A DNA stretch of 35,184 nucleotides, taken from assembly GCA_027621505.1 (NCBI GenBank), contig JAQCBK010000015.1, forward strand, positions 1 through 35,184. The letters run 5' to 3'. The position numbers were made by a program, and so were the translations under genes. The notes under the pieces are model-generated. The model saw only the letters and a program-made list of their open reading frames with translations, was not told the origin of the DNA and did not search any database. Source of the DNA: Bacteroidota bacterium. GTDB taxonomy: Bacteria; Bacteroidota; Bacteroidia; Flavobacteriales; Flavobacteriaceae. This document shows positions 1 through 35,184 of the stretch, piece by piece (positions within the stretch are counted from its first letter, which is position 1; every line of letters starts with the position of its first letter).

Positions 1-1
1 G

Positions 2-856
2 GATCCCAAAAGTGTTTTGGAGGAAATTGCTCAATTGAAAAACAAGGGTTATAAAGAGATTACTTTGTTGGGACAAAACGTTGACAGTTATTTGTGGTTT
101 GGGGGTGGCCTCAAAAAAGACTTCAAAAAAGCAAGTGCGCTTCAACAAAAAACTGCTGTAAATTTTGCTAATCTCCTCGATTTGGTTGCTACCGCTTATC
201 CCAATATGCGAATTCGTTTTTCAACATCCAATCCTCAAGACATGTCTTTGGAAGTGATCAATACAATGGCCAAACATGACAATATTTGCAATTACATTCA
301 CCTCCCGGTGCAATCTGGTAGCAACGCCATATTGAAAAAAATGAACCGTCAACATACTCGTGAGGACTATTTTGAGTTGATTAATAACATCTATAAAACA
401 ATACCCGATTGTGGGATTTCACACGACATGATCGCGGGTTTCCCAACGGAGACAGAAAAGGATCATCAAGATACTTTGAGTCTTATGGAATATGTAAAAT
501 ATGACTTCGGATTCATGTTCGCCTACTCTGAAAGGCCAGGAACCATGGCCGCAAAAAATATTGAAGATGATATTCCTGAACCCATAAAAAAAAGACGGTT
601 ACAAGAGATCATTGAACTACAGAGAGAACACAGTGAATTCAGAACCAAACAATTCATTGGGAAAACGGTATGCGTATTGATCGATAAAAGTTCCAAAAGA
701 TCCAATGATTATTGGAGTGGAAGAACAGGACAAAATACAGTTGCTGTTTTTCCTAAGGAAAATTATAAACTTGGAGATTTTGTTGACGTGAAAATTGAAG
801 AAGTAACTTCTGCGACACTGATTGGAAAAGCAGTAGGTATCTCCCAATCAATATAA
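2..856 (+). CDS. miaB: MiaB, tRNA methylthiotransferase (3' part)
   Basis: This is the C-terminal part (about 284 residues) of the radical-SAM enzyme that adds a 2-methylthio group to isopentenyl-adenosine at position 37 of tRNAs. The reading frame is open to the left edge, so the N-terminal UPF0004 domain and the CxxxCxxC cluster motif lie outside the window. Visible family marks are GYKEITLLGQNVDSY near the start, the IRFSTSNP and HLPVQSGS segments of the radical-SAM barrel, MIAGFPTET, the YSERPGT stretch, and a C-terminal TRAM RNA-binding domain of about 65 residues. A TTG at 17 is an internal leucine codon, not a start. The stop lies 4 bases before the sigma-54 activator, which suggests co-transcription. 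Identification is firm; only the truncation limits it. Confidence 0.95.
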   Translation, partial: DPKSVLEEIAQLKNKGYKEITLLGQNVDSYLWFGGGLKKDFKKASALQQKTAVNFANLLDLVATAYPNMRIRFSTSNPQDMSLEVINTMAKHDNICNYIHLPVQSGSNAILKKMNRQHTREDYFELINNIYKTIPDCGISHDMIAGFPTETEKDHQDTLSLMEYVKYDFGFMFAYSERPGTMAAKNIEDDIPEPIKKRRLQEIIELQREHSEFRTKQFIGKTVCVLIDKSSKRSNDYWSGRTGQNTVAVFPKENYKLGDFVDVKIEEVTSATLIGKAVGISQSI

Positions 857-860
857 TCAT

Positions 861-2123
861 ATGGAGTCAATTCAACACATCAAACAGCGTTTTGGAATCA
901 TAGGAAATGACAACGGACTCAACAGGGCTTTAGAAAAGGCATTGCGGGTTTCAGCAACCGAGATCACTGTTTTGGTGACCGGTGAAAGTGGAGTTGGAAA
1001 GGAAAACATTCCCAAAATCATTCATCAATTTTCACCTAGAAAACATGCCAAATATATAGCAGTCAATTGTGGAGCCATCCCTGAGGGAACCATTGACAGT
1101 GAGCTTTTTGGTCATGAAAAAGGAGCATTTACTGGGGCCACATCCAACAGAAGTGGCTATTTCGAAGTTGCCGATGGGGGAACAATTTTTTTGGATGAAG
1201 TTGGAGAACTACCCCTACCCACTCAAGTCAGGCTTTTAAGGGTTTTGGAAAATGGTGAATTTATCAAAGTAGGCTCCTCAAAAGTCCAAAAAACAAATGT
1301 TAGAATAGTTGCTGCCACCAACCTAAAAATGGTTGAAGCCATTAAAAGAGGGAAATTCAGAGAAGATCTTTACTACCGCCTAAGCACCGTTGAAATTCAC
1401 CTCCCTCCTCTTCGAGAGCGAAAAGAAGACATTCCTTTATTGTTCAGAAAATTTGCCTCTGATTTTGCTCAAAAATATAAAATGCCGACCCTAAAGTTGA
1501 ACGATGCCGCTCAAAAAGTTTTGGAACAATATCAGTGGAATGGGAACATAAGACAATTGAGAAATGTAGCCGAACAAATTTCTGTTTTGGAAAAAAACAG
1601 GGTGCTTGATGCCAATAAATTGAGAAATTACCTTCCCAGCATGGGATCACAGCTTCCAGCAGTGATCAATGATAGCAAACAAGAGGCTAATTTTTCTTCA
1701 GAAAGAGAAATTCTCTACAAAGTGCTCTTTGACATGAAGAATGATCTTAATGATTTAAAAAAGCTTACCCATGAATTGATGCAAAATGATAACGCGAATT
1801 CGGTACAAAAAAACAATACCGAGCTCATCAAAAAGATTTATGGTGATAATGAGGAAGAAACTGAGGCTTTGGCCTTAATCAGATCGGAAGATCAATCTAC
1901 TGTTCACAATACCCCACCTCAAATCAATCAGTACGATTATGCCGAAACCGTTATAGAAGAAGAACCCTTATCTTTATTGGAGAAAGAAATAGAGATGATC
2001 AAACAGGCTTTAAAGAGAAGCAATGGGAAAAGGAAAATGGCCGCCGAAGAATTAGGAATTTCTGAAAGAACACTTTATCGTAAAATCAAACAATTCGATT
2101 TACAAGATGATGAAAATGCATAA
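861..2123 (+). CDS. Sigma-54-dependent transcriptional activator without receiver domain
   Basis: This 420-residue protein is a bacterial enhancer-binding protein that would use ATP to open promoters held by RNA polymerase with sigma-54. The AAA+ domain fills about residues 12-250: Walker A GESGVGKE at 41-48, the sigma-54-contacting GAFTGA loop at 88-93, Walker B with the acidic pair D112-E113, and the sensor and arginine-finger segments FREDLYYRL and LPPLRERKEDIPLL. A poorly conserved linker of about 110 residues leads to a Fis-type helix-turn-helix at about 372-413 (AAEELGISERTLYRKI). No N-terminal receiver, PAS or GAF domain exists, so activity must be controlled by level, by a partner or through the linker. 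Its 3' end overlaps lptE. Targets cannot be read from the gene itself, but a -24/-12-like element lies upstream of groES about 1.8 kb downstream. Confidence 0.93.
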   Translation: MESIQHIKQRFGIIGNDNGLNRALEKALRVSATEITVLVTGESGVGKENIPKIIHQFSPRKHAKYIAVNCGAIPEGTIDSELFGHEKGAFTGATSNRSGYFEVADGGTIFLDEVGELPLPTQVRLLRVLENGEFIKVGSSKVQKTNVRIVAATNLKMVEAIKRGKFREDLYYRLSTVEIHLPPLRERKEDIPLLFRKFASDFAQKYKMPTLKLNDAAQKVLEQYQWNGNIRQLRNVAEQISVLEKNRVLDANKLRNYLPSMGSQLPAVINDSKQEANFSSEREILYKVLFDMKNDLNDLKKLTHELMQNDNANSVQKNNTELIKKIYGDNEEETEALALIRSEDQSTVHNTPPQINQYDYAETVIEEEPLSLLEKEIEMIKQALKRSNGKRKMAAEELGISERTLYRKIKQFDLQDDENA

Positions 2124-2631
2124 AGAGCTATCCATTCTATTGATCCTTTCTTTATTCTTGGAGGGTTGTGGTATTTACTCTTTTACAGGAGCTTCCATAC
2201 CTAGCGGTGCCAATACCTTTCAAGTGAATTTTTTTGAAAATCAGGCGGGCAGTCGACCGGGGTCTACAGTAGAACCTGGATTGGATCGCGATTTTACCTT
2301 GGCTCTTCAAGACCTAATTTTGGGTCAGACCAATCTGAATCTTGTGAGCTCTGGCGGTGATTTGGTTTATGAAGGAGAAATTACGCAATACAGCGTAACT
2401 CCGATGACCTCAACCGCCAATTTGACGGCTGCACAAAACCGCCTTACCATGACAGTAAATCTTCGCTATTACAATACCAATAATGAAGAAGATAATTTCG
2501 AAAGGAGTTTTAATTTTTTCTACGATTTCCCGGGAGATAAACAACTCTACGACATCCAGGGGCCAGCTCATGAAGAAATTTTCGAAAGAATCACCCAAGA
2601 TATTTTTAACGAGACATTAGCCAAATGGTGA
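2116..2631 (+). CDS. lptE: LptE-family LPS-assembly lipoprotein
   Basis: The protein (171 residues from this start) has a lipoprotein signal peptide ending in the lipobox L-E-G-C, followed by GIYSFTGASIP, typical of the Bacteroidota LptE branch. LptE is the outer-membrane lipoprotein that plugs and helps assemble the LptD beta-barrel in the final step of lipopolysaccharide insertion. The rest is a single alpha/beta domain with the segment YEGEITQYSVTPM and a C-terminal helix. In-frame ATG codons occur at 2107, 2110 and 2116; I chose 2116 because it gives the shortest basic n-region and an ATGCATAA overlap with the preceding stop, but the upstream ATGs are possible. The overlap with the sigma-54 activator and the downstream gene points to one transcript. 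LptC is encoded in the same window at 32388-32975. Confidence 0.85.
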   Translation: MHKELSILLILSLFLEGCGIYSFTGASIPSGANTFQVNFFENQAGSRPGSTVEPGLDRDFTLALQDLILGQTNLNLVSSGGDLVYEGEITQYSVTPMTSTANLTAAQNRLTMTVNLRYYNTNNEEDNFERSFNFFYDFPGDKQLYDIQGPAHEEIFERITQDIFNETLAKW

Positions 2632-2636
2632 GCCTA

Positions 2637-3527
2637 ATGAACAAGACAAAATTCAACAAATTGATCGAGAATTTTGACCCTAAAGAGCAATCATGGGAGG
2701 GTGACATTAAAATACTGATAAAAAAGTATCCCTACTTTCAACTGCCCCGTTTTTTTCATACCAAGTCACTAAAAGATCAAAACAATGCGACCTATGACAC
2801 TCAGTTGAATCGGTTGGCATTATACACCCATGATAGAGGAATATTAAAAAAATACATGGAATCTGACTTTAGTTTTCAAAAAAAGAAGCTGGATTTTGAT
2901 CTCCCTGACGATGAAATTCTCGAAAAACCAAATGCTACAGATAAAGATGTTATAGATGAAGCTATGGTTTTGGAGGAATCAAAAACGAAAAAAAAATCAA
3001 CCCTCTTAAAAAACAAATCAAAGGATTTAAATCTATCAACAAAAGATTCGAAAACCAAAGATTCAACCCTCTCTATTACTCCAAATAAGAAAAAATCCAA
3101 GAAAAATGTTTCTCAATCAATAGAAACAAAATCATCGGAACAAAAGTACCCCATAATACCAACTGGAGATTTAAAATTAAGTTTTACAGATTGGATAAGT
3201 TTTATAGAAAAAAAGAAAGATCATCCTACCCCTAATCAAAAGGAAGAGAATATCCCATTGAGTGATAAACTACCTATTATTGATAAGTTTATTGAAGCTG
3301 AACCAAAGATCAGCCCAGTGGGCAAAAATAAAAAGTCTGACTCCTTTGAGATGGAAGACCACTACTCTGATCAATTAATGACAGAAACTTTGGCAAAACT
3401 TTTGATCAAACAAAAAAAGTACAAAAAAGCAATGAGAGCTTACAAAATTTTAAGTTTGAAATATCCAGAAAAAAATGTTTTCTTTGCAGAGCAAATTCAA
3501 GAAATAAAGAATTTGTTACAACAATAA
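2637..3527 (+). CDS. Conserved protein of unknown function between lptE and secG
   Basis: I do not recognise a named family. The product has about 296 residues from the ATG at 2637; an alternative ATG at 2625 would overlap the lptE stop by 7 bases, whereas 2637 leaves a 5-base gap. The N-terminal third (about residues 1-85) is helical, with a KKYPYFQLPRFFH segment. The middle (about 90-220) is a low-complexity tract very rich in lysine, serine and threonine, probably disordered, although it contains a more ordered-looking LSFTDWISFIEKKK island. The C-terminal about 50 residues (TETLAKLLIKQKKYKKAMRAYKIL) look like a TPR-type helical pair. There is no signal peptide or membrane segment, so it is probably cytoplasmic. 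Its place between lptE and secG suggests a link to envelope biogenesis, but that is inference only. Confidence 0.8.
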   Translation: MNKTKFNKLIENFDPKEQSWEGDIKILIKKYPYFQLPRFFHTKSLKDQNNATYDTQLNRLALYTHDRGILKKYMESDFSFQKKKLDFDLPDDEILEKPNATDKDVIDEAMVLEESKTKKKSTLLKNKSKDLNLSTKDSKTKDSTLSITPNKKKSKKNVSQSIETKSSEQKYPIIPTGDLKLSFTDWISFIEKKKDHPTPNQKEENIPLSDKLPIIDKFIEAEPKISPVGKNKKSDSFEMEDHYSDQLMTETLAKLLIKQKKYKKAMRAYKILSLKYPEKNVFFAEQIQEIKNLLQQ

Positions 3528-3533
3528 ATAATC

Positions 3534-3890
3534 ATGGGTAGTTTTTCGATTTTCATTGGTTTGATCATCATCGTTAGTTTCCTGCTTGTACTGGTAGTAA
3601 TGGTTCAGAATCCTAAAGGCGGGGGGCTTTCCTCTTCATTTGGTGGTGGAGGTCAACAAATGGGAGGTGTTCAAAAAACATCTGATTTTTTAGATCGCAG
3701 TACATGGATCTTGGCCAGTCTACTACTCCTTCTTATTTTGCTATCAAACATATCTCTTGGAACTGGAAGTGGCAGTTCCAATTCACGCCTTATACAAGAT
3801 GATGCTCTGGAGACGCCCATTCCTGAGGTAATACCAGAAAGTATTCCTGAAACCATTCCTGAAGTTCCCCAAGATAACTCTCAAGAATAA
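3534..3890 (+). CDS. secG: SecG, protein translocase subunit
   Basis: The 118-residue product fits SecG, the small accessory subunit of the SecYEG protein-conducting channel in the inner membrane. Two hydrophobic segments (about residues 4-25 and 60-80) flank the diagnostic loop VVMVQNPKGGGLSSSFGGGG and the FLDRSTWILA stretch that leads into the second helix. It starts 6 bases after the preceding stop and is the last gene before the groES regulatory region. The C-terminal tail is unusual: after residue 95 it carries tandem Ile-Pro-Glu units (positions about 3816-3870) and ends in an acidic stretch. In the family this tail is variable, so function rests on the two-helix core. Confidence 0.93.
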   Translation: MGSFSIFIGLIIIVSFLLVLVVMVQNPKGGGLSSSFGGGGQQMGGVQKTSDFLDRSTWILASLLLLLILLSNISLGTGSGSSNSRLIQDDALETPIPEVIPESIPETIPEVPQDNSQE

Positions 3891-3903
3891 GCTCATGCCA
3901 TGC

Positions 3904-3941
3904 TGTCAGTAATTTGGACTAACCAATTACAATTTGTCAGT
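3904..3941 (+). promoter_or_regulatory. Paired TGTCAGT direct repeats upstream of groES
   Basis: TGTCAGT occurs at 3904-3910 and again at 3935-3941, a start-to-start spacing of 31 bases, about three turns of B-DNA, so both copies would face the same side of the helix. They lie 12-49 bases upstream of the sigma-54-like element and could be binding sites for an activator. No protein has been tied to this motif here; the pairing, phasing and position are what is seen, the role is inference. Confidence 0.4.
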
Positions 3942-3952
3942 CTATCCACCAC

Positions 3953-3967
3953 TGGCATGATTTATGA
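3953..3967 (+). promoter_or_regulatory. Sigma-54-like -24/-12 promoter element for groES-groEL
   Basis: TGGCATGATTTATGA matches the sigma-54 pattern TGGCAYR-N4-TTGCA closely: the invariant GG lies at 3954-3955 and the -12 G at 3966 with the standard spacing. The one important miss is the -12 GC dinucleotide, which reads GA. Transcription would begin near 3978, giving a leader of about 15 bases to the groES ATG. No good TAnnTTTG housekeeping element with proper spacing is visible in the same gap. The -24 half (TGGCATGA, 3953-3960) is also one arm of an 8-base inverted repeat with TCATGCCA at 3893-3900. Confidence 0.45.
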
Positions 3968-3993
3968 AAATTCAATAAATAAAACATTTAACA

Positions 3994-4272
3994 ATGAGTA
4001 AAGTAAATATCAAACCCCTAGCAGACCGCGTTTTGATTGAACCCGCTGCCGCCGAAACAAAAACTTCCTCTGGAATCATCATTCCTGATTCTGCAAAAGA
4101 AAAACCGCAGAAAGGTACAGTTGTTGCTATTGGTCCAGGGACAAAAGAACATCCAATAACCGTAAAAGTAGGAGATAGCGTTCTGTATGGAAAATACTCC
4201 GGTACAGAGTTACAGCATGATGGTCATGATTATCTGATCATGAGAGAAAGTGATATATTAGCAATTGTTTAA
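3994..4272 (+). CDS. groES: GroES, co-chaperonin Hsp10
   Basis: This 92-residue protein is the heptameric lid that caps GroEL during folding cycles in the cytoplasm. It opens with [33 protein letters not shown]: the conserved beta-core followed by the mobile loop whose Ile-Ile-Ile tripeptide docks on GroEL. The C-terminal part [14 protein letters not shown] and [13 protein letters not shown] is typical of the family. The length is normal. It precedes groEL by 18 bases and follows a 103-base regulatory gap after secG that contains a sigma-54-like element and repeats. Confidence 0.97.
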
Positions 4273-4275
4273 TAG

Positions 4276-5919
<1,644 letters not shown>

Positions 5920-5933
5920 TCCATTATTTATCT

Positions 5934-5968
5934 AAAAAAAACCTGCTTGAAAAAGCAGGTTTTTTTTA
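5934..5968. terminator. Bidirectional rho-independent terminator after groEL
   Basis: An 8-base-pair stem, ACCTGCTT (5941-5948) and AAGCAGGT (5953-5960), closes a GAAA loop. A run of seven A lies before the stem and eight T after it, so the hairpin can stop transcription in both directions. It sits between groEL and the stop codon of the convergent HMA gene, whose TAA begins at once after the T-run. Confidence 0.92.
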
Positions 5969-6304
5969 TTACTCTCTGTCATACTTACAACAATTGGGTA
6001 GAGCATCATAATCTTCCTCCTTGGCTTTGGCCTCTGAAGTATCATGCCCTTTGGCTGCAATTGCCGTATGAATGGCCTCTAGATTTACTTTAGCAGGATT
6101 ATAAATCAGCGAGATTTGATTGGAAGGAATATCCCAATCTGCTGACTTAACTCCCTTAATGGATAAAGCTGCTTTTTCGATTCTCTTTTCACAAATTTCG
6201 CAGTTTCCATGAACTTTAAAGTCTGCTTTTGTACTCTTTTTCTGATTGTCTTGGGCGACCATTCCCAATGGTAACGCCAATAAAATAATAAGGATTTTTT
6301 TCAT
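5969..6304 (-). CDS. Secreted heavy-metal-associated (HMA) domain protein
   Basis: This 111-residue protein has a signal peptide (MKKILIILLALPLGMVAQ, cleavage likely after A17 or Q18) followed by one HMA fold like that of CopZ and Atx1 metallochaperones. The metal site is C35-x-x-C38 in GNCEICEKRIEKAA; the usual GMTC lead is replaced by GNCEIC, as in many secreted Bacteroidota members. A lysine and glutamate-rich tail ends in a second pair, C105-C106 (LPNCCKYD), not part of the HMA core. It would bind soft metals such as copper(I) in the periplasm. It is the last gene of a minus-strand operon, 24 bases after the TonB receptor, and its stop abuts the shared terminator. The metal is not proven by sequence. 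Confidence 0.88.
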   Translation of the reverse strand: MKKILIILLALPLGMVAQDNQKKSTKADFKVHGNCEICEKRIEKAALSIKGVKSADWDIPSNQISLIYNPAKVNLEAIHTAIAAKGHDTSEAKAKEEDYDALPNCCKYDRE

Positions 6305-6328
6305 GATTTTTATAATTAATAATTAACA

Positions 6329-8554
6329 CTAAATTTTAAATCTTAAACCGGAATAAACCATCCCTCCAAATATAGGGGCATAAACCTGAGCCGCATCAAA
6401 ATCGGCTCCAAAAGGGTCATCTGATCCTATAATCGGAGAGGATTGTCTATAATTCCCAATATTTTCACCTCCTAAATATAGTTCAAATTTTTTTGAGAAT
6501 ACATGGGTCAACTGTGTATTCCACAATGAATAATTAGGCGAAAAACCTCCTGGACGATCTATGAGATTGTGAACCAATCGCTGTGCTCCCACATAATGAT
6601 AGGTCAGATCATACCGCCACTGTTTACCCCCCGCAGTGGTTTTACTTTCCCAACCCAAATTGGCAAAAAAGCGATTTTTGGCCAATAAGGGTTTTTGTAA
6701 AAGTCCACTTTTATAGTCCATTTGTACATCGTAATTTTTATAGGCTGCTCTAAAATTCAGATGGTTCCTGAAATTGTAATCCAATTCTACTTGAAAACTT
6801 TTTGCAGTACTCTCACCCTCTAAGTTATAAAAAGAAACCTCACGCGGATTTTCAAAATCAACTACGACTTGATTGGTGAATTGAGTGATGTAGTAATCTA
6901 CAGAAAGGGAGATTTGGTGGGGATCTCCAATATAAAATGATTTGGAAAGTCCCATCCCATAATTCCATGCTCTTTCAGGATTAAGCCCATAAATTTTACC
7001 TTGAGAAGATTGAATTTTTATGGACCTGTTGGTGGCAAATAGGGTTTGATTTTCTGCAAAAATATTGGCTGCTTTTCTGCCACTACCTGCCGATAACCTT
7101 ATGACAAATTTCTCCAAAGGAACATATCTAAAATGTAGCCTAGGCGTCAAAAAATTACCGAAATTGTTATGAAAATCCACTCGGACCCCCGCTATCAAAC
7201 TAAAATTGTCATTGTTGTCGTGGGTGAACTCAAAAAAACTGCCCACATTTTGATCTGTCCTATTGTAGGCATCACCATTTACCAACTCCACATAATCATC
7301 AAAACTATAATTTAAACCTACTTTAAATTTGTTAAGGGTATTGCCTATGATAGAGTTGAAAATTAAATTGGTATAAAAACTATCTTGGTTGATGTCATAG
7401 GTTCTCAATCCATAATACGAGTCTTGATTATGACTGCTGTATGCGGTTTGAACACCAAAGCTTTGATAAGGCGTCTCTGGAAATACATAACCCAATTTGA
7501 ATGAGCCATCCCAACGCTTGGTTTTAATTTCACTTCCCCAACGATTTTTCATTCCCCTGTCTTTTTGAGGATTGAAACTTAAAGTCCCAAGAAGTTTCTC
7601 ATCATTCATGTATCTCCAACTCAAAAAGCTGACCCATCCCTTTTCCATATCCGTATATTGCCATCGGTTCATCAAATTGATTTGCTCCGAAACAGGAAGG
7701 TCCAAAAAACCATCATTATTATTGTCGAATTTTTCGGTTCTTTTATTTCCGTGAAGGTAAAGGCCTGTACTCCAATTTTCATCAATTTTTTTATTGAAGT
7801 GGGTATTTATTTCATACCTGCCATTGATGGAGCCAAATAGATTGAGAAAGAATGGGAGATCAGTCATGGGTTTTTTCAACTCGGTATTGATTTGCCCCGA
7901 GATACTTTCAAAACCATTGGTTACCGATCCCGCCCCTTTACTGATTTGAATACTTTCAACCCAAGTACCAGGCGTAAAGGTCAACCCGTAGGCCTGAGAA
8001 GCTCCACGAACCATTGGGATATTTTCCTCCGAAATCAACAAATAAGTACTTGAAAGGCCAAGCATTTTGATTTGTTTGGTGCCTGTAAGAGCATCTGAAA
8101 AGTTCACATCTATGGCTGGATTGGTTTCAAAGCTTTCCGAAAGGTTACAACAAGCCGCTTTTAACAATTCATCACTACTCACTTTGAGGATATTTTGCGT
8201 CTCGATATAAGATTTTTGAGAAGCTTTTCGACGCTGAGTGAGGGTAACCTCGTCCAATTCGTCATCCTGATCTTGGATCATTTGGTGCCTGATGAATGGC
8301 ATTTGTATTTTTAATGTATCGGTCTTAAAACCGACATAACTAATGATCAATAAATCTGTCTCAGGTGTTTTTTCCAACTGAAAAGCACCTTCTATGTCCG
8401 TTACCGTTCCAATGGTGGTGTTTTGCCAAAAAACACTGGCTCCGGTCAATGGGTAAGTTTTATTATTCTCTTGATATTGTACGATTCCGTTAAGGGGGTC
8501 TTGAGAGAAGACCATACCCCACGAAAAACATACAATAAGTATATATTTTTTCAT
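6329..8554 (-). CDS. TonB-dependent outer-membrane receptor, probable metal transporter
   Basis: The 741-residue product has a signal peptide (to about residue 18), a carboxypeptidase-regulatory-like beta-sandwich (about 20-85, GASVFWQNTTIGTVTDIEGAF), a plug domain (about 115-235, ending GFESISGQINTELKKP) and a 22-strand-type barrel ending in the aromatic-flanked YSGLRFKI. It would import a chelated substrate across the outer membrane with energy from TonB-ExbBD. The plug begins with an unusual cysteine pair, C135-C136 (LLKAACCNLSESF), which could take part in soft-metal recognition. It sits between HMA-type genes with gaps of 24 and 50 bases, which makes copper or another thiophilic metal the likely cargo. 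The metal and any metallophore are inference; the receptor class is firm. Confidence 0.92.
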   Translation of the reverse strand: MKKYILIVCFSWGMVFSQDPLNGIVQYQENNKTYPLTGASVFWQNTTIGTVTDIEGAFQLEKTPETDLLIISYVGFKTDTLKIQMPFIRHQMIQDQDDELDEVTLTQRRKASQKSYIETQNILKVSSDELLKAACCNLSESFETNPAIDVNFSDALTGTKQIKMLGLSSTYLLISEENIPMVRGASQAYGLTFTPGTWVESIQISKGAGSVTNGFESISGQINTELKKPMTDLPFFLNLFGSINGRYEINTHFNKKIDENWSTGLYLHGNKRTEKFDNNNDGFLDLPVSEQINLMNRWQYTDMEKGWVSFLSWRYMNDEKLLGTLSFNPQKDRGMKNRWGSEIKTKRWDGSFKLGYVFPETPYQSFGVQTAYSSHNQDSYYGLRTYDINQDSFYTNLIFNSIIGNTLNKFKVGLNYSFDDYVELVNGDAYNRTDQNVGSFFEFTHDNNDNFSLIAGVRVDFHNNFGNFLTPRLHFRYVPLEKFVIRLSAGSGRKAANIFAENQTLFATNRSIKIQSSQGKIYGLNPERAWNYGMGLSKSFYIGDPHQISLSVDYYITQFTNQVVVDFENPREVSFYNLEGESTAKSFQVELDYNFRNHLNFRAAYKNYDVQMDYKSGLLQKPLLAKNRFFANLGWESKTTAGGKQWRYDLTYHYVGAQRLVHNLIDRPGGFSPNYSLWNTQLTHVFSKKFELYLGGENIGNYRQSSPIIGSDDPFGADFDAAQVYAPIFGGMVYSGLRFKI

Positions 8555-8604
8555 GATTTTAGGGTTTGATTTAACGTTAAATAGAAATTTAATTTAAAGT
8601 TGAA

Positions 8605-9018
8605 TCAGCCGTAAAAAATGAAACTTTGGTTTAAAAGGAAGATTTTATTTTTAGGAACAAGAAAATTTGGGTGGGTAAAAACCTCCTCGAAAGGAATGAT
8701 TTTTATGGTATTGAAAGATACCTTAGTGCTATTAGGGATTGTAAGCGTGCTAATTTGAAAATCATCGTTAACAGTTTTCTGGGGATGGTTGTTTTGGATA
8801 AAAATGGTTTCATCCTGACAGCAATGATTTTTGGTAACACTAATGCTTTGATGCCTGTCTTGACTTTTTTCCGTGGACATCTCACATCCATCTGCATTCC
8901 AAGCCAGAGCAATCTCCTCAATATGGCCACCACAATAATGAACATTCAGCGCCAGTCCAATTTTTGAAGTTAAAAAAATCAGACTGAAAAAAATGGCTTT
9001 AATGCTTCTTGTGTACAT
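8605..9018 (-). CDS. HYC_CC_PP-type cysteine-rich protein
   Basis: This 137-residue protein has an N-terminal hydrophobic segment (about residues 7-24) that may be a signal peptide or anchor, followed by H27-Y28-C29-G-G, a lone C45 and H65-C66-C67. That spacing of an HYC motif and a CC motif fits the small Bacteroidota family named HYC_CC_PP; the proline pair that gives the last part of the name is not evident here. The function of the family is not established. Cysteine and histidine content, and the place between an HMA-MauE fusion (36 bases upstream) and a TonB receptor (50 bases downstream), suggest metal binding or transfer at the membrane or in the periplasm. Confidence 0.72.
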   Translation of the reverse strand: MYTRSIKAIFFSLIFLTSKIGLALNVHYCGGHIEEIALAWNADGCEMSTEKSQDRHQSISVTKNHCCQDETIFIQNNHPQKTVNDDFQISTLTIPNSTKVSFNTIKIIPFEEVFTHPNFLVPKNKIFLLNQSFIFYG

Positions 9019-9054
9019 TATATACCTTGAGTTTATTTAATAAAGTTAAGGATT

Positions 9055-9771
9055 TTATCCCAATTGGTAAAACAACATCGTCACCGCCATGACCAGCATA
9101 ATTATATTTTCGATGAGCGTTGCTTCAGTCATGGGCAAATTTAAAGCAGTCCCCAAACAGGCACAATTGATCTTTTTTTTATCAAAAAGAGTATAAATAA
9201 CCCCGATGGTAGTGATGGATAAGATCACAATGGTGGCAATAAAAACAAAGGTTAACTGCCAACGGAGTAATAACATCAAAGCCAAAAGGGTCTCAATAAA
9301 AGGGTAAGCCTTACCATAAAAAGCGCTTCTTTTAGCCAATGGATCGTATTGTGCAAAAGCAGAGGGAAACCCCTTATAATCTAAAAATTTAAAAAAACTG
9401 AAAACTATAAAAAATAGCCCCATAAAATCGATCATAAAGTTGGAGACCCTAAAAGTGTTTTTTTGGAGCAGAACGGCACCGGCAATCAGGTAAACAAAAA
9501 TCAAAAAAAGTGGGAATAGTTGTTTTAATTTAGAGGCGGACTCCAGAGAGGAGGTATCTTCATACTTCGACTCAAGGGATGGTATGTATTTGGGGGGTAA
9601 AACTTTCAAAAGTTTTTTCATTGTCAATGTTTTTGACACCTCCAACTCTACATTTCCATTGGCCAAATTTATTTTAAGGTCTTCTACCTCATCCAAATGG
9701 ATCAATTTTTCCGTCACCGAGGAGACACAAGCTTCACAGGTCATCCCCGTAATTTTTATATTTTGTTTCAT
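9055..9771 (-). CDS. HMA-MauE fusion membrane protein
   Basis: The 238-residue product joins a cytoplasmic-type HMA domain (residues 1-60, metal site C12-x-x-C15 in GMTCEACVSSV) to a four-helix membrane domain (about 86-235) of the MauE/DoxX-like class, linked by a short polar stretch. The helices lie roughly at 86-103, 113-130, 157-195 and 218-236. A loop between the last two carries C203-A-C205 (KKINCACLGT), a place where MauE-like proteins often hold redox or metal cysteines. It is the first gene of the four-gene metal operon. Likely roles are metal sensing, transfer or thiol maintenance at the inner membrane; the sequence does not choose between them. A TACCTTTG box on the minus strand (9885-9878) may be its promoter. 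Confidence 0.85.
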   Translation of the reverse strand: MKQNIKITGMTCEACVSSVTEKLIHLDEVEDLKINLANGNVELEVSKTLTMKKLLKVLPPKYIPSLESKYEDTSSLESASKLKQLFPLFLIFVYLIAGAVLLQKNTFRVSNFMIDFMGLFFIVFSFFKFLDYKGFPSAFAQYDPLAKRSAFYGKAYPFIETLLALMLLLRWQLTFVFIATIVILSITTIGVIYTLFDKKKINCACLGTALNLPMTEATLIENIIMLVMAVTMLFYQLG

Positions 9772-9877
9772 TGTTGAAAAGTGGGCTTTTTTTGGTTAAT
9801 TAAACGCCAGAAATAGAGGCGAAATTAGATTTTTCCCTAGGAGGTTTTTAATATTTTTGTGCTGTTGAGTCAATGTA

Positions 9878-9885
9878 CAAAGGTA
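9878..9885 (-). promoter_or_regulatory. Candidate -7 element of the metal operon
   Basis: The minus strand reads TACCTTTG here, an exact match to the Bacteroidota -7 consensus TAnnTTTG, about 107 bases before the start of the HMA-MauE gene. No well-spaced TTG -33 box is visible, so the call rests on the -7 element alone. The 181-base gap between this operon and purH holds both divergent promoters; I find no clear one for purH. Confidence 0.35.
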
Positions 9886-9952
9886 CTCCAAATCCATCAA
9901 CGAAGACCTAAAAAAACAGAGACCCTAAAAATTCATCGAATAAGAATAATAA

Positions 9953-11476
9953 ATGAGTAAAAAACAAATTTCATCTGCTCTGATTTCTGTTTATGACAAG
10001 GCAGGATTGGCACCCATCATTCATCAATTAAATTCATTGGGGGTTACTTTCTACTCTACCGGTGGGACCGAAAACTTTATTCGTGATTTAGGCTGTGATG
10101 TGGTTGCAGTTGAAGACGTTACGGGATACCCTTCAATTTTGGGAGGGCGTGTAAAAACATTGCATCCCAAGGTTTTTGGGGGAATTTTAAACCGACAGGA
10201 AGTGGAAGCAGACCAAAAGGCACTGCAGGATTTTGAAATCCCCCAAATTGATTTGGTAATCGTGGATTTATATCCTTTCGAAGAAACGGTTGCTGCAGGG
10301 GGCAGTGAACAAGAAATTGTGGAAAAAATTGATATCGGAGGGATTGCGCTGATTCGAGCGGCAGCAAAAAACTTTAAGGATACATTCTGTGTATCAGATA
10401 AAAATGATTACGAAGATTTTCTTCAAATTTTGATCGAAACTGAAGGTGCACCCAATTTGGAACAGAGAAAACGGTATTCGGTTAAGGGATTTCAAACCTC
10501 ATCTCACTATGACTCCGCTATTTTCAATCATTTTAATCAGGAGGAAGAAGTATTAAAGCTGAGTATCCAAGATTCCAAAACCCTACGCTATGGTGAAAAC
10601 CCGCATCAGCAAGGTCAATTTTTCGGTCCATTATCCGACCTTTTAGAGCAAATTCATGGGAAAGAAATTTCCTACAATAACCTTTTAGATATAGATGCAG
10701 CAGTCAACCTTATGCTTGAATTCTATGAAGGACAACCCAGTTTCGCAATTCTCAAACACAATAATGCTTGTGGCTTTGCTACCCGTTCTAAACTTAAAGA
10801 AGCCTATCTAGATGCGCTTGCTGGAGATCCTGTATCGGCTTTTGGGGGGGTATTGATCAGCAATAAAACCATTGACTTGGATACGGCCACAGAAATACAC
10901 AGCTTGTTTTGTGAAGTGGTGATTGCTCCCCATTATGAAGAGGACGCTCTTGAACTTTTGAAAGGGAAAAAGAACAGAATATTATTGGTTCAAAAAGACA
11001 CCCTGCTTCCCCCTTCCACCTACAGAAGCTGTCTCAACGGCATACTGGTGCAAGACAGAGATTCAAAAACAGACATTGCCGAAGAACTCGAATTGATCAC
11101 AACCAAAAAACCTACCGCACAGGAGATTGAGGATTTAATATTTGCCTCTAAAATCTGTAAACACACCAAATCGAATACCATTGTTTTGGCAAAAAATGGT
11201 CAATTGCTGGCCTCGGGAACGGGACAAACGTCGAGAGTAGATGCACTCAACCACGCCATTGAAAAAGCAAAACACTTTGATTTTGACCTGAATGGTGCTG
11301 TAATGGCCAGTGATGCCTTTTTCCCATTCCCTGATTGTGTTGAGATCGCTCACAAAGCTGGCGTCAAAACTGTTCTCCAACCTGGAGGGTCGATTAAAGA
11401 TCAACTTTCCATCGATTATTGCAATGAAAACGAAATGTCAATGGTCTTTACAGGAACACGTCATTTTAAACATTAA
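9953..11476 (+). CDS. purH: PurH, AICAR transformylase / IMP cyclohydrolase
   Basis: The 507-residue bifunctional enzyme carries out the last two steps of purine synthesis: formyl transfer from 10-formyl-THF to AICAR and ring closure to IMP. The N-terminal MGS-like cyclohydrolase domain (about 1-150) shows ALISVYDKAGL, FYSTGGT and GGRVKTLHPKVFGGIL. The transformylase domain (about 190-507) shows LRYGENPHQ, the catalytic Lys-His in AILKHNNACGFA, and DAFFPFPD near the end, with the family terminus FTGTRHFKH. Length and both active centres are complete. It stands upstream of mreB with a 37-base gap on the same strand; a possible separate mreB promoter lies in that gap. Confidence 0.97.
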   Translation: MSKKQISSALISVYDKAGLAPIIHQLNSLGVTFYSTGGTENFIRDLGCDVVAVEDVTGYPSILGGRVKTLHPKVFGGILNRQEVEADQKALQDFEIPQIDLVIVDLYPFEETVAAGGSEQEIVEKIDIGGIALIRAAAKNFKDTFCVSDKNDYEDFLQILIETEGAPNLEQRKRYSVKGFQTSSHYDSAIFNHFNQEEEVLKLSIQDSKTLRYGENPHQQGQFFGPLSDLLEQIHGKEISYNNLLDIDAAVNLMLEFYEGQPSFAILKHNNACGFATRSKLKEAYLDALAGDPVSAFGGVLISNKTIDLDTATEIHSLFCEVVIAPHYEEDALELLKGKKNRILLVQKDTLLPPSTYRSCLNGILVQDRDSKTDIAEELELITTKKPTAQEIEDLIFASKICKHTKSNTIVLAKNGQLLASGTGQTSRVDALNHAIEKAKHFDFDLNGAVMASDAFFPFPDCVEIAHKAGVKTVLQPGGSIKDQLSIDYCNENEMSMVFTGTRHFKH

Positions 11477-11513
11477 TTTTCATACCTTTAGGCAAGCATA
11501 AATGTGACTTCAT

Positions 11514-12533
11514 ATGGCTTTCTTTATTGAAGAAATTGCAATAGATTTAGGAACTGCAAATACATTGATCATCCATAATGACAAAGTTGTTGTAGACAGT
11601 CCTTCCATAGTTGCCATCGACAGAACTACCAATAAAATCATTGCCATTGGAGACGAAGCCAGTATGATGCATGGAAAGACCCATGAAAACATTAAGACCA
11701 TTCGACCCCTTAAGGATGGAGTTATTGCAGATTTCAATGCCTCCGAGCAAATGATCAATACCTTGATCAAAAGCATCCCTACCCTGAAAAGAAGGTTTTT
11801 CACCCCCTCCCTAAGGATGGTGATTTGTATCCCTTCTGGTATTACTGAGGTTGAAATGAGAGCCGTAAAAGAATCTGCAGAGCGTGTTAATGGAAAAGAA
11901 GTTTATTTGATCCACGAGCCAATGGCTGCTGCTATCGGAATCGGGATAGACATCATGCAACCCAAAGGAAATATGATTGTCGATATTGGAGGTGGGACAA
12001 CTGAGATTGCAGTTATAGCCTTAGCGGGAATAGTATGTAACAAGTCTGTCAAGATTGCAGGAGATGTTTTTACCAATGACATTGTGAATTACATGAGAAG
12101 TAAACACAACCTATATGTTGGGGAACGTACCGCAGAGAAGATAAAAATCATGGTCGGTTCTGTGATAGAAGACCTTGAAAACCCGCCCGATGACATGTCC
12201 GTTCAAGGTCGAGACTTGGTTACTGGTAAACCTATGCAAGCCGTCATTACCTATGGTGAAATTTCAAAGGCTTTGGATAAATCCATCATTAGAATTGAAG
12301 AAGCCATCATGGAGGCCTTGTCTCAAACTCCTCCTGAGTTGGCCGCAGACATATACAATACAGGAATATATTTGGCAGGCGGTGGAGCGCTTTTGCGAGG
12401 CTTGGATATTAGGCTCTCAAGGAAGACCGATTTACCAGTATACATTGCCGAGGATCCACTTCAAGCCGTGGTACGCGGAACAGGAATTACTTTAAAAAAC
12501 ATCGAGCGATACAAAACCGTTTTGATCAAATAA
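11514..12533 (+). CDS. mreB: MreB, rod-shape-determining actin homologue
   Basis: The 339-residue product is MreB, which forms ATP-dependent filaments under the inner membrane and steers the wall-elongation machinery. The actin-fold phosphate loops are present: IDLGTANTLI at the start (phosphate 1), VDIGGGTTEIAVI (phosphate 2), and TGIYLAGGGALLRGL (adenosine motif), as well as IHEPMAAAIGIG. The N-terminal MAFFIEEIA is a short membrane-binding-type leader. Length is normal. It starts the mreBCD-mrdA-rodA cluster, with mreC 6 bases downstream. A TACCTTTA box at 11483-11490, just after the purH stop, may serve as a promoter -7 element. Confidence 0.97.
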   Translation: MAFFIEEIAIDLGTANTLIIHNDKVVVDSPSIVAIDRTTNKIIAIGDEASMMHGKTHENIKTIRPLKDGVIADFNASEQMINTLIKSIPTLKRRFFTPSLRMVICIPSGITEVEMRAVKESAERVNGKEVYLIHEPMAAAIGIGIDIMQPKGNMIVDIGGGTTEIAVIALAGIVCNKSVKIAGDVFTNDIVNYMRSKHNLYVGERTAEKIKIMVGSVIEDLENPPDDMSVQGRDLVTGKPMQAVITYGEISKALDKSIIRIEEAIMEALSQTPPELAADIYNTGIYLAGGGALLRGLDIRLSRKTDLPVYIAEDPLQAVVRGTGITLKNIERYKTVLIK

Positions 12534-12539
12534 TGAGTT

Positions 12540-13352
12540 ATGCGGCAGCTCATCAATGCCCTAATTAAGTACAAAAACAGCTTTATTTATTTGGGATTAT
12601 TGATCCTTTCACTTCTTTTTTTAAATCGAAGGAGTTTTTATCACCAGTCTGTATTTAGTAATGCCTCTTTGGCCGTTTCAAGTAGTTTTAACCTCTTAAG
12701 AAATAATTTTTCGAATTACTTTAAATTGAGTGAAAACAACGAAAAACTTGCTGCTGAAAATGAAAAACTCAAAGCACTGGAATTAGCTCAATTCATTGAC
12801 AAAAGAGAAAAAAGCAATTCAATTGATCAATTTGATTATGAAGTGTTTTCAGCAAGAATTATAAAAAACAGTTACAGTCTTGCAAGAAATTACTTGATTA
12901 TTGACAAAGGCTATAAAGACAGCATAAAAGTTGAAATGGGAGTGATAGCCAGTGATGGCGTTATAGGTATCGTGAATCAGGTTACTGCTAATTTCTCAAG
13001 TGTTCTCTCCATTTTACATAGAGATCTGAAAATCAATGCAGGATTCAAAAAAAACGGGGCCTATGGCTCTCTTTCTTGGGATGGCACCCATCCTAAGAGA
13101 ATGAAGCTTAATGATATTTCTACATTGAATCCAGTCTCAATTGGAGATACCATTACCACCAAAGGCATGTCTGATTATTTCCCATTTGGGATCCCCTTAG
13201 GAATCGTGATCAATTTTGAAAAACCTGAATTAGAGGGTTATTACAATATTGATGTTGAACTGTTTAGTAATCTCACCCAGAAAGAGTATGTATATGTGGT
13301 GAAGAACAGGAATATCAATCAACTCAAACAACTCGAAAATGAATCACAATAA
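12540..13352 (+). CDS. mreC: MreC, rod-shape-determining protein
   Basis: The 270-residue product fits MreC, a bitopic inner-membrane protein whose periplasmic part activates PBP2. It has a cytoplasmic start, one membrane helix at about 13-28, a coiled coil at about 55-85 (LSENNEKLAAENEKLKALEL) and the double beta-barrel domain to about 260 (NYLIIDKGYKDSI, GVIASDGVIGIV, ILHRDLKINAGFKKNGAYGSLSWDG). It lies 6 bases after mreB and its last 14 bases overlap mreD, so the genes are certainly co-transcribed. Confidence 0.94.
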   Translation: MRQLINALIKYKNSFIYLGLLILSLLFLNRRSFYHQSVFSNASLAVSSSFNLLRNNFSNYFKLSENNEKLAAENEKLKALELAQFIDKREKSNSIDQFDYEVFSARIIKNSYSLARNYLIIDKGYKDSIKVEMGVIASDGVIGIVNQVTANFSSVLSILHRDLKINAGFKKNGAYGSLSWDGTHPKRMKLNDISTLNPVSIGDTITTKGMSDYFPFGIPLGIVINFEKPELEGYYNIDVELFSNLTQKEYVYVVKNRNINQLKQLENESQ

Positions 13353-13845
13353 TTTAACTTCTATCATTCAATTTTTGTTGTTGTTGTTGCTTCAAGCATT
13401 TGTTTTCGATAACATCAACTTTCTGGGGTTCATTAACCCCAATTTTTATATTCTTTTTATCATAATTTACCGGTTGAATAGTAATCCAACCTTATTGATC
13501 ATTTTAGGTTTTACCTTAGGATTATTTTTGGATTTATTAACCCAAGGATCAGGAGCACATACCATTTCAACATTGACATTGGCCTATTTGAGACCTTTTA
13601 TTATACGATTTTCTTTTGGTGTTAATTATGACATTCCCATGGGAATGATTAAAGGGAGTCCTGCTTCTCAGAGATTACTTTATCTCATATTGATGGTTGT
13701 GATTCATCATTTGGTGCTGTATTCAGTTGTTTATTTTAGTTTCGACAATGCTCTAGTCATACTAAAAAACACAATTATTACATCTTTTTTTACCTTTATT
13801 ATGGTTTATCTCACCATGGGCATATTGATCAATAAAAATGATTAG
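13339..13845 (+). CDS. mreD: MreD, rod-shape-determining membrane protein
   Basis: This 168-residue, very hydrophobic protein has five or six predicted membrane helices, as expected of MreD, which links MreC to the elongation complex. The family is weakly conserved; the segment GFTLGLFLDLLTQGSGAHT matches its characteristic G-x-x-x-D-x-x-x-G-x-G-x-H pattern. The gene overlaps mreC by 14 bases at its start and mrdA by 8 bases at its end. Sequence similarity alone would be thin support; the position between mreC and the PBP2 gene makes the identification sound. Confidence 0.9.
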   Translation: MNHNNLTSIIQFLLLLLLQAFVFDNINFLGFINPNFYILFIIIYRLNSNPTLLIILGFTLGLFLDLLTQGSGAHTISTLTLAYLRPFIIRFSFGVNYDIPMGMIKGSPASQRLLYLILMVVIHHLVLYSVVYFSFDNALVILKNTIITSFFTFIMVYLTMGILINKND

Positions 13846-15703
13846 ACGTTTTTTTTTACCAGCGGTTACCATACTAACCGCTTTTATTTTCACATTAAGG
13901 CTTGTCAGTTTACAGCTGATCAATTCCTCCTATAAATTACTTTCTGATGGCAATGCAGTAGTTGAATATTCCATTTACCCAGAGCGTGGTTATATCTTCG
14001 ACAGAAATTATAAACTTTTAGCATCAAACCAACCGGTTTATGATTTGATGGCTATTCCAGAAAACATCGTTCCTTTTGATACTTTGGAACTCTCCAAGTC
14101 GTTGGGGATTTCAAAATCAGAACTGTCAAAAAAAATAAATTTAGCTGAGTCCTATTCTGTAAAATTACCCTCTGTGATAGTCGGACAAATTTCAAAGGAA
14201 GACAATGCTTCTATTCAAGAGAAAATATGGAAATACAGAGGATTTTTTCTTCAAAAAAACTCGGTAAGAAGCTATCCAGTTCCTGTTGCGTCAAATGTTT
14301 TAGGCTATGTGAGTGAGGTCAATAAGGATGATATGAAAAAAGAGGATTACTACCTTTTGGGGGAATTGATCGGCAGGCAGGGGATAGAAGAATACTATGA
14401 AGGACTACTTCGAGGAACCAAAGGCAAAAAATTCTATCAAAAAGATAGATTTAATCGAATTATCGGCCCTTATGAAAGTGGAAAATTCGACATAGAATCA
14501 AAAGGAGCTAAAAACCTAATACTCACCATTGACAGAGAACTTCAGGAATACGGAGAGCGTTTGTTTCAGAACAAAAGAGGCGGAATAGTAGCGATTGAAC
14601 CCAAAACTGGAGAAGTACTTTCTTTGATCTCTGCCCCCAGTTATGACCCCAACCTACTGGTGGGGAGAAAACGGTCAGAAAACTACCGAAAATTGGCTTT
14701 AGACACCTTGTCAAAGCCACTATTTGATAGAGGCCTGCAAGCTCAATATGCTCCTGGATCACCTTTTAAAACATTGAACGCACTCATTGCACTACAAGAA
14801 GGTGTGATCCAGCCCAAAACTGCTTACCTATGCAATAATGGTCACTATTATGCAAGAGGTGCGTTTATGGAGTGTCATTGCGCTATTGGAACGAACAACA
14901 ATCTACTCTCTGGTATTTACAAATCCTGTAATACCTACTTTGCCAAAGTCTATAGAAAGATAATAGATGAAGCCGGCTCTACGGTTGAAGAAGGAATGAA
15001 CATTTGGAATGGACACTTGAAAAGCTTTGGTTTAGGTAATTATTTGGGATACGATTTACCTGTGGGTAAAAAAGGATTTATCCCTGATTCAGGTTATTAT
15101 GACTTTTGGTACAAAAAGGGTGGCTGGAAATCTGCCACAGTTGTATCAAATGCTATTGGTCAAGGCGAACTATTAACCACCCCAATCCAAATGGCTAATT
15201 TTACAGCAGCTATAGCCAACAGAGGGTATTTCATTCAACCGCATTTCCTAAAATCGGTCAGTGAAGGACCCTTTGACAAGGTTTATGAAAAAAAGATGAC
15301 ATCGATTGACTCCATCCATTTTGAGACGGTTATTGATGGAATGCATCTAGTGGTTGAGCAAGGGACTGCAAGGGTAGCCAAAATCAAAGGAATTGAGGTG
15401 TGTGGAAAAACGGGTACCGTTGAAAATTTCATGAAAATTGATGGGGTAAAGACCGCCCTAACCGACCACTCTATTTTCATTGCATTTGCCCCTAAAGATG
15501 ACCCTAAAATCGCACTGGCTGTATATGTTGAAAATGGTTACTGGGGTGCTCGGTGGGCCGCTCCAATTGCCAGTCTAATGATTGAAAAATACCTCAACGG
15601 ACAAGTCACTAGAAAATGGTTGGAAGATCGAATGATGAATGGAAGCCTTTTGGCAGAATACGATAAACCTTACTCAGGAAAACCCTTCGAGATCAATGAG
15701 TAA
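13838..15703 (+). CDS. mrdA: PBP2, elongation-specific peptidoglycan transpeptidase
   Basis: The 621-residue class B penicillin-binding protein cross-links peptidoglycan during rod elongation, in a complex with RodA. After one N-terminal membrane helix (about 5-25) come the pedestal region (YPERGYIFDRN) and the transpeptidase domain. The active site is complete: Ser308-x-x-Lys311 (PGSPFK), Ser363-x-Asn365 (KSCNTYF) and the Lys524-Thr-Gly triad (CGKTGTVEN). The residues CNNG and ECHC after the active serine resemble the zinc-binding segment known from PBP2 proteins. It overlaps mreD by 8 bases and rodA by 8 bases. PGSPFK in place of the common PGSTFK is a tolerated variant. Confidence 0.96.
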   Translation: MIRRFFLPAVTILTAFIFTLRLVSLQLINSSYKLLSDGNAVVEYSIYPERGYIFDRNYKLLASNQPVYDLMAIPENIVPFDTLELSKSLGISKSELSKKINLAESYSVKLPSVIVGQISKEDNASIQEKIWKYRGFFLQKNSVRSYPVPVASNVLGYVSEVNKDDMKKEDYYLLGELIGRQGIEEYYEGLLRGTKGKKFYQKDRFNRIIGPYESGKFDIESKGAKNLILTIDRELQEYGERLFQNKRGGIVAIEPKTGEVLSLISAPSYDPNLLVGRKRSENYRKLALDTLSKPLFDRGLQAQYAPGSPFKTLNALIALQEGVIQPKTAYLCNNGHYYARGAFMECHCAIGTNNNLLSGIYKSCNTYFAKVYRKIIDEAGSTVEEGMNIWNGHLKSFGLGNYLGYDLPVGKKGFIPDSGYYDFWYKKGGWKSATVVSNAIGQGELLTTPIQMANFTAAIANRGYFIQPHFLKSVSEGPFDKVYEKKMTSIDSIHFETVIDGMHLVVEQGTARVAKIKGIEVCGKTGTVENFMKIDGVKTALTDHSIFIAFAPKDDPKIALAVYVENGYWGARWAAPIASLMIEKYLNGQVTRKWLEDRMMNGSLLAEYDKPYSGKPFEINE

Positions 15704-16955
15704 AAGCATTATATACCGATTGGACTGGAGGCTTTTATTTGCATACTTAGCTCTGGTTTCCTTTGGAATTGCCAATGTTTATTCAGCCACTTTTAATGAA
15801 TCGATCCAAGGTATTTTTGATATCGGTCAACCAGTAGGGAAGCAAGTTTTTTTTTTAGTTTTTAGCCTATTTGTCGGTGGTGTAATTCTATTTTTAAACA
15901 GTAAGTTCTTTGAACAATTTGCAACCCTAGGTTACTTTGTATGCATGCTATTCTTGTTGGGTCTTTTTGTTTTTGGTAAGACCGTTTCAGGGGCCACTTC
16001 TTGGTACAATATTGCTGGGCTTAGCTTTCAACCTTCCGAGCTGGCGAAGATGGCTACTGCATTGATGATAGCAAAGGTTTTAAGTGAATTTCAATCTGAT
16101 CTAAAAAAACCTAAGACATTATTTAAAATCGGTGGTTATCTGTTTTTACCATTTTTAATGATCGTCTTTCAACCCGATCCTGGATCTGCTTTGGTTTTTG
16201 GAGCCTTCTTTTTTCCGCTGTTCAGAGAGGGTTTAAACTTTTCTTACTTGGTCATTTTCCTTTCCATTTTGACCTTATTTTTCATTACCCTTCTATTTCC
16301 TTTAGGGGTGGTAATTGGCCTGATTATGTTGCTGATATTTTTAATTTATTTGATTTTAAAGAAACTCGACCCCAAAATAAAACTTTTGCCATTTATCCTA
16401 TCGCTGTTTGTATCAATCGGATTTTCACTATCGGTCAACTATATCTTCAATAATATTTTTGAACAGCGACATAGAGACAGGATTAATGTGATTTTGGGAA
16501 AAGAAATTGACACCCAAGGGCTTGGATATAACATCAACCAATCAAAAATTGCAATAGGCTCAGGAGGACTTAAGGGAAAAGGGTTTCTCGAGGGGACGCA
16601 AACCAAGGGGGGCTTTGTACCTGAACAGCATACCGACTACATTTTTAGCACCATTGGAGAGGAATGGGGTTTTATGGGTGGTTTTTTTATAATTTTTCTT
16701 TTTTGTTTTTTGATTTTTAGAATTATTTACCAAGCCGAAAAACAAGTCAATAAATTTAGAAGGATATATTCCTATGGTGTGGCAGGTTTAATTTTTACTC
16801 ATTTTTTTGTCAATATCGGCATGTCATTAGGAATGGTTCCTACCATAGGGATCCCTTTGCCCTTTATAAGCTACGGAGGGTCTTGCATTCTGGCATTTAG
16901 TATCATGATATTCATTCATTTGAATTTCGATGCCAACAGGTTGAATGATTGGTAA
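15696..16955 (+). CDS. rodA: RodA, SEDS peptidoglycan polymerase
   Basis: The product (419 residues from this start) is the SEDS glycosyltransferase that polymerises lipid II for wall elongation together with PBP2. About ten membrane helices are visible, with the family marks GATSWYNIAGLSFQPSELAK, QPDPGSALVF, the extracellular PEQHTDYIFSTIGEEWGF loop that holds the presumed catalytic aspartate, and PLPFISYGGSC near the end. The frame is open further upstream to an ATG at 15639, but that would add residues with no family match inside mrdA; the ATG at 15696 gives MSKSIIYRLDWRLL, a normal RodA start, and an ATGAGTAA overlap with the mrdA stop. It ends only 2 bases from the stop of the convergent permease gene. 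Confidence 0.95.
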   Translation: MSKSIIYRLDWRLLFAYLALVSFGIANVYSATFNESIQGIFDIGQPVGKQVFFLVFSLFVGGVILFLNSKFFEQFATLGYFVCMLFLLGLFVFGKTVSGATSWYNIAGLSFQPSELAKMATALMIAKVLSEFQSDLKKPKTLFKIGGYLFLPFLMIVFQPDPGSALVFGAFFFPLFREGLNFSYLVIFLSILTLFFITLLFPLGVVIGLIMLLIFLIYLILKKLDPKIKLLPFILSLFVSIGFSLSVNYIFNNIFEQRHRDRINVILGKEIDTQGLGYNINQSKIAIGSGGLKGKGFLEGTQTKGGFVPEQHTDYIFSTIGEEWGFMGGFFIIFLFCFLIFRIIYQAEKQVNKFRRIYSYGVAGLIFTHFFVNIGMSLGMVPTIGIPLPFISYGGSCILAFSIMIFIHLNFDANRLNDW

Positions 16956-16957
16956 GG

Positions 16958-18037
16958 TCAGTTCCTTACGTCCAAAAGATCCCTCAAACTGTTTCCCAAA
17001 GTCATAAAAGCCAGAACCAAACTCATAATGGCCAAGCCGGGTAATAAAGTCAAGTAAGGCTTACCCAATAGCAGATACCTAAAATGATCTTTGACCATTC
17101 CTCCCCAACTGGGTATGGGAGGCTGAGCACCAATTCCAAGAAAGCTCAATCCACTTTCGATCAAAATTGCACCGGCAAAATTTGCAGCTGAAATCACAAT
17201 CAAGGGAGGGATCAATAATGGTAAAATATGGTAAAAAATAATTCTTAATTGACCATATCCTAAAGTTTTGGCAGCTTGAATGAATGTTTTTTCCTTTAGG
17301 CCAATCACTTGCCCTCTTACTAGCCTGGCCACCTCAACCCACATGGTGAGACCTACGGCAATAAAAACTTGCCAAAAGCCACGTCCAAGAGCTAATGTGA
17401 TGGCAATCACCATAAGAAGAGTGGGAATAGACCAAAAAACATTGATCAACCAAACGATTGCTTTGTCTAAATAACCTCCATAAAAACCAGATAAAGCTCC
17501 TAAAATGACCCCTATCAAAAGGGAGATGAATACCGCTACAAAGCCTATGGATAGAGAAATTCGGGAACCTACAATCAATCGACTCAATAAATCACGACCA
17601 TACTTGTCTGTACCCAAAATAAATGTTCTTTCCTCCAAATGTTGCGCTCTAAAAATGGATTCTGAAAATGGCGATTGAAACCGAGAAGCAGGGATAAACT
17701 CATAAAAATCATTGGGAGATCCGTAAGGCTGAATATCGACCCCATCTGATCGAATTTTAAAATTTTGAATGGGAATCTCTTGAATGTTATTGATCACTCC
17801 CTTAAAAAAGGATTTGTCAGCTGTCTCATTATTTTTAGCTTCTAGTAGGAGCATGTCAACGCTAAACCCTGGAGGCTTGGAATGAATTGACAAATGCATC
17901 TGATTGGCATTGGTGGTTTTGTCTGGGGCAATTTGATAGGCAAAGATGGCAACAACTATAAGCACCATTACATATAGGATACTAATAAGCCCCCAAACGT
18001 CTTTCAAAAATTTTTTAAAGAAATTTCTTCCCTTCAA
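16958..18037 (-). CDS. ABC transporter permease, Dpp/Opp type
   Basis: The 359-residue product is an inner-membrane permease of the DppC/OppC class (BPD_transp_1 domain), which moves peptides or nickel chelates. Family marks are FILGTDKYGRDLLSRLIVGSRISL at the domain start, the ATPase-contacting EAA loop (QAAKTLGYGQLRIIFYHILPLL), GLSFLGIGAQPPIPSWGGM and a final LGNSLRDLLD. An N-terminal helix (about 13-33) is followed by roughly 100 periplasmic residues before the permease core, longer than in ordinary DppC. No partner permease, ATPase or binding protein is encoded in the window, so the rest of the transporter must lie elsewhere. It follows the protease gene by 10 bases and likely shares its transcript. 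Confidence 0.9.
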   Translation of the reverse strand: MKGRNFFKKFLKDVWGLISILYVMVLIVVAIFAYQIAPDKTTNANQMHLSIHSKPPGFSVDMLLLEAKNNETADKSFFKGVINNIQEIPIQNFKIRSDGVDIQPYGSPNDFYEFIPASRFQSPFSESIFRAQHLEERTFILGTDKYGRDLLSRLIVGSRISLSIGFVAVFISLLIGVILGALSGFYGGYLDKAIVWLINVFWSIPTLLMVIAITLALGRGFWQVFIAVGLTMWVEVARLVRGQVIGLKEKTFIQAAKTLGYGQLRIIFYHILPLLIPPLIVISAANFAGAILIESGLSFLGIGAQPPIPSWGGMVKDHFRYLLLGKPYLTLLPGLAIMSLVLAFMTLGNSLRDLLDVRN

Positions 18038-18047
18038 AATAATTGGA

Positions 18048-20162
18048 TTATTTCTTTATTTGAGCAAGAGGATAGTTGTCTAAATTGATATTTAAATCTT
18101 CTAAAATATTGACAGCCTCATCAATGTAAAAATCCTGCTGTAGGGATTCTACCCATCTTTTTTTCCTCTCTTTTACTACATCGTCAATGGGCATTCCTGG
18201 TTCTGCAATCCAATCAAAAGTAAGGGTTGAATGGTAATCTTTGAGCGCAGCAAACTTTTCATTTATTTTTTTATTCGCCGCTTTCTCCTCGACAAAATTG
18301 TCATAGTTTAGGGTATAGGTATAATCATCTTGTTGGACTTCAATCCTTCGAGCCTGTTGCTCCACTAGCTGAATGTAGGGATTGTCTTTTAATCTTTTAG
18401 CGCTTTGACTCAAGACATAATCATAGTTGATCTGGTTTCCCCACTGCTTGTATCGAGCGGGGTCAATACGATCCCAAGCCAAAGGATTGTCTTGATCCTT
18501 CTCCCCCATTTCAATGTACGAATATTGATTTTTTACCACAATATCACTTTTAACCCCTTCCAATTGGGTAGAACCTCCATTGATTCGGTAGAATTTATCG
18601 GTAGTGAGTTTCACGGCTCCCAGATCTCCGTAGGTTCCACCAGAAATAATTCGATTTAAATCGATAACATTTTGGACGGTTCCTTTGCCAAAGGTTTGCT
18701 TGCTCCCCAAAATAATTGCTCTTTTGTAATCTTGAAGTGCGGCAGCTAAAATTTCAGAAGCGGATGCAGAAAATTCATTAACCATAATAACCAAAGAACC
18801 ATCCCATACTATGGTGGGATCTTCGTCATACAAAACATCTTTTTTACCACCAGTACTTTTAACTTGAACAACGGGTCCCTTATCGATAAAAAAACCAGTT
18901 ATGTCAACAACCGTTTTTAGGGAACCACCTCCATTGTCTCTCAAATCAAGAATAACTCCTTTTACCTCCTTATTTTTAAGGATTTCCAATTGTTTTTTTA
19001 TGTCACTGGCTGCATTTCTACTGTTTTGATCTTTAAAGTCGATATAAAACTTGGGTAATTCTATCAGCCCGTATTTTTTCCCATTTTTTAATATAATAGA
19101 TGACTTAGCATAGGACTCCTCTAACTCCACAACATCTCTATTGATCACCACCTCCTCTATAATTCCACTCACCCTTTTGACGGTCAAAAAGACCTGTGTA
19201 CCCTTGGGGCCTTTGATCAGTTTTACTGCATCATTCAAACGCATGGGGCCTATCTCTACTGGGGTTTCGTCTTTTTGTGCAACTTTGAGAATCACATCTC
19301 CCACTTCCAATGCTTTCGCTTTCCAGACTGGTCCACCAACAATGACCTCAATGATCTCTACCTCTTGGTCCTTTTTTTGTAATCTGGCTCCAATGCCTTC
19401 AAATTTCCCAGAAATGTTTTGATCAAATTTTTCTTTGTCGTCTGGGGCAAAATAATTGCTATGTGGATCAAACTCCAATGTGATGGCATTCACGTAAACA
19501 GAAAACCAGTCTTTACGCTCAATATCTTCAAATATTTTAAAGTAGTTTTCAATATTCTCCCTTGTCTTATTCCTCGCCTCTTCTTCCAATAATATTTCTG
19601 ACTTGATAAGCAAAGTGCTGTCTTTCTCTTTTTCAAAATTTTGTTGTTCCACCAAATCCGAAAAATACTCCAAAGCAGAAAGTTTAAATCTTTTTCTCCA
19701 ACGATTTTTTAATCCATTTAAGGTTTTAGCGTAAGGAATTTCCTCGAAGTTAAGGTTAATTGAGTCTTGGGTACTAAAATCAAATGGCTGGTCTAACAAT
19801 TCCCCATAAAAAGCCTTCACTTGATCCATACGAGAAACCAGCCTTTCGTAAGCCATATTGAAAAAAGAAATATCCGCCTCTTTAATCTGATCGTCAATTT
19901 CATTTTTATACCTCCTAAAATTATTAATGTCAGATTGCAAGAAAAAACGGTGTTGACCGTCAATGCCCTCGATAAAATTATTTAAAACATTCTCCGAAAA
20001 TGTGTCGTTGATATCCTTGGGGTCATAGTGTCCTCTTTGTAAGACATAAGTGATGACCTCAATCAATAATTTATCCTTATCAGGATTTTCATTAATCGAT
20101 GAGGAACCAGTTGTTAGAAGTAAAACGCAAATTGAGACAACAAAGAGTCTTACAAACATCAT
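18048..20162 (-). CDS. prc: Tail-specific (C-terminal processing) protease
   Basis: The 704-residue product matches Prc/Tsp, a periplasmic serine protease that degrades proteins from their C-terminus and trims envelope enzymes. A signal peptide (about 1-22) is followed by an N-terminal helical domain, a PDZ domain (about 255-345, FEGIGARLQKKDQEVEIIEV), the S41 core (GLIELPKFYIDF, GVILDLRDNGGGSL) and a C-terminal DUF3340-type region. By alignment to E. coli Prc the catalytic pair is Ser467 in FSASASEI and Lys493 in TFGKGTVQ. It is the first gene of a two-gene unit with the ABC permease and is transcribed away from surE across a 132-base gap. Confidence 0.95.
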   Translation of the reverse strand: MMFVRLFVVSICVLLLTTGSSSINENPDKDKLLIEVITYVLQRGHYDPKDINDTFSENVLNNFIEGIDGQHRFFLQSDINNFRRYKNEIDDQIKEADISFFNMAYERLVSRMDQVKAFYGELLDQPFDFSTQDSINLNFEEIPYAKTLNGLKNRWRKRFKLSALEYFSDLVEQQNFEKEKDSTLLIKSEILLEEEARNKTRENIENYFKIFEDIERKDWFSVYVNAITLEFDPHSNYFAPDDKEKFDQNISGKFEGIGARLQKKDQEVEIIEVIVGGPVWKAKALEVGDVILKVAQKDETPVEIGPMRLNDAVKLIKGPKGTQVFLTVKRVSGIIEEVVINRDVVELEESYAKSSIILKNGKKYGLIELPKFYIDFKDQNSRNAASDIKKQLEILKNKEVKGVILDLRDNGGGSLKTVVDITGFFIDKGPVVQVKSTGGKKDVLYDEDPTIVWDGSLVIMVNEFSASASEILAAALQDYKRAIILGSKQTFGKGTVQNVIDLNRIISGGTYGDLGAVKLTTDKFYRINGGSTQLEGVKSDIVVKNQYSYIEMGEKDQDNPLAWDRIDPARYKQWGNQINYDYVLSQSAKRLKDNPYIQLVEQQARRIEVQQDDYTYTLNYDNFVEEKAANKKINEKFAALKDYHSTLTFDWIAEPGMPIDDVVKERKKRWVESLQQDFYIDEAVNILEDLNINLDNYPLAQIKK

Positions 20163-20294
20163 AAGAGTAGCAATTTAGAAAGCTAAATTAACCAAAAACC
20201 CTTTATTTAAGCATTCTCCAAAAAACTTTTTGTTGATACAAAATTGATCTGTGGGGATTATAATTTTTTAAATTTACATTCGATAACGTAAATA

Positions 20295-21068
20295 ATGGAA
20301 AAAAAACCCCTCATCCTTGTAACAAATGACGATGGAATCACGGCTCCGGGCATCCGGAAATTGATTGAGGTAATGAACGAAATTGGCGAGGTGGTGGTGG
20401 TTGCTCCTGACAGTCCTCAGTCTGCAATGGGACACGCCATAACCATTAATTCCACGCTACATTGTACGCAAATCGAGGTGAAAGAAAACACACATCTTGA
20501 GTACAGCTGTTCCGGTACACCTGCCGATTGTGTAAAATTGGCAGTCAATGAAATTTTAAATAGGAAGCCCGACCTGTGTGTATCGGGGATCAATCATGGA
20601 TCCAACTCTTCTATCAATGTCATTTACTCCGGTACCATGAGCGCTGCTGTTGAAGCGGGTATAGAGGGCATACAAGCCATTGGATTCTCTCTGTTGGATT
20701 ATCGTTGGAGTGCTGATTTTGATGCCATCAGGAACTATGTCAAAAAAATTACACTTAGTGCTCTCGAAAATAAAATTCCCTCCAATGTTGTCCTCAATGT
20801 AAATTTTCCTAAACTCTTGGAGGAAGAAATAAAGGGCATAAAAATCTGTCGCCAAGCCAATGCTTACTGGGTAGAAGAATTTGATAAAAGAACCAATCCA
20901 ATGGGGTTAGACTATTATTGGTTGACCGGTAAATTCGTCAATGAAGACAAAGGGGAGGATACAGACGAATGGGCATTGAGCCATGGATACATTTCCATTG
21001 TACCTGTAGAGTTTGATCTTACTGCTCATCATGCTATCCAACGACTAAATACTTGGAGTTTTGAATAG
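20295..21068 (+). CDS. surE: SurE, 5'/3'-nucleotidase
   Basis: The 257-residue product is SurE, a metal-dependent nucleoside monophosphatase linked to stationary-phase survival. The N-terminal ILVTNDDGITAPGI gives the metal ligands Asp12-Asp13; VVVAPDSPQSAMGHAIT supplies the conserved serine, and CSGTPADCVKLA and SGINHGSN the further ligand asparagine and nucleotide contacts. GTMSAAVEAGIEGIQAIGFS is typical. Length is normal. It is first in the plus-strand unit surE - small membrane protein - lpxB - comEC. The TACATTCG at 20275-20282 is a one-mismatch -7 candidate, not strong enough to list separately. Confidence 0.95.
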   Translation: MEKKPLILVTNDDGITAPGIRKLIEVMNEIGEVVVVAPDSPQSAMGHAITINSTLHCTQIEVKENTHLEYSCSGTPADCVKLAVNEILNRKPDLCVSGINHGSNSSINVIYSGTMSAAVEAGIEGIQAIGFSLLDYRWSADFDAIRNYVKKITLSALENKIPSNVVLNVNFPKLLEEEIKGIKICRQANAYWVEEFDKRTNPMGLDYYWLTGKFVNEDKGEDTDEWALSHGYISIVPVEFDLTAHHAIQRLNTWSFE

Positions 21069-21342
21069 AAAAGAACTTTTTCAAGGCATCATCGCCAGTT
21101 TTTTTGCCAGTTCGAGTATTACTATTTTTATATTGCTCTACTTTTCGCAAGGACCCATTGAAGACGCCATTGTATCCCTATATCATCAAAAAAAATTGGG
21201 AGGCCTCATCAGCATGGGTGCTTTGATCAATTTACCTTTGTTTTTTCTGGGAATGCGAAAAAGAAAAACCAATTTTGCCAAAGGTATCCTTATCACTTCA
21301 ATCTTTATTGTTCTGGTAATAGCGCTGCTAAAAGTTATATAA
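21061..21342 (+). CDS. Small membrane protein of unknown function between surE and lpxB
   Basis: This 93-residue product has no family I can name. It has three hydrophobic stretches (about residues 8-28, 46-62 and 74-92) separated by a QKKLGG turn and a very basic MRKRKTNFAKG loop, so it is probably an inner-membrane protein with that loop in the cytoplasm. The start is a TTG at 21061, inside the last codons of surE (8-base overlap); no ATG or GTG start further in would keep the first helix. Tight packing with surE and lpxB (1-base gap) supports that it is real and co-expressed. Confidence 0.75.
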   Translation: MNRKELFQGIIASFFASSSITIFILLYFSQGPIEDAIVSLYHQKKLGGLISMGALINLPLFFLGMRKRKTNFAKGILITSIFIVLVIALLKVI

Positions 21343-21343
21343 A

Positions 21344-22453
21344 TTGAAATACTATATTATAGCGGGAGAGGCTTCAGGTGATCTCCATGGATCGAAACTG
21401 ATTGAAGCATTGAAAGAAAAAGATGCCAAAGCTCAGGTTCGGTTCTGGGGCGGAGATTTAATGCAAAATGCTGGGGGCGATCTCGTAATACACTATAAGT
21501 CGCTGGCCTTTATGGGTTTTTGGGAGGTGTTTGTCAATCTCAGAACCATCCTAAATAACATCTCCTACTGCAAAAGAGATATTCTCGACTTTCAACCAGA
21601 CGCAATCATTTACATTGACTACCCTGGATTCAATCTCAGGATCGCAAAATGGGCCAAGAAACGGGGGTTTATAAATCACTTCTACATCAGTCCACAGGTA
21701 TGGGCGTGGAAGGAGAGTAGAGTACAACTCATGAAAAAAATACTAGATAAACTCTATGTTATCCTCCCTTTTGAGAAGGATTTTTTTGAAAAAAAACATC
21801 AATTCAAAGTTGAGTTTGTAGGACACCCATTGTTGGACACTTTAAGCATAAGAAAAAAATCAGAAGATTTTATCCTGCAACACCAACTCTCAGAGAAAGA
21901 TGATATCATCGCATTGCTCCCCGGGAGTAGAAAGCAGGAAATCAAAAAAATGCTACCCCGCTTTTTGAAAATTTCGGAACACTTTCCTCATTTTCAATTC
22001 GTGATTGCAGGAGCTCCTGGTATCGATCTGGATTGGTATCAAAAATTGATAGGTGACAAAAAGATTAAAATCATTCTCAACCAAACCTACGATTTACTTA
22101 ACTACTCCAAAGTTGCATTGGTTTCAAGTGGAACGGCCACCCTTGAAACCGCATTGCTCAATGTTCCCCAAATTGTTTGTTACCGCAGTAGTTTTATTAC
22201 CTATCAAATTGCCAAAAGACTTGTAAAATTAAAATACATCTCATTGGTCAATCTCATACTAGATAGAGAAGTTGTCAAAGAACTCATCCAAGAAAAATTC
22301 AATGTAAGGGAAGTAAAAAAACAATTGGAGTACACCCTTTCAGAAAGCGGTCAAAATCAGCTTAAGGAAGATTACAAAGAACTGAGGAAAGCACTTGGTG
22401 GAGGCGGAGCCAGTAAAAAAACTGCTCAATTGATTGTCGACTCCTTGAAATAA
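21344..22453 (+). CDS. lpxB: LpxB, lipid-A-disaccharide synthase
   Basis: The 369-residue GT19 glycosyltransferase joins UDP-diacylglucosamine to lipid X, making the disaccharide core of lipid A at the inner-membrane face. Family marks are YIIAGEASGDLHGSKL at the N-terminus, FMGFWEV, IYIDYPGFNLRIA with the catalytic-region aspartate, YISPQVWAWKESRV, FVGHPLLD, LLPGSRKQEI and SSGTATLETAL with PQIVCYR in the donor-binding half. Translation starts at TTG 21344, because the conserved YYIIAGEASGD begins two codons later. It lies 1 base after the small membrane protein and 25 bases before comEC. Confidence 0.96.
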   Translation: MKYYIIAGEASGDLHGSKLIEALKEKDAKAQVRFWGGDLMQNAGGDLVIHYKSLAFMGFWEVFVNLRTILNNISYCKRDILDFQPDAIIYIDYPGFNLRIAKWAKKRGFINHFYISPQVWAWKESRVQLMKKILDKLYVILPFEKDFFEKKHQFKVEFVGHPLLDTLSIRKKSEDFILQHQLSEKDDIIALLPGSRKQEIKKMLPRFLKISEHFPHFQFVIAGAPGIDLDWYQKLIGDKKIKIILNQTYDLLNYSKVALVSSGTATLETALLNVPQIVCYRSSFITYQIAKRLVKLKYISLVNLILDREVVKELIQEKFNVREVKKQLEYTLSESGQNQLKEDYKELRKALGGGGASKKTAQLIVDSLK

Positions 22454-22478
22454 ATAATTATCCTTTTAATTTTAGGGG

Positions 22479-24470
22479 ATGAAAGTCCCCAAATTTCTGA
22501 TTTATCCCGTTACACTCCTATTTGTGGGGGGTATGTTGATATCCGAAATTCTACAAAATACTTCTCTTAGCTGCATCCTCATCATTGTAACTTTTTTGGG
22601 ATGCTTACATAAAAAATATCGTGTTTTGGCACTTTTCATTTTTCTCCCACTTGGCAGCCTACACCAACAAATATTTTACAGTCTCCCCACCCATCATTAC
22701 AGTAATTTTAATAAGAAAGGACAAAATAAAACAACCATAATACAATTAACATAATCACTTAAAGCCAATGAATACCAGTATCGATTCTACGGAAAAATTG
22801 TTCAAATAGATGATCAAAAAACAAATGGCAGTGTATTGGTAGGGATCGATAAAAAGGGGCTTGAAACCGTGCCTGAAAATGGTGATTTCGTCCTTACGCA
22901 AGTAGCAACTAAACCGCTCCAATCAAGGGTCAATCCCGGAGGATTCGATTATAAAGCTTACTTAAAAAAAATTAAAGTATATGACCAAATCAATTTGAGT
23001 AGTGAGGAGATTGTTATACATAAAAACAATAACAAAATAAATCCTTTATCATTCCTTCGCTCAGTGAATAGTAAGATTGAAAAAAAGCTTGACCACTCCC
23101 CACTTTCCACAGCATCAAAAAACTTAATCAAAACCCTGATACTCGGTAAGAGGAACGCTTTGGATCAAGAATTGATTCAGGCTTATGCCAATGCTGGGGT
23201 AATCCATATTTTGGCCATTTCAGGTCTTCACATAGGCATCATCATGCTTTTTTTGGGTTATGCTTTGAAACCCATCATGTGGATTACTAAAAGTAACGGG
23301 GCATACCTCTTATTTATCATTGCCTCCTTATGGAGTTTTGCAGTATTTACGGGGAATAGCCCATCAGTGACCAGAGCAGTAACCATGTTTACGGGCTTTG
23401 CCATTGGTAAATATTCGCATAGGATTCACAATACTTTTCATTTGTTAGTCGTAAGTTTTTTCCTACTATTGGTGATTTACCCACCTTTTCTTTTTAAAGT
23501 AGGATTTCAGATGAGTTATCTCGCTGTATTGGGTATTATCAAAATCAACCCCCTTATTCAGCAGCTATGGAGGCCTCGATTCTTTGTCCTTCGTAGGTTT
23601 TGGGAAATAACCTGCGTGTGCTTGGCTGCACAGATTGCAGTCGCACCACTGAGTATTTTCTACTTCCATCAATTTCCCGGATTGTTCCTTCTCTCCAATT
23701 GGCTCGTCATACCACTCTTTGGCCTGTTCTTGATTGTTAGCTTACTATTGGTTGTGCTCATCGGTTTAAAGATTGAAATAGGGCTTATCTCAGTGGGCTA
23801 TGATAGCATTGTCTACATGATGAATGAGGCAGTGTTATGGATTGCCAATCAAGAGCATTTTTTATTCCAAAACATGAGACTTTCCCTTATATCGTTGGTC
23901 ACCATTTATACTCTAATGATTTTAATTTATGGCAGCATAAAATTCAAAAAAATCAACTACGTTATAGGAGCCTTCGCGACCATTATTATACTTCAAATGA
24001 TTCTTTTTCTGGAAAAGTGGGAGCATTCAAAAATCAACCAATTGTGGTTACTTTATCAACACGAAAAAACTCTAATCGCACATCATACCCCAAATAAATT
24101 GTTGTTGTATAGCCCACAAGATATCTCAGGGGAAGAAAGGGTGATCAATGATTTTAAAAATAAATACCCCATTGATGAAGTTGAAATCAAAACTTTTAAA
24201 AACACGTTTGTAAGAAACGAAACTGAACTGCTGGTTCTCGATGAGCGGGTCATCTACAAAATTCCAAATATTCAACCTACCCACCTTTTACTTTCCAATG
24301 ATCCCAAAGTAAACTTGGATCGGGTGTTGGCAAATATACAGCCTACAAAGGTGATCGCTGATGGAAGTAATCCCCCTTGGAGTATCAATCGTTGGAAAAA
24401 AAGTTGTGAAAAACGCAACATTTCATTTGTAAACCTCAGGGAACAAGGTGCCTACAAAATCAACCTCTAA
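22479..24470 (+). pseudogene. comEC: comEC/rec2-like DNA-uptake channel gene, split by one in-frame TAA
   Basis: A single frame of 663 codons runs from the ATG at 22479 to 24470, broken only by TAA at 22752-22754. Before it lie 91 residues with two or three membrane helices; after it the frame reads SLKANEYQYRFYGKIVQIDD, a normal OB-like domain, with no base lost or gained. Then follow NPGGFDYKAYLKK, the competence-domain signature HILAISGLHIGIIMLFLGYAL, and about nine helices to residue 520. ComEC carries single-stranded DNA through the inner membrane. As in other Bacteroidota, the C-terminal about 150 residues lack the HxHxDH metallo-beta-lactamase motif. A restart at 22836 would give a 544-residue piece lacking the first helices. 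The stop may be a real mutation or a sequencing error; the intact downstream frame argues that it is recent. The 3' end overlaps the convergent thioredoxin gene by 11 bases. Confidence 0.85.
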
Positions 24471-25002
24471 ATCGCGGTCTAAAATTCTTACGATAATTTT
24501 CGAAATCCTCCGGTTTGCTGAAGATCATATAATCTCCTTGCTTGATCATTTTGAGGTAAAGCTCAATTTGCTGCGGATTTTGATAGCCTACCAAAGGGGT
24601 GATCAAATCGCCCGACTCACTGATAAAAATAACGGTTGGGTAACCTTTGACGCCCAAAAATTGGGTAAATTGATGGGTGGCATTCCTTCCTTTTCTACTG
24701 GAATCATAGTTGGGGTTGGTAAAAGTATTACCATAGAAATCAATGGTCTCCTGGCCTTCGGCGTTGAATTTTACGGCGTAATAGTGTTCGGAGATATAAG
24801 CCGCCACATCGCGGTTTTGAAAAGTTTTTTTGTCCATCAATTTACACGGGCCACACCAGTCGGTATAGACATCCACCAGTATTTTTTTGGGCGTTTCTTT
24901 CTGTGCCTCCAAAGCCTGTTCAAAAGTCATCCACTCAATGGCTTGGGCATGAATCCAAAAACCACTCAGGCAAAAAACAATAAATAAAAGTCTCATATTC
25001 AT
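24460..25002 (-). CDS. Secreted thioredoxin-fold protein
   Basis: The 180-residue product has a signal peptide (about 1-20, ending HAQA) and one thioredoxin fold with the active site W49-C50-G-P-C53 and the cis-proline loop GVKGYPTVIF. After the active site is an insertion of about 30 residues (YGNTFTNPNYDSSRKGRN) found in DUF255/thioredoxin_7-like periplasmic members. WCGPC suggests a reductant, or a thiol-disulfide exchanger in the periplasm; its partner is unknown. It lies 5 bases after the POT transporter gene, probably on the same transcript. A 179-residue frame on the opposite strand is a shadow of this gene. Confidence 0.9.
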   Translation of the reverse strand: MNMRLLFIVFCLSGFWIHAQAIEWMTFEQALEAQKETPKKILVDVYTDWCGPCKLMDKKTFQNRDVAAYISEHYYAVKFNAEGQETIDFYGNTFTNPNYDSSRKGRNATHQFTQFLGVKGYPTVIFISESGDLITPLVGYQNPQQIELYLKMIKQGDYMIFSKPEDFENYRKNFRPRFRG

Positions 25003-25007
25003 AGTAA

Positions 25008-26363
25008 TCAGATCGTTTTTTCACTTAAATCCTCCGCCCCGTGAGCAAGGCGTTTTAGGGGTTTTAAAATGGCAATGACCAATAATGCAAACAAAGTACA
25101 AAAAATAAAAATTCCTGTAAAGGTTACTTTTTCTCCTGTAGCCTCTGCACTCCCACCGATATTGGCTGCCAGCTTATTTCCTAGTCCAGATGCAGCGAAA
25201 TACAACCCCATCATTAAAGCGGCATATTTTTCTGGAGCCAACTTGGTGATGAACGACAAGGCCACTGGGGAGGCACACAATTCACCCACTGTATGAAACA
25301 AATAGGCCAATACCAACCAATACATCGATGAATATCCCATCAACTCATATTCTGAGGCTCCAAAACGCATGAATAAAAACCCAAATCCCATGATGAGAAT
25401 TCCTATTGCTATTTGAAAAATAGAAGAGGCTTCTTTCCCTTTGGCTTTGATTTTATTCCACGCACTCCCCACAAAAACTGCAAGGACAATGATAAAAAAG
25501 GCATTTAGAGATTGAAACCAAGAAGCTGGTATTTCCCACCCCATCAACATACGATTGGTTTTTTGTTTTGCATATAAATTCATCAACCCTCCCGCCTGTT
25601 CAAAAGCACCCCAAAAAATAATAATCATCGTAAATGAAACCAACAATACTTTGATCCTGTCTTTTTCAATTGGGGTTAATTTTTTATGTTGCAAAGCTTG
25701 CTTTTCATCTAGGGAGTCTCGTTTTAGTTCACCGACTCCCACCAAGTATTTCTGACCGAAAAAAAATGAAATCTGACCTATCAACATCCCAATGGCGGCC
25801 AAGCCAAACCCATAATGCCAATTGTAGGTCTCTCCAATCCATCCGCAAAGAAGTGGTGCAAAAAACGCACCTAGGTTGATTCCCATATAAAAAATATAAA
25901 ACCCTATATCCCTTCTTTCATCTCCCGGAGGGTAGAGTCCGCCCACCATACTGGAAATATTGGGTTTGAGTCCACCTACGCCCAATATGATAAATGCACA
26001 ACCAACGTAAAAACTCAACTCACTATCTAAGGCCAAGATACCATGACCCAAACAAAGCAAAAGTCCACCCAGCATGACGGTCTTTTTTTGACCCAATAAA
26101 TTATCTGCAATCCACCCACCTGGAATGGCGGCAATATAAACCAACATGGTGTACCATCCGTACAGCCATATGGCCTCCTCATTCGACCATCCAAAACCGG
26201 GGTTTTGGTCTGTGGTTTTGGCGACTAAAAAAATGGTGAAAAGTGCCCGCATTCCATAGTAGGAAAATCGCTCCCAAAGCTCCGTAAAAAACAAAACATA
26301 CAAACCACTAGGATGACCCATAAAGGTTCTTTGATGTGGGAGTTTAGGAAGATTTTCACTCAT
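25008..26363 (-). CDS. POT-family proton-dependent oligopeptide transporter
   Basis: The 451-residue product is a major-facilitator transporter of the POT/PTR2 family that imports di- and tripeptides with protons. The diagnostic motif ELWERFSYYGMRAL (about 28-41) supplies the ExxERFxYY proton-coupling residues; GGWIADNLLGQKKTVMLGG is the loop-2/3 MFS signature, followed by GGLKPNISSMVGGLY and FYIFYMGINLGAFFAPLLCG. About 12-14 helices can be traced. It is somewhat shorter than the 500-plus residue members common in Bacteroidota but has no visible gap. A promoter with TTG and TAACTTTA spaced 18 bases apart lies upstream (26411-26383). Confidence 0.94.
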   Translation of the reverse strand: MSENLPKLPHQRTFMGHPSGLYVLFFTELWERFSYYGMRALFTIFLVAKTTDQNPGFGWSNEEAIWLYGWYTMLVYIAAIPGGWIADNLLGQKKTVMLGGLLLCLGHGILALDSELSFYVGCAFIILGVGGLKPNISSMVGGLYPPGDERRDIGFYIFYMGINLGAFFAPLLCGWIGETYNWHYGFGLAAIGMLIGQISFFFGQKYLVGVGELKRDSLDEKQALQHKKLTPIEKDRIKVLLVSFTMIIIFWGAFEQAGGLMNLYAKQKTNRMLMGWEIPASWFQSLNAFFIIVLAVFVGSAWNKIKAKGKEASSIFQIAIGILIMGFGFLFMRFGASEYELMGYSSMYWLVLAYLFHTVGELCASPVALSFITKLAPEKYAALMMGLYFAASGLGNKLAANIGGSAEATGEKVTFTGIFIFCTLFALLVIAILKPLKRLAHGAEDLSEKTI

Positions 26364-26382
26364 GATTATTCTATTATATCGC

Positions 26383-26411
26383 TAAAGTTAATGATTTTAT
26401 AAAATAGACAA
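26383..26411 (-). promoter_or_regulatory. Promoter of the POT transporter gene
   Basis: On the minus strand TTG (26411-26409) is followed after 18 bases by TAACTTTA (26390-26383). This fits the Bacteroidota -33 TTG / -7 TAnnTTTG pattern with one mismatch in the last base of the -7 box. The start codon is at 26363, giving a short leader. Confidence 0.5.
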
Positions 26412-26456
26412 GGATGAGACCATGTTCATCATCCAAATGGTAAATACAGAATCATG

Positions 26457-26464
26457 TATCTTTG
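26457..26464 (+). promoter_or_regulatory. Candidate -7 element of the HMG-CoA reductase gene
   Basis: TATCTTTG is an exact match to TAnnTTTG and ends 21 bases before the ATG at 26486. A TGG at 26438-26440 could be a weak -33 half. It is divergent from the POT promoter in the same 122-base gap. Confidence 0.5.
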
Positions 26465-26485
26465 TAAAGCATAGTAAAGTACAAT

Positions 26486-27799
26486 ATGTCAAAGAAAATC
26501 GAGGGTTTTTCCAAGCTTTCTAAAGCAGAAAAAATAAACTGGATCACTCAAATGCATTTTGAGGATGGTACTAAAGCCAAAGAGATCGTCACTTCCTATA
26601 ACCATGCCAACGATAAAATTCAAAAAAGCCATGATGAGTTCATTGAAAATGCTATAGCCAACTACTACCTACCCCTAGGAGTGGCTCCAAACTTTGTAAT
26701 CAATGGAGAAGAATTTACCCTTCCCATGGCCATAGAGGAAAGTTCTGTAGTGGCTGCAGCATCGAAGGCAGCGAAGTTTTGGGCTCTAAGAGGTGGTTTC
26801 AAATCGCAAGTTCTCGACACCCAAAAAATTGGACAAATCCATTTTCTGTTCGATGGTACAACAGAACAAATCGATACCTTTTTTAAGGAAACAAAACAAA
26901 CGCTTATTGACAGTACTGCGTCCCTGACTGTCAATATGCGTAAGCGTAATGGGGGGATTACAGGCATAGAACTCAGAGACAAATCAGATTTAATCGATAA
27001 CTATTATCAGTTGCATCTAAGCTTTGAGACTGCAGATTCTATGGGAGCCAATTTCATCAACTCCTGTCTAGAGCAGATTGCCTCCACCCTTCAATCATTG
27101 GCAAAAGACCATGAAGCATTCAAGATACAGCAACTGTCGATTGAAATCGTCATGAGTATTCTTTCCAATTTTGTTCCACAATGTTTGGTAAAAGCCGAAG
27201 TAAGATGCCCTATTGATCGATTGGCAATAGAGGAGGGTATGACCGGAATGGAATTTGCAAGCAAGTTTATAAGGGCAGTAGAGATCGCTTCTAAAGAACC
27301 CTATCGGGCAGTAACCCACAACAAAGGAATCATGAATGGCATCGATGCCCTTATCATCGCAACGGGAAATGATTTTAGGGCGGTAGAAGCAGGCGTTCAT
27401 GCCTATGCCTCCAAAGACGGCAGCTATTCAAGTCTTAGCAAAGCCTTTTTTGAGGGAAATGATTTTGTTTTTCAACTAATAGTCCCCCTTTCTCTGGGTA
27501 CCGTAGGAGGTTTGACCCAATTGCATCCCTTGGCCAAATGGTCAATGGAATTGCTTGGCCACCCCAATGCCAAAAAACTAATGGAGATCGTAGCCGTTGC
27601 CGGTTTGGCTCAAAACTTTGCAGCGATCAGTTCCCTCATCACCTCAGGGATTCAAAAGGGGCATATGAAGATGCATTTACTAAACATACTCAACCAACAC
27701 GGTGCAACCCCAATCCAGAAAGAAAAAGCTATGAACTTTTTCAAAACCCATAATGTGAGCTATAGCGCGGTAACCGACTTTTTGAAATCTAATCCCTAA
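26486..27799 (+). CDS. Hydroxymethylglutaryl-CoA reductase, class II-like
   Basis: The 437-residue enzyme interconverts HMG-CoA and mevalonate with a nicotinamide cofactor. It begins like bacterial class II enzymes: NYYLPLGVAPNFVINGEEF and MAIEESSVVAAASKAAKFW (with the catalytic glutamate at 84/85), then HNKGIMNGIDALIIATGNDFRAVEAG, which carries the catalytic lysine and aspartate, and QKGHMKMHL with the catalytic histidine near the C-terminus. Automated pipelines tend to call such enzymes degradative, but the next gene, 4 bases downstream, encodes a mevalonate-type GHMP kinase, so isoprenoid synthesis by the mevalonate route is the better reading. Direction and cofactor are not decided by the motifs. 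Confidence 0.93.
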   Translation: MSKKIEGFSKLSKAEKINWITQMHFEDGTKAKEIVTSYNHANDKIQKSHDEFIENAIANYYLPLGVAPNFVINGEEFTLPMAIEESSVVAAASKAAKFWALRGGFKSQVLDTQKIGQIHFLFDGTTEQIDTFFKETKQTLIDSTASLTVNMRKRNGGITGIELRDKSDLIDNYYQLHLSFETADSMGANFINSCLEQIASTLQSLAKDHEAFKIQQLSIEIVMSILSNFVPQCLVKAEVRCPIDRLAIEEGMTGMEFASKFIRAVEIASKEPYRAVTHNKGIMNGIDALIIATGNDFRAVEAGVHAYASKDGSYSSLSKAFFEGNDFVFQLIVPLSLGTVGGLTQLHPLAKWSMELLGHPNAKKLMEIVAVAGLAQNFAAISSLITSGIQKGHMKMHLLNILNQHGATPIQKEKAMNFFKTHNVSYSAVTDFLKSNP

Positions 27800-27803
27800 G
27801 CCC

Positions 27804-28703
27804 ATGCCACAATATTTTAGTCATGGAAAACTGTTACTGACGGCAGAGTATATGGTTTTGAGGGGAGCAAAAGCTTTGGCCGTTCCTACCCAATTGGGAC
27901 AATCGCTTGATTTTGAAAAAGATCGCTCAGAAACCCTCAAATGGGAGAGTTGGGATCAAAACCACCAACTGTGGTTTCGTGCAACCTTCGACCTTTCGAA
28001 TTTTAATATTATAGCTACTGACATAACCAGTATCGCTGAGCCATTGGCTCAAATCCTCAAATCGGTAAGAATTCAAAAAAGGGATTTCCTCGGTGAATTT
28101 GGTGGTAAAGTAAAAACCCATTTAGAATTTGACCGTCATTGGGGGTTAGGAAGTTCCTCTACTCTGATTTCAAACATTGCCCAATGGACGGATACTGATC
28201 CCTTCAGGCTGTTAAAAAATAGTTTTGGGGGAAGTGGTTATGATCTTGCATGTGCCACGGCCAAAGGGCCCATTATTTATCAATCGACAACCAAAGGGCC
28301 AAGGATCGAAAATTGTCATTTTCATCCCCCTTTTAAAACCAATATATTTTTTGTTTACCTCAACCAAAAGAAAAACAGCAAAAATGCCGTTGAACAATTT
28401 AAAAAACAAGAAATCAGCAGCGAAAAAGTTCATCAGGCTTCAGCATTGACGGATGCCATCATAGCGGCTCAGACAATTGATGACTTTGAACAAATAGTGA
28501 TTGAACACGAACGTTTCATTGGAGCTATTATAGGAGTCACTCCAGTCAAGCAAAGCCACTTTAGGGATTTTCCGGGGGCGGTAAAAAGCTTAGGTGCATG
28601 GGGGGGTGACTTTGTTATGGTTACTGGAAATGAATCCACACCCGCCTACTTCAAAGAAAGAGGCTATCCAGTGGTTTTGGGCTACGAAGAGATGATTACT
28701 TAG
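27804..28703 (+). CDS. GYDIA-type GHMP kinase
   Basis: The 299-residue product is a small-molecule kinase of the GHMP superfamily (mevalonate, phosphomevalonate and homoserine kinases). It opens with the substrate loop SHGKLLLTAEYMVLRGAKALAVPT; the phosphate-binding loop is HWGLGSSSTLISNIAQW and the second loop NSFGGSGYDLACA corresponds to the GSGYDIA mark that names the family (with I changed to L). The C-terminal GHMP motif is weaker: GAWGGDFVMVTG. It most likely phosphorylates mevalonate or phosphomevalonate because it follows HMG-CoA reductase by 4 bases; the exact substrate is not shown by sequence. Its last 4 bases overlap the stop of the convergent ppiD-like gene. Confidence 0.85.
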   Translation: MPQYFSHGKLLLTAEYMVLRGAKALAVPTQLGQSLDFEKDRSETLKWESWDQNHQLWFRATFDLSNFNIIATDITSIAEPLAQILKSVRIQKRDFLGEFGGKVKTHLEFDRHWGLGSSSTLISNIAQWTDTDPFRLLKNSFGGSGYDLACATAKGPIIYQSTTKGPRIENCHFHPPFKTNIFFVYLNQKKNSKNAVEQFKKQEISSEKVHQASALTDAIIAAQTIDDFEQIVIEHERFIGAIIGVTPVKQSHFRDFPGAVKSLGAWGGDFVMVTGNESTPAYFKERGYPVVLGYEEMIT

Positions 28704-30814
28704 TAGTAAAGTTGACGATTGTCTTCAATAACTGCGCTGGAACGTAAAGCCTCATAGATAGAAGCGTTGATTCTAATATTTTCTTCATTTTGAAGGGCAT
28801 TGGCGTAGGCCTTGTAACTCTCCATTTCCTCTGCAATCTCTTTTGAAGTCACCTCTATCATGTATACCCCTGTATTCCCCTTGATCAGCTTTGAGGGTTG
28901 GTTAAGGTTAAGAGCAAAAGCTGTACCGATTACGTAAGGCTCAGTACCTGCACCTGCAAGGACAGTATTTTCTTGGGTCACTGCCGAAGCAGTTTCAATT
29001 TCTTTGTCAGTACCTTCTATCAGCTCTTCCAAGGTTTTTTTATCATTGTGAATTTTCACTAGATATTCCGCTTTACTCTTCTTCAACATTTCTTGAGTAA
29101 CTTCAAACCTAACCGCATCAATGTTGACGGAGCCTTTGGGAGTGATTCCTGACATTTGTGCTACCACATATCCACCATTGGACATGCTGAATCGCTTTAT
29201 ATCGCCTACATGGGTATCGTCATCGAATAGCCACTGAACCAAATTTCTTTGTCTCGGTAAAAAGGGAAGGTTCTCGTCCAATAGATTGACTTTTTGTACA
29301 AACCTTAGTTCGTAGTCGTATTGATTGGCAACGCTATCCAGATTCTTAATTTTGAGACTCTCCATCTCAAACTGAGTGGTTTTTTGGAATACTTCGTTGG
29401 AGGTCTTTTCGGAGGGAATGATTTCCTTGGACACGTCTGCGGTCAACACCACATCCTCTTTGTCTGTGACCTTGATGACATGAAATCCAAATTCTGTTTC
29501 GACCACGCCAATTCTACCGATCTTGGAGCGGTTACAGAAATCAAAGAATTTTTCAGTCATGGTTCCCTCTTGAAAAAATCCTAAGTCACCTCCCAGAGTT
29601 TTGGATGGTCCATCGGAATTTTCAGTTGCCAACTGGGCAAAATCATCAGGATTTCTTCTAGCTTTTCGGAACAAATCTTGTGCTAATTTTTGAGCCTCCT
29701 CTTTTGATCTCGAGATGTCTGGATTGGCTCTCTCAGCCCCTTGAAAAGTTACCAGAATATGGCTTGCCCTAATGGCGCCTCCCTTTTTTCTGTCCAAAAA
29801 ACGTGAAAGCTTTAATTGGTTACCGTCTTTATAAGGCCCAAATACATCCCCAGGATTAAGACCAAAAAGAATATCGGCATATTCACTCACCAGATTTCCT
29901 TTGGTTTTATAAATAGAGTCGAAAGGGGTTTCAGAATATTGTTCCACAAACTCCGTCAAGTTTTTGGTGGTTGACAAGCCCTCAATGGTATCGGTCAATT
30001 TGGAAACATCATTGTATGCTATCCTTTGGTCTTTCAGCTTTTCCAAATCGGCACGAATTTGATTTTCATCCTCCTCGGTGGCCTCTTCTCTAAAAATCAC
30101 ATATCGGATACTCCTACTGGTATCGGTCTCATAATTTTCCTTATGGTCATTTATGTACTCCTTAATGTCGGCATCAGTAATCTTAAAAATGGTATCGGAA
30201 ACTTCATCATAGGGTAACCTGACAAATCTAATATTGACTTTATCATTTTCACTGTGGTAAGCATTTTTTCCTTCCAATTCGGTAAATCCAGTACTGGATT
30301 TAATCAAATCGTAGTAGATGTTTTCTTTGGCCAAGCCAGCAATATTCTCTTCTTGGATTTTCCAACTATCGTAGGCTTGAGGATTTTCAATACGCAATTG
30401 GTTGATGTAATTGGTAAAAATGCCAAAATCAAAAAATCCAGATTCATTTTGAAATCTAGGATCTTGAACAATTCTCTCATCTTGCATCAAAATCATTTCT
30501 ATTTGCTCTCTCCCTGCGTCAATCCCCAAACGATCAAATTCTTGACGGAAAATGGTTGCACGAATCAACTGATCCCATACTGTGTTTACCGCTTGCATGG
30601 TAGAAATATTGTAGTTTCTTTCTGTATTTTCTACCAATTGTCTGTAAAAGGTCAATTCTATTTCTTCTTCATTAACAATCGCTATGGGGTCGTCTGGGCC
30701 ACTCCCAGCCGAATTTCCATCGAATACTCCAGAGATAATAAAAGCAAATAATGCCATCCCAATAACCAAAATTAGAAATACAGACCGCTGTCTGATTTGA
30801 CTTAAAACTGCCAT
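28700..30814 (-). CDS. PpiD-like periplasmic peptidyl-prolyl isomerase
   Basis: The 704-residue product has the layout of PpiD: a short cytoplasmic start, one membrane anchor (about 12-30), a large SurA_N-like chaperone region (about 40-340) and a parvulin domain at about 345-450 (RASHILVTFQG, SDGPSKTLGGDLGFF, VETEFGFHVIKV), then a second chaperone-like region to the C-terminus. PpiD holds newly exported proteins near the Sec channel and assists their folding in the periplasm. The parvulin core appears intact. It is the last gene of the minus-strand envelope cluster but has its own candidate -7 box (TAATTTCG, 30844-30837). Confidence 0.93.
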   Translation of the reverse strand: MAVLSQIRQRSVFLILVIGMALFAFIISGVFDGNSAGSGPDDPIAIVNEEEIELTFYRQLVENTERNYNISTMQAVNTVWDQLIRATIFRQEFDRLGIDAGREQIEMILMQDERIVQDPRFQNESGFFDFGIFTNYINQLRIENPQAYDSWKIQEENIAGLAKENIYYDLIKSSTGFTELEGKNAYHSENDKVNIRFVRLPYDEVSDTIFKITDADIKEYINDHKENYETDTSRSIRYVIFREEATEEDENQIRADLEKLKDQRIAYNDVSKLTDTIEGLSTTKNLTEFVEQYSETPFDSIYKTKGNLVSEYADILFGLNPGDVFGPYKDGNQLKLSRFLDRKKGGAIRASHILVTFQGAERANPDISRSKEEAQKLAQDLFRKARRNPDDFAQLATENSDGPSKTLGGDLGFFQEGTMTEKFFDFCNRSKIGRIGVVETEFGFHVIKVTDKEDVVLTADVSKEIIPSEKTSNEVFQKTTQFEMESLKIKNLDSVANQYDYELRFVQKVNLLDENLPFLPRQRNLVQWLFDDDTHVGDIKRFSMSNGGYVVAQMSGITPKGSVNIDAVRFEVTQEMLKKSKAEYLVKIHNDKKTLEELIEGTDKEIETASAVTQENTVLAGAGTEPYVIGTAFALNLNQPSKLIKGNTGVYMIEVTSKEIAEEMESYKAYANALQNEENIRINASIYEALRSSAVIEDNRQLYY

Positions 30815-30836
30815 ACCATTTTTTTTGAGTCGGATG

Positions 30837-30844
30837 CGAAATTA
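30837..30844 (-). promoter_or_regulatory. Candidate -7 element of the ppiD-like gene
   Basis: The minus strand reads TAATTTCG followed by CA, one mismatch from TAnnTTTG, about 23 bases before the start codon. No TTG -33 box is clear. The 118-base gap to the CNNM/CBS gene is the only sizeable gap in this minus-strand cluster, which fits a separate promoter. Confidence 0.35.
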
Positions 30845-30932
30845 CAATTTCCTTTTTGATTTAAAAAAAGAATTTGTTTGTTATTTAAAGGCTTGAGGAG
30901 TGATAATCAATTCATCATAGGCATCAAAAACA

Positions 30933-32207
30933 CTAAATATCTTTCTTAATTTTGAGGATGACTCGCTCAATTTTAGTAGAAGAAACTTCTTTGATCTCTA
31001 ACTCGTAATTTTCAAGTTCAACAATGGTTCCTTTGGCAGGGATTTCCTCTCTAAGATAAACGATTAATCCCCCTAAGGTTTCGTAAAATTCATTCTCTGG
31101 TAATTCTAAATCATAGTTTAGATTGATGTAATCCACCTCCAATCGAGCCGAAAACTCATAGACACCCTGCTGAATCTTTTTTTCAAAAAGAGCAATTTGA
31201 TCGTGTTCGTCTTCAATTTCTCCAAAGAGTTCTTCGATGATATCCTCCACAGTGATGATTCCTGAAGTCCCTCCATACTCATCCAAAACCACGGCAATAC
31301 TCTTGCGTTGTTTGGTAAGTATTTTTAGCACCTCGCTGATTTTCATTGTCTCTGGAACGAAGGCGACGGGCAATAATATTTTTGAAAGGTTAGAGGGGTT
31401 TTTAAACATTTCAAAAACATGAACATAGCCCTTGATATCATCTATGGACTGGTCAAAAACAGGGATTTTAGACAAGCCACTGGAAGTAAATATTTTTTTG
31501 ATTTCGGCGGGTGATGTAGCACTTTCAATGGCCACAATCTCTGTTCTTGGAACCATGGCTTCTCTGGCCTTTACTTCAGAAAAATCCAATGCGTTCTGAA
31601 AAATTTGTATTTCAGCATCCACATTATCCATGTCCTTGGTAGATTCCAATTGCTCCTCAATGTAGTTCCCCAATTCTACTTTGGAGAAAGTCAATTGAAT
31701 CTGATCTTTTTCAGTCTTAAAGAATTTGATCAAAATATAATCTGACATACGAATGATCATCGAAGTAATGGGGGCAAAAAGTGCATAAAAAATGGAGGTA
31801 GGGAATGCGAATATCTTAATGAAAAAATTTGAAAATCTTTGGAAAAATACTTTAGGCAAGAACTCTGCCGTGAGTAAAATAACAACTGTGGAAAGGATCG
31901 TTTGAAGAAAAACGATTCTTAGACTGAGGGTTCCGTTCATGACGGTCTCAGGAAAAAACAATTGCAAAATACGATCCCCCATAAAAATCCCGTAAATGAC
32001 CAAAGCGATATTGTTCCCCACCAACATGGTGGCAATGAATCGAGAGGGATTTTGAGTAATAAAGTTCAAAAACTTTGCATTCAAGCCCGACTGTTGCTTT
32101 TCAATTTCAAGGTAAATCCTATTGGCTGAGACAAAAGCAATCTCCATCCCAGAAAAAAAGGCTGACAGGATGAGGCATATCAGAATGACAAGGTCAGAAA
32201 TGATCAT
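30933..32207 (-). CDS. CNNM/CBS-domain membrane protein (hemolysin/CorC family)
   Basis: The 424-residue product has a DUF21/CNNM membrane domain (about 1-175; LILSAFFSGMEIAFVSANR, FIATMLVGNNIALVIYG), a pair of CBS domains (about 200-325; EAMVPRTEIVAIE, KSIAVVLDEYGGTSGIITVEDIIEELFGEIEDE) and a C-terminal CorC_HlyC domain (to 424). Relatives transport or sense magnesium and other divalent ions; the old name hemolysin is misleading. GldE of gliding flavobacteria belongs to the same family, but nothing here ties this gene to gliding. Its ATG overlaps the TGA of the upstream 65-residue gene (ATGA), which indicates translational coupling with the lptC unit. Confidence 0.92.
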   Translation of the reverse strand: MIISDLVILICLILSAFFSGMEIAFVSANRIYLEIEKQQSGLNAKFLNFITQNPSRFIATMLVGNNIALVIYGIFMGDRILQLFFPETVMNGTLSLRIVFLQTILSTVVILLTAEFLPKVFFQRFSNFFIKIFAFPTSIFYALFAPITSMIIRMSDYILIKFFKTEKDQIQLTFSKVELGNYIEEQLESTKDMDNVDAEIQIFQNALDFSEVKAREAMVPRTEIVAIESATSPAEIKKIFTSSGLSKIPVFDQSIDDIKGYVHVFEMFKNPSNLSKILLPVAFVPETMKISEVLKILTKQRKSIAVVLDEYGGTSGIITVEDIIEELFGEIEDEHDQIALFEKKIQQGVYEFSARLEVDYINLNYDLELPENEFYETLGGLIVYLREEIPAKGTIVELENYELEIKEVSSTKIERVILKIKKDI

Positions 32208-32401
32208 TGAGAGGTATTTCCCCTGTTTTTAAATTTCTTTCGGAAGTACCTTCTGAAGAGTGCCATAAAAATGGATAGCAGCGCAAAACCAATAAAGATA
32301 TAGGCTTTTTGTCGGTTACTGCTCCACTGATTGAAACTTTCATAAGTCGCAACTACCGCCCAAATGAGGTAGAGGATTTCTGAGATTTTATAACTTTTCA
32401 T
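32204..32401 (-). CDS. Small two-helix membrane protein of unknown function
   Basis: This 65-residue product is not one I can assign. It holds two hydrophobic segments (about 6-22 and 33-49) joined by a polar SSNRQK turn, and a strongly basic tail (RRYFRKKFKNRG) that by the positive-inside rule stays in the cytoplasm. Its start overlaps the end of lptC by 14 bases and its end overlaps the CNNM/CBS start by 4, so it is very probably translated. The setting suggests an accessory to envelope or LPS export functions, which is inference. Confidence 0.75.
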   Translation of the reverse strand: MKSYKISEILYLIWAVVATYESFNQWSSNRQKAYIFIGFALLSIFMALFRRYFRKKFKNRGNTSQ

Positions 32402-32975
32402 CTAGTTTAAGAGAATCTTTTTTTTCTTCTACAGCAATGGTTCCAGATAATCTTCCAGATTTAAATTTACTAAATTCTTTGTTTGCATCCAATCGGATTG
32501 CTGCAAGATTATAATCTTGATTTTCAAAAGTAAAAGGGCGTTCAGTAAAAAGCCATTCCTTTTCGGAGTCCCAATACATCTGATCTGTCTCTAAACGGGA
32601 TCCATCGTTGGAGAGCAGCACCACATTCCCTTGAAGATCTACGATTTTAGTCTGATTATATAAAATACCATAATCAGCTACAACAGTATTCTCCTCATTT
32701 TTGTCATTGTAAAAAATGATTTTTAGCCCTTCGGGAAATTCGGAATATTTAAAACTCAGATGGGTATAATCTAAGTGAAGCGGGGCAGTTAAAATGGCTT
32801 TGATCCTTGCAGAGTCCGTGTAGGTCATACGAATGTCATGAGCAGTACCTACGGGATTTTCATTTAAACGATTGATTTGATTCAGTGTAGATGAATTGTC
32901 TTCACAACAAAAAAACAGGGTCATGGACAAAGCCACCGCCCCGTTTTTGATGAATGTTTTAAAAAGGTTGTGCAT
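32388..32975 (-). CDS. lptC: LptC, LPS export bridge protein
   Basis: The 195-residue product fits LptC, which receives lipopolysaccharide from the LptBFG transporter and passes it to LptA across the periplasm. After an N-terminal hydrophobic segment (about 11-22) comes a beta-jellyroll of the OstA type: SARIKAILTAPLHLDYT, LKIIFYNDKNEENTVVADYGILYNQTKIVDLQGNVVL, and DQMYWDSEKEWLFTERP, in which the paired strands and the TD-QMYWD motif are typical. The leader ends in LFF-C23-C24, so it could be a lipoprotein, but the residues before the cysteine do not fit a standard lipobox. The stop of the TPR gene abuts its start codon without a gap. Confidence 0.88.
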   Translation of the reverse strand: MHNLFKTFIKNGAVALSMTLFFCCEDNSSTLNQINRLNENPVGTAHDIRMTYTDSARIKAILTAPLHLDYTHLSFKYSEFPEGLKIIFYNDKNEENTVVADYGILYNQTKIVDLQGNVVLLSNDGSRLETDQMYWDSEKEWLFTERPFTFENQDYNLAAIRLDANKEFSKFKSGRLSGTIAVEEKKDSLKLDEKL

Positions 32976-34364
32976 TTACAATTGAGGCACTTTAACACTA
33001 CTGTTGATCCAGCAAGTAAATTGGATGGTTGCTCCTTGATTTCCTTCGGTAAATATTTCGGTTTTGGAAGGCGCTCTTCCCTCATAGCTTTTCGCTGTTT
33101 TAACAGCAATATTTTTGATAGAGGCATCCACTTCAGCAGCTTTGTAGGCCATCTGAGCCGCCAGCCAGTACACTGCTCTTTTGTTGAATTGAGTATCACC
33201 ACAATCATTGGCACTATCTGCATAAAGGTTCGAAATCATCAGATAGGCGCGGCCCAAAGAGGGCTGAAAGCTTAGGGCCTTTTGTGCATAAAGTCTGGCA
33301 GAGGATTTTCGTCCTGCGTTCTTAAACTTTAATGCAATTTTAAATAGAATTTTGGCTTTTTTGTAAGGGTCCGTTTGCAATGCAATAGACTCTTCGTAAT
33401 ATTTTAGTGCTTCGTCACTATCCCCTGCTTTGTCTTTGAGTATTCCTAGGTAATAGGCCGAATCGGCAGAGGGGTCTAAAGTGTGGAGTGCCTCTACCAA
33501 AGTGACAAAAAATGGGTCATCGGAACAATCCTTGCTATCCATCCTTGAGGCAGCTCGCTTGAGCCAAATAGTGTCTGATTTGAACTCCTCAAAGTTTCTT
33601 TTGTAAAGGGGGATCAAATTGACACAAGTAGCCTCTTGGGAAATAATTGCATCTAGATTGGATAAAAAAGTACCAATGGCATTGCTATTGATCCCATAAA
33701 CCCGCTTACTTCTGACCTCGCGGCTGCTAAGTGGCGATCCATTTTCCTGTTTTTTGAGGATCACATCCAATTTTTTGGCCAGATTGGTAGCTTCCAACTC
33801 AAATTTTTCGGAGACCTCCTCATATTTATTGAACAATTGCTCCATTGAAACATCACGCGTTCCCTCTTTGTATAAATCATATAGGGTTTTGAAATAGTTG
33901 TAAAGACTTTTTGGATTTGTAAAGCTCTCACTATCCGTCTTATATGCTAAATCAAAAGTTTTATATACTTCCATTTTATCTGTGGAATTATAATCCAACA
34001 TCGCTTGAGCCTTGCTACTGATGATGTCTCCCTTTACGCTAACATTCCTTTTGGTTGGAAAATTCTCTAACCATTGATCATAGAGTTTTAGCAAATCAGC
34101 AACTTCTGCACCTTTTGTTTCAGTCGTTGCTTTTTCTATACGATCTCTTAGAATGCGCTCACCATAGGAGTATATCGCTACGTTGAGTGAGGGACATAAT
34201 GCTCTGACTTTCATCCATGGTCCATAGGCCTCATCGTAGTTTTTTACTTTGGCATATTCTGCGAATATGGAAAGATCTTGTGAACAATCCTCACTTTTCT
34301 GGGCTGTAAGCGTTAGGCTCGCAACCATGCCAATGAGAAAAATATAAACACTATACAATTTCAT
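32976..34364 (-). CDS. Periplasmic TPR-repeat protein upstream of lptC
   Basis: The 462-residue product has a signal peptide (about 1-21, ending LTLTAQ) and is helical throughout. Clear tetratricopeptide repeats lie near the C-terminus at about residues 295-390 (DSAYYLGILKDKAGDSDEALKYYEESIAL, then KILFKIALKFKNAGRKSSARLYAQKALSF); earlier helices are more diverged. TPR proteins act as binding scaffolds, so it is probably a periplasmic adaptor, possibly for the LPS-export or outer-membrane assembly machinery next door, though no partner is known. It lies 10 bases after the outer-membrane protein gene and directly before lptC. Confidence 0.82.
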   Translation of the reverse strand: MKLYSVYIFLIGMVASLTLTAQKSEDCSQDLSIFAEYAKVKNYDEAYGPWMKVRALCPSLNVAIYSYGERILRDRIEKATTETKGAEVADLLKLYDQWLENFPTKRNVSVKGDIISSKAQAMLDYNSTDKMEVYKTFDLAYKTDSESFTNPKSLYNYFKTLYDLYKEGTRDVSMEQLFNKYEEVSEKFELEATNLAKKLDVILKKQENGSPLSSREVRSKRVYGINSNAIGTFLSNLDAIISQEATCVNLIPLYKRNFEEFKSDTIWLKRAASRMDSKDCSDDPFFVTLVEALHTLDPSADSAYYLGILKDKAGDSDEALKYYEESIALQTDPYKKAKILFKIALKFKNAGRKSSARLYAQKALSFQPSLGRAYLMISNLYADSANDCGDTQFNKRAVYWLAAQMAYKAAEVDASIKNIAVKTAKSYEGRAPSKTEIFTEGNQGATIQFTCWINSSVKVPQL

Positions 34365-34374
34365 TTTTTCTGAT

Positions 34375-35184
34375 TTAATTATACTTTCTTTTTACAAACC
34401 AACGGTCATTTAAGGAAAAACCTATCCTAAAAGACCAAAAATTTTCTTTATATAAATTGTCGTTACCAGTCCCCCTATTGCCATATTCAAAACCTATATT
34501 GGCATTGGAAAAGCCTGCTAAAGGTAAACCAAATCCAAAATTTATGCCAGTTTCTTTTAATCCAAAATTATTTATCACCACTCCCGTCAACTGATGGCGG
34601 AAACCCATTCTGAATACAATTCTCTTCCAATAACTGGTGATGGAGCTGAAATCTGGGATATAAAAGCCCCCAAGAGAAATCTGATAACCATTTTGATAAT
34701 CTACATTGCTAAAGTTCATGAAGCGGTTACTAAAATCGCCCATAGCATTGATGGTGTACTGGCCTCCGAGAAACCACTCCCGTTCTTTTCCAACACCTGT
34801 TCCAAAAGAGATAACGCTAGGAATCTTAACATTGGTTTTGTCTAGTCCAATATCAGTGAGATCGATTTCAATGACTTGGCCAAAACCAATTTGTTCAGAA
34901 AATGAACGGATCAAAAAATTTCTGGAATTGGTTGACGTTAAATTGGCTTGTGGGGCGAAGGAAAAAAGAGCTTGAAACTCCAACACTTCGGAGAGAGGTA
35001 TTTCAAAATGAGCTGAAAATTTCAAATCATAGCCCGAAATACTGGATTTATTTTCCAAAATAGTTCCCAAGACAACTTCATTTTGATAACTCCCTGTTTC
35101 CTGAGTGATCTGTCCAAAATTATAATTGAAAGTAGCTCCAAGGCTTAAAAATTTTAGAACGTTAAATCCTACAGAGAAAAAGGC
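34375..35184 (-). CDS. Outer-membrane beta-barrel protein (3' part)
   Basis: The frame is open to the right edge, so the N-terminus is missing; 269 residues are visible. A TTG at 35070 is an internal codon, since the same frame reads GFNVLKFLSLGATFNYNFGQITQETGSY upstream of it to the edge, with barrel character. The sequence is a run of amphipathic beta-strands rich in aromatic and glycine residues (FFLGGQYTINAMGDF, GYQISLGGFYIPDFSS, FRMGFRHQLTGV, GINFGFGLPLAG), ending soon after FRIGFSLNDRWF. It resembles the flavobacterial outer-membrane proteins of unknown substrate, loosely FadL/OmpP1-like, but I would not name it more closely. It leads the minus-strand unit with the TPR protein and lptC. 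Confidence 0.8.
   Translation of the reverse strand, partial: AFFSVGFNVLKFLSLGATFNYNFGQITQETGSYQNEVVLGTILENKSSISGYDLKFSAHFEIPLSEVLEFQALFSFAPQANLTSTNSRNFLIRSFSEQIGFGQVIEIDLTDIGLDKTNVKIPSVISFGTGVGKEREWFLGGQYTINAMGDFSNRFMNFSNVDYQNGYQISLGGFYIPDFSSITSYWKRIVFRMGFRHQLTGVVINNFGLKETGINFGFGLPLAGFSNANIGFEYGNRGTGNDNLYKENFWSFRIGFSLNDRWFVKRKYN

Follow-up and report, generated by a model that had tools for sequence, protein, structure and literature searches.

The window analyzed here, a DNA stretch of 35,184 nucleotides, corresponds to contig 17 of the source genome G000, which is Bacteroidia-type (1.85 Mb, 86% complete). As assigned with Pfam, it carries the gene run miaB, activator, lptE, a 300-aa ORF, secG, groES and groEL (Table 1). 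G000 also encodes rpoN (PF00309, 2.4e-14; PF04552, 3.9e-51) and has two full sigma-54 activators. The activator in the gene run is 420 aa long and consists of a Sigma54_activat domain with the GAFTGA loop, an AAA lid, a linker of ~110 aa, and a Fis-type HTH. No receiver domain was detected in it by the Pfam scan, in agreement with the original prediction, which was made from the sequence of the window and placed a receiver-less sigma-54 activator in this gene run. On the 3′ side of groEL, a strong hairpin followed by a T-run (ACCTGCTTGAAAAAGCAGGTTTTTTTT; 5933-5967) is likely a terminator.

Table 1. Features of the miaB-groEL gene run in the window
Feature	Position	Strand	Remarks
miaB-type gene, 3′ part	17..856	+	Radical_SAM + TRAM; own promoter outside window
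Orphan sigma-54 activator	861..2123	+	PF00158 1.1e-65, PF25601, PF02954
lptE	2107..2631	+	PF04390 6e-17
300-aa ORF between lptE and secG	2625..3527	+	without Pfam match
secG	3534..3890	+	PF03840 3.9e-19
Enhancer element 1 (predicted)	3896..3908	+	TGCCATGCTGTCA; starts 57 bp before TGG; holds first TGTCAGT
Enhancer element 2 (predicted, degenerate)	3927..3939	+	TTACAATTTGTCA; matrix score; starts 26 bp before TGG; holds second TGTCAGT
Sigma-54 -24/-12 promoter core	3953..3967	+	TGGCATGATTTATGA (GG-N10-GA); predicted start near 3979
groES	3994..4272	+	PF00166 4e-34
groEL	4291..5919	+	PF00118 6.4e-83

The sigma-54 promoter of groESL in Bacteroidia

The core sequence TGGCATGATTTATGA in the secG-groES gap lies where a sigma-54-like motif had been predicted. 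The -24 GG is located at 3954-3955 and is followed by the fixed 10-base spacing to the -13 G at 3966, and the -12 position is A (3967) instead of C. On its own, this match is weak to marginal (shuffle p ~0.03-0.035), and its significance derives from class-wide conservation. Of 51 groES loci from Bacteroidia, 43 have the strict sigma-54 pattern upstream (dinucleotide shuffles predict 1.05), as do all 29 dnaK regions (0.35 expected) and 28 of 29 lon regions (0.45 expected). Moreover, alignment of the groES upstream regions, which had been proposed as a check of the prediction, revealed that the promoter and an upstream TGTCA (present in 39 of 44 regions with a groES sigma-54 site, 4.9 expected) are both conserved.

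The -13 G is invariant in the 44 aligned groES sites, and the -12 dinucleotide reads GA in 27, GC in 9, and GT in 8 of these. The dnaK sites (TTGA, 20; TTGT, 6; TTGC, 1) and the lon sites (TTGA, 19; TTGT, 7; TTGC, 2) show the same trend, and A or T occupies -12 in 94 of the at least 116 composite element-promoter matches discussed below. C at -12 is therefore not a defining base in Bacteroidia, where GA is the rule, and the initial view of the GA in the window as a departure from the pattern has to be given up. In G000, the dnaK promoter is TGGCACAGTGATTGA, with the element TGACAAGTTGTCA 25 bp upstream, and the lon promoter is TGGCACAACAATTGA. At the level of sequence, these comparisons establish a sigma-54 promoter of the Bacteroidia type, TGGCAY-N6-YGA, for groESL and show that it belongs to a conserved set of predicted promoters including those of dnaK, lon, htpG, grpE, clpB, and hsp20. 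In Flavobacterium psychrophilum, the start of groESL has been mapped by 5′-end sequencing and carries a sigma-54 motif, and the lon, dnaK, grpE-dnaJ, htpG, and clpB starts likewise carry it (PMC9723704). Hence, the sigma-54 start of groESL as such is already known from this organism. A promoter-only pattern, TGGCAYNNNNNYTGM, was also tried for a genome-wide list; it has 48 matches in G000, and a list based on the promoter alone is therefore unusable. A second groES copy, in G287, lacks a sigma-54 site.

TCATGCCA (3893-3900) and TGGCATGA (3953-3960), the latter including the -24 element, are perfect inverted repeats, and the transcript strand over them has a fold z of -2.4. This repeat may be what is left of the secG terminator that relatives have. 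The reading of TGGCATGA as a mere 3′ arm of such a terminator, pairing with TCATGCCA, was set aside because relatives in which the terminator is a separate structure also have the site at this position before groES.

An upstream element in helical phase with the promoter

The two TGTCAGT repeats that had drawn attention to the region are present at 3904-3910 and 3935-3941, 31 bp apart, and each proved to be half of a larger unit. This unit is the 13-bp TGNCA-N3-TGTCA, the best form of which is the dyad TGACA-N3-TGTCA. TGNCA word pairs favor the exact 3-bp gap, which occurs at 33 groES loci (0.0 expected) and 16 dnaK loci (0.4 expected). Counted as TGNCA-N3-TGTCA, the unit is found in 33 of 51 groES upstream regions (0.25 expected) and in 16 of 29 dnaK upstream regions (0 expected). 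The strict element is thus missing from about one-third of the former and half of the latter, many of which have half-sites. An earlier guess at the element, TGTCANTNTTGTCA, gave 19 matches in G000 against nine for the reversed control and was dropped, as it provided no lead.

The starts of the elements relative to TGG cluster at -25, -35, -56, -67, -78, -88, -99, and -108, and follow a 10.5-bp period (R=0.79 for groES and R=0.86 for dnaK). Since the p values for this phasing assume that the sequences are independent, the test was redone on a sample in which each family contributed a single sequence (14 groES and eight dnaK values), which lowers the phylogenetic dependence, some of which remains, and this gave R=0.93. 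The phase in this sample is common to groES (6.5) and dnaK (6.3). The two elements in the window, at -57 and -26, match the class phase; element 2 starts 31 bp, or three turns, after element 1, and its position agrees with the -25 cluster of the dnaK promoters. Whole-turn spacing over many families constitutes a natural record of enhancer geometry.

In an open scan covering 84,980 species genomes, the palindromic element had to be followed, after a free gap of 10-40, by the -24/-12 promoter; this gave at least 116 matches, with gaps of 11-13 (79 matches), 21-24 (22), 32-35 (11), and others (four). Among the 80 matches listed, 77 have Bacteroidota titles and 65 have a chaperone or protease gene downstream. 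The downstream genes of these 80 are dnaK (38), groES (nine), htpG (seven), lon (three), hsp20 (three), clpB (two), and one each of clpC-like, grpE, and htrA; four are other genes, and for 11 none was readable. HtpG, GrpE, Hsp20, ClpB, ClpC-like, and Do protease were verified by NCBIfam, in one case each, and the remaining downstream genes were assigned by local BLAST or start sequence. Outside Bacteroidota titles, the composite element-promoter precedes lon in a Neomarinimicrobiota MAG, which suggests that the system may extend to the wider FCB group, and in a MAG titled Euryarchaeota, which may be misbinned.

At seven lon loci (L201-L204, L206, L220, L223), the element instead follows the sigma-54 site at a distance of 60-118 bp and lies 17-27 bp before the ATG, in most cases as TGACA-N3-TGACA. 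In addition, the secG terminator hairpin before groES carries enhancer words in its stem or loop at L004, L010, L016, L017, L048, L063, and L070 (examples are AATGCCAGCCTGTCAGTGCTGGCATTTTT and ATGTCAGTATGTCACCATACTGACATTTTTTTT), so one stretch may act both as terminator and as enhancer.

A probable regulator of the element

The activator was found in 174 of 178 Bacteroidia genomes, as was rpoN (174 of 178). Across 41 further members from the class, its HTH (GkRK.AA.eLGISERTLYRKIk) hardly varies. At least 40 genomes, chosen for this proximity, have the activator and groES no more than a few kb apart, and groES closely follows the activator in G272 and G282, both of which are reduced. In the miaB-activator operon, too, the element is present, where it overlies the predicted housekeeping promoter; this holds for 14 of 17 genomes (0.005 expected). 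In 11 genomes, a -7 box (TAnnTTTG) is present 16-20 bp after this operon element, and a bound protein would therefore cover the -33 region.

These data have to be weighed against other ways of controlling groESL. Expression mainly from a housekeeping promoter or by read-through from secG, with the sigma-54-like site being incidental, would fit the weakness of the window match taken alone and the secG-groES gap, in which no terminator-like site was found. Nevertheless, the Bacteroidetes housekeeping -7 box TAnnTTTG is absent within 3891-3993 and an E. coli-type promoter gave only a weak match at chance level, which bears out the original prediction that no well-spaced housekeeping promoter is present. 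Moreover, the promoter is conserved throughout the class, in relatives the secG terminator precedes it, and a sigma-54-type start has been mapped in F. psychrophilum (PMC9723704). We therefore consider this explanation very unlikely. Repression by HrcA at CIRCE gains some credit from CIRCE-like repeats before groES in genomes of families f11 and f62; these repeats, however, occur where the sigma-54 site is missing, and the CIRCE inverted repeat TTAGCACTC-N9-GAGTGCTAA is absent from the gap at 3891-3993. HrcA/CIRCE control of groESL here is accordingly extremely unlikely. The groES genes with CIRCE (TTAGCACTC...AGTGCTAA) and without a sigma-54 site are L356, L357, and L358 (f62) and L026 and L029 (f11), and point, as read from these sites, to the replacement of sigma-54 by HrcA-type control. 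Despite CIRCE at groES, the activator is retained in family f62, as is rpoN in two of three genomes.

A closer alternative accepts that the groES promoter depends on sigma-54 and has another regulator bind the element, the neighboring activator serving other promoters. In its favor, larger genomes encode two to eight activators each, and the assignment to the activator in the gene run is predicted from sequence. On the other hand, element and promoter are kept where this type of activator is the sole one (see below), the element is present in the promoter of the activator's own operon, and its spacing is helically locked to the -24 element, as expected of a protein touching the holoenzyme. This alternative is thus improbable, and we consider it highly probable that the orphan activator in the window would bind the phased elements, drive a sigma-54 regulon for protein quality control and probably repress its own operon.

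Proposed regulation, known systems, and reduced genomes

In the proposed model, a dimer of the activator would bind the TGNCA-N3-TGTCA elements on the same face of the DNA as the holoenzyme. The bound activator would assemble into a hexamer, and its GAFTGA loop would contact sigma-54, leading to ATP-driven promoter opening. Positioned on the element over the housekeeping promoter of miaB-activator, it would hold its own operon down. Since the activator has no N-terminal sensor, control in trans is likely, perhaps exerted by free chaperones or by a partner protein sensing unfolded protein. The linker holds a conserved segment, ER..YKvLfdmk.d...lK, which is a candidate site for this control.

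The original prediction had linked the chaperonin genes, through this activator or a relative, to envelope status, given the neighbors lptE and secG. The neighboring activator is retained as the likely partner of the promoter, while the envelope part is unsupported because the targets concern general protein quality control and because groES of the reduced genome G119, now located apart from the activator and its neighbors, still has its promoter. Elements precede dnaK, groES, lon, htpG, grpE, clpB, clpC, hsp20, and htrA. The envelope part of the regulon is htrA (here) and skp (F. psychrophilum); the rest is general protein quality control. So far, chaperone control in Bacteroidia has been known in part, with sigma-54 promoters seen and the activator unnamed. 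With a near-universal activator and a specific 13-bp element named, this control becomes open to direct tests.

PspF, the phage-shock activator, resembles the activator in having no regulatory domain, a Fis-type HTH, and stress genes as targets. It is also known for negative autoregulation. The activator scores 266.7 bits against the NCBIfam PspF equivalog, below the cut-off of 443.55, and unlike PspF it has a long linker with the conserved ER..YKvLfdmk and cytosolic chaperones as targets. The NorR enhancers, GTCA-N3-TGAC, are likewise short dyads, have a 3-bp spacer and serve a Fis-type HTH activator as binding sites (binding being predicted here); however, the half-sites are reversed in TGACA-N3-TGTCA and the regulons differ. 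Heat-shock control by sigma-32 or HrcA/CIRCE acts on the same target genes, whereas activation by sigma-54 and an ATPase activator is proposed here in place of a heat-shock sigma factor or a repressor.

The sigma-54 promoters of F. psychrophilum, termed SM4, belong to the same -24/-12 class and precede the same genes as here, and the neighborhood matches the window (activator THC0290_0733, lptE 0732, groES 0729). That study mapped the starts, named no activator or enhancer and suggested several activators as possible (PMC9723704). A cross-bacterial prediction of sigma-54 regulons also reported chaperone genes as enriched targets in Bacteroidota and Planctomycetota; its text, as searched, presents promoter matrices only and neither describes an enhancer or phasing nor assigns an activator (PMC12316311). 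Searches of open-licence papers yielded no earlier description of the enhancer or of its helical phasing, nor of the assignment to the activator or the link to reduced genomes. These points, including the explanation offered for RpoN in reduced genomes, appear new.

In G119 (0.49 Mb), in five members of f98 (~0.34-0.63 Mb), and in 11 members of f90, f93, and f94, the activator is the only one. Judging from size and gene content, f98 may be the Blattabacterium family, which is a guess. A clear groES sigma-54 site is present in 15 of the 16 sole-activator genomes of f98, f90, f93, and f94, and f98 members have exact groES elements at -36, -47, or -55/-56. This shows that the activator suffices there and leaves room for further proteins that bind the element. 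G119, G272, and G282 keep rpoN. In G119, there are six intergenic sigma-54 matches, those of groES, dnaK, and lon among them, and the groES elements are degenerate; its only exact element lies 44 bp before grpE (19111-19659), with no visible sigma-54 site between. In G282 (630 kb), exact TGWCA-N3-TGWCA occurs three times, before grpE, miaB-activator, and groES, and not in reversed controls. For G272 and G282, the strict genome-wide promoter scan gave a noisy output (in G282, seven intergenic matches against six in the reversed control), and the groES and dnaK sites there were found only by direct inspection.

The retention of RpoN in small symbiont genomes has been described as unusual and related to nitrogen (PMC3971599). 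Chaperone control by the activator offers a simple possible reason why symbionts of 0.3-0.6 Mb keep RpoN. According to a broader proposal, the activator would act as general heat-shock regulator throughout the class Bacteroidia, fulfilling with sigma-54 the role that sigma-32 or HrcA has elsewhere; it would be titrated by chaperones via the conserved linker and would be the reason that reduced Bacteroidota endosymbionts keep sigma-54. This proposal is tentative, and we regard it as possible rather than probable. In the sole activator of G119, the GAFTGA loop reads GSFTSA.

Follow-up and report, generated by a model that had tools for sequence, protein, structure and literature searches.

A predicted copper acquisition and hand-over operon with paired cysteines in Bacteroidota

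Copper uptake by Gram-negative bacteria remains largely open, and the locus studied here, within a 35 184 nucleotide stretch of a Flavobacteriaceae genome (hereafter the window), raises the question of whether four adjacent genes, each encoding a product with a cysteine pair, could contribute to it. Our study puts the probability at roughly two in three that these genes serve Bacteroidota as a line for acquiring copper and handing it over.

Operon layout and gene products

Open reading frame analysis of the window revealed four minus-strand genes running from 9771 to 5969 and separated by 36, 50 and 24 bases. Together with profile scores, this bore out the genes, domain names, gaps and cysteine positions of the initial annotation; its list of cysteines was exact, but omitted C45 of the second product, which is kept in 63 of 74 Flavobacteriaceae relatives, and C9 of the receptor, which lies within the signal sequence and is not conserved (12/79). 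The features of the locus are as follows.

9772..9952, minus strand: upstream region common to the operon and the divergent purH, from an alignment of the window with 10 relatives
9055..9771, minus strand: gene 1, HMA-MauE fusion, 238 aa
8605..9018, minus strand: gene 2, HYC_CC_PP family protein, predicted to be exported, 137 aa, with H27, C29, C66-C67 and also C45
6329..8554, minus strand: gene 3, TonB-dependent receptor, 741 aa, with a CarboxypepD-like domain, a plug and a TonB-receptor-type barrel
8147..8152, minus strand: codons for C135-C136 of the receptor, in the plug motif AACCNLSESF
7751..7753, minus strand: codon for H268, the most conserved histidine of the receptor clade (kept in 75 of a set of 80 chosen beforehand for CC)
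5969..6304, minus strand: gene 4, secreted HMA protein, 111 aa, with C35xxC38 and a C-terminal C105-C106-x-Y
5940..5961, between groEL (plus) and the operon (minus): perfect hairpin AACCTGCTT-GAAA-AAGCAGGTT, with T runs on both strands

Gene 1 matched Pfam HMA at 36.3 bits (cut-off 24.8) and MauE (PF07291) at 71.5 bits (cut-off 27). Its cysteines are C12xxC15, in a cytosolic-type HMA domain, and C203-A-C205-L-G, in the membrane MauE domain, where a reading of the charges suggests that the CxC loop probably faces the cytosol, like the HMA domain. Gene 2 scored 67.8 bits against the HYC_CC_PP model NF047658 (curated cut-off 28), carries both the HYC and CC motifs and has a hydrophobic segment at residues 6–24; its predicted fold had a mean pLDDT of 67, and comparison with the PDB gave no match below an E value of 1.7. 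Gene 4 matched Pfam HMA at 35.2 bits (cut-off 24.8), and its best solved relatives are copper ATPase domains.

The product of gene 3 matched the Pfam Plug domain at 27.9 bits (cut-off 23.9) as well as CarbopepD_reg_2, and its modelled barrel has a fold that matches Cir, BtuB, ZnuD and OprC; a plug domain together with a predicted barrel of this type identifies it as a TonB-dependent receptor. No solved relative was found by sequence at 1e-10. The position of C135-C136 could not be placed in the AlphaFold2 model, because pLDDT was below 50 at residues 98–130, 143–180 and 184–224, which make up most of the plug. A weakly supported alignment with Cir (E 0.04) sets the pair just ahead of the first plug helix, and it lies about 30 residues past the presumed TonB box. 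H268 is a candidate third metal ligand.

At the downstream end, the hairpin is likely to be a terminator common to groEL and the operon, although it was absent from the list of a terminator scan; no RNA families were found in the window. Upstream, GGTTAATTAAAC (9794–9805) and TTTTAATATTTTTG (9846–9859) fall within blocks kept in close relatives in the alignment, and these blocks may represent a candidate operator.

Conservation of the cysteines and linkage of the genes

Cysteine pairs with 0–2 residues between them were seen in all four operon products, compared to 4 of the 24 other window proteins read, and the chance of finding one in all four is low (p = 0.003). Conservation is a stronger test, and among Flavobacteriaceae relatives, from which the window itself (L001) was excluded, the paired cysteines were among the least variable positions. 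The receptor pair was kept in 78 of 79 sequences, the remaining one being a gap; C35/C38 of the secreted HMA protein in 77/77 and its C105/C106 in 76/77, with one gap; C29, C66 and C67 of the HYC protein in 74/74; and all four HMA-MauE cysteines in 38/38, the MauE CACLG motif being one among many conserved positions in that protein. The same was seen in a distant set, where the receptor pair was kept in 13/13, the median column identity being 0.23, the secreted HMA cysteines in 15/15, and C66/C67 and C29 of HYC in 43/43 and 41/43, respectively. The C135/C136 figure from the 80 receptors in which H268 was counted is uninformative, since these had been pre-selected for CC. An ACC pattern was found in 102 of 107 receptor rows; of the other five, L105 and L108 carry ACCNI, and thus CC, L216 is a C-terminal fragment, and neither L159 nor the second receptor of L267 matches the pattern.

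Among 80 related loci, and leaving out those cut by contig ends (L041 and L078 for HMA; L011, L056 and L074 for HYC), the secreted HMA gene adjoined the receptor at 78/78 and HYC was present at 75/77, two loci without it being L008 and L010. The HYC, receptor and secreted HMA genes are therefore a linked three-gene core, whereas the HMA-MauE gene, found at 38 of the 80 loci, is an optional inner-membrane part. The four-gene set that had been proposed thus stands as to its core but not as to its first gene, which is absent from about half of the loci.

A plug profile run over 395 sampled Bacteroidota genomes separated the CC receptor clade from other receptors, with 105 genomes at ≥116.7 bits and nothing from there down to 64.9, and linkage and cysteines alike extend well beyond a single clone. 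Two of the three outcomes that would have refuted the initial annotation, linkage confined to this clone and loss of the cysteines in orthologues, were therefore not borne out. HYC or HMA genes accompanied 75 of 81 flanked receptor loci, and six had neither. The HMA domain was fused to the receptor N-terminus at 12 of these 81 loci and was adjacent at 41 more. A receptor with a C-terminal HMA part (L080) was not counted as a fusion; it is likely to reflect a lost stop, given the export-signal-like stretch between the two parts. Six plasmid records also gave matches and were used for context only.

HYC is common to receptor loci and Cus efflux clusters: of 148 HYC genes, 60 adjoin a Cu/Ag-type CusA gene and 58 a CC-plug receptor (52 by the first plug pattern and six with ACCS or ACCT). 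HMA-MauE was likewise found inside Cus clusters (L294, L295, L309 and L313) and beside multicopper oxidases (L294 and L301). Because both also occur in efflux clusters, neither HYC nor HMA-MauE need be an uptake part.

Metal, direction and client

Genomic context points to copper as the most likely metal. The survey of neighbouring genes that the initial annotation had suggested found CusA, copper ATPases and multicopper oxidases at related loci: CusA neighbours scored over the model cut-off, and at L053, L162, L168 and L265 copper ATPases over the TIGR01511 cut-off lay within the receptor operon or next to it. The motif DFG marks divalent-type CusA-like pumps; all 55 CusA-motif matches, not de-duplicated by gene, had the form A/S-I/V-G-x3-D and none was DFG. 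HMA domains also bind zinc, cadmium or mercury, and those of ZntA and MerP match here too, so the same line might serve zinc, silver, mercury or cadmium, but this is improbable given the copper ATPase relatives of the secreted HMA protein and the Cu/Ag-type CusA, TIGR01511 ATPase and multicopper oxidase neighbours. A mercury system was rejected, as Mer models scored far below cut-off (MerP 15.9 of 92.55 bits and MerTP 28.4 of 180). Silver and copper cannot be told apart from sequence.

In the proposed line, the TonB-dependent receptor would carry copper, whether free or in a weak chelate, to the periplasm, and the invariant vicinal cysteines of its plug would act as a Cu(I) relay site at or below the plug core. 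The exported HMA protein, tethered to the periplasmic N-terminus of the receptor in some families, would take the metal by thiol exchange through its CxxC and C-terminal CC, with HYC_CC_PP, which also occurs in Cus efflux clusters, as a second periplasmic thiol/His copper carrier. At the inner membrane, HMA-MauE would take charge of Cu(I), standing in for a CopA-type ATPase in many genomes. We infer the direction of transport from the receptor class, as sequence alone cannot fix it; copper is backed by context, while the 'complete uptake' line of the initial annotation goes beyond the data. Counted against copper import were the missing OprC motif and the six receptor loci without HYC and HMA.

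The likely client in this streamlined marine genome would be an aa3-type cytochrome oxidase, whose genes are present, COX1 having a neighbouring subunit II. No P1B ATPase was found in the genome of the window, and its best CusA model score was 134 bits (cut-off 701). Within its genus, a P1B ATPase was seen in 1 of 22 genomes, the receptor in 18 and HMA-MauE in 17. Across Flavobacteriaceae, most genomes with HMA-MauE lacked a CopA-type ATPase (p = 4e-5, kinship ignored), an association that weakened to p = 0.018, again ignoring kinship, once five incompletely scored genomes were left out (G134, G226, G343, G355 and G375, uncertain because at most three ATPase candidates were scored per genome). 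This is consistent with HMA-MauE substituting for the ATPase in many genomes. A stronger version would make HMA-MauE a Cu(I) membrane transporter of a new type that replaces CopA, and would have the plug thiols pass naked Cu(I) directly to a tethered HMA protein, copper thereby crossing the envelope through thiol exchange with no ATPase; this version is doubtful.

Copper defence or buffering, in which HYC, the secreted HMA protein and HMA-MauE sequester Cu(I) within the envelope while the receptor recovers or regulates a copper-binding compound rather than feeding the cell, would account for the presence of HYC and HMA-MauE in CusCBA and multicopper oxidase clusters and for a Haliscomenobacter plasmid copy near genes annotated as CusA and as a P-type ATPase. 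However, the operon is kept in a genome in which neither CusA over cut-off nor a P1B ATPase was found, nearly all of its genus lacks such ATPases, and known TonB receptors are energised importers, which makes this explanation unlikely. MauE proteins are named as redox-associated, and a Parabacteroides plasmid copy has a thioredoxin reductase gene four genes upstream of the receptor, but structural or redox cysteine pairs (disulfides, vicinal or of CxxC type, that serve folding or thiol exchange), with HMA-MauE as an electron-transfer partner like MauE/DoxX-type proteins, are very improbable, as HMA CxxC motifs are metal sites in the solved relatives, by their names, and the surrounding clusters are copper clusters.

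If copper acquisition is correct, the receptor clade, which has a single sharp signature (ACC in the plug), occurs in about one in four of the Bacteroidota genomes sampled (105/395) and is fused to an HMA protein in some, would be a defined copper entry route of the phylum and would explain how aa3-type oxidases could be supplied in streamlined marine Flavobacteriaceae apparently lacking P1B copper ATPases.

Relation to known systems

Neither this gene set nor the plug motif was found described in the openly licensed PMC literature, and the copper receptors compared here are mostly from Proteobacteria. OprC/NosA (PMC8610252) share with gene 3 the TonB receptor fold, a proposed role in copper import and a plug cysteine; OprC, however, relies on a plug CxxxM and a barrel HxM, whereas gene 3 has CC together with HMA and HYC partners. 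The CxxxM motif was found in neither the window receptor nor its relatives (0/79 and 0/13), and the lone HxM of the window receptor, at residue 90, lies ahead of the plug and outside the barrel; membership of OprC/NosA was rejected for want of both. Another report proposes an OprC-like receptor in Bizionia that is different from the CC receptor (PMC11213822).

CrtA (BfrG), from Bordetella and others, is a copper receptor tied to heme-copper oxidases, and a PepSY_TM gene adjoins some of its loci, as it does some loci here (L064). According to its description, CrtA lacks conserved Cys or Met and is mostly from beta/gamma-Proteobacteria, in contrast to the conserved Cys pair of gene 3; its site comprises conserved E337, Q356, H358, R395, W265 and Y130, and the comparison here was on Cys only (PMC12914433).

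MerT/MerP and MerT-CopZ fusions resemble the operon in joining a membrane part with HMA to a periplasmic HMA protein, but the membrane domain here is MauE rather than MerT, and the neighbours are of copper type. HMA-MauE resembles CopA-type P1B ATPases in its HMA domain and in the operon place that such ATPases take at L053 and L162, yet has no ATPase domain. Caulobacter TccA is a TonB receptor needed for the aa3 oxidase, a need rescued by copper; the available portion of the paper gives a proposed His116/His321 site and describes no HMA/HYC operon. TccA nevertheless parallels the proposed line in combining a TonB receptor with copper for an aa3 oxidase where the cell has no CopA (PMC12617631).

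The four-gene operon and its surroundings

The operon's four reading frames, their strand, the gaps between them and the cysteines all matched the initial annotation when ORFs and residues were checked, and domain model searches upheld the names given to the products.

9055-9771, minus strand: HMA-MauE fusion
8605-9018, minus strand: HYC_CC_PP-type protein (HYC)
6329-8554, minus strand: TonB receptor with a plug cysteine pair (CC-plug receptor)
5969-6304, minus strand: secreted HMA protein
5940-5961: hairpin between the operon and groEL, the two being convergent

At its other end the operon is divergent from purH. A close cysteine pair was present in all four operon products, compared to 4 of the 24 other window proteins read (p = 0.003). 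Two AT-rich blocks upstream (9794-9805 and 9846-9859), one near-palindromic, are kept in close relatives and represent a possible operator or promoter.

Linkage of the genes and conservation of the cysteines

HYC was found in 118 of 395 Bacteroidota genomes (over the cut-off in 106), and the receptor-plug profile matched in 105 of 395 at 116.7 bits or more. The next receptors reached no more than 64.9 bits, a gap that sharply bounds the receptor clade. Neighbourhoods were examined for nearly all HYC matches listed and for 46 receptors not covered by those; the ACC pattern occurred in 102 of 107 receptor rows. Among 81 such receptors in longer loci, HMA was fused in 12 and adjacent in 41, HYC was near in 60, and neither accompanied 6. 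Fusion is at the receptor N-terminus, in the order exported leader, HMA (CxxC and CC), His-rich linker or CarboxypepD domain, and plug. It was found in all eight genomes sampled from a family of the window's order (f2) and in four genomes of two further families (f3 and f4). Among the f2 proteins inspected, those of loci L254 and L275 carry two HMA units and that of L263 carries one. The N-terminus of receptors of this kind is periplasmic, and the fused thiols would therefore lie in the periplasm beside the plug.

A receptor-based scan confirmed 429 stretches, the best 80 of which were analysed. The receptor was present in all 80; HMA adjoined it in 78, the contig ending there in the other 2, and HYC occurred in 75 of the 77 loci with room for it. 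HMA-MauE, before HYC or between HYC and the receptor, was present in 38 of these 80. The operon is thus a core of HYC, receptor and HMA, with HMA-MauE as an optional addition. Most of the 80 are flanked by groEL on one side and by purH, a GAF-type or an exosortase-like gene (match below cut-off) on the other. As they were picked by similarity, nearly all from one family, this linkage indicates stability rather than independent selection. In L080:7932-10427, receptor and HMA share one frame, separated by an export-signal-like stretch; this probably reflects a sequence error or the loss of a stop codon.

Receptor C135 and C136 were invariant (13/13) in a distant receptor set whose median column agrees with the window in 23% of rows, as were all four cysteines of distant secreted HMA proteins (15/15) and HYC C66/C67 (43/43). 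The best-conserved receptor histidine, H268, was kept in 75 of 80 pre-selected rows. The OprC metal site was absent from the receptor. In the predicted structure the barrel resembles Cir, BtuB, ZnuD and OprC, while the plug region of the model fails.

Copper-type neighbours and the HMA-MauE protein

Within four genes of 148 distinct HYC genes lay a CusA-type RND gene in 60 and a CC-plug receptor in 58 (the first pattern picked out 52, and 6 more carry ACCS or ACCT); the rest had HMA only (12), a P-type ATPase (8), a CusB-like gene only (3) or none (7). The CusA motif sets the A/S-I/V-G form apart from the divalent DFG form; all 55 motif matches were of the former and none of the latter. Sampled CusA proteins of L118, L152 and L294 passed TIGR00914, a split half in L127 scoring under its cut-off, and ATPases in or beside receptor operons (L053, L162, L168, L265) passed the copper ATPase model cut-off. 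HMA-MauE lies within Cus clusters (L294, L295, L309, L313) and adjoins multicopper oxidases (L294, L301). These neighbours cannot tell silver from copper.

HMA-MauE in copper clusters often neighbours an AraC-type regulator that begins with KNMVCxRC or a close variant of it, a possible copper sensor (L301:6300-6869, and likewise in L297, L298, L300, L302-L307 and L310). The one scored, that of L301, matches HMA weakly (22.2 bits, cut-off 24.8). An ArsP-type permease gene (L312:7829-9067; PF03773, 192.1 bits) adjoins HMA-MauE in one genome. In a third HYC context (L133, L135, L175, L183, L185, L189), HYC precedes an HMA-type protein of 170-205 aa, along with unknown proteins; the one tested, L133:10485-11891, had no Pfam match.

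Across a 41-genome family sample, a CopA-type ATPase (E below 1e-150) was found in 4 of 12 HMA-MauE genomes versus 28 of 29 others (p = 4.2e-5). Removal of five incompletely scored genomes, from the eight HMA-MauE genomes without this ATPase, gave p = 0.018, and pooling both samples with the window's own genus counted once gave p = 0.0018; kinship is ignored in all three values. In two CopA-lacking genomes, G312 (L294, fully scored) and G355 (L295, not fully scored), HMA-MauE sits within a Cus cluster, a placement consistent with outward movement of cytosolic Cu(I) by this protein. By our reading of charges and computed hydrophobic segments, both the HMA domain and the CACLG loop, which follows KKK, would lie on the cytosolic side.

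At 1.85 Mb and 86% completeness, the genome of the window has COX1 with an adjoining subunit II gene and three HMA proteins, two of them operon products; neither a P1B ATPase nor a CusA over the cut-off was found in it. Gaps in the assembly could account for such absences in a single genome, but among 22 genomes of the genus a P1B ATPase turned up in only one, scoring under the cut-off at 279.6 bits, with the receptor in 18 and HMA-MauE in 17.

A putative thiol relay and its parallels

Most simply, the operon can be read as a thiol relay in which copper would pass from the plug cysteine pair of the receptor to the CxxC and CC of HMA and on towards oxidase assembly, with HYC as a second carrier, and in which HMA-MauE may hold cytosolic Cu(I) in check or feed it. 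We infer the metal, its direction and its transfer alike from sequence. A PepSY_TM-type gene lies directly 3' of the HMA gene in L064:10556-11074 (PF03929, 31.6 bits), with members of the same gene cluster (c29) in L032, L034 and L035; such genes likewise stand next to CrtA copper receptors of Proteobacteria. Caulobacter TccA (PMC12617631) and Bordetella CrtA (PMC12914433) are examples of TonB receptors able to serve oxidases.
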